This document shows positions 1 to 64,000 of a DNA stretch of 64,000 bases, in pieces. The stretch is from Malaciobacter marinus (GTDB lineage: Bacteria; Campylobacterota; Campylobacteria; Campylobacterales; Arcobacteraceae). The notes under the pieces are model-generated. The model was given only the letters and a program-made list of their open reading frames with translations, was not told where the DNA came from and searched no databases. The stretch covers positions 372,001 to 436,000 of the forward strand of contig NZ_CP032101.1 in the NCBI RefSeq assembly GCF_003544855.1, in the 5' to 3' direction. The first letter of the stretch is position 1; every line of letters begins with the position of its first letter. The position numbers were made by a program, and so were the translations under genes.

Positions 1-706
1 AATATTTAAAACCATTTTCTAAAGCAAGATTAATAACTGCTTCACTATTTTTATTCATTTCTTGTGTATTATCACCCATAGGCATAAGATAAGTTTCAAC
101 ATTTGGTAGTTGTTTTAAAATATCTTGAATTTCATTATTTGCTTGAGTTAAAAAATCTTTATTTACTACAAACTTCAAATATTTGTCTTTACACTTATTA
201 ATAATAGATGTAAGTGTTTTTATATTAACTCTTTTTTTCAAAGGTTCTAAGGAATTACTTAATTTTACACTCATAGAAAAAAGTATATCTTCTTGATACT
301 TTTCTGTAATATCTATATTTAAAGATGCATTTGTTTCAATAGTTACTTTATAATCATTTGTTATATAATATTTTAAAAGTTTTTGAAACTCTTTGTTTTT
401 CCAGTAAAGTAGGGGTTCTCCACCTGTTATTACAATATCACATTTATATGAGGGAAGAATTTTATTTACTTCTTCAATCAAATCATTTGCATTTGAAAAT
501 GTATGCCATTGATCTTTAAAAGCTGGATCAACTGCATAATAAGAGTCACATGCACATTTTTTTATGCCACTTGGTGTTTCATACTCTACTGCAAAGCCCT
601 CACATTTGAAGTTGCATTTACCAAAACGTATAAAAACAGAAGCTGTTCCTACTCGTTTACCTTCACCTTGTATTGTAGGACCAAATATTTCATTTACTTC
701 AAGCAT
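1..706 (-). CDS. queE: 7-carboxy-7-deazaguanine synthase QueE (partial, 3' end off window)
   Basis: This is a radical SAM enzyme that converts 6-carboxy-tetrahydropterin to 7-carboxy-7-deazaguanine in queuosine (preQ0) synthesis. The protein starts MLEVNEIFGPTIQGEG, the family's N-terminal signature. A cysteine-rich stretch (CNFKC, then KKCAC after a spacer of about 15 residues) fits the extended-spacing iron-sulfur cluster motif of QueE. The ATG at 706 overlaps the end of queD by 8 bp, and the frame is still open at base 1, so about 235 codons are visible and the C-terminus is missing. It is the last visible gene of a moeA-queC-queD-queE run, and that context strongly supports the call. Confidence 0.9.
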   Translation of the reverse strand, partial: MLEVNEIFGPTIQGEGKRVGTASVFIRFGKCNFKCEGFAVEYETPSGIKKCACDSYYAVDPAFKDQWHTFSNANDLIEEVNKILPSYKCDIVITGGEPLLYWKNKEFQKLLKYYITNDYKVTIETNASLNIDITEKYQEDILFSMSVKLSNSLEPLKKRVNIKTLTSIINKCKDKYLKFVVNKDFLTQANNEIQDILKQLPNVETYLMPMGDNTQEMNKNSEAVINLALENGFKY

Positions 707-1232
707 AAAACGTACTCTTACTTTTTGGAGTTTCCAAAAATTCAACATGGGATACTTTTATACCTAAGTTATTCATTTTTTCTTGAACAATTTCTAAAAA
801 CCATGCTGATAAATTTTCACTTGTTGGTACAAAGTCAACTAAAACATAGCCCTCATAAAGTTCAATTATATGATTTTCTTCATCTTGAAGCTTTGATAAA
901 TCTACTAAATAATATCCCTCATTAAATTTTATTAAGTTTTTTTTATTTACTTTAGGAAGTAAAGTTTCAAATAATGGATCATTTATATCTAAAATAAATT
1001 TATGATCTAAAACATCATCAATAAAAGATTTAAACCAATTTAAGTGCTTAAAATCAGTTACCATACCATCTTTGAGTTTTTTAGCTTCTAGATATACTAA
1101 TATTTTTCCTTGATGACCATGTAGATGTCTACATTTTAAGCATCCATCTAAAGAAAAATCAGTATTTAAAGTTTGTGACCAAACTCTATGCCCATAACAA
1201 AAATCAAACTCTTTTGATATTTTCCAATGCAT
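699..1232 (-). CDS. queD: 6-carboxytetrahydropterin synthase QueD
   Basis: QueD converts dihydroneopterin triphosphate to 6-carboxy-5,6,7,8-tetrahydropterin, the second step of preQ0/queuosine synthesis. The 177-residue protein has the catalytic cysteine region FCYGHRVW near the N-terminus and the zinc-binding CRHLHGHQG motif at about residues 34-42. Both are typical of the PTPS/QueD family. It is somewhat longer than the 120-residue E. coli type, which is usual for Campylobacterota. The start codon overlaps the queC stop by one base (TAATG), and its 3' end overlaps queE, so translational coupling within the operon is likely. Confidence 0.93.
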   Translation of the reverse strand: MHWKISKEFDFCYGHRVWSQTLNTDFSLDGCLKCRHLHGHQGKILVYLEAKKLKDGMVTDFKHLNWFKSFIDDVLDHKFILDINDPLFETLLPKVNKKNLIKFNEGYYLVDLSKLQDEENHIIELYEGYVLVDFVPTSENLSAWFLEIVQEKMNNLGIKVSHVEFLETPKSKSTFYA

Positions 1233-1903
1233 TATTTTACCTTATAAGGAATTTTATCTTCACTATTTGCTTTTTTAAACCCATTTAATCTTAATCTACA
1301 ACTATCACAAACTCCACATGCCTCTTCTTCTTCTTTATAACAAGACCAAGTAAGATTTAAAGGAACATTTAATTCAAGTGCTTTTAATACAATTTCATTT
1401 TTCATTAGATGAACTAGTGGTGTTTTTATTTCAAGTTTTGTATCTTCTTTTGTACCTGTATTAATTGTATTCGTGATTGATTTAATAAAATCATCTGTAC
1501 AATCTGGATATCCAGAACTATCTTCTTCTACAACTCCTATATACAATGCACTTGCATTCTCTTTTTCTGCAATTGCTGTTGCAATTGATAGAAAAATACC
1601 ATTTCTAAATGGAACATATGTAATAGGAACACCAGCTTCAACACCACCAACTGGTACATCAATATTTTTATCAGTTAATGCACTAGCTCCAATTTGAGTG
1701 AAAAATGGTATATCAATTTCGTATTTTTCTTCAATTTTTAAGTCATTGCATATATCTCTAAATGCTTTTAGCTCTCTATCTTGTGTCCTTTGTCCATAAT
1801 TAAAATGAACTGCAATAATTTCATAGCCTTCATTTTTTGCAATATAAGATGCTAATGTAGAGTCCATTCCTCCACTTAATATACAAACTGCTCTTTTTTT
1901 CAT
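1232..1903 (-). CDS. queC: 7-cyano-7-deazaguanine synthase QueC
   Basis: QueC is an ATP-dependent enzyme that turns 7-carboxy-7-deazaguanine into preQ0. The protein starts [17 protein letters not shown], where SGGMDS is the PP-loop pyrophosphatase motif. A C-terminal zinc-binding cysteine set ([15 protein letters not shown]) completes the family signature. The frame is open up to 1945, but the ATG at 1903 is preferred for two reasons. It forms an ATGA overlap with the moeA stop, and it puts the PP-loop at the usual distance from the N-terminus. An AAGGA sequence lies upstream. It sits between moeA and queD in one tightly packed run. Confidence 0.94.
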
Positions 1904-3114
1904 TTTGTTATAAAATCCTTTTTTATATCCGTAAAGAATTTCCAATTAATTGGTAAAATTTTAACTTCATCATTTTCTAAAAGTTCATCATTGTTTTCAT
2001 CTACTACTATCATGCTATTAGCATTTGAAAGTACATTTACCATTCCAGGAGCTCTTTTTTTTGAAGGTGTAAAATACTCTCCATCAAAATCACCAGGAAT
2101 TACAGTAGTTCTTTTTTTATTTTTAAGTGGCTCTGACATTTTGCCAATTATATAATTGTGAAAAATGTTTCTAGAACCTCTTAATTTTTGTACAATTAAT
2201 TTTCCAAAAACTTCAAAAATAAGTGCAGAAGCTAAAGGATTTCCAGGAAGATTTAAAATATATGTATCTTTTATTTTTCCAAATATAGTTGGTTTTCCAG
2301 GTTTTATGTAAATACCATCAATTATAGTTTTAAAATCAAGTGTGTTAAAAGCTTCTTTTGTAAAATCCGCATCCCCAACACTTACTCCTCCTGATGTTAT
2401 AATCAAATCAGCTTCTAGTGAGTTTTCAATAAGTTCTTTTATTGATTCAACACTATCTTTTGCTTGTCCCATAAAAGTAACTTCACAACCAAGTTCAATT
2501 GCTCTTGCTAGAAATGTTGGAGTATTTGAGTTGTAAATTTGATAATCTTCAATTTTTTCATAATGAAGTTTTAACTCTTCTCCTGAAGCAAAAACAGCAA
2601 TTTTAGGTTTTTTATATACTTTTATATGTGATATTCCTTGAGAAGAAAGTAGGGTGATTTTTGCAAAATTTAATCTAGAACCTTTTTTTATTAGATGTTC
2701 ATGTAAGTCAATATCTTCACCAACATATCTTATGTGTTGAAACTCTTTTACGTTTTTTGTTATTTCTATTTTGTTGTTTTTCTCTTTTGTCTCTTCTTTT
2801 GGTATTATTGCGGTTGTATTTTTAGGAACTCTAGCCCCTGTCATTATTTTCACACAAGTATTAGGTTTAAGTTCTGTATCTTTATTGTCACCTGCAAAAA
2901 TAGTATCTATAATTTCAAGTTCATTATTTTTATCTTCATATCTAATAGCATAGCCATCCATAGCAGAATTATCAAATTTTGGAAGAGCGTATTGTGCAAA
3001 GATATCATCTGTACAAACTCTATTGATACTTTTTTCTATGGGTATAATTTCATAATTTAAATTTATTTGTAAATTTTCTATAATACTTAGTGCTTCTTTA
3101 ACGTTTAAAGCCAT
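1900..3114 (-). CDS. moeA: molybdopterin molybdenumtransferase MoeA
   Basis: MoeA inserts molybdate into adenylylated molybdopterin to make the molybdenum cofactor. The 404-residue length fits the family. Visible motifs are [10 protein letters not shown] near residue 48, the MTGARVP segment near residue 93, the [11 protein letters not shown] motif in the MoCF-binding domain, and PGKPTIFGK followed by LPGNPLA, all standard for MoeA. It is the first gene of the moeA-queC-queD-queE run and overlaps queC by 4 bp. Grouping with the queuosine genes probably reflects operon packing rather than a shared pathway. Confidence 0.95.
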
Positions 3115-3184
3115 TTTTTTCCTTTACTAATACCTTATGACAAGTTTGCTATAATACCAAAATTTTTTAAAAGTGAGATAAACA

Positions 3185-3589
3185 ATGGAAATTATGCAAG
3201 AAGCAATAACAACACATGTATATGCAATCTTTTTTTTCTTAGCTATTATACTTTTTAACTTTTACAGTTTGATTTTTGTTAAAGATTTTATAAAATTAGC
3301 AAAAAGATTAAAACTTACAACACCTGTGTATCACTTAAGTAATGCAGTAATTATGTACACAGGAGCAATTGTTTCTGCATATGCACGTAGTTTTAGTTTT
3401 ACTATCATTATAATGATAGCAGCTTCAATTTTTTTACTTGTAATTGAAATAAAAAGATATAAAAAAATGAGAGTTATTAAATCAACTGATATAAAAGCTC
3501 AAGAAGAATTTATACCTTATGCAAAAAAGATTTATACTATAGAACTACTTGTTTTAGTTAGTGTATATATTATTTCAAAGGTATTTTAA
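3185..3589 (+). CDS. small conserved membrane protein of unknown function
   Basis: This 134-residue protein has about four predicted hydrophobic segments, at residues 12-32, 52-65, 70-87 and 115-133, separated by short basic loops such as KRLK and KRYKKMR. I do not recognise a family motif. It lies 2 bp upstream of rsmE and is probably co-transcribed with it. An AGTGAGA sequence sits 7 bp before the ATG at 3185; a second ATG at 3194 is possible. Small integral membrane proteins next to rsmE occur in related genomes, but no function can be read from the sequence. Confidence 0.75.
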   Translation: MEIMQEAITTHVYAIFFFLAIILFNFYSLIFVKDFIKLAKRLKLTTPVYHLSNAVIMYTGAIVSAYARSFSFTIIIMIAASIFLLVIEIKRYKKMRVIKSTDIKAQEEFIPYAKKIYTIELLVLVSVYIISKVF

Positions 3590-3591
3590 GT

Positions 3592-4263
3592 ATGCAATTT
3601 ACTTATCATGAAAATGCAAAAGAGGCTGTTTTAAATATAGAGAATGATAATTTTAAACACTTAATAAAAGCAAGAAGACATAAAGTATCAGATGAAATTG
3701 CATTTAGAAATTTAAAAGATAATTATCTTTATTTTTATAAGATAGTTTCAATTGATAGAAAAAGTGCTTCTTTAAAATTAGAGTCAAAAAAAGAGTATAT
3801 TGTAAAACTTGATAAACAGTTACACATTGCTTGGTGTATAGTTGATCCTAAAACTATAGAAAAAGAACTTCCATATTTAAATGAACTTGGAGTAAGTAAG
3901 ATTACTTTTATTCCTTGTGATTATTCTCAAAACAACTTTAAATTAAATTTTGAGAAAATGGAAAAGATTCTTGTTAATTCTTCTCAACAGTGTGGAAGAA
4001 GTGATATTATAAAGCTTGAACTAGCAAACTGCTTAGATGATTTTATTAAAGAAAATCCAAATACTTATATGTTGAATTTTTCAAAAAATAGTGTAGATTC
4101 TAAAAAAGATGATATAAAAACAATTATAATTGGTTGTGAGGGTGGATTTTCAAATAATGAAATAGATAGGTTTGATAAAGAAAAAATTGTTGGCTTTAAT
4201 ACAAATTTAATATTGAAATCTCAAACTGCAATTACAGCAGTTGCAGTAAAAATACTTATTTAA
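3592..4263 (+). CDS. rsmE: 16S rRNA (uracil(1498)-N(3))-methyltransferase RsmE
   Basis: RsmE is a SPOUT-class methyltransferase that modifies U1498 of 16S rRNA using SAM. At 223 residues it is slightly short for the family. The N-terminal half carries the RNA-binding region (HLIKARRHKVSDEI). The C-terminal half carries the knot motifs: a QQCGRSD segment, then IIIGCEGGFSNNEID, then LILKSQTAITAV, which corresponds to the SAM-binding LGxRILRxETA motif in divergent form. It follows the small membrane protein gene by 2 bp, and a strong hairpin terminator follows it. Confidence 0.9.
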   Translation: MQFTYHENAKEAVLNIENDNFKHLIKARRHKVSDEIAFRNLKDNYLYFYKIVSIDRKSASLKLESKKEYIVKLDKQLHIAWCIVDPKTIEKELPYLNELGVSKITFIPCDYSQNNFKLNFEKMEKILVNSSQQCGRSDIIKLELANCLDDFIKENPNTYMLNFSKNSVDSKKDDIKTIIIGCEGGFSNNEIDRFDKEKIVGFNTNLILKSQTAITAVAVKILI

Positions 4264-4265
4264 TG

Positions 4266-4293
4266 AAAAGATAAACTAAAAAGTTTATCTTTT
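4266..4293. terminator. rho-independent terminator between convergent rsmE and cytochrome c gene
   Basis: A perfect 12-bp inverted repeat (arms 4266-4277 and 4282-4293, loop AAAA) runs into a T-run on the plus strand. Its A-rich 5' side gives a U-run on the minus strand as well, so it can serve both convergent genes. Confidence 0.75.
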
Positions 4294-4296
4294 TTA

Positions 4297-4692
4297 TTAC
4301 CAACTTCTAACTATTGAATGACATCTTGAACATGCATTTAAGATATCAGAGTATGCATTAGCTGCATTTAAATATGCTTTATCTTCTAAGTTTAGCTCTA
4401 AGATATTTATATCTAAACTAATTCTTTTAGAAGCAGTTGATGCAACATTTACCATATGTTTTTTCTCTTTTGGTAAGTACTGTCCAATTACTTTTTCATC
4501 AGAAAATAATTTATTTCCATCTTGAACAAGTTTTGAACCACTTTTAATTAATTCAATATTGTTATTTAAAAACCCTTGTTGAATTTGAGTAATTCCTTGT
4601 TCCATGATAGACATAGATTTTTGCATAACATCTTGGGCACTAGCAATCCCAAAAGCTAATGTACATGCTAATACGATTTTTCCTAACTTCAT
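4297..4692 (-). CDS. small periplasmic cytochrome c (c'-like, C-terminal CxxCH)
   Basis: The protein is about 131 residues. It begins MKLGKIVLACTLAFGIASAQ, a clear signal peptide, and the mature part is alpha-helical with one haem c attachment site (CSRCH) six residues from the C-terminus. A haem motif at the end of a helical bundle is the arrangement of class II cytochromes (c' and c556). The frame is open 19 codons further upstream, but the ATG at 4692 is chosen because the signal peptide starts there and AAAGGGA sits just before it. It probably carries electrons or binds small ligands in the periplasm. The partner is unknown. Confidence 0.75.
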   Translation of the reverse strand: MKLGKIVLACTLAFGIASAQDVMQKSMSIMEQGITQIQQGFLNNNIELIKSGSKLVQDGNKLFSDEKVIGQYLPKEKKHMVNVASTASKRISLDINILELNLEDKAYLNAANAYSDILNACSRCHSIVRSW

Positions 4693-4818
4693 ATTCGTCC
4701 CTTTAAATTTTGTTACATTTATGTTACTATTTAATCTGTTAAACAGCACTTAAGTTTTATAAAAAAAGGTAATAATTAAAAAATTGAAATAATATTTTGT
4801 AAAATTGTAGCAGTATAA

Positions 4819-4857
4819 TAAAAAAGGCCTAGATTGTAAAACCTAGGCCTTTTTTTA
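4819..4857 (-). terminator. terminator downstream of the petABC operon
   Basis: An 8-bp GC-containing inverted repeat (AGGCCTAG at 4825-4832, CTAGGCCT at 4843-4850) has A/T runs on both sides, giving a U-run in either direction. It lies just after petC on the minus strand and upstream of the cytochrome c gene. Confidence 0.8.
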
Positions 4858-4875
4858 TTTTAGAAAGTAAATATT

Positions 4876-5748
4876 CTAGTGAAGATTTCTCCAAAGTTTT
4901 GCTTTCCATAACCAAGCAAAAATTGCAAATATCACTAAGTAAATTAGGAATTTTGGTCCTAATTCTTCTCTTTCAGCTTTTTTTGAATCTCCAACTTGTT
5001 CCATATAATCAATAGCTTGTTGCTCAGCTTTTTGAGTTAAACCAACTCTTGGCATTGCAGTTCCCTCTAAGTGTTTTTGAGGGTCATTGATAAATGTATG
5101 TAAGTATGATTCACCTCTACTTCTAATATATTGAGATAAATCAGGAGGAGTTTTCCCCATATATGCTTTGATATTTTCATTTGGAGTATGAGCGGCCATT
5201 GTTCCACCTTTCATATCCCCATATTTAATACCATGACATCTTTGACAAGCATCTGTAAATACTTCTTTATTTGTCATTTCTTCAGGTGCAATTGATTGTA
5301 AATAAGCAACCATATCAGCAATTTCTTGTGGTTGCATCCACTCATAACCTGGCATTGGATGAATTCTTCCATCTTTGAATTTATGTTCAACTTTTGAAGC
5401 TTTTGCAGGATTTTTTATAAATGCAGCTAAATAATCAGCATTATAAAGATTTCCAGCAGTACTTAAATCAGGTGGTACAACACCATAACTAGCAGCAGAA
5501 GTTGCATCATCCATTACAGGAGGAAAACCTTCTTTTTCAATTGAGTGACAAGCTGTACAGTTAGTTTGAACTAAAGAAGCACCATTTGTTGCATTTCCTG
5601 TTAGTCCGTTTAAACCATCTACATCTTTATACTCATAATCAGCTGGTTCTACATGTGGGTGCATTTGCGAATGAGCAAATGGCTCAACTCCCCAATAAGT
5701 AATAAGAGTAAATACTACTACAACTATTAATACTTTCAACTCTCTCAT
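4876..5748 (-). CDS. petC: ubiquinol-cytochrome c reductase, di-haem cytochrome c1 subunit
   Basis: This is the cytochrome c subunit of the bc1 complex (complex III), which passes electrons from the Rieske protein to periplasmic cytochromes. The 290-residue protein has an N-terminal membrane segment (residues 6-20), two haem c sites, CTACH at 64-68 and CQRCH at 168-172, and a C-terminal anchor (about 267-283, rich in I, L, F and W). Two cytochrome c domains in one chain is the Campylobacterota form, unlike the mono-haem c1 of mitochondria and Alphaproteobacteria. The start overlaps the petB stop by one base (TAATG). Confidence 0.93.
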   Translation of the reverse strand: MRELKVLIVVVVFTLITYWGVEPFAHSQMHPHVEPADYEYKDVDGLNGLTGNATNGASLVQTNCTACHSIEKEGFPPVMDDATSAASYGVVPPDLSTAGNLYNADYLAAFIKNPAKASKVEHKFKDGRIHPMPGYEWMQPQEIADMVAYLQSIAPEEMTNKEVFTDACQRCHGIKYGDMKGGTMAAHTPNENIKAYMGKTPPDLSQYIRSRGESYLHTFINDPQKHLEGTAMPRVGLTQKAEQQAIDYMEQVGDSKKAEREELGPKFLIYLVIFAIFAWLWKAKLWRNLH

Positions 5749-6995
5749 TATGCACCTCTCTTTTTAGCATCTGCTTTTGTAATAATTGGCAACAATAAAA
5801 ATAAAATGATAAATATCGTAGCAGATACAAATCCTACCCATGCATTTATACCTGTTGGAGGTAATTTACCATATACAGTCAATACAATTAAATCAACCAT
5901 TAAAAGCCAGAACCAAATATTAAACCCAGGTCTTTTATGAGCTGGTAATACAGCTGGATCTCTATCTAAGAATGGGAAAATAAAGAAAATAACATTTGCA
6001 AAACCAAATGCAATAAGTCCAACATCAAATGCTTTAATAGGTCCAATATCAAAGAAGAATCCTCTTAATACTTCATATGACCATAAGAAATACCACTCAG
6101 GATAAATATGTGCAGGAGTTACCATATTATCAGCAGGATCAAAGTTAACTGGATCCATTGCAAAACTATAATGGAAGAATACTAAATAAAAATAGAAAAT
6201 TAAAAAGATTCCTAATACAGCTAAATCTTTTGAAATAAAGATAGGCCAGAATGGAATAACTTTTGATTCTTTTTTATTCCCACTTAAATACTTTTCAGCT
6301 TCAGCATCAAAGTCAATATCTTCTGATTCTTGATTGTTAACATGAGGAATTCTTAATGTATAAAAGTGAACTACAATAATACCCATAATAACAATAGGTA
6401 ATAAGAATACATGTAACATAAAAAATCTAGTTAATGTAGCATCAGCAACGTTAAAGTCACCTCTAATCCACACAACTAATGCATCACCAATAAATGGAAC
6501 ACCACCAAAAAGGTTTGTAATAACCATTGCAGCCCAGTAAGACATTTGTCCCCATGGTAACATATATCCAGAGAATCCAGCAGCAGAAAATGTTACAAAT
6601 AATAACATACCTGAAATCCAAATCATCTCTCTACCTTGCTTATAAGAACCATAGTAGATACCTGTTAGCATGTGAATATAGATGATTAAAAATACAACAG
6701 AAGCTGCAACACCATGCATATGTCTAAATAACCAACCATATGCAACTTCTTGCATAATTGTATAGTTTACAGAATCAAATGCTAAGTTAACATCTGGTTT
6801 GTAGTACATCATTAAAAAAATTCCTGAAATTACAAGAATACCAAATGTAGTAGCTAATAATACACCCATTGCCCATAAGAAGTTAATATCTTTTGGAATC
6901 CAATATTCAGTCATTAAAACTTTGTTTAGTGTTGTAGTGTTTAATCTTTGATCTAACCACTCACCAACAGAGTTTGCTTTTGTAAATTTTGCCAT
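5748..6995 (-). CDS. petB: ubiquinol-cytochrome c reductase, cytochrome b subunit
   Basis: This is the membrane core of the bc1 complex, with quinol oxidation and reduction sites and two b haems. The 415-residue protein has eight or more hydrophobic helices. Haem-ligating histidines appear in helix B (RHMHGVAAS and IYIHML) and in helix D (FFMLHVFLLP and VVHFYTLR). The quinone-site signature PEWYF is present as HIYPEWYFLWSYE. It sits between petA and petC with 11-bp and 1-bp junctions, giving one co-transcribed unit petA-petB-petC. Confidence 0.96.
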   Translation of the reverse strand: MAKFTKANSVGEWLDQRLNTTTLNKVLMTEYWIPKDINFLWAMGVLLATTFGILVISGIFLMMYYKPDVNLAFDSVNYTIMQEVAYGWLFRHMHGVAASVVFLIIYIHMLTGIYYGSYKQGREMIWISGMLLFVTFSAAGFSGYMLPWGQMSYWAAMVITNLFGGVPFIGDALVVWIRGDFNVADATLTRFFMLHVFLLPIVIMGIIVVHFYTLRIPHVNNQESEDIDFDAEAEKYLSGNKKESKVIPFWPIFISKDLAVLGIFLIFYFYLVFFHYSFAMDPVNFDPADNMVTPAHIYPEWYFLWSYEVLRGFFFDIGPIKAFDVGLIAFGFANVIFFIFPFLDRDPAVLPAHKRPGFNIWFWLLMVDLIVLTVYGKLPPTGINAWVGFVSATIFIILFLLLPIITKADAKKRGA

Positions 6996-7006
6996 TATTT
7001 AACTCC

Positions 7007-7507
7007 TTACGCCATCATCGCAGCTGCGATTTCTTTGTATTCTGGTCCTTCTTCACCTAAAGTAAGTGTATTCCCAGAAACACTAAACGGAGGCAGATCA
7101 AGAGGTCTTGGAGGAGGTCCAAATGTTTGCTTCCCACTAGCATTAAACTCCCCACCATGACATGCGCATTTCCACATATCTTTTTTCCATGCTGGAATAC
7201 ATCCAAGGTGAGTACATAATCCAATAGCAATAGTAAATCTATCACCATTAACTACTAAGTCTCTTTTAGAATCTTCCATTTCAGCAGTCTTTTTAAGAAT
7301 AAAAATCGGCTTACCTCTCCACATGATTGTACTTGGCTCACCAGCTTTACTTTTACTAAGATCAAACTCAGTAAATCCGCTAGCTAATACACTTGGAAGT
7401 GGGTCCCATGCTTTCTTCATACCAACTAAAGAAGCGGCACCTCCAACTGCAGCAACTGCAGCAAAAGTGTATCCAAGAAAATCCCGTCTATTTGTTTCGT
7501 TAGACAT
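7007..7507 (-). CDS. petA: ubiquinol-cytochrome c reductase, Rieske [2Fe-2S] subunit
   Basis: This is the Rieske subunit of the bc1 complex. The N-terminus has a Tat-type signal/anchor: NRRDFLG at residues 6-12, then an Ala-rich hydrophobic segment to about 29. The cluster boxes are CTHLGC (98-103) and CACHGG (114-119). By analogy with characterised Rieske proteins, Cys98, His100, Cys114 and His117 bind the cluster and Cys103-Cys116 form the disulfide. A PPPRPLDLPPF loop follows, also typical. It is the first gene of the petABC operon. Confidence 0.96.
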   Translation of the reverse strand: MSNETNRRDFLGYTFAAVAAVGGAASLVGMKKAWDPLPSVLASGFTEFDLSKSKAGEPSTIMWRGKPIFILKKTAEMEDSKRDLVVNGDRFTIAIGLCTHLGCIPAWKKDMWKCACHGGEFNASGKQTFGPPPRPLDLPPFSVSGNTLTLGEEGPEYKEIAAAMMA

Positions 7508-7640
7508 TTATCTTCCTTATTTTAAAATAAAATTTGTTTATTATATTGTTAATTTTCTTAAAGTGTAATGACGCAAGTCAAATTGGAACTATTTATGTAG
7601 ATTTTGTGAGAAAATTACACACAAAAATTATAAGATTAAG

Positions 7641-7669
7641 TTATTAGAGAGCTTATGCTTCTCTAATAA
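7641..7669 (-). terminator. possible hairpin at the thrC 3' end
   Basis: An imperfect inverted repeat (7641-7652 with 7657-7669, one bulge) overlaps the thrC stop codon. There is no strong U-run on the minus strand, so its role as a terminator is uncertain. Confidence 0.3.
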
Positions 7670-9134
7670 ATTTTACTATTTCTTTTTCGATATCTTCTTT
7701 ATCTATAATTGAGTTATGAATAATTTTTGAAGAAAATAATTTTTTAATGCTTTGCGGTAATTTGGCATTGTATTTAGAAGATATTTCCTCTAAAGCATCC
7801 TTATCAGCATAAATTTCATCATCTTCTTTTAAGGCATTTAAAACTGTTGGTGAGAATTTTGTCCACTCAGCTGTTGAATATATAACAGTTTTTAGATTTT
7901 TTTCTCTAAGGTTTTCATATGCTTTTAAACAAGTAGCTGTATGAGGATCCATAAGGTACTTTTCATCAATGAATTTTTTTATTATTTCTTTCCCATAATT
8001 ATCATTTGAGTTTATTGCAGAAAACTCATTTTGAAGTAAATCAAGTTCTTCTTTTGTTAATTGAAACTTCTTATTTTCATTTAAACTGTCAAATAGCTCT
8101 TTTGTTCTTTTTGCTCCAAATAAGTGATATATTACTCTTTCAATATTTGAAGATTTAAGTATATCCATAGCAGGAGATTTTGTTAGAATTAATTTTTTAT
8201 TTGAAATATCATAAATTCCTGTATTAATCCACTCTGTTAATATGTTATTTTCATTTGATGCAACTAAAAGTTTTTTAATAGGAAGACCCATTTTTTTAGC
8301 ATAAAAACCACCTAGTACATTTCCAAAATTTCCACTTGGCACTACTAAATAGATTTTTTCACCATAAGTTATCTCTTCTTGTCTTAATAATTCTAAGTAA
8401 GAGTGAAAATGATAAATAATTTGAAATATGATTCTTCCAAAGTTTACAGAGTTTGCTGCACTTAATTTTATTCCATCATTTTCAAGTTCTTTTTTAAATG
8501 ACTCAGAAGAAAGAAGTTTTTTCAATGCATTTTGAGCATCATCAAAGTTACCTTTTATTCCAATTACTTTTTGATTATTTCCATCTTCACAAACCATTTG
8601 AAGTTTTTGTACATCAGAAGTTCCACCATCTGGATATAAACAAGCTATCTTTATATTTTCTTTATTTTTAAATGTATTAAGAGCAGCTGGACCTGTATCT
8701 CCACTTGTTGCTGCTAAAATAAGATATTTTTCATCTTTTTGTTTAGCAATTGAAGATAAAATAGAACCAAAAGGTTGTAAAGCCATATCTTTAAATGCTC
8801 TTGTTGGTCCATGATATTGTTCATGAACAAATAAATCATCTTTTACTTTTACTACAGGACAAGGATTTAAGCCATCATCAAAATTATCATATAAAGCCAA
8901 TGCTTGATTTATATCTTCATCTGTAATATCTATTTCAAATGCTTTTAAGATATCAAATGCTAATTGTTTATAATCACAATCTAAATGATTTTGCAAAAAA
9001 TTATCTTCAAGTTTTGGAAGCTCTTTTGGTACATATAATCCACCAAAAGATGCACTTGGGCTTAATATAGCTTCGCTAAAAGAAACCTCACTTGGTTTTA
9101 TCTTATCATTTCCTCTTGTTTCAATAAAGTTCAT
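7653..9134 (-). CDS. thrC: threonine synthase
   Basis: This PLP enzyme makes threonine from O-phosphohomoserine. The 493-residue length and the N-terminus (FIETRGN, then SFSEAILSPSASFGGLYVP) match the long bacterial ThrC class. The PLP lysine lies in GPTRAFKDMALQPFG at about residue 118. LILAATSGDTGPAAL and PSGNFGNVLGGFYAK are the phosphate-binding and substrate segments. It starts 9 bp after argB, so the two amino-acid genes are probably co-transcribed. Confidence 0.95.
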   Translation of the reverse strand: MNFIETRGNDKIKPSEVSFSEAILSPSASFGGLYVPKELPKLEDNFLQNHLDCDYKQLAFDILKAFEIDITDEDINQALALYDNFDDGLNPCPVVKVKDDLFVHEQYHGPTRAFKDMALQPFGSILSSIAKQKDEKYLILAATSGDTGPAALNTFKNKENIKIACLYPDGGTSDVQKLQMVCEDGNNQKVIGIKGNFDDAQNALKKLLSSESFKKELENDGIKLSAANSVNFGRIIFQIIYHFHSYLELLRQEEITYGEKIYLVVPSGNFGNVLGGFYAKKMGLPIKKLLVASNENNILTEWINTGIYDISNKKLILTKSPAMDILKSSNIERVIYHLFGAKRTKELFDSLNENKKFQLTKEELDLLQNEFSAINSNDNYGKEIIKKFIDEKYLMDPHTATCLKAYENLREKNLKTVIYSTAEWTKFSPTVLNALKEDDEIYADKDALEEISSKYNAKLPQSIKKLFSSKIIHNSIIDKEDIEKEIVKFIREA

Positions 9135-9143
9135 TTTTTCCCT

Positions 9144-10046
9144 CTAAATTTCATTTAATAATTTTTCTATATCAATTCCATTATTAGTTCCATTTTTCCT
9201 AAGAAATTGTGTACCAATTCCATCACTTGTAAATAGTTCTAATAAAATTGAGTGTTCAACTCTTCCATCTATAATATGTGCTTTATTAACACCATTATAA
9301 ATTGCATCTATGCAAGAGTCAACTTTTGGAATCATTCCACCTGCAATTGTGCCATCTTTTTTGTATTTTTCAACATCATTATTATCAAGTGAATTTAAAA
9401 GGTTACCATCTTTATCTAATACACCTTTGATATCTGTCAAAAATAATACTTTCTGAGCATTAATAGCACTTGCAACTTTGCTTGCTGCTACATCTGCATT
9501 GATATTAAAGCCAGGATGACTAGGAGTTGCACTATCAGCAATAGGAGCAATTACTGGAATAAAGCCTTCTTTTACAAGATTATTAATAAGTTGTCCATTA
9601 ACTTCTGTTACAACTCCTGTATAGCCAAACTTACCATTTTCTTTTGGTTTAGCTTTTATTATTGAAGAGTCTTTACCTGAAATACCAATAGCTTTTGCGC
9701 CATGATAATTTAAAAGTGAAGTGATATTTTTATTTATATCTCCACTTAATACCATCTCTACAACTCTCATTGTTTCTTCACTAGTAACTCTATGACCATC
9801 AATAAATTCAGATTTTATATTTAATTTTTCAAGAAGTTCTGAAATTCTTGCTCCCCCACCATGAACAATTACAGGATTCATACCAACTAATTTAAGTAAT
9901 ACAATATCTTCTGCAAACTTTTCTTGTAAATCAGGAGAGGTTTGAGCTGAACCTCCATATTTAATTACAATAGTTTTTCCATAAAACTTTTTTATATGAG
10001 GAATTGCATCTAGTAAGACTTGAACTTTTTGATGTTTTTTTTGCAT
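9144..10046 (-). CDS. argB: acetylglutamate kinase
   Basis: ArgB phosphorylates N-acetylglutamate, the second step of arginine synthesis. The 300-residue protein has the amino-acid kinase fold motifs: TIVIKYGGSAQ near residue 25, NPVIVHGGGARIS near 57, a substrate region FIDGHRVTSEETM, and FLTDIKGVLD plus IAGGMIPKVDSC in the C-terminal nucleotide-binding part. The N-terminal extension before the kinase core is the type seen in arginine-sensitive (hexameric) enzymes, so feedback inhibition by arginine is plausible but inferred. It is the first gene of an argB-thrC pair. Confidence 0.95.
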   Translation of the reverse strand: MQKKHQKVQVLLDAIPHIKKFYGKTIVIKYGGSAQTSPDLQEKFAEDIVLLKLVGMNPVIVHGGGARISELLEKLNIKSEFIDGHRVTSEETMRVVEMVLSGDINKNITSLLNYHGAKAIGISGKDSSIIKAKPKENGKFGYTGVVTEVNGQLINNLVKEGFIPVIAPIADSATPSHPGFNINADVAASKVASAINAQKVLFLTDIKGVLDKDGNLLNSLDNNDVEKYKKDGTIAGGMIPKVDSCIDAIYNGVNKAHIIDGRVEHSILLELFTSDGIGTQFLRKNGTNNGIDIEKLLNEI

Positions 10047-10100
10047 AATATTTCCTAAGATGATTTGAAAAAAAATATTATAACTAAAATATACTTAACG

Positions 10101-10136
10101 AAAAACGAAGCAGGAGAAGTGTTATTTCTACTGCTT
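10101..10136 (-). terminator. terminator of the haem-sensor diguanylate cyclase gene
   Basis: On the minus strand an AAGCAG-x-AGAA / TTCT-x-CTGCTT stem starts within the last codons of the gene and is followed by CG and a five-T run. One internal mismatch is present. Confidence 0.5.
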
Positions 10137-11951
10137 TAATAATTCAGGTGTAAAGGCAACGACTTTGTCTCTTCCTGTCTCTTTTGCTTCATATAAAGCT
10201 AAATCTGAATACTTAATACAATCTTTTATATTTGTATTATCTTTTGGATATAAAGATGTTCCAATACTCATTGTTTTAGAAATTGTAGTAGTCCCAGCTG
10301 GAATTTTTTTAAGGGCAAATGCTTCTTTGATTTTTAAAGCAAGTGATTCTACTGATTTTTCATCACAATTGTATAACAATACTATAAACTCTTCTCCTCC
10401 AAATCTTATTACAATGTCAGACTCTCTTGTATTTTCTACAAGAGTTTCAGCAACAATTTTAATTGCATTATCTCCTACATCGTGTCCATATGTATCATTT
10501 ACTAATTTAAAGTGATCAATATCAACCATTAAAACACCAAATTTTATATCAGCTCTTGTTGCTTGTGCAGTAATTTTACTGATAGAGTCTTCAAGATATT
10601 TTCTATTATATAATCCTGTTAATGGGTCTGTTCTTGCATTTAATTCAAGAATATTCATAAGTTTTTTACTTACTATTACCGTTTTAGCAGAATCAATATA
10701 ATCTTGGATATATGGTATTATTTCTCTTATTCTTTGTGTTTCTTTTATAGAATCTGTATAAATTGAAACAATTAAATCAAGTTCATTTGAGATTGAGTAA
10801 GGGATACAAAAATAGTTTACATCATCACATTTATCACAAGATGAACAAACATTTTTAAATTGTGTTGAATCTATAATCGTATTTGTTCTATCTGCTCTAC
10901 AACCAGTTTCAACAATATTACAATACAATTGTTTTTGTGTATAGACTACCTCAATTTTATTATTAACTGTATCAGATTCGAAAAAATTAAAGTTTTCAAT
11001 ATTTAATTTATCTTTTAATACATGGGCTAATCTTAAATAAATCTCTTCAAGTGATTCATCATATTCAATTGTTTTTCTAAATCTATATACATCAGACAAT
11101 CTATCCACAGTATTTTTTACATTGATTAGATGATCTTTTTCTTCACTTAAATTATCAGATAGAAAAATAGATATTTTAGAATCTATTGCATCAAGAGTAA
11201 TTTCTAACTTTTCTAATAAACCATTAATCCATGAAGCAACATCTTTTGCTTCTTTACCTTGTGCATTTTCAACTCTATGTGAATAATCACCACTTTGAGC
11301 TTTGTTCATAACCTTTTTTATTTCATCAAATAGACTTAAAAATGGTGAAATTAAAAAATTGATTAAAAAAACAATGATTAGCATTAAAACCAATGCTATT
11401 ACAGCTGTATGCGTAACAGTTGTAATACCTACTTCTTTTGAATCATCAATAGACATAGTAATAGTAATAGCACCTAAGGTATCACGTTCTTTTGCATTTG
11501 TGTGACACTTCATACAATCAATTTTACCTTGACTTGTAGCAATATAAGGAATAGTAATTCTATAATGACTTTTTGAAAAGATATTTTCTGTAATAACTCT
11601 TTTTGTTTGACCTGTTTGTAATACTTCGTTATCTACTGCATCTCTTGCTATTTCATTGTTAAAACCAATACCAAACATATCAACAACATCTTTCCCTCTA
11701 CTTAACCAAATTTTATCAATATTTGGTAAATCTTCCAATTGGCTCAAAAATAGTTCTCTATTTTCAATTACGCCCGTTACCATTTGAGAAGTTAAAGAGT
11801 GTTCTATTGTTTTTGCTAAAGCTTGAGCTTTTGCATCAATATTTTTCACTCCATAATCTCTGAAGTTATAGATTAAGTTTGCAATTAATAAAACAAACAT
11901 AGAGAATGTTATAAAAATTACAAGGAAGATAATCTTATTTTTTGTCTGCAT
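10128..11951 (-). CDS. membrane diguanylate cyclase with haem-c-type periplasmic sensor, HAMP-like linker and GGDEF domain
   Basis: This predicted diguanylate cyclase has about 607 residues. Order: membrane helix (about 6-29), periplasmic domain with a CMKCH haem c motif at about 146-150, second helix (about 178-200), HAMP-like helices, a cysteine-containing cytoplasmic middle region (CSSCDKCDD), and a C-terminal GGDEF domain. The active-site motif is GGEEF. RESD lies five residues before it and fits the RxxD inhibitory c-di-GMP site, so product inhibition is plausible. The frame is open to 11963, but GGGAG lies inside those codons and is well spaced for the ATG at 11951. The input ligand (redox, NO, O2 or other) is not known. 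Confidence 0.85.
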   Translation of the reverse strand: MQTKNKIIFLVIFITFSMFVLLIANLIYNFRDYGVKNIDAKAQALAKTIEHSLTSQMVTGVIENRELFLSQLEDLPNIDKIWLSRGKDVVDMFGIGFNNEIARDAVDNEVLQTGQTKRVITENIFSKSHYRITIPYIATSQGKIDCMKCHTNAKERDTLGAITITMSIDDSKEVGITTVTHTAVIALVLMLIIVFLINFLISPFLSLFDEIKKVMNKAQSGDYSHRVENAQGKEAKDVASWINGLLEKLEITLDAIDSKISIFLSDNLSEEKDHLINVKNTVDRLSDVYRFRKTIEYDESLEEIYLRLAHVLKDKLNIENFNFFESDTVNNKIEVVYTQKQLYCNIVETGCRADRTNTIIDSTQFKNVCSSCDKCDDVNYFCIPYSISNELDLIVSIYTDSIKETQRIREIIPYIQDYIDSAKTVIVSKKLMNILELNARTDPLTGLYNRKYLEDSISKITAQATRADIKFGVLMVDIDHFKLVNDTYGHDVGDNAIKIVAETLVENTRESDIVIRFGGEEFIVLLYNCDEKSVESLALKIKEAFALKKIPAGTTTISKTMSIGTSLYPKDNTNIKDCIKYSDLALYEAKETGRDKVVAFTPELLKQ

Positions 11952-12062
11952 ATTTACTCCCAAAAAAATAATAACCTTAATAATAACATTAAAACAATAA
12001 AATAAGTAAATATTAATATTAATATATGGGAAAATTTAAGAATTCTTTTGTACTATAAATTT

Positions 12063-14810
12063 ATGAAACAATATTTAGCATTAAAAGCAAGTGCAGGAAG
12101 TGGAAAAACTTTTGCCTTGACAGTAAGATATATAACACTTTTATTAAATGGTGCAAATCCAAGTGAAATTTTGACTTTAACCTTTACAAATAAAGCTGCA
12201 AATGAGATGAGCGAGAGAATCTATAAAACCTTGCAAACATTAGGTGATGATGAAGCTTATTTAAATGCTATTGCAGTTCAATCAAATCTTTCAAAAGAAG
12301 AAATCTTAGGGAAGAAGCATCTTTTAGTTAAAAAGTTTGTAAATGCAACTCTATCTATTTTTACAATTGATAAATTTGTAAATAAAATATTAAGAGAGTT
12401 TTGTGGATATATAGGAATTAGTGATGACTTTGATATTAAACAAGATGATATTGAAACATTAAGTTATAAATTTTTACAATCTTTAGAACTTAATAGTTTT
12501 GATAAATTAATAGAGTTTTCTTGGTATGAGAATAAAAAGTTTAACTCTTTATTTGATCTTTTTAAGCTTCTTTTGGAAAAAAACGAAGATATTGATGTAG
12601 TCTGTATTGATGCAAAGTTGATTCCTTTACAAAAAAAACAAGCCATGGTTCATGCCATGAAAATAAAAGAGTTTGTTTTAAATTGTGATATAGCTTCAAA
12701 TGCTGCTAAAAAGGCAGTAGATTATGAAACTTTTGATGAACTTCTTACAAAAAATTGGTTTTTAAAAGAGAGTGCAAAGGATTATAACTATTTTAAGAAA
12801 TTTACAACAGATGTTTTAGAGGCACATTTTAGTGCATTAAAAAAAGAGTTAGTAAACTATTATAAGCTTCGTTCTGCATATTCTCTTAGTAAACTTTTTG
12901 AACTTTTTCATGAGTTTAAAGAGTTTAAATTCTCATTTAATAAAGCGAAAAACTATTTAGAATTTAATGATATTTCAAATATAGTTTATGAACTTTTATC
13001 AACAAAAATAGATAAAGAGTTTTTATATTTTAGATTAGACTCAAAGTTTTCACATATATTAATTGATGAGTTTCAAGATACTTCTTTGTTACAGTATAAG
13101 ATTTTAAAACCATTAATTGATGAGATATTATCAGGTAGTAATGAAAAGCTTAAATCCTTTTTTTATGTGGGAGATACAAAACAATCAATTTATAGATTCA
13201 GAGGTGGAAAAAGAGAATTATTTGATTATGTTGCAAAAACAAATCCTTTAATTGAAGTAGAAGTTTTAAATAAAAACTTTAGATCATGTGAAAATATTGT
13301 AAATTATGTAAATTCACTTTTTAAACCTTTAGCAAACTATGAATATTATGATCAATTATCAATAAATAAAGATGGATATGTAGAAGTTTTTGAAGATGAG
13401 GCTTTAGATGAAGATGAAGAGAAATTTAAAAATCTTGCTTCAAAAATTGCTTCTTTAATGCAAAAAGGTGTAAATAGTAATGATATAGCAATTTTAACTT
13501 ATACTAACTCTGATGTATTAGCATTGTATTCATATTTAAGTGAAAAATTTCCAAGTCTAAAAATCTCAACAGAAATGACTTCAAAATTGATAAATCAAGA
13601 GAATGTAAAAGCTGTTATTAATATGATTAAATATTTCTATTTTAAAGAAGATATTTATAAAGAGAATGTAAATGCACTAATTGGAAAAGCCCCACTTAAT
13701 GATTTGAATATAAAAGTTGATTTATATAAAAACAATTTACAAGAAGTTATTAAAACTATTGCAACAACTTTAAAAATAATGGATGACAATGTTATTAAAC
13801 TATTGGAAGAAGTAGGGGCATATGAAACAGTAGTTGATTTTGTATATGAAATTGACAAGTTAGAAGCTTCTATTTTAAATAGCGAACAAACAGGGCTTCA
13901 AATACTTACTATTTTTAAATCAAAAGGTTTAGAGTTTCAAACAGTATTTTTACTTGATAGAATTAAGAAAAAAAATGCAGATAGAAGTTCTCTTCTTTTT
14001 GAGTATGATGATGTATTTTTAAAAAATATATATTATAAAATTAAGAATTTAGAGTATTATAATGATACTTATAAAAAAGCATTAGAAAAAGAGAAAGCTT
14101 TATCTTTTGATGATGAATTAAATATTTTATATGTTGCACTAACAAGAGCAAAACAAAATCTTATAATATTTAAAAAACAAAAGAGTTCAGTTTTTGATAT
14201 TTTAAGTATTAAGCCTTTAACAATAGGAGATGTTCTTTTAAGTACTAAAAAATCAAAAAATTATGAAAAAGTCAAAAAAGTAGAATATACTCCTTTAGTT
14301 TTAGGAACTCAAGATAATATAATAAAAAAAGAGGATGAAGAAGCTGATTATTCTAACTCTTTATATAATAGGTATTTTGGTTTGGCAACTCATTATTGTT
14401 TGGAGATGTTAGGTGATTTTACAAAACAGAGTTTAAAAAAAGCAATATCTCTAGCACTGTTTAAATACTCAAATTATTTAAGTAAAGAAGACTTTACAAA
14501 AATTGAAAATAGAATTTCTCTTATGATTGAAAATGAGAAATTTCAAAGTCTTATAAAAGATGCAAATTTTACAAGTGAACAATCAATAATTTATAATGGT
14601 GAAATTAAAATAATAGATTTACTTTTGCAAAAAGATAAAAAATATTATATTTTAGATTATAAAACTACAAAAGAAGAGCTTTTGGAGCACAAAACTCAAG
14701 TTAATACATATGTTGAAGCTATAAAAGATATTGTAAAAAGTGATGAGGTTGAGGGTTATTTGTTGTATTTAAAGCCAAATGAGTTTGTCATAAGAAATAT
14801 CAAAGAGTAA
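12063..14810 (+). CDS. addA: RecB/AddA-like UvrD-family helicase with C-terminal PD-(D/E)XK nuclease
   Basis: This is probably the helicase-nuclease subunit of an AddAB-type double-strand-break processing enzyme. The protein of about 915 residues opens with the Walker A motif KASAGSGKTFAL. Further helicase motifs follow: LTLTFTNKAANEM (Ia), HILIDEFQDTS (II), FFYVGDTKQSIYRFRGG (III), LNKNFRSCENIV (IV), LQILTIFKSKGLEF (V) and LYVALTRAKQNL (VI). The C-terminus carries a RecB-like nuclease motif, KYYILDYKTTKEE. A TTG at 12048 in the same frame is an alternative start. No addB partner is adjacent. Confidence 0.85.
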   Translation: MKQYLALKASAGSGKTFALTVRYITLLLNGANPSEILTLTFTNKAANEMSERIYKTLQTLGDDEAYLNAIAVQSNLSKEEILGKKHLLVKKFVNATLSIFTIDKFVNKILREFCGYIGISDDFDIKQDDIETLSYKFLQSLELNSFDKLIEFSWYENKKFNSLFDLFKLLLEKNEDIDVVCIDAKLIPLQKKQAMVHAMKIKEFVLNCDIASNAAKKAVDYETFDELLTKNWFLKESAKDYNYFKKFTTDVLEAHFSALKKELVNYYKLRSAYSLSKLFELFHEFKEFKFSFNKAKNYLEFNDISNIVYELLSTKIDKEFLYFRLDSKFSHILIDEFQDTSLLQYKILKPLIDEILSGSNEKLKSFFYVGDTKQSIYRFRGGKRELFDYVAKTNPLIEVEVLNKNFRSCENIVNYVNSLFKPLANYEYYDQLSINKDGYVEVFEDEALDEDEEKFKNLASKIASLMQKGVNSNDIAILTYTNSDVLALYSYLSEKFPSLKISTEMTSKLINQENVKAVINMIKYFYFKEDIYKENVNALIGKAPLNDLNIKVDLYKNNLQEVIKTIATTLKIMDDNVIKLLEEVGAYETVVDFVYEIDKLEASILNSEQTGLQILTIFKSKGLEFQTVFLLDRIKKKNADRSSLLFEYDDVFLKNIYYKIKNLEYYNDTYKKALEKEKALSFDDELNILYVALTRAKQNLIIFKKQKSSVFDILSIKPLTIGDVLLSTKKSKNYEKVKKVEYTPLVLGTQDNIIKKEDEEADYSNSLYNRYFGLATHYCLEMLGDFTKQSLKKAISLALFKYSNYLSKEDFTKIENRISLMIENEKFQSLIKDANFTSEQSIIYNGEIKIIDLLLQKDKKYYILDYKTTKEELLEHKTQVNTYVEAIKDIVKSDEVEGYLLYLKPNEFVIRNIKE

Positions 14811-14827
14811 GATTATCTTACTCTTTG
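14801..14827. terminator. bidirectional hairpin between convergent addA-like and chemoreceptor genes
   Basis: A perfect 12-bp inverted repeat (14801-14812 and 14816-14827, 3-base loop) is built from the last codons of both convergent genes and followed by ATTTTT on the plus strand. Confidence 0.6.
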
Positions 14828-17076
14828 ATTTTTGCTTTTTGTGCTTCTTCTACAATTTTGTTTGCTATTTTATTTGTATTTGATGATATGTCATCAGCTT
14901 TATTTGCAATATGTGCATTTGATTGAGTTATTTGGTCAAGTGAATTAACAGCATCATTTATTTGTTCAATACCATGTAACTGCTCTTTAGAATTATTTGA
15001 TACTTCTTCAAATAACTCTTTTGATTTTATGATACTATTTTCAAGAAGTGTATATCCCTCAATCATCTCATTTGCAATTTGTTTACCTTCATTTGCTTTA
15101 GTTGTAGCACTTTCAACTATTTGTTTTATTTCATTTGCTGCATCAGCACTTCTATTTGCAAGATTTCTAACCTCTTGTGCAACTACTGCAAAACCTTTTC
15201 CAGCTTCACCAGCTGTTGCTGCTTCTACTGCTGCGTTTAAGCTTAAAATATTTGTTTGGAAAGCTATTTGATCTATTATTGTAATAGCTTGAGCAATTGA
15301 GTTTGTTTGTTCATTTATATTATCCATTGAAATAGCTGTATTGTTTGCAGATTTTTTTCCTATTTCTACTTGATGAATTAGTTTATTTGATGTTTCATTC
15401 ATCGTTTTCATAGCTAATTGACTACTTTGCATAGTTGATGTAAGTTCTTCTAAACTAGCAGCTGTTTCTTCTAAACTAGCTGCTTGTTCATTTGAACTGA
15501 TATTTAATTTTGAAGTAAGCTCTTTTAACTCTTCTGATGAGTGTTTTAAAGTGAATCCATCATTTAAATTTTGTTTTAAAAGTTCATTTATTGATGTTCC
15601 TAAAAAGTTACTATTTTCAAAAAGTTTTTTTATATCTGCTTGAACATTATCGATTTTTAATGACTTAGTATAATCATAATTACTGTATGCATTTAGAAGT
15701 TTTTGTACACTATTTATATGATTTGTTGTATTATCAAGCATTTTATTAACTACATCTCTTAACTCATTTAACATAGGATTATTTGAGTTTGCATTTATTC
15801 TTTTATCTAAGAAACCTTTATTAACTTCACTTGCAACTTCAACAGTATTTGATATAAGCATTTTATCTTTATTGATATTTTTTTCAATCTGTTTAATATT
15901 TTCATTTACAAGTTTTGCCATTGATCCTATTTCGTCATTTGTATCTATATTTATAGTATTAGTATTCTCTTTTTCATTATTTAAAAATTTAAAAAACTCG
16001 ATAAGCCCTGTTTGAAATTTATTAATAGGGTTCTTAATAAGCTTTTTAATAACATATAAAATTAAAGCAGTTATTAGAACTATTGAGAATATACTAATTA
16101 TAATAAGCGTAGTGATAAATTCTGTACTTTCTTGGAAGAACTCTCTTTTTGTGGCTCTTAGTACTATCTTCCAATCTCTGCTATCATAATTTTTAAATAT
16201 TAATGTTCTTTGATATTTCTCTCCACTATTTTTATCAACTCTTGCATATGTTAAACTACCTTTTTCTGAAGCAAATAGTTTATCAATATATTTTTTAGCA
16301 TCAGGGTCATTTAATATATTTTTTTCATAATCATTTCTATTAATAATATATGAACCTTTTGTATTTTTATTTGTACTTACAATAAAAAGATGACCAGTTT
16401 TTCCAATAACTTTAGATTTTAGATTATCTTTTAAAGTGTTAAAACTTCTAGTATAGTTATATCCAATATATAAAGCACCAATGATTTTATTATTTTTAAT
16501 GATTGGACTATATACAGACATATACTCTTGATTGAAAAGATGAACTGCACCAAAGTAATTCTCTTTTTTTAATAATGCATCGTATGCAGGAGAACCTTTT
16601 CTTATAGTTGAACCAAGTGGTCTAGTTCCATCAGGCTTTTTCATTGATGTTGAAATACTTATAAATTCATCACCTTTTTTTATAAATATTGAACCAATTG
16701 AACCTTGAAGTTTTGTATAGTTATCAACATAATCTTTATTATTATTTAATACAGTATTATTTGATATTAATACATTTGTAATAACATTATTTACACTTAT
16801 TTGTCTATTTTCATCAACTTCAAAACTATTAAATTGTGATTTAAAAGCTTTGTGCAAATCATCTGCAGTATCTTTAATTAAATCATCATAAATTGTAACT
16901 GTTGTATGTATTTCATCAAGTCTTTGTTCTAATTGATTATTTACTTTATTAGTAATAATATCGTGAGTATATGAAGCAGTAAATATGTTCATTCCAATTA
17001 ATAAAATAGATAATGCACTAGCTAAGAAAACAGTTGTTTTTGTCCCAAGATTTAAGTTCTTTAAGGCTTTAATCAT
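14818..17076 (-). CDS. methyl-accepting chemotaxis protein with periplasmic Cache-type sensor (paralog A)
   Basis: This is a 752-residue transmembrane chemoreceptor. A first helix (about 12-32) is followed by a large periplasmic domain of Cache type (segments such as [36 protein letters not shown] and [14 protein letters not shown]). A second helix lies at about 322-345, then a HAMP-like and coiled region. The C-terminal signalling hairpin has the conserved tip [18 protein letters not shown] at about residues 640-660. No CheR/CheB-tethering pentapeptide is visible. It is a close paralog of the receptor at 17797-20049, with the strongest match in the tip and flanks. The attractant cannot be read from the sequence. 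Confidence 0.92.
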
Positions 17077-17145
17077 AAAATTATCCTCTAAATATAATTT
17101 TATGAAGTTATAGCATTTTGAAGTAAACTTTTAGTAACCTTTTAA

Positions 17146-17706
17146 TTATTTATTTAAAAAATATCTAATTGAAGCAAAAGCATAGGGCTTTGCATTTGTT
17201 ATTTTTTCAATATGATTTTTATCAACTATACCACCTAATGCAATTATATCAATATCTTCAAATATTTTTATTGCTTCTTTTAGTTTAGGTATACCTTTTG
17301 CTTCTCCTTTATTTTCAACTTCAAAAATTGGAGAGTATGTTACACAGTTAGCATGTAGTTTTTGGGCTTTTTCAATATCATTGTAACTGTGACATGAAAT
17401 AATTGTAAATAAATCATTATCTTTAGCTTTTTTTATATCACAAAACTGTTGTGAAGTTAAATGAACACCTGTTGCATTAAGTTTTTTTGCTAAATCAATA
17501 TCCTTATTAATAAGGATTGTTTCTATATTAAACTCTTTGCAAACTTCAACAAAAACTTTTGCTAATTCTTCAATATTTGTAGACTCTTTATCTCTAAAGC
17601 AAGCCATATCAATTTTATGGTTTTTAAAAGATATAGTTAGATTTTTTCTAAATAGTATTGGATTATTTGAATAATATTTAGGATCAGTTATTAAATAGTA
17701 TTTCAA
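17146..17706 (-). CDS. thiamine phosphate synthase/TenI family protein
   Basis: The 186-residue TIM-barrel protein is similar to ThiE and TenI. It begins MKYYLITDPKYY, matching the LYLITD start of ThiE. It has CFRDKESTN in place of the ThiE QLRxK motif, GVHLTSQQF as the GVHLGQ-like segment, CHSYNDIEKA, and IIALGGI near the end. The divergent QLRxK and HLGQ motifs and short length favour a TenI-like or reduced ThiE role. It lies between two chemoreceptor paralogs, and a perfect 14-bp palindrome occupies its upstream region. Confidence 0.7.
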   Translation of the reverse strand: MKYYLITDPKYYSNNPILFRKNLTISFKNHKIDMACFRDKESTNIEELAKVFVEVCKEFNIETILINKDIDLAKKLNATGVHLTSQQFCDIKKAKDNDLFTIISCHSYNDIEKAQKLHANCVTYSPIFEVENKGEAKGIPKLKEAIKIFEDIDIIALGGIVDKNHIEKITNAKPYAFASIRYFLNK

Positions 17707-17730
17707 TTTTTTCTCTTGTTTTTTTTTAAT

Positions 17731-17761
17731 TTTACAATATTTAATATTTAAATATTGTAAA
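17731..17761. repeat. perfect 14-bp inverted repeat upstream of the ThiE/TenI-like gene
   Basis: The arms are 17731-17744 and 17748-17761 (TTTACAATATTTAA and its exact complement) with a TAT loop. The repeat lies 25 bp upstream of the gene start at 17706. It is AT-rich with no U-run on the minus strand, so an operator or mRNA structure is as likely as a terminator. Confidence 0.6.
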
Positions 17762-17796
17762 GAGTAAAATAGATTTTATTTTACTCTTTTTTTAGC
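17757..17796. terminator. hairpin downstream of chemoreceptor paralog B
   Basis: A 10-bp inverted repeat (17761-17770 and 17778-17787) has A-rich sequence on the receptor side and TTTTTTT on the plus strand. It sits directly after the stop of the receptor encoded on the minus strand. The U-run is stronger in the plus direction. Confidence 0.5.
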
Positions 17797-20049
17797 CTAT
17801 TTTAATTTAGCTTTTTTTGCTTCTTGGACAATAATTTGTGAGATTTGATTTGTATTATCAGAGATTGTAGTTGCTTTTTTTGCAACATTTGCATTTGTTT
17901 GTGTAATTTTATCTAAATCATTTACTGCATGATTGATTTGTTCAAGACCATTTAATTGCTCATTTGAAGTATTTGTTACTTGAGAGATAATTTGTGTAGT
18001 TTCTTGAATATTTTCTCTTAATTTTTCATACCCATTAATCATTTGCTTAGTTATTTCTTTACCCTCATTTGCTTTAATAGCAGCATTTTCTACAATATGT
18101 TTAATTTGACTTGCAGCTTCTGCACTTCTATTTGCAAGATTTCTAACCTCTTGTGCAACAACTGCAAAACCTTTTCCAGCTTCACCTGCTGTTGCTGCTT
18201 CTACTGCTGCGTTTAAACTTAAGATATTTGTTTGAAATGCTATTTGGTCTATGATTGTTATTGCTTCTGCTATTGATTGTGTTTGTTCGTTTATTTCATC
18301 CATTGATAAAGCAGTATTTGAAGCATGTTTTTCACCTGTTGCAACTTCATTTGATAAAGTTTGCGAATTAGTTTTCATCTTTTGCATTGATTCTTGAGAG
18401 TTTTTCATAGTTGATGTTAACTCTTCTAAACTAGCAGCTGTTTCTTCTAAACTAGATGCTTGTTCATTTGAACTATTGCTTAAACTTGAAATAATATCAT
18501 TTAATTCATTTGCACTATTTTGTAAATCTTCTCCATTTTTAAGATTTTGTTTAAGCATATTTGTTGCAGATTGACCTAAAATATTACTGTTTTCATAAAG
18601 GTCTTTAATATCAGCTTCCACAGCTTTAGTATCTAGGCTTTTTGTATAATCATAATCAGTATAAGAGTTTAATAGATTTTGCACATTTGATATGTGATGA
18701 TTAATATTATCAAGCATACTATTTACAACATCTTTTAATTCATTTAGCATTTTATTATTTGAAGATTTACTTATCTTTTTATCCAAATACCCTTTACTTA
18801 CAAAGCTTGCAACTTCTACAGTATTTTCAATTAGTTCATTGTCAACTTTTATATTTTCTTCTATTTTTGCAACATTTTCATTTATAACTTTTGACATCGC
18901 ACCTATTTCATCACTTGATTTAACTAAAATCTGTTTTGTGTCTTTTTTTATACCATTTAAAAAATCAAAAAAATCAATTAATCCTGTTTGTAAATTATGA
19001 AGAGGAGTAACAACTAATCTTTTTATTACATATAAAATTACACCAGCAACAACAATAATAGATAAAATACTTAAGATAGCTAAAATAATTGTAAACTCTT
19101 TACTCTCTTGTAAAAAATCATCTTTTGTTGTACCTATTACTACTTTCCAACCTCTATCTTTATAATCTTTAAAAATTATAATTTTTCTTTGAATTTCATT
19201 TGTTTTAGGGTTTGTCCAATCATATTCAATTATTCCCTCATCATGATTAAACATATTTTTTATATTGTCATCACTATTATCTTCTAAAATATTTTTACCT
19301 TCTTTAGTAGGATGTAATATAAATTTACCTTTAGTTTTCTTTTTAGTACTTACAATATAAAGATATCCATTTTCACCAATTTTTGTATTTTTAAGTCTTT
19401 TAGTAAAGTCGTTTAGACTTTTAGTATAGTTATACCCTACATATAATATACCTATAACTTTGCCATTTTTAATAATAGGATTATATACAGCCATATAGTC
19501 ACTTCCAAAAAGATGAGCTGTACCAAAGTATTTTTTACCACTCATAATCACATCATATGCAGGAGATTTTTCACCTAAAAATGTACCAAGTGTTCTGCTT
19601 CCATCAGGTCGTTTAAGTGAAGTCGTAACTCTAACAAAATCATCGCCCATTTTTGCAAATACAGTTGCTGTTGAGCCTTTAAGTTTTGTATAGTAATCAA
19701 CATATTCAAAGTTATTGTTTAATTTTATACCATTATTTGTAATAAGCGGAGTATCAACTCCATTTACTTTTACTGTTTGTGATGGATCAATTTGAATATT
19801 TGTAAACTGGGAATCAAAAGCATCATACAAGCTATCTGCTGTATCTTTTAGTAAATCATCATATACAAGTAGCGTTTCTGTTATTTGATGTAGTCTTTCT
19901 TTTAGTTGAGTATTAACTTTATCTGAGATAATATTTTTTGTGTAAGCTGCACTAAATATATTTAGACTTATAAGTAGTATAGATAAAACAAAAGCTAGAA
20001 TTATAGTTGTTTTTGAAACAATATTTAGATTATTTAATTTTTTTAACAT
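17797..20049 (-). CDS. methyl-accepting chemotaxis protein with periplasmic Cache-type sensor (paralog B)
   Basis: This 750-residue chemoreceptor is colinear with the one at 14818-17076. It has a first helix at about 12-32, a Cache-like periplasmic domain ([50 protein letters not shown]), a second helix at about 323-345, then HAMP/coiled segments. The signalling tip is [18 protein letters not shown], and the protein ends in AKLK without a CheR-tethering motif. The periplasmic halves differ more than the signalling halves, so the two receptors probably bind related but not identical ligands. It is separated from the next gene by two hairpins. Confidence 0.92.
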
Positions 20050-20138
20050 GGCATATTCTCCTAAAAAAGTAAAGAGAAGTTTACCTTAATGTTATTAATA
20101 GCTTAATTAATTTAAGTAAAATAAAAAATAATAATAAA

Positions 20139-20175
20139 AAAAGGGAAGAAAAAGCAAATGCTTTTCTTCCCTTTT
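20139..20175 (-). terminator. terminator of atpB
   Basis: A 16-bp stem (GCTTTTCTTCCCTTTT pairing with its complement, one bulged A) with a short loop is followed on the minus strand by seven T residues. It lies 21 bp after the atpB stop codon. Confidence 0.8.
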
Positions 20176-20196
20176 GAAGCTTTTGATAAGTAAAGA

Positions 20197-20883
20197 CTAG
20201 TGGTCTTCTTCTTCCATCATAATTGAACCTGCGATATACACATAAGTTAAAATCATGAAAATAAACGCTTGTAAGAAACCAAAAGCAGCTAACATAAAGA
20301 AACCAGCTAAAGGAACAATCCAAGGTACTAACATTAATAATACCATTAAGAACATATCATCACCTCTAATTGAACCAAAAAGTCTGAAAGACAATGATAT
20401 GATTCTTGATAAGTGTGAGATAATCTCAATAGGGAACATCAAAGGAGCTAATATAGGCATAGGTCCCATAAAATGTTTAAAATAGTTTACAAAACCATTT
20501 TTCTTAATACCTAAGTAGTTATAGTAAACAAAAACAATTAACGCTAAAGATAGTGTAAAGTTAATATTTGCAGTTGCTGATTCAAATCCTGGAATAACAC
20601 CCATCATATTACTTATAAAAATCACTAAACCTAAAGAACCAATAAGTGGCATATAAATTCTTGCGTTTTTTTCTCCCATTGTATCAGCACCCATTGCAAT
20701 GATGCCTCCAATGTATGCTTCCATAACATTTTGTGAACCCGTTGGAACTAATTGCATTTTTCTAGTTGCTGCTCTAGCAATTAAGAAAATAATTCCTATT
20801 GCTAGAATAAAATGCGATAAAATGATCCATTCTTGACCATGCCCACCAATAGCACCCAAGAATGTAAATAATCTTCCTTCCAT
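20197..20883 (-). CDS. atpB: F0F1 ATP synthase subunit a
   Basis: Subunit a forms the proton half-channels of the F0 motor in the inner membrane. The 228-residue protein has five to six hydrophobic helices. The conserved helix containing the essential arginine appears as ISHLSRIISLSFRLFGS, where LSFRLFGS carries the arginine next to the c-ring. A single atpB apart from the other atp genes is the normal Campylobacterota arrangement. A good -10 hexamer lies about 50 bp upstream and a strong terminator follows, so it is probably transcribed alone. Confidence 0.95.
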   Translation of the reverse strand: MEGRLFTFLGAIGGHGQEWIILSHFILAIGIIFLIARAATRKMQLVPTGSQNVMEAYIGGIIAMGADTMGEKNARIYMPLIGSLGLVIFISNMMGVIPGFESATANINFTLSLALIVFVYYNYLGIKKNGFVNYFKHFMGPMPILAPLMFPIEIISHLSRIISLSFRLFGSIRGDDMFLMVLLMLVPWIVPLAGFFMLAAFGFLQAFIFMILTYVYIAGSIMMEEEDH

Positions 20884-20932
20884 TTTCTTCCTTTTCTATT
20901 TTTCTTTTGTTGTTTTGCACAATATGTCGTGT

Positions 20933-20938
20933 ATTATA
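20933..20938 (-). promoter_or_regulatory. -10 element upstream of atpB
   Basis: The minus strand reads TATAAT here, about 50 bp upstream of the atpB start. It lies in an AT-rich region without an obvious -35 box, which is normal for sigma-70 promoters of Campylobacterota. Confidence 0.45.
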
Positions 20939-20981
20939 TGATTTGTTTTCTAAAATCTATATAAATAACAAAGAACAAATG

Positions 20982-22187
20982 TTAGATTTGTTTAAATCTG
21001 TAACCATTTTCCTTTAATTTATCTTTGATTAGTTTTTGATGATCCTCACCTTTTGTTTCAAGAGCAATTGTCACTAAAGCTTCTCCAAACTCCAACTTTA
21101 TCGAATCTCTATCATAATCTATTTGAACAATATTAGCAGAGCAATCTTGGAAAATTTGTGATAGATGTGTTAATGCACCTGGCTTGTCCCTTAAAGTAAC
21201 AACTAGATTTAATTTTCTATAAGATTTAACTAAACCTTTTTCAATAATTTGAGAAAGCATTGTAACATCAATATTTCCACCACTTACAATTGCACATACT
21301 TTAGAATCATCCATTTCAATTTTATCATGCATAATTGCAGCTGTTGCAGCTGCACCAGCTCCTTCAACTACAAGTTTATGCTTTTCAAGTAAAAACAAAA
21401 TTGCATTTGCAATTTCTGTATCACTTACTTCAACAATATGATCAACATAATCAATAATAATATCTAAAAGTTTAGGATTTACATTTTTAACTGCAATTCC
21501 ATCAGCAATAGTTCTAACAGATGCTGAATCAATTGGCATATGTGATTTATATGACTCTTTCATACCTCTTGCACCACTTGCAACTACACCTATAATTTTT
21601 ATATCAGGATTGATGCTTTTAGCAGCTATTGCAATACCTGCAATAAGTCCACCTCCACCAATTGGCACAACTATTTGTTTTAAATCTGGTACTTTTTGTA
21701 ATAGTTCTAAGGCTATTGTTCCTTGTCCTGCTATTACATCATCATCTGCAAATGGATGAATGAATTCACACTGCTTTTCTTCTTTAAATTTCATAGCAGC
21801 TGCATAAGCTTCATCGAAATTCTCTCCATGTAAAATTACATTTGCACCAAATGATTTAACACCACTTACTTTTGTCAATGGAGTTGCTTCTGGCATAAAT
21901 ATAGTTGCTTCACAATTAAATTTCATAGCTGCATATGCTAATCCTTGTGCATGGTTTCCAGCACTTGCTGCTACTACACCTTTAGCTCTTTTTTCTTCTT
22001 CTAGGTTTGCAATTCTATTATATGCACCTCTTAATTTAAAGCTTCCTGTTAATTGTAAATTCTCTTTTTTTAAATAAATTTCACTATTAAAAATTTCACT
22101 TAAAATCGGAGCTTTAGTTATAGGAGTGCATTGTGCTACATTTTCTAGATTTCTTTTTGCTTCATTTATGTGGTCTATTGTAATCAT
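20982..22187 (-). CDS. ilvA: threonine ammonia-lyase (threonine dehydratase)
   Basis: This PLP enzyme deaminates threonine to 2-oxobutanoate, the entry to isoleucine synthesis. The protein is about 401 residues. LTGSFKLRGAYNRI contains the PLP lysine, SAGNHAQGLAYAA is the cofactor phosphate segment, and VPIGGGGLIAGIA is the glycine loop. The C-terminal ~75 residues (LNLVVTLRDKPGALTHL) form a single ACT domain, as in the short IlvA/TdcB-like class. The frame is open to 22226, but the ATG at 22187 (MITIDHINEAK) matches the family's usual N-terminus. Confidence 0.92.
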   Translation of the reverse strand: MITIDHINEAKRNLENVAQCTPITKAPILSEIFNSEIYLKKENLQLTGSFKLRGAYNRIANLEEEKRAKGVVAASAGNHAQGLAYAAMKFNCEATIFMPEATPLTKVSGVKSFGANVILHGENFDEAYAAAMKFKEEKQCEFIHPFADDDVIAGQGTIALELLQKVPDLKQIVVPIGGGGLIAGIAIAAKSINPDIKIIGVVASGARGMKESYKSHMPIDSASVRTIADGIAVKNVNPKLLDIIIDYVDHIVEVSDTEIANAILFLLEKHKLVVEGAGAAATAAIMHDKIEMDDSKVCAIVSGGNIDVTMLSQIIEKGLVKSYRKLNLVVTLRDKPGALTHLSQIFQDCSANIVQIDYDRDSIKLEFGEALVTIALETKGEDHQKLIKDKLKENGYRFKQI

Positions 22188-22314
22188 TATTTTTACTTTA
22201 ATTGAAATTTTTGCAAATAATATCAAAATTTACTTTTTATGTGAATTAAATTTTTGTTTATATTGACTGTAATAAGTTTTATGGTAACATTACAAAAATT
22301 TTTAAAGGTTATAA

Positions 22315-22992
22315 TTGAAGTTTACTTATGTAACACTATTTCCAAACTTAATTGAACCATATTTTTATGACTCTATTTTAAAAAGAGCAGTTGAATCAAA
22401 ACTTTTAAATTATGAATTTTATAATCCTCGAGATTTTACAAAAAATAAACATAATAAAGTTGATAAACAAATGGTTGGAGGAGGAGCAGGGATGCTTATG
22501 ACTCCCCAACCACTTTTTGATTGTCTTGATGAAATTAAAAGGAAAAATAAAGATGCATACATTATTTTTCCTTTAGCTGCTGCTAAGCCTTTTAGACAAA
22601 ATGATGCAAAAAGATTGGCAAAGAAAAAAAATATTGTTTTTGTAAGTGGAAGATATGAAGGAATTGATGAAAGAGTTTGTGAAAAGTATGCAAATGAAGT
22701 TTTTTCTATAGGAGAATTTGTCTTAACAGGTGGAGAATTGCCATCATTGGTTATGAGTGATGCAATTTCACGAAATTTAGATAATGTGCTTGGAAATGCC
22801 CAATCTTTAGACTATGAAAGTTATGAAGATAATCTTTTAGAAGCACCTTCATTTACAAAACCTGAAATTTTCCAAAATTTAAGTGTTATTAAAGAATTTT
22901 TAAAGGGAAATCATAGTAAAATTTCCGACTTAAAATTCCAGATGTCAATTTGTAAAACAAAATATTATAGACCCAATAAGGAAAAGAGATGA
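22315..22992 (+). CDS. trmD: tRNA (guanine(37)-N1)-methyltransferase TrmD
   Basis: TrmD methylates G37 next to the anticodon and prevents frameshifting. At 225 residues it has the TrmD knot motifs: [30 protein letters not shown] and [20 protein letters not shown]. The start codon is TTG (22315), chosen because AAAGG lies 6 bp upstream and the next residues, [12 protein letters not shown], match the family N-terminus. Its stop overlaps the rplS start (ATGA), as in many bacterial trmD-rplS operons. Confidence 0.95.
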
Positions 22993-23345
22993 AAAATAGA
23001 TATATTGCTAGCTTTGAAGCAGCTCAAGTAGAGTCAAAAGAGATCCCTCAATTTAGAGCAGGAGATAATGTAAGACTTGGTGTTGAAATTAAAGAAGGTG
23101 AGAAAAAGAGAGTTCAAACTTACGAAGGTGTTGTAATTGCTAGACATGGTGAAGGTCCATCAGCTACATTTACAGTAAGAAAAATTGGAGCTAACTCTGT
23201 TGGTGTTGAAAGAATTTTCCCACTATATTCAGAGTCAATTAAAACTTTTGAAGTAACAAGAAGAGGTAGAGTAAGAAGAGCTAAACTTCACTACTTAAGA
23301 GGATTAAAAGGTAAAGCTGCAAGAATTAAAGAGCTTAAAAAGTAA
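22989..23345 (+). CDS. rplS: 50S ribosomal protein L19
   Basis: L19 lies at the 30S-50S interface. The 118-residue length is typical. The sequence [16 protein letters not shown], then [19 protein letters not shown] and [16 protein letters not shown]-type ending (here [16 protein letters not shown]), is standard for the family. It overlaps trmD by 4 bp, giving translational coupling between the tRNA methylase and the ribosomal protein. Confidence 0.97.
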
Positions 23346-23376
23346 TCTAACTAAGGCACGTCCTTAGTTTTACTTT

Positions 23377-23901
23377 ATGAACAGAAAAAAAACTTTAGTT
23401 CATAGTGCACTTCTTTGTGAGTGCCAAACCTTAATTAACTACTTTAAACTTAAACAAGATAAATCTTGTAGTGCATTTAAACTTTATTATAACCATCAAA
23501 TTGTCATTATCGTATCTGGAATAGGAAAAGAAAACACAATAAATGCGCTTGATTTTGTTTTTGAAAGATTTGAAATCAGTAAAGCTATAAATATTGGAAT
23601 TGCTGGTTGCAAAGATAAGAATATCAAAATTGGAACACTATTTTGTACAAATCAAAAACTTCAAGATATCCCAAATACTACACTAACTACAGTTGATAAA
23701 CCACTTAATGATATAAATAAACTAAAAACTACTTTAGTTGATATGGAAGCATTTTATTTTGAAGAAGTATCTAATAAATATTGTGAAAAAATATATATAT
23801 TAAAAGTCGTATCAGATTATCTTGATATAAATATCCCTAAAAAATCATTTATTATAAAAATAATACAAGAAAGTTTTACACAATGGAAAAGTCTATTATG
23901 A
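23377..23901 (+). CDS. nucleoside phosphorylase-like protein (PNP/MTAN superfamily)
   Basis: This 174-residue protein resembles the purine-nucleoside phosphorylase/MTA-SAH nucleosidase fold. IIVSGIGKENTINAL near residue 48 corresponds to the VsGiGkv-type motif, INIGIAGC to the central glycine strand, and LVDMEAFYF near residue 121 to the VxMEa substrate-binding motif. KVVSDYLD near the end carries the expected catalytic aspartate (SD). It is shorter than typical MTAN (about 230 residues), so the substrate is uncertain. Its 3' end overlaps the radical SAM gene by 19 bp, which suggests joint expression and a linked role. Confidence 0.7.
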   Translation: MNRKKTLVHSALLCECQTLINYFKLKQDKSCSAFKLYYNHQIVIIVSGIGKENTINALDFVFERFEISKAINIGIAGCKDKNIKIGTLFCTNQKLQDIPNTTLTTVDKPLNDINKLKTTLVDMEAFYFEEVSNKYCEKIYILKVVSDYLDINIPKKSFIIKIIQESFTQWKSLL

Positions 23902-25187
23902 GTTATGTTGAAAAATTTAATACAAATATAGAGAAAACAAATTATAAAAATTTAGATGAGAAAACAAAAGAGTTTATAAAAAATATTGCTTTAAAGTATC
24001 AATTTTCTTTTCAGGAACTAAAGCAGTTAATCGATTTTTCAATTGATTTTAAAATGTGGCACGAAGCTGAAATCTATAAGATTTTTAAAGATGAGTATGC
24101 AAATAAAAAACAAGCTTTTAATCACATAAGAAAAATATGGGAAGATTTAAAATCAAAAGCAAACTCATATGAAAAGTTTTCAAAAGATTTATATAAAGAC
24201 GATATTAGAAAATTTAGTTTTACAAAATTTGAAAGTAATAAAGCAGCTCTTGGTTCTTGTCCTGTTGCAAGTGCTAATACAAGATGTTGCAATCTTTTAA
24301 CATTAGATGCAGTTCAATCGTGTGGTTTTGACTGTTCTTATTGTTCTATTCAATCATTTTATAATCAAGATAAAATAGGTTTTGATAAAAACTTTAAAGA
24401 GAATTTAGCAAACTTAAAACTTGATCCAAATGAAACATATCATATTGGAACTGGTCAGAGTTCTGATTCACTTATGTGGGGAAATAAAGAGGGTATTTTG
24501 GATGCACTTTTTGATTTTGCAAGAAAAAATCCAAATGTTATACTTGAATTTAAAACTAAATCAAACAATATAAAATACTTTTTAGAAAATGATGTTCCAG
24601 CAAATATAATTTGTACATGGTCTTTAAATACTCCTACAATAATAGAGAATGAAGAGCATTTAGCAGCAAGTTTAGAAAAAAGAATAAATGCAGCAAAAAA
24701 AGTAAGCCAAAAAGGTGTATTAGTTGGTTTTCATTTTCATCCAATAGTTCATTATGATAATTATTTAAAAGAGTATGAGGAAGTTTACAAAACACTTATT
24801 GAAACTTTTGATTCTAAAAAAGTTGCACTTGTATCTTTTGGTACTTTAACTTTCATAAAACCAGTTGTAAATAAAATAAGAAGTAGAAACTTCAAATCAA
24901 AAATACTTCAAATGCCAATGAGTGAGGCAAATGGAAAACAGTCTTATCCCTTAAAGATTAAAAAAGAGATGTTCAAACATGCATATGATAGCTTTAAACC
25001 TTGGCATAAAGATGTATACTTTTATCTTTGTATGGAAGATGAGACTCTTTGGAAAGATGTTTTTGGATATGAATACTCAAGCAATAATCAAATGGAAGAT
25101 TTTATGAAGATGAGTTATATGAATAAAATCAAACAAAACTCACCTTCTCATAATTTTTCTTTTTCAAGTGGTAGTCTAAACTTTTAG
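23883..25187 (+). CDS. spore photoproduct lyase-like (SPL family) radical SAM protein
   Basis: This 434-residue radical SAM protein belongs to the SPL/DNA-repair-photolyase-like group. The cluster motif CGFDCSYCSIQ (CxxxCxxC) lies at about residues 148-158 and is preceded by cysteines in GSCPVA and TRCCNLL. HIGTGQSSDSLMWG and LEFKTKSNN fit the downstream barrel motifs of SplB-type enzymes. Canonical SPL repairs thymine photoproducts in spores. These bacteria do not sporulate, so the substrate here is unknown. It overlaps the nucleoside phosphorylase-like gene. ATG at 23898 is an alternative start. Confidence 0.75.
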   Translation: MEKSIMSYVEKFNTNIEKTNYKNLDEKTKEFIKNIALKYQFSFQELKQLIDFSIDFKMWHEAEIYKIFKDEYANKKQAFNHIRKIWEDLKSKANSYEKFSKDLYKDDIRKFSFTKFESNKAALGSCPVASANTRCCNLLTLDAVQSCGFDCSYCSIQSFYNQDKIGFDKNFKENLANLKLDPNETYHIGTGQSSDSLMWGNKEGILDALFDFARKNPNVILEFKTKSNNIKYFLENDVPANIICTWSLNTPTIIENEEHLAASLEKRINAAKKVSQKGVLVGFHFHPIVHYDNYLKEYEEVYKTLIETFDSKKVALVSFGTLTFIKPVVNKIRSRNFKSKILQMPMSEANGKQSYPLKIKKEMFKHAYDSFKPWHKDVYFYLCMEDETLWKDVFGYEYSSNNQMEDFMKMSYMNKIKQNSPSHNFSFSSGSLNF

Positions 25188-25194
25188 ACTATCT

Positions 25195-25827
25195 TTAAAT
25201 ATTAGATGAAGCTACTTTTATTCCTAATGCTATAAGTATAACACCTATTGCTTTTTCTATTTTAGTTTTGTAAGATTTAAATCTATTTAAAATTACAGGA
25301 TGACTTAAAAATAAAGATACTAAACTAAACCATATAAAATGAGCTATACTAATTATAATTCCATAAATAAGTTGAACTAAAATAGGTGTATGTACATCAA
25401 CAAATTGAGTAAATATACTAAGAAAAAATATAGTTGTTTTTGGATTTAATACATTTGTAAAAAAGCCAATTTTAAATGATTTGAAATTTGATATCTCTTT
25501 TTTTGTACCTTCAATATTTAAATCTAATTTTGAGTTTGACTTTAAATTTTTATATCCAATATAAATAAGATATGCAGCAGCAAGATATTTTATTATAGAA
25601 AATAAAATTATTGAATTTGAAATAATAATCGCAAGTCCTGCAATACAATATAACAAGTGAATCCAAATAGCTGCACTAATTCCTAATGCAGAATAAAGAC
25701 CAGATTTTTTTCCATGTAATAAAGTATTTCTTGTTACCATAACAAAATCAACACCAGGACTAATAGCCATAAATATTGCAATTGTAGAAACTGCAATAAT
25801 TTGTGGCAAATAGTTTAAAACTTCCAT
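25195..25827 (-). CDS. LysE/RhtB family amino-acid exporter
   Basis: This is a 210-residue inner membrane protein with about six hydrophobic segments. The N-terminus has the family signature SPGVDFVMVTRNTLLHGKKSG (the SPGPx motif with Asp), followed by GLYSALGISAA. A mid-protein FFTNVLNPKTTIFFLS segment is also conserved in LysE/RhtB proteins. Members export amino acids such as homoserine, threonine and lysine, but the substrate cannot be read here. The gene is convergent with the SPL-like gene and has its own upstream region. Confidence 0.88.
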   Translation of the reverse strand: MEVLNYLPQIIAVSTIAIFMAISPGVDFVMVTRNTLLHGKKSGLYSALGISAAIWIHLLYCIAGLAIIISNSIILFSIIKYLAAAYLIYIGYKNLKSNSKLDLNIEGTKKEISNFKSFKIGFFTNVLNPKTTIFFLSIFTQFVDVHTPILVQLIYGIIISIAHFIWFSLVSLFLSHPVILNRFKSYKTKIEKAIGVILIALGIKVASSNI

Positions 25828-26052
25828 ATTTTTCCTTTTATCTATTAATACTTTATTTAGTCTTGAGTTTTAAAAATTTGGATGAGCTAAAATAATAAGT
25901 GTTTTTTATGAGCCAATCTTATTTTAATTTTATATTTTAGAAAATAATTACTTAAAGTAATATCACTTTACTTTGGATTAGTATTTAAAGTTTAAATCAT
26001 TCATTAACATATTTTTAGGTAGTATTTCAAAAATCAAAAAAAAGAGAGTGTT

Positions 26053-26652
26053 TTGTTAGAACCTATTGTAAATTATGTTGTTGAAACTGTGGGCTCATTG
26101 GGATATTTGGGGATATTTATTATGATGTTTTTAGAAAGTTCATTTTTTCCTTTTCCAAGTGAAGTTGTGATGATTCCTGCTGGATATTTAGTGTATAAAG
26201 GTGAAATGAATATCTTTATAGCTATTTTTGCAGGAATTGCTGGAAGTTTAGCAGGGGCCTTATTTAACTACTTTTTAGCAGTAAAATATGGAAGAGCATT
26301 TTTGATTAGATATGGGAAGTACTTTTTTATAAGCGAACAAACTATTCAAAAAGTCGAAGATTTTTTTAAAGAACATGGACACATATCAACTTTTAGTGGA
26401 AGATTAATTCCAGCAATTAGACAATATATCTCTTTTCCAGCAGGTTTAGCAAAAATGAACCTATTAACATTTAGTTTTTATACAACTTTAGGTGCAGGTA
26501 TTTGGGTTATAATACTTGTATATTTGGGCTATTTTATTGGTGGTAATGAAGCTTTAATTAAAGAGTATTTACACTATATAATAGTATCAATTTTAGTTTT
26601 ATTAGCTATTTTGATTTATTTTTATATAAAGAAAAGAAAATGCAAGCAATAG
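26053..26652 (+). CDS. DedA family membrane protein
   Basis: This 199-residue integral membrane protein is of the DedA/SNARE-associated type; members are linked to lipid (undecaprenyl phosphate or phospholipid) translocation and membrane homeostasis. The family motif appears as [19 protein letters not shown] near residue 28, followed by GRFIPAIRQ-like [21 protein letters not shown] near residue 116, which carries the conserved arginines. The start codon is TTG at 26053 after an AAAGAGAG stretch. It overlaps the SDR gene by 13 bp. Confidence 0.9.
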
Positions 26653-27272
26653 TTACAGGTTATAGCTCAGGTATTGGAAAAGCAATAAGTGAAATACTTG
26701 AAGAAAACTCTTACAAAGTCATAAAATTAAAAAGTAGATTAGATGATACAAAAGCTTTGGAAAAAGAAGTAAGAGAAATAGTAAAAAAAGATGATTTAAA
26801 TGTACTTATAAATTGTGCAGGACTTGGGGTTTTTAAACCCCATGAAGAGATAAGTATTGATAAAATTCAAGAGTTAATAGGTGTAAATTTAACAGCACCT
26901 ATTATACTTAGTAATTTATGTCTTAGAAGTCTAAAGAAAACAAAAGGACATATTATAAATATCTCTTCAATTGAAGCTTTAAGACACTCTAAATTTTCAG
27001 CTTTATACACAGCAACAAAAGCAGGACTTAGAAACTTTTCACTTGCACTTTTTGAAGAACTTAGGCGTGCTGATGTAAAAGTAACAAATATAAATCCTGA
27101 TTTAACAAAAACAAATTTTTTTGATGAGTTTAATTTTGAACCAAGTGATAATAAAAATGCTTATCTTAATCCAAATGATATTGCAAAAGCAGTTTTAGAA
27201 GTATTGCAATTTTCAGGAGTTATTTCTGAATTAACACTAAGACCTCAAAGACTTGAAATAAAGAAAAAATAA
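26640..27272 (+). CDS. short-chain dehydrogenase/reductase (SDR) family oxidoreductase
   Basis: This is a 210-residue classical SDR. The nucleotide-binding motif TGYSSGIG is at residues 6-13, the NNAG equivalent is INCAGLGVF, the catalytic serine is in NISSIEA, and the YxxxK pair is in YTATKAG. The substrate is not evident. It overlaps the end of the dedA-like gene and is likely co-transcribed with it. Confidence 0.85.
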
Positions 27273-27290
27273 AATCATAAAAAAGATGAT

Positions 27291-27761
27291 TTAAATAATT
27301 GGTCTATTGTATCTTATAAAATAAAGTGATGGTAAAGCAAGTCCAAAACTAATAGCTCCTAAAATTGATATAGCTTTTAATCCATCTTCAATAAATAAAG
27401 CAATATGTTCAGGTGTCACCCCATGAGAATTCATCTCAACTAATGTAATAATTGTATTAAAAGCGTATGTTCCAGGTATCAATGGAATAATAGCAGCAAC
27501 TGTATAAATAGGTCTTGGTACTATATATTTTCTTGACCAATAAACAGCAAGAGTACCAAATAAAAGTGTTGCTAGGAATGTAGATATTTCTATATATATA
27601 CCAAAATCTAAAAAAATAGTTCTTAAAGTATATACAATTGCTCCACCTAAAGCACAAAATTTTAAAGCAAATTTAGGAACATTAAAAACCATTGCAAAGC
27701 CAACTGCTGGTATTGCTGCAAATACTGCATCTAAAATATATTTGATTATAATATTTTCCAT
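27291..27761 (-). CDS. threonine/serine exporter ThrE family, small subunit (ThrE_2/DUF3815-like)
   Basis: This is a 156-residue membrane protein with four to five hydrophobic helices. The motif VPRPIYTVAAIIPLIPGTYAFNT is characteristic of the C-terminal half of ThrE-type amino-acid exporters, here encoded as a separate polypeptide. It begins 1 bp after the large-subunit gene, so the two halves are surely co-expressed. Confidence 0.85.
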   Translation of the reverse strand: MENIIIKYILDAVFAAIPAVGFAMVFNVPKFALKFCALGGAIVYTLRTIFLDFGIYIEISTFLATLLFGTLAVYWSRKYIVPRPIYTVAAIIPLIPGTYAFNTIITLVEMNSHGVTPEHIALFIEDGLKAISILGAISFGLALPSLYFIRYNRPII

Positions 27762-27762
27762 T

Positions 27763-28542
27763 TTACCAACCTTTTATATCTAAAATAGCCATAGCAAAGA
27801 TAATTCCCATGCTTGTTGCAAGTGTAAGAAGTGTTGCTTGCATCCATCGTCCCCAACCCATACTCAAATATCCTTTTACAGCATCTAAAAATGAATTAAT
27901 AAAAGGAAATCCAGGAACCAATAATAAAACACTTGCTGATAGAGCAATACTTACAGTTGAGCTTACATAACTTGATAAACTAGCTATTAATGTTGCAAAA
28001 AATGCTGTTGTTGCAAAAGAAATAATTAAAATAAATTTTCTTTTCGCAAGTTCTTGTCTTATAAACATAGCAATACCCGAAGCAAAAAAAGTTACAATAA
28101 ATGCTCCCAAATCTGCACCTCTTAAATATGCAAAGGAAGCACATGAAAGTCCAATCATAACTATTACAAGCCATCTATTATAGTAGTTTGTTTGTATTTG
28201 TTTTAATAACAGGATAGTTCTTTTTGCATCTGTTTTATTTTTTTCTAAATCAATACATAATTTTTGAACATCATAAACAATAGACATATTTATAGGTTTA
28301 TGATGAGCTTGTCTTGTAGTTGTTACTGATTGATTGTTTTTTGTTAATGTAGTTAATACAATAGCTGAGGGAATAAGTGATATTTCAACAGATTTTACAC
28401 CAAAAGCTTTTCCCATTCTTTTTGTTGTTTGTTCTATAAGTTTACTTTCTGCCCCATACTCAAGCATTAAAACAGCTGCTCTTATTATTGCTTGAGTTAT
28501 TTTTGTTTGATATTCATAAGTTAATTCATTTGTATTGTTCAT
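27763..28542 (-). CDS. threonine/serine exporter ThrE family, large subunit (DUF1212-like)
   Basis: This 259-residue protein corresponds to the N-terminal part of ThrE. A soluble region (LEYGAESKLIEQTTKRMGKAFG, then QAHHKPINMSIVYDVQKL) is followed by four to five transmembrane helices ending in the conserved LVPGFPFINSFLDAVKGY segment. With the adjacent small subunit it should form an exporter for threonine, serine or related solutes. The substrate is inferred from the family only. Confidence 0.87.
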   Translation of the reverse strand: MNNTNELTYEYQTKITQAIIRAAVLMLEYGAESKLIEQTTKRMGKAFGVKSVEISLIPSAIVLTTLTKNNQSVTTTRQAHHKPINMSIVYDVQKLCIDLEKNKTDAKRTILLLKQIQTNYYNRWLVIVMIGLSCASFAYLRGADLGAFIVTFFASGIAMFIRQELAKRKFILIISFATTAFFATLIASLSSYVSSTVSIALSASVLLLVPGFPFINSFLDAVKGYLSMGWGRWMQATLLTLATSMGIIFAMAILDIKGW

Positions 28543-28638
28543 TTTTGTATTTTAGCATTTTTAACAAAAAAGAAAGAAATAAAAATGTTTAAATTAGATA
28601 CAATTTTGATATAATTTGAAAAAATTAAAGTAATAAAT

Positions 28639-29466
28639 ATGAATTATCTTTTAAGAAATTGGAATAAAATATTATTAGTTATATTTACACTAATTGCTTT
28701 GGCAGTTGCACTTAGTTTAAGTATTGATGAAAGTGCAAAAAAGTTAGTAGATGAATCTTTTAAGCAAGCAATTATTGTATTTGGTAGTGCTAAAGCTTTA
28801 AATGCAGTAATTTCATTGGCACAAGGAACAGAGCTTAATCTTCCTTTTGTCGTAGTTGCTATTGGAGAAGTACTTGACCCAATAAATGATTTAGTAGAAC
28901 AATTCTCTCTTGTAATGCTTGCTAGTTTAGTCTCTCTTGGCATTCAAAAAATACTTTTAGGATTTGTAACAAATGAAGTATATAACTATATTTTACTTAT
29001 TGTTATACTTATATTTAATATTTGGCTATTTAAAAGATTTAATAAAGATGAAAAATTAAGAGATATATTTTTTAAAGTAGTTTTTGTTTTATTGTTTTTA
29101 AGATTTGCAATTCCTAGTATTAGCTATATAAATGATATATCTTATAACTATTTTGTAAAACCAAAATATAATATTGAAATACTAAATGAAAATATTGTAA
29201 AAGTTAAAGATGAAGTTAGTAAAGTAAATCAAAATACTATAAAACATAAACAAGAAAACTCTTTTTTTGATAAAATTAAAGAAAAATTTGATTCAAGTTA
29301 TTATGAAAAAAAAGTAGATGAATATCAAAATGCAGCAGATAAATCAAGTGAGTATATAATCGATTTAATAATTGTATTTATTTTTCAAACTATATTTTTG
29401 CCAATTATTTTTTTGATTATTCTGTATTGGTTTATAAAATCTATTTTTAGTATAAAAAAGGCATAA
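28639..29466 (+). CDS. multi-pass membrane protein of unknown function, paired with an AAA ATPase
   Basis: This is a 275-residue protein with hydrophobic segments near residues 9-27, 90-110, 114-130, 145-163 and 238-268, and a charged, probably coiled region between about 180 and 230. I do not recognise a family. It ends 1 bp before the ATPase gene at 29468, so the two are likely translated together. The ATPase may act on this membrane protein or be tethered by it; that is inference from spacing. Confidence 0.75.
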   Translation: MNYLLRNWNKILLVIFTLIALAVALSLSIDESAKKLVDESFKQAIIVFGSAKALNAVISLAQGTELNLPFVVVAIGEVLDPINDLVEQFSLVMLASLVSLGIQKILLGFVTNEVYNYILLIVILIFNIWLFKRFNKDEKLRDIFFKVVFVLLFLRFAIPSISYINDISYNYFVKPKYNIEILNENIVKVKDEVSKVNQNTIKHKQENSFFDKIKEKFDSSYYEKKVDEYQNAADKSSEYIIDLIIVFIFQTIFLPIIFLIILYWFIKSIFSIKKA

Positions 29467-29467
29467 A

Positions 29468-30235
29468 ATGATAATTGATTGGGAAAAAAGTTTTGCAGCA
29501 ATATATAGAGCAAAAACAGACAGTTTAAAACCTGTGAAATATTTAGATGATACGACATTTGATGATTTAGTTGGAATAGAGAATCAAAAACAACAAATTA
29601 TTGAAAATACAACTAGATTTTTAAAAGGCTTGCCCTCAAATAATGTTTTACTTTGGGGTGCTAGAGGAACTGGTAAATCTTCAATTATAAAAGCTTTATT
29701 AAACAAATATAAGAATAAAGATTTAAGAGTTATAGAAATTAGTAGAGATGATTTGGATGAGTTAGTATATATTTCTGATGCAATTAGAGAAGAGCCTTAC
29801 AAGTTTATAATATTTTGTGATGATTTATCTTTTGAGGGTACAGAAAAAGCATATAAAGGTTTAAAACCTATTTTAGAAGGTTCTATTGAAGCTCCTGCTT
29901 CAAATATAAAGATATATGCCACATCAAATAGAAGACATATAGTAGCTGAATATCAAGGTGATAATGAGGGTACAAAAGTATCTAATAATGGAGAGATTCA
30001 TTATAGTGATAGTGTAGAAGAAAAAATATCTTTAAGTGATAGATTTGGACTTAGTATAGGTTTTTATAATGGAACACAACAAGATTACTTAAAAGTAATT
30101 AATAACTATTTTAAAGATTACAAAGGCGATATAAACGAGCTTCATAAAAAAGCATTACAATTTGCACAAAGTAGGTCAAGTAAAAGCCCTAGAACTGCAA
30201 AACAGTTCTATAATAGTTTTATCCAATCTAAATAA
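29468..30235 (+). CDS. AAA+ ATPase of the DUF815 type
   Basis: This is a 255-residue ATP-binding protein. Walker A is WGARGTGKSS near residue 62, Walker B is FIIFCDDLSFEG near residue 107, and a sensor region IYATSNRRHIV follows, with an arginine-rich SDRFGLSIGF segment. The order and spacing match the DUF815 family of AAA+ ATPases with unknown cellular role. It follows a membrane protein gene by 1 bp, and its end overlaps the convergent c-di-GMP gene by 8 bp. Confidence 0.82.
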   Translation: MIIDWEKSFAAIYRAKTDSLKPVKYLDDTTFDDLVGIENQKQQIIENTTRFLKGLPSNNVLLWGARGTGKSSIIKALLNKYKNKDLRVIEISRDDLDELVYISDAIREEPYKFIIFCDDLSFEGTEKAYKGLKPILEGSIEAPASNIKIYATSNRRHIVAEYQGDNEGTKVSNNGEIHYSDSVEEKISLSDRFGLSIGFYNGTQQDYLKVINNYFKDYKGDINELHKKALQFAQSRSSKSPRTAKQFYNSFIQSK

Positions 30236-32198
30236 TCTCTTGTGGTTTACCTATATAATATCCTTGCAAATAGTCAACTTTTAAATTTGTAAGAATATTA
30301 TAAATCTCTTTATTATGGACTTTTTCTGCAACTAATTTAATTTCTAACTCTTTTGCGAAGCTTATGATACTTTTTACAATTTTTAAAGCTTGTTTATCTA
30401 TATGAATATTTTCAATTAATGAACTATCAATTTTTAAATAATCAATATCTAATTTTATGATATACGCAAAATTTGAATACCCAGAACCAAAATCATCAAT
30501 AGCAATTTGAATATTATATTTTTTTAATTTTTTTATAAACTTATTTATAATCTCAAAGTGGTTTAATTCTTCACTTTCAAGTAATTCAATAGTTAATCTT
30601 TCGTTGATATTATACTTATCAATCATTTCAAATAAATAAGAAGTTGTTTTTTCATTTTTAATATCATCCATTGATAAGTTAATAGAAAAACTTAAATCTT
30701 TTTTATCTTTAAAATATTCAAAACTTTTTTTTATCATTGCTTCTGTTATTTTAGGATATTGTTTACTGCTTTTTGAAATCTCTAAAAATTTATCAGGAGT
30801 TATTATTTCATCATCTTTTACTATTCTAGCTAAAGCTTCATACTTATCAATCTTTTTTGTTTTTGTATTTTCTAAAGCTTGATAAAAAGGAATCAATTGG
30901 TCTTTTTCTAATGATTCTTTTAAAATAGAAGTTAATTTAATATGATTTTTATATTCATCTTTTAGAGTCAATTCATTATTAAAAACTTCTATATTTCTTT
31001 TCTCTTTTTTAGCAGTTCTAACTGCTAAAATTGCTTTTTCTAAGCTTCTTGATTTTGAATCTTTAGCAAGTCCTATTGTTGCTTGAATATTTATATCTAT
31101 ATCGTTGTATTTAAATACTTTTTTACTTATAGTTTTAATAAGGTCTTCACAAAAACTTATGCTAACTGAACCATTAGATAAAATTGCAAATTCATCACTA
31201 TGAAGTCTATAAACACTACCTGTTTTTTTAGAAGTTTTTACAAGTAATTTTGCAACTTCATTCATAATAAAATCACCTACTTTAACCCCATAAAAACTAT
31301 TTATTGTTTTAAATGAATCAAGTGAAACAACTATTAAACTATGATTATTATAAAGTTTTATATCTTCTTGTAATTTGGCTAGATTTGGTATTTTTGTTAG
31401 TGAATCTGTATATAAATTAGTTAATAATTGATTGTAATAATATGTAATAGTATCAAGTAATTTATTAAATCTATTTTGTAAAGAGTATATTTCTGCTGTT
31501 TTAGTTTTTATATGAGCTCTTTTTGTAAAGCTTGTATCTTTTGAAACTTTTTTTATCTCTTCTGTAAAATTTACAACAGGTTCAATAATCTTTTTATTAA
31601 TGATTTTATAAAAAATATAAAAATATAAGAATATAAAGAATATGAAAAATATTAGAAAATAATAAATCATCATATCAAGAGATATTTTTATCTCATTTGG
31701 AGGATATTTTATATCTAATACTCCATTTACATCTCCAACTTTTGCATTATGATGACAAGTAATACATTCTTTAGATACTTTTATTGGATATAAATATCTA
31801 ATACTTCCATTATCTTCTACTACAAACTGTTTTTCTCCTTCCATGGCTTTTTTGATAAGTGGATCACTATTTACTTTTTCTTTATCTTCTTTTATAACAC
31901 CCATTATTTTTTCTACATCTTTACTTCTATATGAATTTACTTCAAGATTGTGTCTAATATGCTCCATTCTATTTAGAATTTTTACTAAATCCTTTTTTGC
32001 CCACCCCTCTTGCATTCTTACATACATTGTTTCAAAAATAAGTTCACTTGTTTTTTTTGCATCATCCTCTGCTAAAGTTGTAAGTGCTGCTCTTTTAATA
32101 TATATTGTGGATAAAAATAAAGAAATTATGCTAAAAAGTAAAATTATTATTAAAATTCTAAATATAAGAGCTTTGTTAGTGATTAAGTTATTTTTCAT
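30228..32198 (-). CDS. membrane c-di-GMP phosphodiesterase: haem-c DUF3365-like sensor, degenerate GGDEF and EAL domain
   Basis: The protein has about 656 residues. An N-terminal helix is followed by a periplasmic sensor with ECITCHHN, a haem c CxxCH motif in a DUF3365/Tll0287-like context, then a second helix (YFLIFFIFFIFLYFYIFY). A GGDEF-like domain carries HSDEF instead of GGDEF and is probably inactive as a cyclase. The EAL domain keeps YEALAR, SINLS, ELLESE, IDDFGSGYS, LKIDSS and LQGYYIGKP, so phosphodiesterase activity is likely. The frame is open to 32240, but the ATG at 32198, with GGGAT upstream, starts at the natural N-terminus. Confidence 0.85.
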   Translation of the reverse strand: MKNNLITNKALIFRILIIILLFSIISLFLSTIYIKRAALTTLAEDDAKKTSELIFETMYVRMQEGWAKKDLVKILNRMEHIRHNLEVNSYRSKDVEKIMGVIKEDKEKVNSDPLIKKAMEGEKQFVVEDNGSIRYLYPIKVSKECITCHHNAKVGDVNGVLDIKYPPNEIKISLDMMIYYFLIFFIFFIFLYFYIFYKIINKKIIEPVVNFTEEIKKVSKDTSFTKRAHIKTKTAEIYSLQNRFNKLLDTITYYYNQLLTNLYTDSLTKIPNLAKLQEDIKLYNNHSLIVVSLDSFKTINSFYGVKVGDFIMNEVAKLLVKTSKKTGSVYRLHSDEFAILSNGSVSISFCEDLIKTISKKVFKYNDIDINIQATIGLAKDSKSRSLEKAILAVRTAKKEKRNIEVFNNELTLKDEYKNHIKLTSILKESLEKDQLIPFYQALENTKTKKIDKYEALARIVKDDEIITPDKFLEISKSSKQYPKITEAMIKKSFEYFKDKKDLSFSINLSMDDIKNEKTTSYLFEMIDKYNINERLTIELLESEELNHFEIINKFIKKLKKYNIQIAIDDFGSGYSNFAYIIKLDIDYLKIDSSLIENIHIDKQALKIVKSIISFAKELEIKLVAEKVHNKEIYNILTNLKVDYLQGYYIGKPQEII

Positions 32199-32335
32199 TA
32201 TGATCCCAATAAGTAAATTACTTATAAGATTATATATCACATAAACTATATATTAATTTAAAAAATTACAACTTAACTACTTTTTAAATATTAACCAATT
32301 TTTAGATATAATATATACTTAAATAAAGGAAAAAA

Positions 32336-32668
32336 TTGAAAGATTTAACTACATTTTATACGAATAAAAATATATTATATAAAGATATAAATGAGATAAT
32401 ACCAAAACAATTAGGTAGTAGAAAGAAAATAAAAATTTATACAGCCACAGATATAAAATCAGCATATTATGCAATTTTTATAGTTGATTCAAAAAGTAGA
32501 TTTATTAGAAAAAATGCAAATGATTTATTAGAGCTTTTTGAGAAATTAAAAGAGTTTAAAGAGCATAATTTTAAACATAAAGAGTTATTAATAAGTTCAC
32601 CACTTTGTTCAAAAGCAAAAAAATATTTACAAGATAATGACTGGAGAGTAAGAGTTGATTTTATGTGA
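32336..32668 (+). CDS. small protein of unknown function upstream of coaX
   Basis: This 110-residue, lysine-rich soluble protein starts with TTG at 32336, preceded by AAAGGA with 5-bp spacing. No family motif is recognised. A segment near the middle (KIKIYTATDIKSAYYAIFIVD) looks like a beta-strand/helix core. The gene overlaps coaX by 14 bp, so translational coupling with pantothenate kinase is likely, but no functional link is visible. Confidence 0.65.
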   Translation: MKDLTTFYTNKNILYKDINEIIPKQLGSRKKIKIYTATDIKSAYYAIFIVDSKSRFIRKNANDLLELFEKLKEFKEHNFKHKELLISSPLCSKAKKYLQDNDWRVRVDFM

Positions 32669-33281
32669 TATAGGAAATACTACATTTCATTTTTTAATAA
32701 ATGGAAAAGAGAAAAAGTATTTTTTAAATGAAAAGTTACCAAGTTTTAATCAAAGAGTATATTATATATCTGTAAATGATAGTGGCACAAAAAATTTAAA
32801 ATATTCAAATGATGATGTTATTGATTTAGAAAACCATTTAGAGTTTAAAACAAAATATAAAGGTATGGGACTTGATAGAAAAATTGCATGTATTGCAAAT
32901 AAAGATGCAATAATAGTAGATGCAGGAAGTGCAATAACTGTTGATATTATGAAAAAAGGCAAACATAAAGGTGGTTTTATTCTTCCTGGATTTAAAGCTA
33001 TTAAAGATTTGTATCCAAATACTTCTCATAAATTACAGTTTGATTTTAATCCAAAGGTAAATTTAGATAAAATCCCACTTTGTACACAAGATGCGATATC
33101 ATACGCAATCTTAAAATCAATCATACAACCAATAAAAAATATTAGAAACAAACAACAAATCATTTTTACAGGTGGAGATGGAGAATTTTTAAGTAAATAT
33201 TTTAAAAATAGTATCTATAAAAAAGATTTGATTTTTGAAAATATGAAAAGGATAATTGATGCTAACAATTGCATTGCCTAA
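32655..33281 (+). CDS. coaX: type III pantothenate kinase
   Basis: CoaX phosphorylates pantothenate, the first step of coenzyme A synthesis. The 208-residue protein is short for the family but has the N-terminal phosphate motif CDIGNTT (residues 4-10), the GMGLDRK segment, IVDAGSAITVDIM and GGFILPGFKA, and a late FTGGDGEFL. The start codon is TTG with GGAG 8 bp upstream. It overlaps the preceding small gene and hisG, so the run 32336-34559 looks like one operon. Confidence 0.9.
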   Translation: MILCDIGNTTFHFLINGKEKKYFLNEKLPSFNQRVYYISVNDSGTKNLKYSNDDVIDLENHLEFKTKYKGMGLDRKIACIANKDAIIVDAGSAITVDIMKKGKHKGGFILPGFKAIKDLYPNTSHKLQFDFNPKVNLDKIPLCTQDAISYAILKSIIQPIKNIRNKQQIIFTGGDGEFLSKYFKNSIYKKDLIFENMKRIIDANNCIA

Positions 33282-33867
33282 AGGAAGAATTGCACAAGAG
33301 ACTTTAGAAAAGTTTGAAAAAGCTTTTGATGACAAGTTTATATTTGAAGATAGAAAGTTAATACTAGAAAAAGGTAATTTTAGATTTTTAAATGTTAGAA
33401 ATCAAGATGTACCTACTTATGTTATGCATGGAGCTGCTGATTTAGGTGTAGTAGGGCTTGATGTTTTAGAAGAGAAAGAGTATGACTTAATAAAACTATT
33501 AAATTTAAATCTTGGAAAATGTAAGCTTGCTTTTGGATTAAGAAAAGGTGAAGAGTTAGATTTTTCAAAAAGTGAAATTAAAGTTGCAACTAAGCATGAA
33601 AAAATTGCAAAGAAATATTTTGAACAAAAAGCAATGGCAGTTGAAATTATTAAACTATATGGTTCAATCGAACTTGCACCTATTGTAGGACTTAGTGATT
33701 GTATAGTTGATATTGTAGAAACAGGAACTACAATGAAACAAAATGGATTAGAAGTAGGGCCTACTATTATGGAAAGTAGCGCACACTTAATTGCAAATAA
33801 AAATGCATTTTATGCAAAAAAACAAGCTATTTTAGAATTAAAAGAAAGATTAGAAAAAGTACTATAA
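33259..33867 (+). CDS. hisG: ATP phosphoribosyltransferase, short form
   Basis: HisG performs the first step of histidine synthesis. At about 203 residues it is the short (HisG_S) form, without the C-terminal regulatory ACT-like domain. Motifs are LTIALPKGRI at the N-terminus, VMHGAADLGVVGLDVL, and DIVETGTTMKQNGL as the PRPP-binding loop. Short HisG usually needs a HisZ partner, and no hisZ is in the window. The ATG at 33259 is preferred over a TTG at 33256 because of the AAAAGGA spacing. It overlaps coaX. Confidence 0.95.
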   Translation: MLTIALPKGRIAQETLEKFEKAFDDKFIFEDRKLILEKGNFRFLNVRNQDVPTYVMHGAADLGVVGLDVLEEKEYDLIKLLNLNLGKCKLAFGLRKGEELDFSKSEIKVATKHEKIAKKYFEQKAMAVEIIKLYGSIELAPIVGLSDCIVDIVETGTTMKQNGLEVGPTIMESSAHLIANKNAFYAKKQAILELKERLEKVL

Positions 33868-34559
33868 TGGGATTAGATTTATACTCAAAAGTTGAACAAT
33901 ATTTAGATTTTGAAGATGAGGTTTATTTACTTCACAAAGAGTTTATGACTTTTGTGATGGTAAATGAACTTGACAATATAATTGATATTGGATGTGGACA
34001 AGGATATTTTCTTGAAAACTTAAAAATCAATGGAAAAAAAGCATTTGGTATTGATTTAAGTAGTGAGCAAATAAAAGTTTGTAAACAAAGAGAAGTTGAT
34101 GCTAAGTGTATAGCACTTGATAAAGTAAAAGAAAAATTTGATTGTGCAACTGCAATTTTTGATGTAGTTAATTATATTCCTAGCAATCACTTAAAACAGT
34201 TCTTTAAAGATACATATGAAGTTTTAAATGATGGTGGATATTATATGTTTGATGTAAATTCACTATTTGGATTCAATGATGTTGCAGATGGAAGTTTGAA
34301 TATAAATAAAGAGAATAAATTTATAGCAATTGATGCAGTTTTTGATGAAGATGAACTAAATACAAATATTATTCTTTTTGAACAAAAACAGAATAATTTA
34401 TATGAAAAACAAGAAGATTTAATAACTCAATATTACCATGATATACCTAGTTTAAAAAAACTTTTAAAAGAAGTTGGCTTTAGTGTAGAATCAATTAGTG
34501 ATTTTAATCTTCATGGTTTTGATGAAGCAGATAAACATATTTTTATTTGTAAAAAATAG
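33867..34559 (+). CDS. class I SAM-dependent methyltransferase
   Basis: This is a 230-residue protein with a Rossmann methyltransferase core. IIDIGCGQGYFLENL is motif I (SAM-binding) near residue 38, AFGIDLSSEQI is the acidic loop after strand 2, and DCATAIFDVVNYIP is motif IV. The substrate cannot be deduced. Its ATG overlaps the hisG stop by one base (TAATG), putting it at the end of the coaX-hisG run. Confidence 0.85.
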   Translation: MGLDLYSKVEQYLDFEDEVYLLHKEFMTFVMVNELDNIIDIGCGQGYFLENLKINGKKAFGIDLSSEQIKVCKQREVDAKCIALDKVKEKFDCATAIFDVVNYIPSNHLKQFFKDTYEVLNDGGYYMFDVNSLFGFNDVADGSLNINKENKFIAIDAVFDEDELNTNIILFEQKQNNLYEKQEDLITQYYHDIPSLKKLLKEVGFSVESISDFNLHGFDEADKHIFICKK

Positions 34560-34629
34560 ATACTTATTTTAAATCAATGATAAATTTAAAAGGTTTATAT
34601 ACTATTTTATAAACTTTTTAAAGGTTATT

Positions 34630-35226
34630 ATGATGAACTACCCAAACTTTTTTGATGAAATAGAATCAATTACTTTAGAAGATAAACTCTCAAACTTTTT
34701 AGGTGCATTTGAAGATGGAGTTATTGAATTTAATTATTTAGATGTAGTAAAAATAGCAGGTCATTCATGTCCTACTGTTTTAGGAGCATATTTGATGTGC
34801 AGTGAAGGATTAAAGGCTTTATATAAGTTGACCTTACCTAAAAGGGGAGAGATTAAAGTAGAGTTTAAAAATGCTTCAACTGAAGGAACAACAGGAGTTG
34901 TTGCAAATGTAATTAGTGCAATAACAGCAGCTACAACAAATACAGGATTTAAAGGAATTTCAGGAAACTTTGATAGAAGAAATCTACTTTTTTTTGAACA
35001 AGATATATCTTCAAGTGTAAAATTTACAAGATTAGATACAAATGAAAGTGTTGATGTTTATTATGATTGTAATAGTATAACTTTTGAACCTATGGTGTCA
35101 GAATTGATGAAAAAAATAGTTCAAAAAAAAGCAAGTGATGAAGAGAAAAAACTCTTTAGTAAGCTTTGGCAAGATAGAGTTGAAAAAATTTCTAAAAATA
35201 TAAAAGAAGTGATAAAAATAATCTAA
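34630..35226 (+). CDS. FmdE-like domain protein
   Basis: This 198-residue protein has a conserved segment AGHSCPTVLGAYLMC near residue 47, followed by a glycine/threonine-rich region (NASTEGTTGVVANV). The pattern resembles FmdE/GhtC-type proteins, a family named after molybdenum formylmethanofuran dehydrogenase subunit E, found widely outside methanogens. The His/Cys pair suggests metal binding. Its role here is unknown. AAAGG precedes the start, and either of two adjacent ATGs could be used. Confidence 0.6.
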   Translation: MMNYPNFFDEIESITLEDKLSNFLGAFEDGVIEFNYLDVVKIAGHSCPTVLGAYLMCSEGLKALYKLTLPKRGEIKVEFKNASTEGTTGVVANVISAITAATTNTGFKGISGNFDRRNLLFFEQDISSSVKFTRLDTNESVDVYYDCNSITFEPMVSELMKKIVQKKASDEEKKLFSKLWQDRVEKISKNIKEVIKII

Positions 35227-35336
35227 ACTCTTTTATTATAACTTTTGTATTATTACTATTATTACTATGTTTTTTAGTTTTAAAAAATATTAAAATTGAA
35301 TTATATAAATAATTTATTATATTATTTTAGCTACTA

Positions 35337-35345
35337 TGTTATACT
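35337..35345 (+). promoter_or_regulatory. extended -10 promoter of the Sel1/lipase gene pair
   Basis: The sequence TGT-TATACT is an extended -10 element 36 bp upstream of the Sel1-repeat gene start at 35382, in a very AT-rich region. It suggests that the pair is transcribed from its own promoter, separate from the upstream FmdE-like gene. Confidence 0.5.
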
Positions 35346-35381
35346 ATATTAATACAAAAACAAATAAACAGGAAAAATAGT

Positions 35382-36482
35382 ATGCAAAATATAATAAAAA
35401 CCCTACTAATAATATGTATAACAACAGTAGTATTAAATGCACAAGAATTAAAAAAAAGTGAATATGATATAAACCAATGCATAAAAATAGAATATACAAA
35501 AGAAGATATAAAAAAATATAAAAAACTAATACAAGAGGGTGAACTACAAGGATATAGTTGTGCAGGTATATACTATGCAAGACAAGGTAACTTTGATGAA
35601 GCAATAGATTACTTTAATAAAGGAAAAGAAAAAGGAAGTATAGAATCATATGCACAATTAGGAAGTCTATATTTAAGTTTTTTACATGATAATAAAAAAG
35701 CAGTTAAAAACTTTAAAGTAGCAGCAAATGCAGGACATGGAAAATCAGCACATAATTTAGGTGTGTATTATTATAAAAACTTTAAATATGATGAAGCATA
35801 TAAATGGTTTATGAAATCATATGAAATGGGTGATATTAACTCACTAATTTCTATTGGACTGATGTATATAGACCAAAAAAAATATGATGAAGCAATAAGT
35901 ACTTTTAAAAAAGTTGGAGAATTAGGTGAGCCAAGAGGTTATTATGAACTGGGGACTTTTTACCAATTAAATAAAGATATGCAAGATAAAGAAAAAGGAA
36001 TAAATTATTATAAAAAATGTTATGAGATGGGATATGGAAAATGTGCCTCAGCAATAGGAGAGTATTATGAAGAAGACGAAAAAGATTACAAAAAAGCAAT
36101 TGAGTGGTATAAAAAAGGTGTTAAACTTCAATATAGAGGTTCTCTTCAAAAATTAGGTCTTTTATATGCAACAATATTAAAAGATTTTAATAAGTCAATT
36201 TATTGGTATAAGAAATGTTATGAAGAATTTAAATATTCAGGATGTGCAGCTGATATAGGATATACATATCAAATAGATTTAAAAGATTATAAAAAAGCTG
36301 AAAAGTGGTATAAAATAGGATACAAATTAGGAAGTGGAAAAGCTGCAAATAATTTAGGATATATTTACAATTATACATATAAAGATGAAAAAAATGCAAT
36401 TATATGGTATAAAAAAGCTGCTAAATTAGGACATAAAAAAGCTATTAATAAACTAAATGATTTAGGAGTATCATATGAGTAA
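35382..36482 (+). CDS. secreted Sel1-repeat protein, candidate immunity partner of the adjacent lipase
   Basis: The 366-residue protein starts with a signal peptide (MQNIIKTLLIICITTVVLNAQ). The rest is a run of about eight Sel1/TPR-like helical repeats of roughly 36 residues, for example AAIEWYKKG-like units such as KKAIEWYKKGVKLQYRGSLQ and KNAIIWYKKAAKLGHKKAIN. Its stop overlaps the start of the Tle1-like lipase gene by 8 bp. Sel1-repeat proteins beside Tle-type lipases are known as immunity or accessory proteins, and a periplasmic location would suit neutralising a phospholipase delivered there. That role is inference. Confidence 0.8.
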   Translation: MQNIIKTLLIICITTVVLNAQELKKSEYDINQCIKIEYTKEDIKKYKKLIQEGELQGYSCAGIYYARQGNFDEAIDYFNKGKEKGSIESYAQLGSLYLSFLHDNKKAVKNFKVAANAGHGKSAHNLGVYYYKNFKYDEAYKWFMKSYEMGDINSLISIGLMYIDQKKYDEAISTFKKVGELGEPRGYYELGTFYQLNKDMQDKEKGINYYKKCYEMGYGKCASAIGEYYEEDEKDYKKAIEWYKKGVKLQYRGSLQKLGLLYATILKDFNKSIYWYKKCYEEFKYSGCAADIGYTYQIDLKDYKKAEKWYKIGYKLGSGKAANNLGYIYNYTYKDEKNAIIWYKKAAKLGHKKAINKLNDLGVSYE

Positions 36483-37833
36483 TGATATAACTAAAGGAAA
36501 TGCATTTCATAAAGAGGGTGAAGTAGTACACTTAAATGAATTTTGTACCAAAGAGAATGAAGCAATAGAAGAAGATATAAAAACTAGAATCGCTTATATG
36601 GTTATATCAAATGAAGATATAAAAGAGTTATTGAATTCAACTGATGATAAACAAATAATCTTAGATAAAGTAATAGAAGAATATAAACCTTATTTGATAA
36701 AAGCTGTAGAAAAAGAGAGTACTAAAAATAATAAACCCTTAATTTTCGATGATTTACGTGGTGTAAATGAAGAGATAATTGATAAAAAATTGGTAAAACT
36801 TTGTACCACTCAATTGTATAACTCAAAATCTTATGGAAGTGTATTAAAAGCAAAAAAGTATCACCATGCATATAAAAAAGTACTGCAAAAAAATCTAAAA
36901 GAAAATCTTGAAAAGAAAAGCACTTCTGCTTTGACTTTTACTAAAGATAATTGTAATGAGATTATAACAAAAGAAGTAAATAAAACTTCAAAAAAACCAA
37001 ATAAAGATGAACAGGCATATATAGTACTATCTATGCCATATGTTTATAATATAAAAGATGATTCTAAAACAAAAGAGTTAGAACTAATGTCTTATGAAGA
37101 TAAAATAATAGCATCATTTATGCCTGAGTTAATAGTCGAATATGGAGTGTTTTTTGATGGAACAAATAATAATATATATAATATAGATTTTTATAAAAAC
37201 TTTAAAAAGTTTTTAAAAGAGCCAGCAAAAGATATAGAAGATGGCTTAAATGGAAATGATGAATTAGAAGACAGAGAAAAACTAAAAGATAGAAAACAAG
37301 GAACAATTGAAGAATACATCCTTTCAATAGATAACCCAGAGTTTACAAAAAAAACAAAAAAAATGATTATAAATCAAATGAATAATGCTTCAATAAGATA
37401 TTTTGATAGTAAATTAGTTCTTAAATTAGATCATGATGAAATTATAACTACTAAAAAAGCAGAAAAAGATTCAAAAAAAGTATTTGATTATTTACTTGAT
37501 GTAAAAAATAGTAAAAAAGATGCCCAAGAAAAAACTATTTCTGATTATATAATAAAAGAAATACTTCCAGATGATAATGAAGATAGTAGCTTTACAAATG
37601 GTGAAACAAACATAAGTAGATTATATGAATTATATGATGGAGATGATGTAAAGAAAAACAAAGATGCTCTTCCAAATACTAGATTTAAACTTTATGAAAG
37701 TGGTTCTGGAACTTTTAATCCTTTTATACAAAAAGATTATGAAGATGACTCTGTAGTTGGACTGGGTCTTGGAATGGGAGAGAGTGGAGTAATAGCACAT
37801 TGTTTATACTCTTGTATAAAAATGGTTGAATAA
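36475..37833 (+). CDS. N-terminal fragment of the Tle1-like lipase, as translated up to the TAA
   Basis: As read, this frame gives a 452-residue protein ending KMVE just before the lipase elbow. It would contain the effector N-terminus and the DGT oxyanion-side motif but no catalytic serine, so it should be inactive as a phospholipase. Its start overlaps the Sel1-repeat gene (ATGAGTAA). It is listed separately because annotation pipelines may report it as its own gene; the parent feature spans 36475-39216. Confidence 0.5.
   Translation: MSNDITKGNAFHKEGEVVHLNEFCTKENEAIEEDIKTRIAYMVISNEDIKELLNSTDDKQIILDKVIEEYKPYLIKAVEKESTKNNKPLIFDDLRGVNEEIIDKKLVKLCTTQLYNSKSYGSVLKAKKYHHAYKKVLQKNLKENLEKKSTSALTFTKDNCNEIITKEVNKTSKKPNKDEQAYIVLSMPYVYNIKDDSKTKELELMSYEDKIIASFMPELIVEYGVFFDGTNNNIYNIDFYKNFKKFLKEPAKDIEDGLNGNDELEDREKLKDRKQGTIEEYILSIDNPEFTKKTKKMIINQMNNASIRYFDSKLVLKLDHDEIITTKKAEKDSKKVFDYLLDVKNSKKDAQEKTISDYIIKEILPDDNEDSSFTNGETNISRLYELYDGDDVKKNKDALPNTRFKLYESGSGTFNPFIQKDYEDDSVVGLGLGMGESGVIAHCLYSCIKMVE
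37831..37833 (+). other. in-frame TAA stop interrupting the lipase frame
   Basis: The codon context is GAA-TAA-TTA. A single base change from CAA, GAA or AAA would create it. The downstream frame stays open for a further 460 codons and encodes the conserved GxSxG, Asp and His motifs, so no frameshift is needed to restore the protein. Confidence 0.9.
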
Positions 37834-39254
37834 TTAAGAAAAGATTCAATAACACATATAGATGAACTAGTTTTAGATGTATTTGGATTTAGTAGAGGTT
37901 CTACTAGTGCAAGACATTTTATTTGTACACTTTTGAAAAATACACAATTGGTAAAAAATGAAAAAAGAGAATATACAATAAAAACAAAAGATAGTAAAGA
38001 TATTTTTTATGAATTTTTTGGAAGTAATGGTTATGTAAGAATTGGAAGTAAGACTATTTTTAATCCACTTAGAACAGATATAGAGTATATTAATCCAAAT
38101 AACAATAATCATAGAGTTTATAATCCTTTTTATAAAGAAAAAGAGATAACAATTGAATCAATCTCTTTTAGATTTGCAGGATTGTTTGATACAGTAACAC
38201 ATTATGGAATTATGCAATCAAATGATTCTGATGATTTAAATATAAACTTTTTTGAAAATGATAATAATAAAAAAGTAGGGCATGTAGTTCATCTAATGGC
38301 AGATGATGAGTTTAGATATAACTTTGAAGCATACTCTATCTTTACAAATATAAATAAGCACTATTATAAAGAAAGTACAGAAAAAAGAGAAGATGGTGGT
38401 GCAAGATTTGAAGAGTTTTATGTTCCTGGAGCACATGCAGATGTAGGAGGGGGATATAATGAAGAAAATGAATTGGTTTATCTTGGTGATTTTATAATAG
38501 AAGAAAAAAAACTACCTGATTACTTAAGAAAAAATATACAAAAGTGGAATAATAAATATAATTGGTTAAAAAATAATGCATTAATACAAAAAGATTCAAA
38601 AAAAGAAATAAAAGAAATGAAAGAAAAACAAAAAGAAAGAGAAAGTGAAATAGAGAAATTAAAAAAAGAACTAGAAAAAGAAAATAAATCAAAAAATGAG
38701 AAAGAGAAACTAAAAGATGATATTGAAAAATTGGAAAATAAAGAAGGTTTTTATTACTATATAAAAAATGTATATAATTTAAATACAAGAGAAGATATTT
38801 GGGGAAACTCTTCAAATTGGGAATATCATTTACATTTATATATGTATAAACCAAAAGTATCAAATAAATATGAACATGTAGCTATGAGATTAATGTATGA
38901 TAAAGCTATATATGTAGATTCAAAAACACAAAAAAATAGAAAAGATGAGTTTGAGATGGTTCCTTTTGGTAAATTTGATCATAGTTTTAAAGATGATGAA
39001 ACTTTAAAAAAAACATATAAAGCACTTAAAGAGCATAAAGTTTTAAAAAAAGAGAATACAAAAATATATAAAGAGTTAAAAAACAACTATTTACACCACT
39101 CTTCACAAGTTGGAAACTTTGTAAATAAACCTTCAAATGAGAAAAAAGATGAATATGAGCTATATGGAAAGAGAGTTATTTATTCTACTGAGGGCAAAGA
39201 GTTTACTAGAGGGTGATAAGTATTTAATTGATTTTCATTCTATTTGAGAGGGAG

Positions 39255-39291
39255 TAGGGAGTGCTAAATTTTAAGTTTCTAATACTCCCTA
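39255..39291. terminator. inverted repeat between lipase and trpS 3' ends
   Basis: An 8-bp perfect stem (TAGGGAGT at 39255-39262, ACTCCCTA at 39284-39291) has a 21-base AT-rich loop. It lies between two convergent genes. Neither strand has a U-run directly after it, so it may be only a weak or rho-assisted terminator. Confidence 0.35.
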
Positions 39292-39306
39292 AAAACACCC
39301 ATTATT

Positions 39307-40275
39307 TTATAATTTAAGTCCTATAAGTTCTCTTATTTGTTCCATTTTTGCTTGGGCAATTTTTCTTGCTTTATTTGCTCCAAATTCTAAAATATCTCTT
39401 ACTTCATCTTTATTATTTAAGTAATACTCTCTTTTTTCTAAATAAGGTTCAAAGTGCTCATTTATTTTATCTAAAAGTGTTAATTTAAAATGCCCATAAC
39501 CTTCACCTGGAGTTTCATATCTTTTTTGTAAATCTTTTAATTCATCTTCATTCATAAATAGTTCACAAAGTTTATAAATATTACAATTTTCCCACTCTTT
39601 AGGCTCATCAAGCTCCTTTGAATCTGTAACAATTCCCATTACTTGTTTTTTAACTTTTTTCTTACTTCCAAACATATCAATTGTATTTCCATATGATTTA
39701 GACATTTTAGCTCCATCTGTTCCTGGAACTGTTGCAACTATTTCATCTACTTTTGCTTTTGGAAGTATAAAAATCTCTTTGTCATATGCATGATTAAAAG
39801 AGTTTGCAATATCTCTTGTCATCTCAACATGTTGAATTTGATCTTTTCCTACTGGAACAACATCTACATCATAAAGTAAAATATCAGCAGCCATTAAAAC
39901 AGGATATGAAAATAATCCATGGTTTGCTTGTATTCCACGCGCAGTTTTATCTTTATATGAGTGTGCTCTTTCTAAAAGTCCCATTGAAGTGTGATTTGAT
40001 AATATCCAGTATAATTCAAGTACTTCTTTTACATCATGCTGTAGCCAAAATGTAGATTTATTTGGGTCCATTCCTAAAGCTAAAAAGTTAACAGTTGCTT
40101 CAAATATGTTATTTTCTAAAGCCTCTTTATCTTTTACAGATGTTAAAGCATGATATGATGCTAAAAAAGCAAATAGTTCACCATCGTTTTGTGATTCTAT
40201 CATCTTTTTTATCATACCAAAATAGTTACCAATATGTATAGTACCTGATGGTTGAATTCCTGATAATATTCTCAA
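39307..40275 (-). CDS. trpS: tryptophan-tRNA ligase
   Basis: TrpRS charges tRNA-Trp. The 322-residue length is typical. The class I signatures are SGIQPSGTIHIGNYFG (HIGH-like HIGN) near residue 5 and DGAKMSKSYGNTI (KMSKS) near residue 190. VPVGKDQIQHVEMTRDIA is the conserved tryptophan-binding segment. It is a single gene, convergent with the lipase region and divergent from the cyclic-nucleotide-binding protein gene. Confidence 0.97.
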   Translation of the reverse strand: MRILSGIQPSGTIHIGNYFGMIKKMIESQNDGELFAFLASYHALTSVKDKEALENNIFEATVNFLALGMDPNKSTFWLQHDVKEVLELYWILSNHTSMGLLERAHSYKDKTARGIQANHGLFSYPVLMAADILLYDVDVVPVGKDQIQHVEMTRDIANSFNHAYDKEIFILPKAKVDEIVATVPGTDGAKMSKSYGNTIDMFGSKKKVKKQVMGIVTDSKELDEPKEWENCNIYKLCELFMNEDELKDLQKRYETPGEGYGHFKLTLLDKINEHFEPYLEKREYYLNNKDEVRDILEFGANKARKIAQAKMEQIRELIGLKL

Positions 40276-40362
40276 AATTAAAATCCTTCAAATTTTTTTT
40301 GAGATTATATCTAATTTAGGCTAAAATAGAAACTTCAACAAACAAAAAGAAAAGAGTGGAAA

Positions 40363-41406
40363 GTGCAAGAGTATATAAAATCAAAATTAGATAATTTTTA
40401 CCAAATCATAGAGTATCATCAAGGTATTTTAGGAATAAATGACACACTTGGAAATAATGAGTATTTAAGCATAAAAGATAAAATTTTTAATATTTTAAAT
40501 CTTTTTTCTGTAATGGATCCACAATTTGAAACAAAATTGATGAAAAAATTTTTAAATGATACAGTTTGTTTGATTGAGCACTTTTATAATATTGATATGA
40601 AATACAATGCTAAACAAATCTATGATGAATATGATAATAAAGATGAAATAAAATTTGAAGATTTTGAGAAAGAGTTTAAAAAAGTATTAAAAGATGAAAA
40701 ATTGCGAGCTGTAAAGGTTATGAATACAAAGCTTTATTATCTTGATTTATATATTTGGAATGAAGCTATGCGATCACAAATTCTTACTAAATTTATTAAA
40801 AACTTTACAACTTCAAATATCTTTGGAACAAGAGACTTTTTAAGACACACAAATAAAAATTTTAACTCTATTTGTCAATTTAAAATTAATTCAACTTGCA
40901 AACCTTTAGAAGTTGAATACTCTAAAAATGAAATTGGTGAGTTAAAATCTTTAGAACCAAAAGAAGAAATAGAGTGTGAAGATATTGTTCAAAAGTTAGT
41001 AGATTCCAAAAAGAATATACGCTTTTTTAAAGATATGAGAGATGAAGATATAAAACATATTGTTAAAGATGTTAAGTTTATTAGATATAAGCCCCATGAA
41101 GTAATTATAAGCTTGTATGATGAGGGCGATGATATATTTTTTATTGTTGAGGGAAGTTGTAGGGCAATTATAGGTGCAAATATAGTTGGTGAAATTAAAC
41201 AAAATCAAATCTTTGGAGAGTTTGCTCCTATTACAAAAGAGAAAAGAAGTGCAACAGTAAGAGCAAATACAAAAGTAAAGGTAATAAGTTTTAAACTTGC
41301 ACTTGAATTATATGAAGAAGACCCTTATGTCTTTACACAACTTTACAAAAATGTAATAAGTGAATTAGTACAAAAGATAAATGCAAAGAATTTAAATAAG
41401 CTTTAA
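40363..41406 (+). CDS. cyclic-nucleotide-binding-domain protein
   Basis: This is a 347-residue protein with a GTG start. The N-terminal ~215 residues are helical and of unknown family. The C-terminal part (about 225-335) matches the CRP-like nucleotide-binding fold: KPHEVIISLYDEGDDIFFIVEG, GEIKQNQIFGEFAPITKEKRSATVRA (phosphate-binding cassette with GE and R-x-AT), and VKVISFKLALELY. No DNA-binding HTH follows, so it is more likely a regulatory or sensor protein than a transcription factor. Its end overlaps the convergent TAXI gene by 15 bp. Confidence 0.8.
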   Translation: MQEYIKSKLDNFYQIIEYHQGILGINDTLGNNEYLSIKDKIFNILNLFSVMDPQFETKLMKKFLNDTVCLIEHFYNIDMKYNAKQIYDEYDNKDEIKFEDFEKEFKKVLKDEKLRAVKVMNTKLYYLDLYIWNEAMRSQILTKFIKNFTTSNIFGTRDFLRHTNKNFNSICQFKINSTCKPLEVEYSKNEIGELKSLEPKEEIECEDIVQKLVDSKKNIRFFKDMRDEDIKHIVKDVKFIRYKPHEVIISLYDEGDDIFFIVEGSCRAIIGANIVGEIKQNQIFGEFAPITKEKRSATVRANTKVKVISFKLALELYEEDPYVFTQLYKNVISELVQKINAKNLNKL

Positions 41407-42675
41407 TCTAGTCTTTATTCTTTGCTCTAACATATTTATATGCATGATTAAATTGTAATACTCACCCATAAATGATAAAGGAACTTTAGTCTCTTTTGAT
41501 ATCTCATCTTGTAAATCTTGAAGTTTTTCAAGTTGTGTTTGTAGTTGCTCTTTATTTAAATATCCAATCTCTATTTCTACACTTTTTACTTCATCATACC
41601 ATTTATATATTTTTGAACGCATGCTCCATTGATAAAGTGGTAATACACCTTTAAATAAAGGAAAAAGTAAAGTAAGCAAAGGAATAATAAAAATCTTTAA
41701 TCTATCTATGTTTGCAGCTATCCAATACGGAAAAATCTTCTCTAACCAAGTATCTCCATTTTCAAAATATATCTTTGCTTCTTCATGAAGCTCTAATTTC
41801 ATATTTTTCAAGTTTGGAAATTCACCTTGTTTTGCAAATAAATCTTTTTGTTTATGCACTTCTTTTACTTTTTTTAGTAAAATTCTTATTAATTCTTGTG
41901 AAAAATCACTTCTAACAACAAGATTTGCTGTAGTTGCAAGTAAGTTGATATTTTCATCTGGCAAATTTCTATATAAATCTAATGTTCCCTCATAAAGAGT
42001 AAGTGATTCTAAATATGAGTATTTTCTACTATAAGCTTTTGCTCTTTTAAAATTTAAAACATTAATATTAGGATTTGCAAGTAAGCTTTTTACTACTTGT
42101 GAATTATGTGATGTAACTGCAAACATTGCATCAATTTTTCCATCTAAAAGAAGTTGTTTTGCTTTAGAGCTTGAATAGTTTGAAATAGTTGAATTCTCAT
42201 TTGATAGACCATTGTCTTTTAATATTTTTGAAGCTAAATCGTAAGTGCCACTTCCAATCTCTCCTATACTTATATTTTTTGTAATAAGTTGAATAATATA
42301 ATCAATCTTATAACCTTCATTTTTATAAAATACCCATAAAGGTTCATAATAAACTGATGCAATTGATTTTATACTATCTGTATCTTTTGTGGTAATTGTG
42401 CCATTTTGAATAAATGCAATATCAGCTTTATTTTCATTTAAAAGCTTTATATTATCAATAGAGCCTTTTGAAGTTAAAATATTTACTTTAACTTTTTCTT
42501 CTTCAAGTAACTTTTTATAAAGCATGGCTGTTTCATAATAACTTCCATTTTTTGAACCTGTTGCTATTGTAATCTCTTTTTTTGGAGCTGGTTTTACAAA
42601 CTTTGAAGTTATATAAAAAGAGGCAATAATCAATAATAAAATTGGTATAGAAATTGTAAAAAATTTATTTTTCAT
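41392..42675 (-). CDS. TAXI-family (TRAP-type) solute-binding protein with membrane-anchored C-terminal extension
   Basis: This is a 427-residue protein. The first ~300 residues form a TAXI-type substrate-binding domain after an N-terminal helix, with ITIATGSKNGSYYETAM, ADIAFIQNG, and GEIGSGTYDLASKIL as recognisable motifs. A C-terminal hydrophobic segment (about 322-345) and a coiled, glutamine/leucine-rich tail follow, both absent from ordinary TAXI proteins. No TRAP permease gene is adjacent. The protein may be a sensory or membrane-tethered binding component rather than part of a transporter. Confidence 0.8.
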   Translation of the reverse strand: MKNKFFTISIPILLLIIASFYITSKFVKPAPKKEITIATGSKNGSYYETAMLYKKLLEEEKVKVNILTSKGSIDNIKLLNENKADIAFIQNGTITTKDTDSIKSIASVYYEPLWVFYKNEGYKIDYIIQLITKNISIGEIGSGTYDLASKILKDNGLSNENSTISNYSSSKAKQLLLDGKIDAMFAVTSHNSQVVKSLLANPNINVLNFKRAKAYSRKYSYLESLTLYEGTLDLYRNLPDENINLLATTANLVVRSDFSQELIRILLKKVKEVHKQKDLFAKQGEFPNLKNMKLELHEEAKIYFENGDTWLEKIFPYWIAANIDRLKIFIIPLLTLLFPLFKGVLPLYQWSMRSKIYKWYDEVKSVEIEIGYLNKEQLQTQLEKLQDLQDEISKETKVPLSFMGEYYNLIMHINMLEQRIKTRLKLI

Positions 42676-42692
42676 AATTATTGCCTTTTATG

Positions 42693-43361
42693 TTAATAAG
42701 CTTTATTTAATTTTGCCTCAATTTTTCTTTGAAAGAATGTAAATGTAACTACAATTACCCAATATACAATGGCAACTGCTAAAAATGATTCAAAGTATTT
42801 ATAACTACTTGAAGCTTCAATTTGAGCCTTTGCCATAATCTCTGGAACTCCTAAAGTAAAAGCAAGTGATGTACTTTTAATCATGTCAATAAAGTTATTC
42901 ATCAAACTAGGAATAGCAACTCTAATAGCTTGTGGTAAAACTATATAAGAAAAAGTTTGTGTTCTTGTCATTCCAAGTGAGTTTGCTGCTTCAAACTGTC
43001 CTTTATCAATAGAAGAGATAGCTCCTCTAATTGATTCTGCCATATAAGCTGAAAAGTGCAGGGCTAAACCAGCAATAGAAGCTGTATAAGCATCTAAGTT
43101 TGAAAAGATTGGAAGAATTTGAGGAAGACCAAAATATAATAAATAAAGTTGTACCAATAAAGGAGTTCCTCTAAAAAAAGAGATATATAAATCACAAAGT
43201 TGTGTAAGTACTTTTATTTTATATGTTGTAATAACAGCAATTAAAACAGCAATTATTAAAGCTATGGCAGCAGAAATAACTGCCATAGAGATAGTAATAT
43301 CTATATATTTAAAAAGTATTGGGAAAATCCCTAAGGTATAATCTATATCAAATGTGCTCAT
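42693..43361 (-). CDS. polar amino-acid ABC transporter permease
   Basis: This is a 222-residue inner membrane protein of the His/Glu/Gln/Arg ABC permease family (HisM/GlnP-type). It has five hydrophobic segments and the EAA loop EAANSLGMTRTQTFSYIVLPQAIRVAIPS, which contacts the ATPase. The start overlaps the end of the binding-protein gene by one base. No ATP-binding subunit is in the window, so the transporter must borrow an ATPase encoded elsewhere or be incomplete. Confidence 0.9.
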   Translation of the reverse strand: MSTFDIDYTLGIFPILFKYIDITISMAVISAAIALIIAVLIAVITTYKIKVLTQLCDLYISFFRGTPLLVQLYLLYFGLPQILPIFSNLDAYTASIAGLALHFSAYMAESIRGAISSIDKGQFEAANSLGMTRTQTFSYIVLPQAIRVAIPSLMNNFIDMIKSTSLAFTLGVPEIMAKAQIEASSSYKYFESFLAVAIVYWVIVVTFTFFQRKIEAKLNKAY

Positions 43362-44140
43362 TATTTCTCTGTAATATTAGAATCAAACCATTTTACTGAA
43401 ATCTTTTTTAATGTACCATCTTGTTTTAATTCTTTTATAGCTTTATTTACTTTTTCAACTAAAGCTTTATTCTTTTCATTTTTAACAAAAGGAAAAGAGT
43501 TTGTTAATACTTCAAGTGGTTCACCTACTATTTTTAAAGGTAAGTTTGCTTTTTTGATTAGTTCTACTGCTGAGATTCTATCTTGAACGAATGCAGCAAT
43601 TCTTTTAAGTTTTACATCTTGTTCAAAACCATTTCCCTCATAAGTGATTAGTTCAACCTCATTGTTTGTATCTAAACTTCTTACAATTTGTGCATAGTTT
43701 GTACCTAGTGTAACACCAACTTTTTTCCCTTTTAAATCTTCAAATGATTTAATTTCATTATTATCTTTATGTACAATAATTTGTGCTCCATCATAAACAT
43801 AAGGAGTTGGGAAGTAGTATTTTTCTAATCTTTTTGGTGTTGTTGTAATTTGATTTGAAATTGTATCAATTTTACCTGTTTCAAGCATTCCAAAAAGTCC
43901 AGAGAATTTTGCTGTTTTAAACTCAATTTTTGCATCAAGTTTCTCTCCAATTGCATTCCAAACATCTATTTCAAAACCTTGAAGTTTATCATCTTTGTAA
44001 AAAGTAAATGGAAAATATCCACCTGAAGTTCCAACTTTTATAACTTCCTTTTCTTTTGATGTCTTAGAAGAATTGTCATCACTACATCCAATAAATAGCA
44101 AAGCAAATATTGTAATAAAAGCTAATGTTATTTTTTTCAT
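43361..44140 (-). CDS. amino-acid ABC transporter substrate-binding lipoprotein
   Basis: This 259-residue SBP_bac_3-type binding protein carries a lipoprotein signal with lipobox FIGC at residues 16-19 (the cysteine would be the lipid anchor). VGTSGGYFPFTFYKDDKLQGFEIDVWNAI is the conserved N-lobe entry, and KKVGVTLGTNYAQI lies in the second lobe. It is co-transcribed with the permease that follows. The exact amino acid cannot be assigned. Confidence 0.9.
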   Translation of the reverse strand: MKKITLAFITIFALLFIGCSDDNSSKTSKEKEVIKVGTSGGYFPFTFYKDDKLQGFEIDVWNAIGEKLDAKIEFKTAKFSGLFGMLETGKIDTISNQITTTPKRLEKYYFPTPYVYDGAQIIVHKDNNEIKSFEDLKGKKVGVTLGTNYAQIVRSLDTNNEVELITYEGNGFEQDVKLKRIAAFVQDRISAVELIKKANLPLKIVGEPLEVLTNSFPFVKNEKNKALVEKVNKAIKELKQDGTLKKISVKWFDSNITEK

Positions 44141-44236
44141 AAATATCCTTTATATTATTTTTGTGAAATTTTACATTATTTTTGTTAATTGTTACTTACT
44201 TTTAAAGTTTATATAAATTTTATTAAATATTTGTAG

Positions 44237-44267
44237 AAACTTAAGAAGAGTATATCTTCTTAAGTTT
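44237..44267 (-). terminator. terminator at the end of the siderophore-import/mntP operon
   Basis: A perfect 13-bp inverted repeat (44237-44249 and 44255-44267, 5-base loop) starts at the mntP stop codon. The U-run on the minus strand is modest. Confidence 0.55.
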
Positions 44268-44818
44268 TAAAGAATAGTGTTTTCAAGTAATATTTTAAAG
44301 CCTATGATTATAAGAACAACACCACCAAGAATCTCTGCTTTACTTTCATATCTTGCAGTTCCCTTTGAACCAATCATAACCCCAATAAAACTAAAAATAA
44401 ATGTTGTAATACCTATAATTAGCAAAGAAAGATAAACATTTAAATCAAATAAATGAAGTGTAAAACCAGCTGCCATTGCATCTATACTAGTTGCAACCGC
44501 TAAAGTTAATAAAACTTTAGTTGAAACCTTTGCTATATCCTCTTCTGTATTTTCTCCAAAAGCTTCATATATCATCTTTCCACCAATAATTAAAAGAAGG
44601 AAAAACGCAAGCCAATAATCAAAACCACCAATAATATCTTTTAATCCAACTCCACCAAAGTATCCAATAAAGGGCATTAAAGCTTGAAAAAAACCAAAAA
44701 ATAAACCAGCTTTAATAGCTAAAGTTTTTAAATTCTCATTACTTTTTATACCCAATCCAATAGATACTGCAAAAGCATCCATACTTAATGCAATTGCTAA
44801 TATTATTATTTCTAGCAT
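44267..44818 (-). CDS. mntP: manganese efflux pump MntP
   Basis: This is a 183-residue inner membrane protein with six hydrophobic segments. The conserved acidic motifs of MntP are visible: ALSMDAFAVSIGLG at the N-terminus and ATSIDAMAAGF near residue 110, each with the aspartate thought to bind Mn2+. The gene overlaps the end of the MFS gene by 7 bp, so it is the last gene of the Fur-box-preceded ABC-ABC-MFS-MFS operon. This placement links Mn2+ export to iron-starvation transport. Confidence 0.88.
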   Translation of the reverse strand: MLEIIILAIALSMDAFAVSIGLGIKSNENLKTLAIKAGLFFGFFQALMPFIGYFGGVGLKDIIGGFDYWLAFFLLLIIGGKMIYEAFGENTEEDIAKVSTKVLLTLAVATSIDAMAAGFTLHLFDLNVYLSLLIIGITTFIFSFIGVMIGSKGTARYESKAEILGGVVLIIIGFKILLENTIL

Positions 44819-45990
44819 CTAATAGCTTCCTTTTTTTTATATGAAAGTGAAATTATAGTCAAAACTAAAAAAGTAGTGGCTGAAAAAATAAATGGAATTT
44901 CTGGTTTTATTTGATAAAGCATTGTACTTAATAGTGGTCCTATTATTATTCCCAAACCTTGTGCTGCTGATACTGTACCTGCTGCAACTCCTTGTTCATG
45001 TTCTTGTACACTATTTGCTGTTATTGCTAAAAATGCTGGCATTAACATACCTAATCCAACTGTTCCTATACTAAATGCAATAGTTAGCTCAATTTGTGTT
45101 GTAATAATACTAACTAAGAAGTATCCAATTGCGCAAAGTATTGAACCTAAAACTAACCAAGTATGTGAAGAGATATTTTTTAATTTTGAAACTACAATTT
45201 GAGTTAAAATAAAAACAACTCCTATAATTGCTAAAATATAACCAGTACTTTTTGCAGTTTGAACTTGTGTTAAATGAAATTTATCAAGTATATAAAAACC
45301 TAAACAAACTTGTGATGTTACAATACTATACATAGTAAAAAATGATGCAATCATAGGAAGTCTTAATCTTTTATCTAAAAAATGAATAGCTTTTTCTTTA
45401 GTTTTTTCTCTTTTTTTACTTGGTTCTAAACTAAAATATATAATAACTACTGCAATTAAAGGTAAAATAGCAGCTACATATAAAGGTGCAGTTAATCCAT
45501 AAACTGCTAAGGCTCCACCAATGATTGGTCCTATAATCATTCCAATTCCATTTGCTGCACCTAAGCTTGCCATATATGAAGTTCTTTTACTAGGTTCCAC
45601 TTTATCAGCAATTAAGGCATTTGATACAGGTGGAATTGCAGAATAAAATACTCCAATCATGAGCCTTGCAAAAACCAATGCAATCAATGAAATGATAATT
45701 GAGGGTGGATTTATTATTGCATAGTTTATATATCCTGCTAAAAATAAGTAAGATAGAAAAAAACCAAATATTGAAAAAATCAAAATAGTTTTTCTTCCAT
45801 AATAATCACTTTTTTTACCCCAAAACCTTGAGAGTAATACCCATGCAACACCTGCTAGTGCAACCATAAGTCCGGCATGCCATTCTTGTAAATTTAACTC
45901 TCTTATAATTGGTCCAACAACTGCTAAAAAAGCCATCATTGAAGACACACATAAAATATTTATTGCCATTAAAGGCTTTATTTCTTTCAT
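44812..45990 (-). CDS. MFS transporter in the siderophore-import operon
   Basis: This 392-residue MFS protein has about 12 hydrophobic segments and an MFS signature (SRFWGKKSDYYGRKTILI, the DRxGRR-type loop between helices 2 and 3) near residue 54. It resembles drug/metabolite exporters of the TetA/Bcr type. It could export siderophore after iron release or export another compound. It is 3 bp downstream of the RhtX/FptX-like MFS gene and overlaps mntP. Confidence 0.85.
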   Translation of the reverse strand: MKEIKPLMAINILCVSSMMAFLAVVGPIIRELNLQEWHAGLMVALAGVAWVLLSRFWGKKSDYYGRKTILIFSIFGFFLSYLFLAGYINYAIINPPSIIISLIALVFARLMIGVFYSAIPPVSNALIADKVEPSKRTSYMASLGAANGIGMIIGPIIGGALAVYGLTAPLYVAAILPLIAVVIIYFSLEPSKKREKTKEKAIHFLDKRLRLPMIASFFTMYSIVTSQVCLGFYILDKFHLTQVQTAKSTGYILAIIGVVFILTQIVVSKLKNISSHTWLVLGSILCAIGYFLVSIITTQIELTIAFSIGTVGLGMLMPAFLAITANSVQEHEQGVAAGTVSAAQGLGIIIGPLLSTMLYQIKPEIPFIFSATTFLVLTIISLSYKKKEAIRC

Positions 45991-45993
45991 TTT

Positions 45994-47238
45994 TTATCCT
46001 ATTGTATTTAAATTATTTGTCTCTATTCTTTCTTTTTCTTCTTTTGATAAAAAACTATCAATTTTAAATGATAAAATCAAAGGAATAAAAGCTATTAAGC
46101 AAATAGCTAAAACTATATTTTCATAACCAAATTTTCCAGAAAAAAAGATGCTCATACTTGCAAAAATCAGTCCAGAAAGCATAAACATACTATGTTGAAT
46201 TGCATATTGAGAAGCTGGATTATTACTATCTATTTCATCCATCATCAAAGTTGAAATTACAGTTGTTGATGGAGTATAAAAAATAAATATTGTTCCAATT
46301 GTTAAAATCACATGAGTAGTGCTTGAATATCCATGTAGTAGTAAAATCAAGAAAAAGAGTCCTATAATTTGACCTATTGAGCAAAAAATCAAAACTCTTT
46401 TTTTGCCAAATTTATTTATTAGCCATGAAGCACCAAAAGATGCAACAATTCCAATGCTGTATCCAATAATATGTACAATTAGTCCAATATCTTTTAATTC
46501 CCATCCTAAATCAACTAAAATTGGAGATATTAGTCCATGTGCAGTTGCAACAGCACAAGGAAAAAGAAGAATGAAAATAAGCCATATTTTTCTATTTTTA
46601 CCTTTCCAAAAACTATAAAACTCTTTAAAAACAAATCTTTTTTGCTTAGCTTTTCTTTCCCAAGCAGGCTCTTTAAATAGTAAAAGTTGAATTATTGCAA
46701 TAGAAGTAAAAGATGCAAGTATTAAAACTGTTGTTTGCCATTGAAGATATGAATATATAATTAGGGCAACTCCTCCTCCTAAAACTGATCCTAAAAGACC
46801 TCCTGATACTTTAATAGCATTTCCAAAAGGTCTTTGCTCTTTTGTTAAAGTTTTATATACAAGTGCATCTAAGGCAATATCTTGAGTAGCAGAGAAAAAA
46901 GAAAAAATAACTGCGCATAAAAGAATTATTGAGATATGAGTTGTTACTTCATAAAAAGATGCAAAAAAGAGTGAACTTACCATTATTATTTGAGAAAGTA
47001 TTAGCCAAAACCTATAATGACCAATTCTTTGAAAATTTACTTTATCAATAAAAGGAGCCCACACAAATCTTAAAACCCAAAAAAATCCTAGCATATAAAC
47101 TATGCCAAGATTTTCTAAAGACATTCCTGTTTTCCTTAAAATAGCAATAAAGGCTTCTGTAAAGAAGCCTAATCCTAAGAATTGCGTAACATATAAACTA
47201 AGAAATAAAAAAAAGTCTCTTTTTCTAAGAATTTTCAT
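45994..47238 (-). CDS. RhtX/FptX-like MFS siderophore permease
   Basis: This is a 414-residue MFS protein related to AmpG/RhtX/FptX permeases. FFTEAFIAILRKTGMSLENLGIVYMLGFFWVLRFVWAPFIDK-type features in the first 60 residues (FVWAPFIDK follows helix 2) and FSFFSATQDIALDALVYKTL near residue 112 are characteristic. RhtX and FptX carry ferric siderophores across the inner membrane, and YbtX in the yersiniabactin system is related. It starts directly after the second ABC protein gene, with no gap. The siderophore-import role rests on family plus context. Confidence 0.75.
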   Translation of the reverse strand: MKILRKRDFFLFLSLYVTQFLGLGFFTEAFIAILRKTGMSLENLGIVYMLGFFWVLRFVWAPFIDKVNFQRIGHYRFWLILSQIIMVSSLFFASFYEVTTHISIILLCAVIFSFFSATQDIALDALVYKTLTKEQRPFGNAIKVSGGLLGSVLGGGVALIIYSYLQWQTTVLILASFTSIAIIQLLLFKEPAWERKAKQKRFVFKEFYSFWKGKNRKIWLIFILLFPCAVATAHGLISPILVDLGWELKDIGLIVHIIGYSIGIVASFGASWLINKFGKKRVLIFCSIGQIIGLFFLILLLHGYSSTTHVILTIGTIFIFYTPSTTVISTLMMDEIDSNNPASQYAIQHSMFMLSGLIFASMSIFFSGKFGYENIVLAICLIAFIPLILSFKIDSFLSKEEKERIETNNLNTIG

Positions 47239-49002
47239 TTAACTATTCCAAGCTTTAGTTCTAGTTTGTGCTTCCCACATATTTTTATATAAGTCACTTG
47301 AAACTATTATTTGTTCATGCTTACCTTGCTGTATAATTTCTGCTTCTTTCATTACTAAAATATTATCTGCATGAGTAATTGTAGATAATCTATGGGCAAT
47401 GACAATTACTGTTCTATTTTTTACAAGAGAATCAATTGCTTTTTGAACAGCAAGCTCACTTTTTGTATCAAGAGAAGCGGTAGGTTCATCAAGTATTACA
47501 ATTGGAGCATCTTTTAAAATTGCCCTTGCAATTGATATTCTTTGTTTTTCTCCACCTGATAGATTTCCTCCTAAATCTCCAATATTAGTTTCATAAGAGT
47601 TTGGAAGATTTTGTATAAAATCATGGCAGTTTGCAAGTTTGCAAGCTTTGATAATTTCATCTTTTGTTGCTTTAGGTTTTGCCATTTTTATATTATTTAA
47701 TACTGTATCATCAAATAAATATACATCTTGAAATACTACAGAAATATCTTTCATAAGCTCTTTTTGAGTCATATTTTTAATATTTACACCACCAATTTTT
47801 ACACTTCCTTTTGATACATCATCATATCTCATAAGCATCTTAGTAATTGTAGTTTTCCCACAACCTGAATGTCCAACTATTGCCGTTAATGAGTTTTGTT
47901 TTATATTAAAACTTATATTTTTTAAAGAGTAAGTTTCATCTTTATCATATGAGTAAAAAACATTTTCAAACTCAATATCAAAACTTTTAGCTTTTTGTTT
48001 AGGTTCAAAAGTTTTTAATGACTTTATATCCAAAACAGTTTTTATTCTATTAAAAGCACTATCCATAGTATCAAATACAGGAATAACCCCTAAAAAGAGT
48101 GTTAAGGGTTCTGTTAGTCTTGATACTACAACAAGTAAAGCAGCAAGAGTAATAAGTGCGAGTGAACCTTCTTCTACCCACATACCTCCTAAAAATACAA
48201 GTACTAATAAAACAATTTCAACAAGTGAACCCATGATTAGTAAAGGAAGTGTACTTTTACTTGCTCCTTCTTCTTGTATAGTTCTTACTTTTTTAACTGC
48301 TAAATCAAGCTGTTTTGCATTTTTACCTACTTGGTTAACTGATCTTAACACAGGAAGACCTTGAATATACTCAATTAGTTGTGACTCTAAGTTTGAGTTT
48401 GCATCATTGAAATCTTTTTTCTCTTCAATAGATACTTTTCTTTTCATAATATAAAGTGGTATTGCAAAAGGCAAAATTATTAACATAATAAGTGCAAGTT
48501 TGTAATCAATAAAAAATGTAAATAAAACTACTACAATTGGCACTACAGTTATTTGCATAAATAGTGCAGAAACTACTCCCATATGTAATATTGATTCATC
48601 AACATTTGAAGATAAAATAGAGTTTAATTCCCCTGTTTTATATTTTGATAATGTATGAAGAGGCATACTTCTAAGTTTTTTACCAAGTTTTACTCTTAAT
48701 TCATTTGTAATTTCAACAATATATCCTGAATAATCAAAGTTGTGTCCAAACCACTTAGTAACAATTGAAATAAGACTAAAAAATGCCATAAAACTAAACC
48801 AATAAATAATCTCATTTATATCTGCTTGTGAAGAAAATATCGCTTTTAATAATGGAAAAAACATTGCAAAAGCTAAACCTAATGTAACAAAAGAGATAAA
48901 AAATAGTAAAAGACTTCTTTTAAATCCTACATTATATTCACCTGCAATTTCAACTGATAACTTATAAACCTCATATAAAGAGCTAAATCTTTTATTTGTC
49001 AT
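47239..49002 (-). CDS. ABC transporter fused permease/ATPase, YbtQ/IrtB-like (second half-transporter)
   Basis: This 587-residue ABC exporter-fold half-transporter has an N-terminal six-helix membrane domain (to about residue 310) and a C-terminal nucleotide-binding domain. It has Walker A GHSGCGKTT, signature LSGGEKQR, Walker B IVILDEPTAS and the H-loop IAHRLST. It overlaps the first half-transporter gene by 11 bp, and the two should form a heterodimer. In YbtPQ and IrtAB such exporter-fold pairs import ferric siderophores, and the surrounding iron genes favour that here. Confidence 0.88.
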   Translation of the reverse strand: MTNKRFSSLYEVYKLSVEIAGEYNVGFKRSLLLFFISFVTLGLAFAMFFPLLKAIFSSQADINEIIYWFSFMAFFSLISIVTKWFGHNFDYSGYIVEITNELRVKLGKKLRSMPLHTLSKYKTGELNSILSSNVDESILHMGVVSALFMQITVVPIVVVLFTFFIDYKLALIMLIILPFAIPLYIMKRKVSIEEKKDFNDANSNLESQLIEYIQGLPVLRSVNQVGKNAKQLDLAVKKVRTIQEEGASKSTLPLLIMGSLVEIVLLVLVFLGGMWVEEGSLALITLAALLVVVSRLTEPLTLFLGVIPVFDTMDSAFNRIKTVLDIKSLKTFEPKQKAKSFDIEFENVFYSYDKDETYSLKNISFNIKQNSLTAIVGHSGCGKTTITKMLMRYDDVSKGSVKIGGVNIKNMTQKELMKDISVVFQDVYLFDDTVLNNIKMAKPKATKDEIIKACKLANCHDFIQNLPNSYETNIGDLGGNLSGGEKQRISIARAILKDAPIVILDEPTASLDTKSELAVQKAIDSLVKNRTVIVIAHRLSTITHADNILVMKEAEIIQQGKHEQIIVSSDLYKNMWEAQTRTKAWNS

Positions 49003-50779
49003 TATGATTTCCTTTGTTATCTATATCCCAGTTATAAGCTTTTTCATAGCTTGTATATAAATCAATATAATCAAAAGAGTTTTTTAGTAACTCTTCATGT
49101 GTTCCTTTTGCTAATAATCTACCTTTTTCAAAAAGTAAAATTTGGTCTGCATCTTTGATTGTTGAGAGTCTATGTGCAATAATAATTACTGTTTTATTTT
49201 TCATAAGATTTGCTAGTGCTTTTATAAGTTTTTCTTCACTTTGTGCATCTGCATATGAAGTGGCTTCATCTAATACAATTATTTGTGCATCTCTTAATAT
49301 AGCTCTTGCTATTGTAACTCTTTGTTTTTGTCCTCCTGAAAGTCTTGAGCCTTTATCTCCAACTAAAGTATCATAGCCATTTGGTAAAGTCATTATAAAC
49401 TCATGAATTTGTGCAGCTTTGCAAGCTTGTATTACTTGTTCATCTGTAGCTTTTTCATTTGCTAATTTAATATTATTTTTAATTGTGTCGTGGAAAAGAT
49501 ATGTATCTTGAAATACAAAAGCAACGCTATTCATTAATGTTTTTGAATCAATATCTTTAATATTTTGATTGTCAATCAAAATTTCTCCAAAGCTTACATC
49601 CCAAAATCTAGGAATCAACTTAGCAATAGTACTTTTTCCTGCTCCTGATGAGCCTATAATAGCACTCTTTGTACCCTGTTTTACTTCAAAATTAATATTT
49701 TCAAGGGCATTTGAATCTCTATTTTCATATTTAAATCCAACATTTTTAAACTCAATATCAAAAGAGTTTAACTCTTTAACTTTATTTGAATAATATAACT
49801 CCTCTTCATTTGATATATCAGCAATTCTATAAGCAGCTGCTTGTGACTTTTTTACAAAGTTACTCATCCACATTAAAGGCATTAACGCATCACTCATCCC
49901 TGTTGCAATTAATAAAACTGCTAAAAATGATACTAAATCTAAACTACCATTTAAAACAAAATATGCTCCAATACCACTAACTGCTAAAATAGTTGGCATT
50001 GGACTTAAGATTGCCATTGCAAACTTTGCAGCTACACCTGTTTCATTTATCCAATTTTTTAAATTTGTTTTATAGTTTTCTAAAGACTCATTATATCTTT
50101 TGAAAGAGCTTGTTCCATCATCAAAAGTTCTAACTATTGGCATAGCTTGAACAAACTCTACAACTGCTTTATTTATATTTGATTGAGAGTTTTCATATGC
50201 TTGTCTATAAACTTGAGAGTCTTTCATAACATAACTCATAATAATAACGCCAAGTATTAAAACCACAATAGAAGCAAAAGCTAATCTATAATCAATTATT
50301 AACATTAAAATTAAAGAAGCAATAGGTGTAGAAATACTTCTTCCTATCATTGGAGTTGTATCTGCAACAAAGGCATGAAGATTTTTAATATCATCTAATA
50401 AAACTTTTTTTAATTTTCCTGTTCCTGTTGTTGTTATAAAACCTAAAGGAACTTTTGCCAAATGTTTAGAGAGATTTGTTCTTAAAATCTCTTCAAGTTT
50501 AAATGCTCCAAAATGAGAGATTATAAAAGCATATTTTCTTGAAAAAAATGAGATAAAAGATATTACAGCTAGATATATAAAAGCTGTGTCAAAATCCATT
50601 GTAATTCCTAAAAAAGTTGTGTTTGTATTAACTGTTAGTGAAACTACAAATGCTAAAAAAGTAAGTGCAATAACTGAAGTGATACCAGAAAAAGCTGCTA
50701 ATAATATTGCACTATTAATATGCAAGTTTACGGGCTTCATTATAGCCCATAAACTTTTTTTCATTTTTTCGTTTTCCAT
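48992..50779 (-). CDS. ABC transporter fused permease/ATPase, YbtP/IrtA-like (first half-transporter)
   Basis: This 595-residue protein has an N-terminal exporter-type membrane domain with about six helices and a C-terminal ATPase domain with Walker A GSSGAGKST, signature LSGGQKQR, Walker B IIVLDEATS and the H-loop IAHRLST. It is the first gene of the five-gene run to mntP, with AAAGG before its ATG and a Fur-box-like sequence 38-52 bp upstream. Heterodimer formation with the next gene product and import of a ferric siderophore are inferred from YbtPQ-like context. Confidence 0.88.
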   Translation of the reverse strand: MENEKMKKSLWAIMKPVNLHINSAILLAAFSGITSVIALTFLAFVVSLTVNTNTTFLGITMDFDTAFIYLAVISFISFFSRKYAFIISHFGAFKLEEILRTNLSKHLAKVPLGFITTTGTGKLKKVLLDDIKNLHAFVADTTPMIGRSISTPIASLILMLIIDYRLAFASIVVLILGVIIMSYVMKDSQVYRQAYENSQSNINKAVVEFVQAMPIVRTFDDGTSSFKRYNESLENYKTNLKNWINETGVAAKFAMAILSPMPTILAVSGIGAYFVLNGSLDLVSFLAVLLIATGMSDALMPLMWMSNFVKKSQAAAYRIADISNEEELYYSNKVKELNSFDIEFKNVGFKYENRDSNALENINFEVKQGTKSAIIGSSGAGKSTIAKLIPRFWDVSFGEILIDNQNIKDIDSKTLMNSVAFVFQDTYLFHDTIKNNIKLANEKATDEQVIQACKAAQIHEFIMTLPNGYDTLVGDKGSRLSGGQKQRVTIARAILRDAQIIVLDEATSYADAQSEEKLIKALANLMKNKTVIIIAHRLSTIKDADQILLFEKGRLLAKGTHEELLKNSFDYIDLYTSYEKAYNWDIDNKGNHNDK

Positions 50780-50816
50780 AAACTACCTTTATTTCTTGTA
50801 TTGAGTAAAATTATAA

Positions 50817-50831
50817 TAATAATTACTATCA
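50817..50831 (-). promoter_or_regulatory. Fur-box-like site upstream of the ABC/MFS/mntP operon
   Basis: On the minus strand the 15-mer TGATAGTAATTATTA matches the 7-1-7 pattern TGATAATnATTATCA at 12 of 14 defined positions. It lies in the promoter region of the first ABC gene. Confidence 0.55.
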
Positions 50832-50888
50832 AATACAAGAATGAATTTATGTATAAAGGATTATTTTTTTACATAAAGGTATTTTTTA

Positions 50889-53000
50889 TTAAAATCTATA
50901 ATTAAATGCAACATTAAAAGTTCTAGGATTTCCAACTGCTCCCATATATCCTACTGTTGTATCATGAAAACCATCTAAGAAATACTCTTTATTTGTTATA
51001 TTTTTTACACCAAAATATAAATCCCAGTTATCTTGTTCATAACCAATTTTTGCATTATAAACTGTATAAGACTCAACTTTTTTTTCATTTGATCTATCAA
51101 ACTGTTTTTCTCCTGTATGCAATGCTTCAAAGTTTGCAAAAATACCATTTGGATTTCTATACTTTAATCCTACATTAAAATCATATTTAGGAATCATTGC
51201 TACTTTATTATCTTTATAGTTTTTATTTGCAATTAAATCTTCATAATCTCCATATTTTGCAGATACTAAACCAAAGTTCCCACTTAGTGTTAGATTACTT
51301 GTAAGTGAATATGAAGTTTCAAATTCTAAACCTTTTATATCAACTTCTGTTACATTTGCTTGCATAATAGTTGTAGGATTTACTTGAATTCTGTCTTGAT
51401 AATCATCAACTTTTGTATAAAAAGCAGCCATATTAAAAGTTAAACCTAAATTAGGAAATTTAGATTTTATACCAACTTCTAATGCATTTGATATTTCTGG
51501 ATCAAACTCTGCAAGCTCTTTATTGTCAACTGCATATGAAAAACCACCAGCTTTATAACCTTTTGAAGCTGTTGTATAAACCATCATATTTTTATTTATG
51601 TAATAATCAAGTGAAAGTTTTGGAAGAACAATCGAGTTTGTTTTTTCCATGTTTTTCATAGGAGTTGCTGTGTTTACTCCTGCAAAAGTATGAGTTCTTT
51701 TATCCATACTTCTTTTGGATTTTTCATATCTAAGTCCTGTTGTTAATCCTAATCTATCATCAAAAAACCTTATGGTACTTTGTCCAAAAATTGCTATATC
51801 TCTTGAACTTAAATCAGCTTTCATCTTATCTTCTGAATATAAAGGAACTCCCATCATATTTGCATAAGTTTCATCAAGTTTATAACCTGTTTCATCATTT
51901 GCATTCTCTTTATTAAAGTATGTTCCAACTATCCAATTAAAAGAGCTACTGTTTGTTGAAGATAGTCTAAACTCTTGACTTAAAGAATCAAGTTCTCTTG
52001 AGTTAAATCCTATAAAGTTTTTACTTGGAGAAAAATCTCCATCTAAAGTACTTTGATTATCCATATCTCTATAACTTGTAATAGAAACAAAATCATACTC
52101 TTGTGCACTATAATCAAATTTTAAGGCTGAAGTTTTTGTTTTAGCTTGACTGTCACCTTTATAATTAAATGATGATTCAAACTCATCTAAACTTGAAAGT
52201 CCAGTAGCATTTTTATATTTACCTTTTTCCATTGAAGTCATGGGAAAGCCTCCATCATCATCTAACTTTTGGTATCCTAAAATTAAACTTGCTTCTAAGT
52301 CATCTGTTACTTTATAAAGCATATTTGCTCTTAATGACAAAGTATCATGATTATCTATATCTGTTGAAGTATATAAATTCTTGATATAACCATCTCTTTT
52401 AGACTTTAATGCAGACATCTTTAAAAATAGTTTATCTTGGATTAATGGAAGGTTTAAAGATGCCATAATTTGTTTTGAGTCATAATCTCCTGCTTCAAGA
52501 TTTACTCTTCCTGATAGTTCATTTGAAGGTTTTTTAGTAATTATATTTATAACTCCAGCCTCTGTATTTTTCCCATATAAAGTCCCTTGTGGGCCTTTTA
52601 ACACTTCAATCCTTTCTACTTCAAAAAGTGGAGAGTCAAAAGCAAATAAATCTGCATAAGATACATCATCAATATATAGTGCAACTGCAGGTTCTCCTAC
52701 TCCTGTATTTGAAATACCTCTTATTGCAATTCTTGAAAAGTAGTCCCTAGAACCACCATGCATAGTTGTTAAGTTTGGAATATAAGATGCAATTTCTCTA
52801 GTGTTTTTTATACCTGCATCTTCAATAAAAAATTCATCTAAGACATTTACTGACATAGGTACTTTTTGAATATTTTGTTCTGTTTTTTGTGCAGTAACTG
52901 TAATATCTGATAACTCAACACTTTTTTTATCTGCCATAAGTGAATTTGATAAAATCACTAAAGATGCACTAAGTGATAATAGTACATGTTTCTTGTTCAT
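50889..53000 (-). CDS. TonB-dependent siderophore receptor 1 (FyuA-like)
   Basis: This is a 703-residue outer membrane receptor with a signal peptide (ends at about LMA, residue 23), a TonB-box-like segment (SDITVTAQ), and a plug domain with IRGISNTGVGEPAVALYIDD and VERIEVLKGPQGTLYGKNTEAGVINI. The C-terminal beta-barrel ends in NVAFNYRF with the terminal Phe typical of OMPs. It is paired divergently with an AraC regulator at 53113 and lies 109 bp upstream of the ABC operon. Family context suggests import of a ferric siderophore of the yersiniabactin/pyochelin type. Confidence 0.9.
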   Translation of the reverse strand: MNKKHVLLSLSASLVILSNSLMADKKSVELSDITVTAQKTEQNIQKVPMSVNVLDEFFIEDAGIKNTREIASYIPNLTTMHGGSRDYFSRIAIRGISNTGVGEPAVALYIDDVSYADLFAFDSPLFEVERIEVLKGPQGTLYGKNTEAGVINIITKKPSNELSGRVNLEAGDYDSKQIMASLNLPLIQDKLFLKMSALKSKRDGYIKNLYTSTDIDNHDTLSLRANMLYKVTDDLEASLILGYQKLDDDGGFPMTSMEKGKYKNATGLSSLDEFESSFNYKGDSQAKTKTSALKFDYSAQEYDFVSITSYRDMDNQSTLDGDFSPSKNFIGFNSRELDSLSQEFRLSSTNSSSFNWIVGTYFNKENANDETGYKLDETYANMMGVPLYSEDKMKADLSSRDIAIFGQSTIRFFDDRLGLTTGLRYEKSKRSMDKRTHTFAGVNTATPMKNMEKTNSIVLPKLSLDYYINKNMMVYTTASKGYKAGGFSYAVDNKELAEFDPEISNALEVGIKSKFPNLGLTFNMAAFYTKVDDYQDRIQVNPTTIMQANVTEVDIKGLEFETSYSLTSNLTLSGNFGLVSAKYGDYEDLIANKNYKDNKVAMIPKYDFNVGLKYRNPNGIFANFEALHTGEKQFDRSNEKKVESYTVYNAKIGYEQDNWDLYFGVKNITNKEYFLDGFHDTTVGYMGAVGNPRTFNVAFNYRF

Positions 53001-53049
53001 TTTTTTACCTTTAAATATAGTTTTAATTTGATTTGCAATATACTTATAA

Positions 53050-53064
53050 TGATAATGAAAATCA
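53050..53064 (-). promoter_or_regulatory. Fur-box-like site between receptor 1 and AraC regulator 1
   Basis: TGATAATGAAAATCA matches the 7-1-7 Fur pattern TGATAATnATTATCA at 12 of 14 positions. It lies between divergent genes and could control both. Confidence 0.6.
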
Positions 53065-53112
53065 ATAATAAAGTTATGATAATTGTATTATTAATTAATA
53101 AAAAGGTATTTT

Positions 53113-54090
53113 GTGTCAAAATTATATGATTTGAATGATTTAGAGAACTTTTTTGTAAAAGACTTAAAAGATAATATAAAAGTAGATTTTCCAAATGAAA
53201 GTGGAAGTGTTGAAGTAGAAAAAACTATAATATCTGATGATATTTTTTTATATAAAAATAGCTTTAATTTCAAGGATAATGTATCTTTAGAATCCTCTTC
53301 TAGTGAGGAGGGCTTATGTATAAATATTGTATTAGATGGCAGTTTAAAATATACAGATAAAATTTTAGATGAACAAACAAATAAATGTGCAAATAGTATG
53401 TTTGTAAAGTATATTAATCAAAGTCAATCTTTATTTGAAGTTAATAAAGATAGTATCTTAAAAGATATTGGAATAATAATTAAAGGTGATTTTTTACAAG
53501 AGTTTTTTTTAGAGAAAATATCTAATAAAGAGTTAGTTTTGAAAAACTATGAAAAAAATATTTCTACTAATTTTAAGACTGCACAAACAAATCTAAAAAC
53601 AAAAATTTTAGCCCATGAGATTTTTAATTCTCCTTATGAAGGAGAGTTGCATAAAATCTATTTACAAAGTAAAGTTTATGAGATAGTTTTTCATGAGTTA
53701 TCTGATATTTTACAAGTAAATAGGCTAAAAAATATAAAAAAAGAGGTAAAACTTACAAAAGAAGATATTTATGCCTTACAAAAAGCAAAGAGTTTAATTT
53801 GTGAAAAAAGATTTTTTCTTAATCTTCCAAAACTCTCAAAAGAAGTAGCTTTAAATGAGTTCAAATTAAAGTATGGTTTTAAAAAGCTTTTTAATACTAC
53901 ACCAGGGGCTTTAATCTTGGAGTTTAGAATGCTTGAAGCAAGAAAATTATTAGAAAGTAGTGAGCTTAATATTACTGAGATTTCAAAATTAGTAGGTTAT
54001 AAATATGTTCAAAGCTTTACAACTGCATTTAAAAAAAGATTTAATGTAAATCCAAAAGAGTTTATAAAATCAAGAAAATACTACTATTAA
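53113..54090 (+). CDS. AraC-family regulator 1 (PchR/YbtA-like)
   Basis: This 325-residue protein has a variable N-terminal ligand-sensing part and a C-terminal double HTH from about residue 225. Its signature residues are LPKLSKEVALNEFKLKYGFKKLF for the first helix pair and ISKLVGYKYVQSFTTAFKKRF then NPKEF for the second. The start is GTG with AAAAGG 6 bp upstream. Divergent location next to receptor 1 fits siderophore-responsive regulators such as PchR and YbtA, which activate their cognate receptor when the ferric siderophore is present. Confidence 0.9.
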   Translation: MSKLYDLNDLENFFVKDLKDNIKVDFPNESGSVEVEKTIISDDIFLYKNSFNFKDNVSLESSSSEEGLCINIVLDGSLKYTDKILDEQTNKCANSMFVKYINQSQSLFEVNKDSILKDIGIIIKGDFLQEFFLEKISNKELVLKNYEKNISTNFKTAQTNLKTKILAHEIFNSPYEGELHKIYLQSKVYEIVFHELSDILQVNRLKNIKKEVKLTKEDIYALQKAKSLICEKRFFLNLPKLSKEVALNEFKLKYGFKKLFNTTPGALILEFRMLEARKLLESSELNITEISKLVGYKYVQSFTTAFKKRFNVNPKEFIKSRKYYY

Positions 54091-54114
54091 GAAAAGAGGA
54101 CTCTCTTTTCTTAA
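54087..54114. terminator. bidirectional hairpin between AraC regulator 1 and receptor 2
   Basis: A perfect 12-bp inverted repeat (54087-54098 and 54103-54114, loop of 4) includes both convergent stop codons. Confidence 0.6.
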
Positions 54115-56210
54115 AAACTATATCTTAATCCAACTCCTATTTTTCTTGGGTCTCCAAAAGTGATTCTTGACATTCCTCCTGCTGTATCAAATGCTGTTAC
54201 ATACTTTTCGTCAAAAATATTGTTTGCATAAGCATAAAAATCCCAATCTTTATATTTATAACCAAGCTTAACATTTGTTGTTATGTAATTATCTTGTTTA
54301 TCCATTTTATTTTTTGAATCATGAAAAAAATATGTTGGCCCTTGAAGATTTATATCTGCTCTTGAATAAAATCCACTAGGGTTAAAATATCCTATACCAA
54401 CTCTTGCTGTATATTCAGGAGTTAATTGAATCTTTTCATCATCATATTTTGCATCACCTGCATCATACTCTTTATATTTTGCATCTGTAAATCCAAATGC
54501 ACTTGTTAATTCCCAATTGCTATTTGGATAGTGACTAATCTCTAGTTCAACACCTTGAGAATAAGCTTTTTTAGCATTATCTGTTAACCATACAGAAGTA
54601 GATAAAGATTTATAAACATGAACATCTTTTATATCCATTCTAAAAATTGATAAAGTTAAATCTGTTTTATCAAATGAACCTTTTAATCCAATCTCATAGT
54701 TTGTAGATTTTTGTGCTTCAAATGAGTTTGCATCTTTATCATCATTCATAGCAAAATAGTTAAATCCACCTGGCATATATCCTTTAGAAATTGATGTATA
54801 TGTTGTCCAATCTTCATTTATTTTATATGAAAGGGCAAGCTTTGGTAAAAAAGTATTCCATGTTTTTTCATCATTAAAGTGATTCATTGCTGGACCAGAA
54901 ACACCAACTGGAAGCATATACATATCTAAATCTATATCTTTTTTTATTCTTTGGTATCTTCCACCTAAAGTTAATTCAAAATCTTCATAAAATGGAATAG
55001 TAACTTGTCCAAATAGAGCTTGAGTTTTACTATTTGTTATTGATTGGGCATCTTGAACCATTTTTGTTCCCATCATATTAAACTGCATTCCATATGGACC
55101 ATTATCAAGTTTTTCATCTTCAAAATATAAACCAGCAACCCATCTAAAATCTTCACTATTTGTACTTGAAAGTCTAAACTCTTGTGTCCAAGATTTTGTT
55201 TCACTTTTATTCATTTGATAAAGCTCTTTAAAAGCAGGATTATCAGAATAATCTGCATCATACTCTCCATCAATATTAAACTTTTTATGTGTAGTAAGAG
55301 AACTAAAATCAAAGTTATTAAAAGCATATTTTGCTTGAAAACTTTGTGCTTGAGTATCCAATATTTCAACAGTTGGAACATCAAAACTAAAGTGTTCGGC
55401 ATCATCTCTATTTGCATCACTTACATCTATTTGGTCACTTTGTGAATATCCATTTGACCAATGTTTTTTTTCATGTTCATCTGTAAGATTTAATTTTAAA
55501 CTTAATCTATCTGTAGGTTTATATAAAAAGTAAGTATTAACTTTTCGGCTATTTTGTCTATTTGCATGGTCATTCATACCAGGATAAGTGTTTTTTATCC
55601 AACCATCATCTTTTTGAAAGTTTCCATTAAGTCCCCAAAATAGTCTATCTTTTATAATAGGACCATTTATATAAAAATTAGCAAGATTGTAGTTATTACT
55701 TCCATACTCTAAAGTTAATGAACCATTATAGTAGTTATTTGCTTCTTTTGTCACAATATTAATAACTGCTCCAATTGCATCTTTTCCATATAAAGTTCCT
55801 TGAGGGCCTCTTAATACTTCTACTCTTTGTACATTTGCTAAAGCAGGGTTAAAGTTATATCTATTTGCCATGGGAATACCATTGATATAAACTACAACAG
55901 GGTTATTATTTGTAAACAAAGAGGTATTTAATCCTCTAAAATTTATATAAGTTCCAGAAGTAGAGTTTGCTGCATACATTCCTGGTACTTGATTTATCAC
56001 ATCAATTACGGTTTTGATGCCTTTTTCTTGTAGTGTAGTTTCATCTAAAACTGTTATACTTTGAGGTACATCTTTTATATTTTCCTCAATCTTATTTGCA
56101 GTTACGGTAATACTATTTAAATTAGTAGATTTTTTTTCATGCTCACTATGTGCATAAGCAATAGAAGAGCAAATCAAACTTGATAGTATTAAACTAATGG
56201 TTTTATTCAT
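54111..56210 (-). CDS. TonB-dependent siderophore receptor 2 (FyuA-like)
   Basis: This 699-residue outer membrane receptor has a signal peptide, a TonB-box-like NSITVTAN segment, a plug with NFRGLNTSLFTNNNPVVVYING and VQRVEVLRGPQGTLYGKDAIGAVINI, and a barrel ending IGVGLRYSF. It is similar in order and plug motifs to receptor 3, so the two are paralogs, while receptor 1 is more distant. It is divergent from AraC regulator 2 across a region with a Fur-box-like site. Ligand unknown, ferric siderophore inferred. Confidence 0.9.
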   Translation of the reverse strand: MNKTISLILSSLICSSIAYAHSEHEKKSTNLNSITVTANKIEENIKDVPQSITVLDETTLQEKGIKTVIDVINQVPGMYAANSTSGTYINFRGLNTSLFTNNNPVVVYINGIPMANRYNFNPALANVQRVEVLRGPQGTLYGKDAIGAVINIVTKEANNYYNGSLTLEYGSNNYNLANFYINGPIIKDRLFWGLNGNFQKDDGWIKNTYPGMNDHANRQNSRKVNTYFLYKPTDRLSLKLNLTDEHEKKHWSNGYSQSDQIDVSDANRDDAEHFSFDVPTVEILDTQAQSFQAKYAFNNFDFSSLTTHKKFNIDGEYDADYSDNPAFKELYQMNKSETKSWTQEFRLSSTNSEDFRWVAGLYFEDEKLDNGPYGMQFNMMGTKMVQDAQSITNSKTQALFGQVTIPFYEDFELTLGGRYQRIKKDIDLDMYMLPVGVSGPAMNHFNDEKTWNTFLPKLALSYKINEDWTTYTSISKGYMPGGFNYFAMNDDKDANSFEAQKSTNYEIGLKGSFDKTDLTLSIFRMDIKDVHVYKSLSTSVWLTDNAKKAYSQGVELEISHYPNSNWELTSAFGFTDAKYKEYDAGDAKYDDEKIQLTPEYTARVGIGYFNPSGFYSRADINLQGPTYFFHDSKNKMDKQDNYITTNVKLGYKYKDWDFYAYANNIFDEKYVTAFDTAGGMSRITFGDPRKIGVGLRYSF

Positions 56211-56256
56211 TTTGTTTCCTTATATTATCTAAAGTATTTTTAAGATAACATTATAA

Positions 56257-56271
56257 TGATAATCATAATTA
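56257..56271 (-). promoter_or_regulatory. Fur-box-like site between receptor 2 and AraC regulator 2
   Basis: TGATAATCATAATTA fits TGATAATnATTATCA at most positions and lies in the shared divergent promoter region. Confidence 0.55.
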
Positions 56272-56325
56272 ATTATAATATATTTTTTATGTATTATGGA
56301 TTTATTTTTAACTTTGAGGGATTAA

Positions 56326-57318
56326 ATGTCATATCGAATAAGTAGTATTGATTTTGAAGATTTTATATTAAGTAGTAATGAGTGTAATTGTTGGCAACAT
56401 AATATTCCAAATGATTTAGGAATTATAAAAAGTAACAAGCAAATTATTGAAGATAATATTTTCATGTTTAAAACAAGTGCATCAATAAACAAAAAATTAG
56501 AGATTAAATCTTTTTCAAAAGTTTCTGGACTTTGTATTGCTATAAATCTTGAAGATGATGTAATTTATACTGATAACAGTAATAGTTCAAAACTTTTGTT
56601 TAAAAAAGATGAAATTTTAATAAAATATGTAAATAGTTATGATGGTTCAATTATTTTTGATAATTCTACTAAAACAAAATCCCTTTGTCTTGTAATAAGA
56701 GACTCTTTTTTAGAAAAATATTTCTTTAAAGGTTTTAATAATACAAAGTTATTAAGAAAAAATTTTCAAAATCATATCTCAACAAATATAAAAAAATCTT
56801 TAGCAAGTTATAAAACAAAAATCTTGGCAAATGAGTTATACAACTCTCCTTATGAGGGAGATTTAGATACTTTATATTTGCAAAGTAAAGCATATGAGAT
56901 TATTTATAGTGAATTTAAAGATATATTTAATTTAAATAAAGAAAATATTTGTACTTGTAAGAAAGTAAAATTTAACTCTTTAGATATTGAATCATTAAAA
57001 AAAGCAAAAGAGTTGATCTTATCTTCTCAAAAAATCTATTCTATAAGTGATTTAAGTAAAAAAGTTGCTTTAAATGAATTTAAATTAAAATTAGGATTTA
57101 AAGAGCTTTTTAATACAACTCCTGGAAGTTTAGTACTAGAAGCAAGAATGCAAAAAGCAAAAGCATTATTAAGTACAGGTGATTATAATATTGCTGAGGT
57201 TTCAAGTATTGTAGGTTATAAACATCAACAAAGTTTTACAGTAGCTTTTACAAAATATTTTAAAGTTAATCCAAAAGAGTTAGTAAAAAATAGAACTTAT
57301 TATTTTAGGCTAAAGTAG
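56326..57318 (+). CDS. AraC-family regulator 2 (PchR/YbtA-like)
   Basis: This is a 330-residue protein with GAGGG before its ATG. The N-terminal two-thirds are divergent from the neighbouring regulators. The C-terminal HTH region (from about 235) has LSKKVALNEFKLKLGFKELF and the second HTH segment LSTGDYNIAEVSSIVGYKHQ, which is nearly identical to that of regulator 3 at both protein and DNA level. It is divergent from receptor 2, and the expected role is ligand-dependent activation of that receptor. Confidence 0.9.
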   Translation: MSYRISSIDFEDFILSSNECNCWQHNIPNDLGIIKSNKQIIEDNIFMFKTSASINKKLEIKSFSKVSGLCIAINLEDDVIYTDNSNSSKLLFKKDEILIKYVNSYDGSIIFDNSTKTKSLCLVIRDSFLEKYFFKGFNNTKLLRKNFQNHISTNIKKSLASYKTKILANELYNSPYEGDLDTLYLQSKAYEIIYSEFKDIFNLNKENICTCKKVKFNSLDIESLKKAKELILSSQKIYSISDLSKKVALNEFKLKLGFKELFNTTPGSLVLEARMQKAKALLSTGDYNIAEVSSIVGYKHQQSFTVAFTKYFKVNPKELVKNRTYYFRLK

Positions 57319-57330
57319 TTTACTTTAGCC
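57308..57330. terminator. bidirectional hairpin between AraC regulator 2 and receptor 3
   Basis: A perfect 10-bp inverted repeat (57308-57317 and 57321-57330, loop GTT) overlaps the stop of regulator 2 and precedes the convergent end of receptor 3. Confidence 0.55.
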
Positions 57331-57336
57331 ATTTAG

Positions 57337-59454
57337 TTAAAAACTATATTTTAATCCTAATCCTATAAATCTTCCTTTTCCATAAGTTAATTGCCTAAAT
57401 TCTGCCATCTCTTCTACTGCAACAATATAACTTTCATCTGTAATATTTTTTACATAAGCATAAATATCAAAATCTTTAAATAGGTATCCAATTTTTGCAT
57501 TTGCAACTGTGTAAGAGTCTTGTTTTAAACTATTTTGAGCATTAAAATACATATCTCCTTGATTTTTTATATCAAATCTTCCATATAAACCATTTCCTGC
57601 ATAGTATGATAAGCCTAAGTTAATTGAGTGACTAGGTGTTCTTTCTATTTTTTTATTTTTATTGTCATTTCCATTAGAGTCTTTATAATTACTATATTTT
57701 GCTTGAATTATACCAATAGCTGTGTCAATACTCCAATTATCATTGATATTATATTTAAGTTCTAATTCTAATCCTTTTGATGTGGCTTCTCCAGCATTTG
57801 ATGTATACATCATGCTTGTTACTGGGTCTGTACTGTAAACATGAATGTCTTCAATATCCATATAAAAAATTGAAGATGATAAATATAGTTTATCTTCTAA
57901 AAGTGAACCTCTAAGCCCTAATTCATAATTTATTGAAGTTTGTGCATCAAATCTATTTTCTTTTTCACTTCCATTTGAAGCAAAGTTGTTGTAACCTCCT
58001 GGTAAATAACCTTTTGAAACAGTTATGTAAGTTGAAAGTTCATTATTAAGTCTTTTAGAAAGAGCAATCTTAGGTAAAAAAGTATTCCATGTATGTTCTT
58101 CATTAAATTCAAAATAAGGAGTTGCATTAGTATTTGTTGGATGCATATAGTTATCTAAATTCATTTTCTTTTTTACTTTTTGATATCTACCTCCAAGTGT
58201 TAATTCATAATCTTCTAAAAATGGAATAACAACTTGTCCAAAACTTGCATAAGTTTTACTAGTAGCTTTTGATTTGGCATTAAACTTTACATCAACTCCA
58301 GTACCAAAAGGATTTCCTGCTAAATAACTTGGGTATTCTTGTCCATAATTGTGAAAGTTAAATTCATCTTTTTCAAAATATAAGCCAAATACATATCTTA
58401 AATAATTATTTTCTCCTGTGATTCTAAATTCTTGAGAAAAGTTTTTAGAAGTTGCATCTTGAAACATTGACATTTGATCATAATTTGGATTGTTACCTAA
58501 ATCAACATCCCATGTTCCATCAATATCAACTTTTTTGTTAGCTGTAATAGAAGATAAGTTTACATTTTCATTAAAATTATATTCTAATTTAAGTGATTGA
58601 GCCTTTGATTTTGTTTTCATGTATGTATCAGACTCATAATTCACATTTTTGAAATCTTCTCTTTTGTAATCATTAATAGTTTCATTTTGAGGTATAGCTC
58701 CACCCTCAAATCCATATCTATAGTTTTTATCATCAAAAAGACTTAAATTCATACTTAATTTATCTGTTGGCTTATAATAAAAAGTTGTATTTAATTTGTG
58801 AAATTTGCTTTTATCAATATCTTTATTTTGATTTTCATTATGATTTGTTTGCCAACCGTCATCTTTTCCTAAAAGTCCATTTAGTCCAAAAAAGAGTTTA
58901 TCTTTTATAATTGCTCCGCTGATATTAAAGTTTGCTTGTCTAAAATTGTTGCTTCCATACTCTAAACTTACAAAGCCTTCTGTTTCATTTGTAGGTTTTT
59001 TTGTTACTATATTTATAACTCCGCCAATACTATCTTTGCCGTATAATGCACCTTGAGGACCTCTTAGTACTTCAACTCTTTCTATGTTTAATATTGATGC
59101 ATCAAAAGCATAAACACTACTATGTGGAATTCCATCTATATATATAACTACAGGATTATTATTTGTAAATATTGAGGTATTGATTCCTCTAAAATTAACT
59201 CTATCAGAATACATAAAAGTTGAAGATAAATTAGGAATATATTCAATAATTTCTGGAATACTTTTTATCTCTTTTTCTTCAATAGTAAAATTATCTATAA
59301 TTGAGATACTTTGCGGTATTTGTTTTATAGTTTCATCCATTTTATTTGCACTAACTGTTATCTCATCAAGTTTTATATTTTTAGTTGTAGTAGCAAGAAG
59401 AGTACTACTTGCTACTAATGAGACTACAATTATATTTGTTAACTTTTTATTCAT
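57337..59454 (-). CDS. TonB-dependent siderophore receptor 3 (FyuA-like)
   Basis: This is a 705-residue outer membrane receptor with a signal peptide, a TonB-box-like DEITVSAN segment, a plug with NFRGINTSIFTNNNPVVIYIDG and VERVEVLRGPQGALYGKDSIGGVINI, and a barrel ending IGLGLKYSF. It is a paralog of receptor 2. It is divergent from regulator 3 and convergent with regulator 2. Its ligand is unknown but probably a ferric siderophore. Confidence 0.9.
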   Translation of the reverse strand: MNKKLTNIIVVSLVASSTLLATTTKNIKLDEITVSANKMDETIKQIPQSISIIDNFTIEEKEIKSIPEIIEYIPNLSSTFMYSDRVNFRGINTSIFTNNNPVVIYIDGIPHSSVYAFDASILNIERVEVLRGPQGALYGKDSIGGVINIVTKKPTNETEGFVSLEYGSNNFRQANFNISGAIIKDKLFFGLNGLLGKDDGWQTNHNENQNKDIDKSKFHKLNTTFYYKPTDKLSMNLSLFDDKNYRYGFEGGAIPQNETINDYKREDFKNVNYESDTYMKTKSKAQSLKLEYNFNENVNLSSITANKKVDIDGTWDVDLGNNPNYDQMSMFQDATSKNFSQEFRITGENNYLRYVFGLYFEKDEFNFHNYGQEYPSYLAGNPFGTGVDVKFNAKSKATSKTYASFGQVVIPFLEDYELTLGGRYQKVKKKMNLDNYMHPTNTNATPYFEFNEEHTWNTFLPKIALSKRLNNELSTYITVSKGYLPGGYNNFASNGSEKENRFDAQTSINYELGLRGSLLEDKLYLSSSIFYMDIEDIHVYSTDPVTSMMYTSNAGEATSKGLELELKYNINDNWSIDTAIGIIQAKYSNYKDSNGNDNKNKKIERTPSHSINLGLSYYAGNGLYGRFDIKNQGDMYFNAQNSLKQDSYTVANAKIGYLFKDFDIYAYVKNITDESYIVAVEEMAEFRQLTYGKGRFIGLGLKYSF

Positions 59455-59497
59455 TAGTTACTCCATAAATTTAATTTAATCGATAATATATTATAAT

Positions 59498-59512
59498 TAA
59501 TACTCACTATCA
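59498..59512 (-). promoter_or_regulatory. Fur-box-like site between receptor 3 and AraC regulator 3
   Basis: On the minus strand TGATAGTGAGTATTA resembles the Fur pattern. It is nearly the same 15-mer as the site upstream of receptor 4 (62807-62821), differing only at the next-to-last base. Confidence 0.55.
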
Positions 59513-59575
59513 ATTTCAATAATATTTTAAGTAGGATAGTATTTCTTTTTAATCAAATAGTATTTTGGAGTAAAA

Positions 59576-60520
59576 ATGTCATCAAATAATTTAACTTTTG
59601 AATTTGATAATAAAAATTCAAAAATGATTTTGCCTAAAGATAAAGTTATTGCAAATATAACAGATAAAAAAATAACAGACTCAATTTACTTTATAAAATC
59701 AAATTTGATTTTCAAAGAAGACCTTGTAGTTGAATCAAAATCTAAAATAGATGGAATTATGTTAGATTTTAATCTTAGTGGAGATATAACTTATCATTCA
59801 AAAATTTCAAATCACGGATTACAAACTTTTAAAAATAGAACTGATATTGAATTAGTAAATGAAGAAGAAACAGAATCTTTTGTAAAAAAGGGTGAAGTAA
59901 ATAAAATCACTTTAGTAGTAAAAAAAGAGTTGTTATCACAAATTTTACCAGATTGTGAAGTATTTAAAATATTAAACTATTTAGAAAAAAATAATTGTCA
60001 TAAAATATTATCAAGTAAATTAACTGGCAATAATGTAAATAAACTATTAAACCAGTTACATATGAATGAACTATATGTTAATGATTTGAATACACTTTTT
60101 TTACAATCAAAAGTTTTAGAATTAGTTTATTATGAATTTAATACTCTTTTTACAACAAAAGATAATAAACAAAAGATTAAATTTAGTGAAGAAGATATGC
60201 AGGCTTTAAAAAAAGCAAAAGTAATTATCAATTCATTAGATCCTAATTGTACAATTTCTTATTTATCGAAAAGAGTTGCGTTAAATGAATTTAAGTTAAA
60301 ATATGGATTCAAAAAGTTTTTTAATACTTCCCCTGGAGCCCTAGTGCTAGAAACAAGAATGCAAAAAGCAAAAGAGTTATTAAGTACAGGTGATTACAAT
60401 ATTGCTGAGGTTTCAAGTATTGTAGGCTATAAACATCAGCAAAGTTTTTCGACTGCTTTTTTTAAGTATTTTAAAGTTAATCCAAAAGAGTTGGTAAAAA
60501 ATAGAACTTATTATTTTTAA
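59576..60520 (+). CDS. AraC-family regulator 3 (PchR/YbtA-like)
   Basis: This is a 314-residue AraC protein, ATG at 59576 with GGAG 5 bp upstream. The N-terminal sensing part is not like those of regulators 1 and 2. The C-terminal double HTH has LSKRVALNEFKLKYGFKKFF and then the same LSTGDYNIAEVSSIVGYKHQ segment as regulator 2, ending LVKNRTYYF in both. It is divergent from receptor 3, which it probably activates. Confidence 0.9.
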   Translation: MSSNNLTFEFDNKNSKMILPKDKVIANITDKKITDSIYFIKSNLIFKEDLVVESKSKIDGIMLDFNLSGDITYHSKISNHGLQTFKNRTDIELVNEEETESFVKKGEVNKITLVVKKELLSQILPDCEVFKILNYLEKNNCHKILSSKLTGNNVNKLLNQLHMNELYVNDLNTLFLQSKVLELVYYEFNTLFTTKDNKQKIKFSEEDMQALKKAKVIINSLDPNCTISYLSKRVALNEFKLKYGFKKFFNTSPGALVLETRMQKAKELLSTGDYNIAEVSSIVGYKHQQSFSTAFFKYFKVNPKELVKNRTYYF

Positions 60521-60584
60521 TTATTTGATAAATCTTTAAATATAATATACTCAGATTGACACTATTATAGTTACAGTAATCATT

Positions 60585-60719
60585 GCAGGTAAAATATTTT
60601 GATAGCATAATCATCATTAATGAGAATAGAGATTACCCTGCTTGTTAAAAAGCTTAATAATACTGCACCTATACAGCCTGTAAAACCATGAACTAAGCCA
60701 ATTTTTGACTTAGTTCATG
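60585..60719. other. structured intergenic region between AraC regulator 3 and receptor 4
   Basis: The 232-bp gap between 60520 and 60753 holds two inverted repeats: GCAGG-TAA at 60585-60592 with TTACCCTGC at 60633-60641 (one bulge), and a perfect 11-bp stem CATGAACTAAG/CTTAGTTCATG at 60687-60697 and 60709-60719. The second is followed by T-rich sequence on the plus strand and could terminate transcription. No reading frame of note was seen here. Confidence 0.45.
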
Positions 60720-60752
60720 TAAAAACTTTTTGTTTTTTCAAACATAATTTTC

Positions 60753-62720
60753 TTAGAATTTATAAGAAAGAGTAACTTTGAAGTTTCTTCCTGGCTCATA
60801 ATCCGTTGCATCACCAAATGCTCTTAAATCCCCTTGAAAAGAAGAGTGAGAAGCATAAGCTTTATCAAATATATTATCAATTCCAGCAATTACTTTTAAA
60901 CCTTTTATTGATTTTGGTGTATATTTAACAGCTAAATCATGTACATGATAACCCTCTTTTTCTATATCTTTTACATCATTTTCATCTTTAACAAAAATTG
61001 ATTGCCAAGAAAGTCCAATTTCAGGTGTAGTTTGATAGTTTAATCCAAGAGTAAATGTATCTCCTGTTTCTTGTTCAAGTGCTTCGCCTGTATAAAGTAC
61101 TTCTGAATCCATTCTTGAGTATGTAAATAAAGCATTAAAGTCATTTAAATTATATGCAAAGCTTGCTTCTATACCTTTTGTTTTTGTATCTCCTAAATTA
61201 ACCATTTGGTATGCATTATTAAAGCCAATATCATCATTGATTTTTGTAACATAATATTTAGTTAATATTCCAATATTATCTGCACCTAGTACATTATCTT
61301 TGATATATTTAAACCCAAGCTCATTGTTATAACCTGTTTCTGATTTAATACTTGAGTTTTGTGTTGTAGCTCTTGTTCTATAACTTGCAAAAACCTCTTG
61401 CATTGGAGCACCTTTAAATAGTGTTGTATGACTTGCAAGTAATGAGAAACTATCTGTAACTGCATATTCAGCAGCAAGAGAGTAAGTTATCTTTTTTTCA
61501 CTTACATCAGCAACAACTCCATCAAGTTTATATTTTGTAGCTCTAATTCCTGGAGTTAATATAAGGCCATTATTAAAATCAATTGTATCTTCAATAAATA
61601 GTGCGAAAGTTTTAGCTTCTTCATCATCTCCATAAGCATCTCCATCAGTAGTTACTTCACTTGTTTGAACATCATAAGAAAGTCCATATGTAAAAGTATT
61701 AAGAATATCTTTATAGTTGATATTTGATTGAGCTTTTGTGCTAAAACCTTTATTTTCTACAACAGCATTGAAAACATCTCCTCTTCTATTAGAGTTTGAT
61801 TCATGTCTTGTTAAATCCATTTCATTGAAATATAAAGAAGAGTTTATAAGTAAATTTTCACCTTTATCAACTGTATGCTTTAATGTGTAAGTGTTTCTAA
61901 TATATTCAGTTGGATGAATTAAATCTGCTTGAGCTCCTCTTGCAACATTAATTGCTTCATTTACTGCTGTACTAAAATTTGGTCTTGGGTGATAATCACC
62001 TTCATCTTCTAATCTATCATAAGAAAAAGATACTCTTTGTGTATCGTCTAAATCAATACCATACTTTAATAAAAGGTTTTTAATAGTACCCTCTCTTCCT
62101 TTCTCTTTGGTTCCATCTCCAGTTTTCCAATTTTCATTTTCAATATGGTCATAATAAATAAAGAAATCAGAGTTATTTGTTATCTTTCCATATGTAGCAA
62201 GTGATGCTCCAACACTATCATTACTATTATATTTAGTAGAAACAATTGCTCCAACTTTCTCACCATTTTCTAAAAAGTCTTTTCCATCTTTTGTTTCAAA
62301 CTCTATTGAACCTCCTAGTTCTCCATGAACTACAGAGTTTGCACCCACTTCAATATTTACTTTTTTTAGAATATCAGGATTAACTTTTAGAGTACTTTGA
62401 TGGTGAAACATATCAACATTAGGCTGTTTTGCACCATCAATAGTAATATTGATATCTTCATCTTTTATTCCTCTAATGATAATTTTATTATTCATTGAGT
62501 GACTTCCTCCAACATCAACACCTGGTAATCCTCTTAATAAATCACTTAAGTGGTCAGCTTGCTTAGTTTCAATTGAATCTTTTCCTAAGTTTAAAGAAGA
62601 ACTAACAATTTCAGTTTCCCAAACATCAACTGAATTTATCTTATTTGTATCTTTTGCATTTGCATTTAAAGAAAAAATTGCTAAAGAAGCAATTGAACTT
62701 AAAAGTATTTTTCTATTCAT
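60753..62720 (-). CDS. TonB-dependent receptor 4 (haem/hemoglobin/transferrin-type)
   Basis: This is a 655-residue outer membrane receptor with a signal peptide (ends ANA at residue 22), a plug domain with LLRGLPGVDVGGSHSMNNKIIIRGI and ITIDGAKQPNVDMFHHQSTL, and a barrel ending NFKVTLSYKF. The plug motifs match the haem/lactoferrin/transferrin receptor branch rather than the FyuA-like branch of receptors 1-3. It is divergent from a two-component system, with a Fur-box-like site between them. Haem or another iron complex is the likely ligand. Confidence 0.85.
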   Translation of the reverse strand: MNRKILLSSIASLAIFSLNANAKDTNKINSVDVWETEIVSSSLNLGKDSIETKQADHLSDLLRGLPGVDVGGSHSMNNKIIIRGIKDEDINITIDGAKQPNVDMFHHQSTLKVNPDILKKVNIEVGANSVVHGELGGSIEFETKDGKDFLENGEKVGAIVSTKYNSNDSVGASLATYGKITNNSDFFIYYDHIENENWKTGDGTKEKGREGTIKNLLLKYGIDLDDTQRVSFSYDRLEDEGDYHPRPNFSTAVNEAINVARGAQADLIHPTEYIRNTYTLKHTVDKGENLLINSSLYFNEMDLTRHESNSNRRGDVFNAVVENKGFSTKAQSNINYKDILNTFTYGLSYDVQTSEVTTDGDAYGDDEEAKTFALFIEDTIDFNNGLILTPGIRATKYKLDGVVADVSEKKITYSLAAEYAVTDSFSLLASHTTLFKGAPMQEVFASYRTRATTQNSSIKSETGYNNELGFKYIKDNVLGADNIGILTKYYVTKINDDIGFNNAYQMVNLGDTKTKGIEASFAYNLNDFNALFTYSRMDSEVLYTGEALEQETGDTFTLGLNYQTTPEIGLSWQSIFVKDENDVKDIEKEGYHVHDLAVKYTPKSIKGLKVIAGIDNIFDKAYASHSSFQGDLRAFGDATDYEPGRNFKVTLSYKF

Positions 62721-62806
62721 TATATTCCTTATCTCTTGTGTGTAGTTTTAAATTGAAAAATAAAAATTGAATTGTATTCACCTTTTACTTTTAACAAACT
62801 TTAAAA

Positions 62807-62821
62807 TGATAGTGAGTATCA
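62807..62821. promoter_or_regulatory. Fur-box-like site between receptor 4 and the response regulator gene
   Basis: TGATAGTGAGTATCA is a 15-mer palindrome with a 7-1-7 structure (TGATAGT against TGATACT, one mismatch), close to the Fur consensus. It sits between the divergent receptor 4 and response regulator starts. Confidence 0.6.
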
Positions 62822-62862
62822 TAACTAATATAAATCACATTCAAATCACAATTGGAGATTTA

Positions 62863-63585
62863 ATGAACAAATTAATGGAATTTTTACAAAAAACTGTAGA
62901 AATATTAATAGTAGAAGATGAAATGGTATTAGCAATTGATATGGAAAGCTCATTGGAAGAGATGGGATATGAAATATCAGGAATAGAATCAACAGCACAA
63001 GATGCAATAAAACATGTAAATGAAAATAAGCCAGATATTGTAATTATGGATATTAACTTAAAAGGCTACAAAAGTGGATTAGAAGCTGCAAAAGAGATTT
63101 GGCAAACTCATAAAATACCAATTATTTTTTTAACTTCTTATAGTGATGATTTAACAGTTAAAAAGTCTATGGAGAGTGAACCTTATGCATATTTAATAAA
63201 GCCTTGTAGAGAAAAAGATATTGATATTGCTATTAAAACAGCACTTCATAAGCACAACTATTTTTTTAAAAATAAAAATCTAATGAGCGAGCAAATAGTT
63301 ATTGATTTAGCCCAAAACTATAAGTATGATAGAACAAAAAGAGTTTTATCAAAGGGCTTAAATAGTATAAAATTAACAGGAAATGAATTAAAATTTTTTG
63401 ATATTTTAAGTGAAAATCCAAAAGAGTCAGTTAGTTTTGAGCAAATAATTTCATATATCTATAGAGATGAATCAGTATCTGATATGGGAAAACTAAGAAC
63501 ATTAGTATATAGATTAAGAGCAAAGCTTGATGCTGAGGTTTTTGAAAATATTTATGAGTTTGGCTATAGGTTAAAACTTGACTAG
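62863..63585 (+). CDS. OmpR-type response regulator (REC plus winged HTH)
   Basis: This 240-residue response regulator has a receiver domain with ILIVEDE (acidic pocket D19/E20), phosphoacceptor Asp63 in VIMDINLKG, the Thr in FLTSYSDD and the Lys in LIKPCREK. The output domain at the C-terminus matches OmpR/PhoB winged helix (GNELKFFDILSENP, then RTLVYRLRAKLD). An in-frame ATG lies at 62767, but 62863 has GGAG 5 bp before it and a natural start, and the earlier one would overlap the Fur-box-like site. It overlaps the sensor gene by 8 bp. Confidence 0.9.
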   Translation: MNKLMEFLQKTVEILIVEDEMVLAIDMESSLEEMGYEISGIESTAQDAIKHVNENKPDIVIMDINLKGYKSGLEAAKEIWQTHKIPIIFLTSYSDDLTVKKSMESEPYAYLIKPCREKDIDIAIKTALHKHNYFFKNKNLMSEQIVIDLAQNYKYDRTKRVLSKGLNSIKLTGNELKFFDILSENPKESVSFEQIISYIYRDESVSDMGKLRTLVYRLRAKLDAEVFENIYEFGYRLKLD

Positions 63586-64000
63586 CTTTAATACTCTAGC
63601 AAAGTTATCTTTTTCTTCAAAACTTTTTTTATCTTTTACTGCATTAGCTTTAGTTTTATTATCTATTCTTTTTTTACTTATCATACCAAAAATGGAAAAA
63701 GAACAGTATGAACATGAGATAAAACAAGTAGAGCAAACAATTGCTTTAAATACACAACAACTTAATTTAGCAGTTAAATATATTAGAAATGATGGAAAGA
63801 AAAACTATAAAATAATTAGATTAAATATAGAAGCGAAACTTAGAAACTTATCTTTAAAATTAAAAAAATCATCATTTTTACAACAAGAATCTCTTCTTAA
63901 AAAGTTTTCTAAAGAACTGTCTTGTCAAGTAGCTTTAATAGATAATTCAAATAAGCAATCATATCATCTAAATAACATGCTAAACAATGATGGCTATATT
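63578..64000 (+). CDS. membrane sensor protein, probably histidine kinase (partial, 3' end off window)
   Basis: A TTG at 63578, within the last codons of the response regulator, opens a frame that runs to the window end (about 141 codons visible). It begins MTSFNTLAKLSFSSKLF and has one strong membrane helix at about residues 15-36, followed by a charged periplasmic-looking region. No kinase motifs are in the visible part. The identity as histidine kinase is inferred from overlap with the response regulator. Confidence 0.65.
   Translation, partial: MTSFNTLAKLSFSSKLFLSFTALALVLLSILFLLIIPKMEKEQYEHEIKQVEQTIALNTQQLNLAVKYIRNDGKKNYKIIRLNIEAKLRNLSLKLKKSSFLQQESLLKKFSKELSCQVALIDNSNKQSYHLNNMLNNDGYI

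What the first reader, a model, noticed from the sequence alone, without database searches (positions are those of the whole stretch)
56326..60520. AraC regulators 2 and 3 share a nearly identical HTH segment but diverged sensor domains
The stretch around LSTGDYNIAEVSSIVGYKHQ is almost the same at DNA level in both genes (roughly 57170-57300 and 60380-60510), while the N-terminal halves are hard to align. That is the expected trace of duplication with domain shuffling or gene conversion, and predicts shared operator sequences and possible cross-regulation of receptors 2 and 3.
Basis: seen in the sequence. Interest (0 to 1): 0.5.

Follow-up and report, generated by a model that had tools for sequence, protein, structure and literature searches.

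The report
Regulator wearing its neighbour's DNA-binding half
One of three neighbouring iron-uptake-type regulators appears to have had the last part of its DNA-binding region replaced by its neighbour's through DNA recombination, yet its predicted control site was not replaced with it; this shows how such switches can be rebuilt from parts.

Summary
Confirmed, with corrections. Regulators A2 (56326-57318) and A3 (59576-60520) share 24% of residues over the sensor part, but 50/55 residues and 149/165 nt over the last 55 codons. The shared part is not the whole HTH domain, only linker helix plus HTH2. A3's sensor groups with A3 orthologs of other genera; its HTH2 groups with the A2 genes of its own genus (AU p 1e-5 against an A3 clade there, 3e-113 against A2+A3 in the sensor). 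Best breakpoint 60314-60316 (0/20000 permutations). So A3 carries its own HTH1 and A2's HTH2: partial gene conversion or crossover, apparently older than the split from the nearest relative. A similar joint is visible elsewhere: in genome G146 the A2 gene switches inside HTH2 to the A3 end of G070 and on into A3's downstream gene; receptor 3 and most of A3 are absent. 'Shared operators' is not supported: all three promoter gaps carry a 21-bp direct repeat, but in this genome the A2 and A3 sites are the least alike of the three pairs, and A3's site still matches those of its orthologs. Known kind of event, unusual placement.

The parts
56326..57318 (+). A2, AraC-family regulator (330 aa), donor-side gene
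   Evidence: ORF; Pfam HTH_18 2.2e-16, residues 243-321
57105..57306 (+). A2 segment corresponding to the transferred tract (end of HTH1, linker helix, HTH2)
   Evidence: alignment; coordinates by the constant offset of 3211 nt
59576..60520 (+). A3, AraC-family regulator (314 aa), chimeric
   Evidence: ORF; HTH_18 2.5e-17, residues 230-308; trees
60316..60517 (+). A2-derived tract in A3 (estimated left edge): linker helix (residues 253-271) and HTH2 (276-299) to the stop codon; informative sites in the last 55 codons are A2-like in 14 of 15
60287..60322 (+). HTH1 recognition helix of A3 (residues 238-249); the estimated breakpoint (codon 247) falls near its end
   Evidence: model; breakpoint
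60437..60472 (+). HTH2 recognition helix of A3 (residues 288-299): 3 of the 5 residue differences from A2 within the last 55 codons lie here (292, 293, 296)
57337..59454 (-). R3, TonB-dependent receptor divergent from A3; with A3 the unit present or absent between relatives
54111..56210 (-). R2, TonB-dependent receptor divergent from A2
50889..53000 (-). R1, TonB-dependent receptor divergent from A1
53113..54090 (+). A1, AraC-family regulator, comparison gene without the shared tract
53085..53110 (+). predicted A1 operator, direct repeat GTATT / GTATT at 21 bp
56298..56323 (+). predicted A2 operator, direct repeat GGATT / GGATT at 21 bp (second repeat overlaps the ribosome-binding region)
59539..59564 (+). 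predicted A3 operator, direct repeat GTATT / GTATT at 21 bp

Best explanation
A3 is a recombinant regulator. Homologous recombination between the 3' ends of the neighbouring, same-strand genes A2 and A3 (gene conversion, or a crossover during gain or loss of the R3-A3 unit) put A2's linker-helix and HTH2 codons into A3, which kept its own sensor, HTH1 and promoter. SHOWN by sequence: the mosaic, its breakpoint, the A2-type origin of the tract, and a recombinant A2/A3 joint inside HTH2 in a relative (G146). INFERRED: the event predates the split of the window's genome from its nearest relative (G003), which later lost R3-A3; A3 still activates its divergent receptor gene R3 at a 21-bp direct repeat resembling that of its orthologues; the binding preference that separates A2 from A3 therefore rests on HTH1 and on the three recognition-helix residues that still differ in HTH2. 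A2 and A3 are not expected to cross-regulate more than any other pair of the family.
For: N-terminal protein tree: the six A3 genes are one clade (100/97); AU rejects G000 A3 with the genus's A2 genes, p 2.9e-113. HTH2 DNA tree: G000 A3 groups with A2 of G000/G003/G001 (100/100); AU rejects the A3 clade, p 1.1e-5. Max-chi2 48.5 with 0/20000 permutations, breakpoint 60314-60316. A2-like informative sites: 36/168 before HTH2 but 14/15 inside; the five A3 orthologues have 8/18, 4/18, 5/20, 0/16, 3/18 inside. G000 A2 kept its own HTH2 (160/165 nt to G003 A2), so the transfer was into A3. Second case: G146 A2 matches G070 A2 at 299 of 343 informative sites before, and G070 A3 plus its downstream sequence at 185 of 191 after a switch inside a stretch where the two G070 genes share 45 identical bp. 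Operators. Domain limits: model with mean pLDDT 86.4.
Against: The tract is short (15 informative sites in the last 55 codons), and one short stretch in it (recognition helix 2) is not like the genus's A2 but like A2 and A3 of G070. The HTH1 tree alone shows the A3 clade only weakly (74/88) and does not reject A2+A3 (AU p 0.224), so the left edge could lie further upstream. The two datings disagree: codon matches (44/49 to G000 and G003 A2, 36/45 to G001 A2) put the event after the G001 split, the HTH2 tree puts A3 outside all three A2 genes (100/97). In G003 the R3-A3 gap does not end in HTH2 but just after the A2 stop, at a 3-bp AGG, so its loss used another joint. One A3 orthologue, G070, also gives some breakpoint signal (7/5000, at nt 559-568, not at HTH2), as does G141's (79/5000, at nt 843-852), so the test is not silent on genes without the tract. 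Operators are predicted, not measured; A2 sites of other genomes are closer to A3's (G144 13/16, G062 12/16).
Confidence: 0.85

Rival explanations
1. No exchange: HTH2 is under strong purifying selection for a common operator, the sensors diverge freely after an ordinary duplication.
For: HTH2 is more conserved than the sensor in 116 of 134 ortholog-like pairs, so part of the contrast is expected. High codon identity alone is not unique: two other divergent pairs exceed 44/49 in proportion (22/24 and 20/22).
Against: A3 orthologues with similar predicted operators have quite different HTH2 (35/55 aa to G070 A3); A1-A2 and A1-A3 lack the excess; 44/49 identical codons stand against a mean of 0.633 (sd 0.100) in 1404 pairs; the trees conflict with AU support.
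Confidence: 0.05
2. Whole duplication of A2 to make A3, followed by replacement of the sensor and HTH1 of the copy by those of another regulator.
For: Gives the same mosaic; A3 lies downstream of A2 on the same strand.
Against: R3-A3 in the order R2-A2-R3-A3 exists in G070 and G031 with other HTH2 sequences, so A3 as a gene beside R3 is probably older than the tract; R3 and A3's promoter are orthologous too.
Confidence: 0.1
3. The chimera arose when the R3-A3 unit was integrated by crossover in the HTH2 of the resident A2 gene, which hands the resident 3' end to the incoming A3 automatically; no separate gene conversion. (This is one form of the best explanation, so the odds overlap.)
For: The G070/G146 pair shows such a joint; relatives differ by presence or absence of R3-A3; R3 is 0.71-0.93 identical to G070 in 100-nt windows, R2 0.48-0.80.
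Against: Direction (gain in G070 or loss in G146) is not settled; the region after A3 is not simply that after A2 of G003, about 75-140 nt differ; the general test over 27 pairs is not significant (p 0.35).
Confidence: 0.35

Closest known systems
Gene conversion between bacterial paralogues (concerted evolution; e.g. the full-length cases of PMC6053082)
   Same: Paralogues in one genome more alike in a stretch than to their orthologues; homologous recombination as cause.
   Different: Here only about 200 nt, mainly the second of two HTH subdomains, are homogenised while the rest stays diverged; [quoted passage not shown]
AraC-type regulators beside siderophore receptors (PchR/AlcR type; recalled, names seen only in listings)
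   Same: HTH_18 domain, cupin-like N-terminal barrel in the model, divergent TonB-dependent receptor gene, direct-repeat site in the gap.
   Different: No match or 6 ties these to PchR or AlcR; inducer unknown; the DNA-binding domain is a chimera.
ToxT / Rns full-length AraC structures (4mlo, 6xiu)
   Same: Among the best full-length fold matches by Foldseek (E 5.6e-11 and 2.5e-10).
   Different: 15-16% identity and rmsd above 20 A over the whole chain: the domains match, their arrangement differs or is uncertain.

Membership tests
AraC/XylS transcriptional regulators | C-terminal double HTH domain (Pfam HTH_18) | tested here: met
   A1, A2, A3 at 7.2e-18, 2.2e-16, 2.5e-17, bits above the curated cut-off
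AraC/XylS transcriptional regulators | N-terminal cupin-like sensing/dimerisation domain | tested here: met
   strands 5-116 in the A3 model; AraC 2arc Z 9.0 over 146, BgaR 6nwj Z 10.7 over 148, CuxR 5nla Z 10.7 over 163 residues; fold only, A3 only
AraC/XylS transcriptional regulators | binds DNA and activates the neighbouring gene | not testable with these tools
   only a predicted direct repeat
Siderophore-type TonB-dependent receptors (R1-R3) | plug plus beta-barrel domains | tested here: met
   Plug and barrel models above cut-off in R1, R2 and R3
Siderophore-type TonB-dependent receptors (R1-R3) | TIGR01783 above its cut-off (223.5 bits) | tested here: inconclusive
   R2 240.9 and R3 239.3 bits pass, R1 207.3 does not
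PchR/AlcR-type siderophore-responsive regulators | responds to the ferric siderophore taken up by the adjacent receptor | not testable with these tools
   no assay; no listed NCBIfam equivalog reached its cut-off for A1-A3
Gene conversion / homologous recombination between paralogues | tract with phylogeny different from its flanks | tested here: met
   AU tests, max-chi2
Gene conversion / homologous recombination between paralogues | non-reciprocal: donor keeps its own tract | tested here: met
   G000 A2 HTH2 160/165 nt to G003 A2
Gene conversion / homologous recombination between paralogues | donor and recipient in the same genome at the time | tested here: inconclusive
   A2 genes of the genus are the nearest, but a donor from a relative cannot be told apart

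The most novel reading that the evidence does not exclude
In this family the HTH2-coding 3' end of the AraC gene works as a docking sequence for receptor-sensor cassettes: a unit of receptor, promoter, sensor and HTH1 is gained or lost by crossover in HTH2, so the second half of the DNA-binding domain belongs to the chromosomal site and not to the cassette. Sensor, HTH1 and operator travel together and keep specificity while HTH2 is interchangeable.
Probability: 0.22. Interest if true: 0.65.

Novelty: new variant of a known kind. Interest (0 to 1): 0.42.

Why it matters
AraC regulators read DNA with two HTH units, and it is often unclear which unit sets specificity. Here evolution has apparently swapped one unit between neighbours while the predicted operator stayed. 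The family offers natural chimeras, with unswapped orthologues as controls, to test whether HTH1 alone discriminates between paralogous sites. The joint in HTH2 also suggests how arrays of receptor-regulator pairs can gain and lose members without breaking the regulator gene.

Tried and rejected
Operator shared by A2 and A3 because of the shared HTH: rejected for this genome; all three gaps share the architecture, and A2/A3 are the least alike pair.

General rule that identity drops in HTH2 whenever the downstream context of a cassette differs: 19 pairs with unrelated flank have a mean drop of 0.047, 8 with conserved flank 0.029, one-sided p 0.35 (pairs share genes, so not independent). 4 of 19 drop by 0.14 or more, 0 of 8 in the other group. 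Kept only as the novel case. Of these four, G070/G146 has a donor; the other three (G031_2216129/G141_C10, G051/G072, G072/G141_C65) have none identified.

A scan of 6622 triplets for breakpoints: 677 passed chi2 25, and all but one of the rows printed concern the one near-identical pair G031_2216129/G141_C10, so it is not specific; used only to find candidates. A second conversion into G070 A3 judged by its HTH2: AU p 0.077, or 0.025 after leaving out one long-branch row: undecided. G144 A2 with a foreign HTH2: not decided (AU p 0.225).

Clustering of the residue differences in recognition helix 2 (3 of 5 in 12 of 55 residues): p 0.063, not significant. Fur-like sites against a consensus recalled from memory: A1 15/19 and A2 16/19, above the 95% point of 1000 shuffles (13) but equal to their maxima; A3 12/19, within chance. 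The operator pattern was chosen after looking at the gaps, so its count (15 of 36 gaps, after dropping those under 85 nt and near-duplicates from 48 found; shuffles at most 2) is partly self-selected; the single peak at 21 bp is the better evidence. No Rfam match in 38000-64000. Paper searches listed no paper on HTH2 exchange between AraC genes; I saw listings with abstract starts, plus passages of PMC6053082; most subscription papers are not held.
Full report
WHAT IS THERE. The window's right end carries three receptor/regulator pairs, R1/A1, R2/A2 and R3/A3: each a TonB-dependent receptor on the minus strand and, across a gap of 112-121 bp, an AraC-type regulator on the plus strand. A fourth receptor, R4, lies at 60753-62720. 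R1-R3 resemble siderophore receptors (TIGR01783; R2 and R3 above the curated cut-off, R1 below). No call names the organism.

THE OBSERVATION. A2 and A3 share 24% aa and 49% nt in the sensor part, 67%/71% in HTH1 and 91%/90% in the last 55 codons. In 30-codon windows nt identity goes from 0.44-0.56 (up to column 195) to 0.92. A1 has 0.68 nt identity to A3 in the last 55 codons. Codons are identical at 44 of 49 identical residues; the mean of 1404 divergent pairs is 0.633, sd 0.100. Two other divergent pairs exceed this proportion, on fewer shared residues (22/24 and 20/22).

IT IS A MOSAIC. Relatives of A3's sensor with 52-58% identity occur in 5 other genomes of the family (G144, G070, G031, G072, G141, 104 genomes searched; the next, G008, has 37%). 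The five other genomes of the window's genus have none above 29%. Trees of 30 regulators: sensor, six A3 genes together with 100/97 support; HTH1, A3 genes together but weakly (74/88), A2+A3 not rejected (AU p 0.224); HTH2, G000 A3 with A2 of G000, G003 and G001 at 100/100, A3 clade rejected with p 1.1e-5. A2+A3 in the sensor is rejected with p 2.9e-113. On 183 informative sites the best breakpoint is at 60314-60316, 0 of 20000 permutations as good. Leave-one-out controls: inside HTH2 the other five A3 genes are A2-like at 8/18, 4/18, 5/20, 0/16 and 3/18 sites, G000 A3 at 14/15; two of the five (G070, G141) also give low permutation counts (7/5000 at nt 559-568, 79/5000 at nt 843-852). In the AlphaFold model of A3 (mean pLDDT 86.4) the recognition helix of HTH1 is 238-249, the linker helix 253-271, HTH2 276-283 and 288-299; the breakpoint, at codon 247, is near the end of the HTH1 recognition helix. 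A3 thus has its own HTH1 and A2's linker and HTH2.

WHEN. HTH2 of A3 matches A2 of G000 and of G003 at 44/49 codons each, A2 of G001 at 36/45; G000 and G003 A2 match each other at 50/52, G000 and G001 A2 at 38/48. By this count the exchange is older than the G000/G003 split and younger than the G001 split. The HTH2 tree contradicts the second part, placing A3 outside all three. G003, whose neighbouring proteins are 95-98% identical, has no R3-A3: R4 follows A2 directly. The sequence after A2 in G000 (terminator-like GGCTAAAGTAG) is shared with G070, which also has R2-A2-R3-A3, so loss in G003 is the simpler reading; its junction is just after the A2 stop, at AGG, not in HTH2.

A SECOND CASE WITH THE JOINT VISIBLE. 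In genus g19, G070 has A2-R3-A3 followed by a 599-aa response-regulator/PAS/HD gene; G146, G062 and G054 have A2 directly followed by that gene. G146 A2 follows G070 A2 (299 of 343 informative sites; 19 A3-like, 25 neither), then from a point inside HTH2 follows G070 A3 and the sequence after it (185 of 191; 3 A2-like, 3 neither). The switch lies in the stretch where G070's A2 and A3 share 45 identical bp. This is what crossover between the two HTH2 copies would leave, removing (or, in the other direction, inserting) the 3.2-kb R3-A3 unit. Other ortholog pairs with near-identical sensors and poorly matching HTH2 exist (G031_2216129/G141_C10: sensor 1.00, last 35 codons 0.78), without a known donor. 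A general test over 27 pairs was not significant. I therefore claim two cases with a donor and three candidates without, not a rule.

OPERATORS. A pattern G[GT]AT[TA] repeated at 21 bp is present in 15 of 36 non-redundant gaps of the family (0 on the other strand), shuffles mean 0.23 and at most 2; no other spacing from 8 to 44 bp exceeds 5. Two helical turns apart is a usual layout of AraC-type sites (recalled). In the window: A1 53085, A2 56298, A3 59539. A2's site (GGATT/GGATT) and A3's (GTATT/GTATT) match at 16/39; A1-A3 at 25/39, A1-A2 at 20/39. A3's half-sites match those of its orthologues in G070, G144, G031, G072 and G141 at 14, 14, 15, 16 and 15 of 16, and A2's at 9 of 16. Against a strict reading: four of the five A2 genes of g19 have GGATT/GTATT and the fifth (G144) GTATT/GTATT, which reaches 13/16 with A3's site, so the G/T position is not a fixed code. 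Two other regulators of the window's genome have no such repeat in their gap. Still, taking A2's HTH2 did not come with taking A2's operator. The second repeat overlaps the ribosome-binding region in A2, which weakens that half.

HOW IT MOST LIKELY WORKS. Each regulator is likely an activator of its divergent receptor gene and perhaps of itself, sensing through the cupin-like domain the ligand brought in by that receptor (inferred from arrangement and family). A3's chimeric domain should still read its own site through HTH1. Cross-regulation between 2 and 3 is possible, since all three sites are of one type, but is not made more likely by the shared tract.

KNOWN OR NEW. Gene conversion between bacterial paralogues is well known; PMC6053082 (abstract start in a listing; passages by term search) treats full-length cases. 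An exchange confined to about one of the two HTH units of an AraC regulator, and loss or gain of a receptor-sensor unit through that stretch, appeared in none of the listings of my ten searches, which proves little. I rate it a new variant of a known kind.

Noticed in passing
54111-57318 against L043 6981-10176: Genome G001 keeps A2 and its promoter gap at about 0.82-0.92 nt identity, but the receptor beside it is only 0.52-0.77 identical: receptor and regulator have different histories. The reverse in R3/A3 against G070: receptor 0.71-0.93, regulator 0.50-0.76.
   Followed up: partly
L126 7080-10266: In G144 the A3 orthologue (62%) sits beside a receptor only 48-49% identical to R3 or R2: possible partner exchange.
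   Followed up: no
50889-63585 and L045, L041, L043, L046, L047: The stretch between the conserved ABC transporter genes and a conserved 390-aa/208-aa gene pair is a variable array of receptor-AraC pairs differing even between close relatives.
   Followed up: partly
60579-60705: The spacer after A3 matches a distant place in G001 (1066131-1066255, 73%) and no Rfam family; nature unknown.
   Followed up: no
57306-57318: A2 of the window ends with three extra residues compared with A2 of G003, with one T fewer just before the place of that gene's stop codon.
   Followed up: no
53045-53063 and 56252-56270: Gaps 1 and 2 contain Fur-box-like sequences (15/19 and 16/19 to a recalled consensus); gap 3 has none better than chance.
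   Followed up: partly
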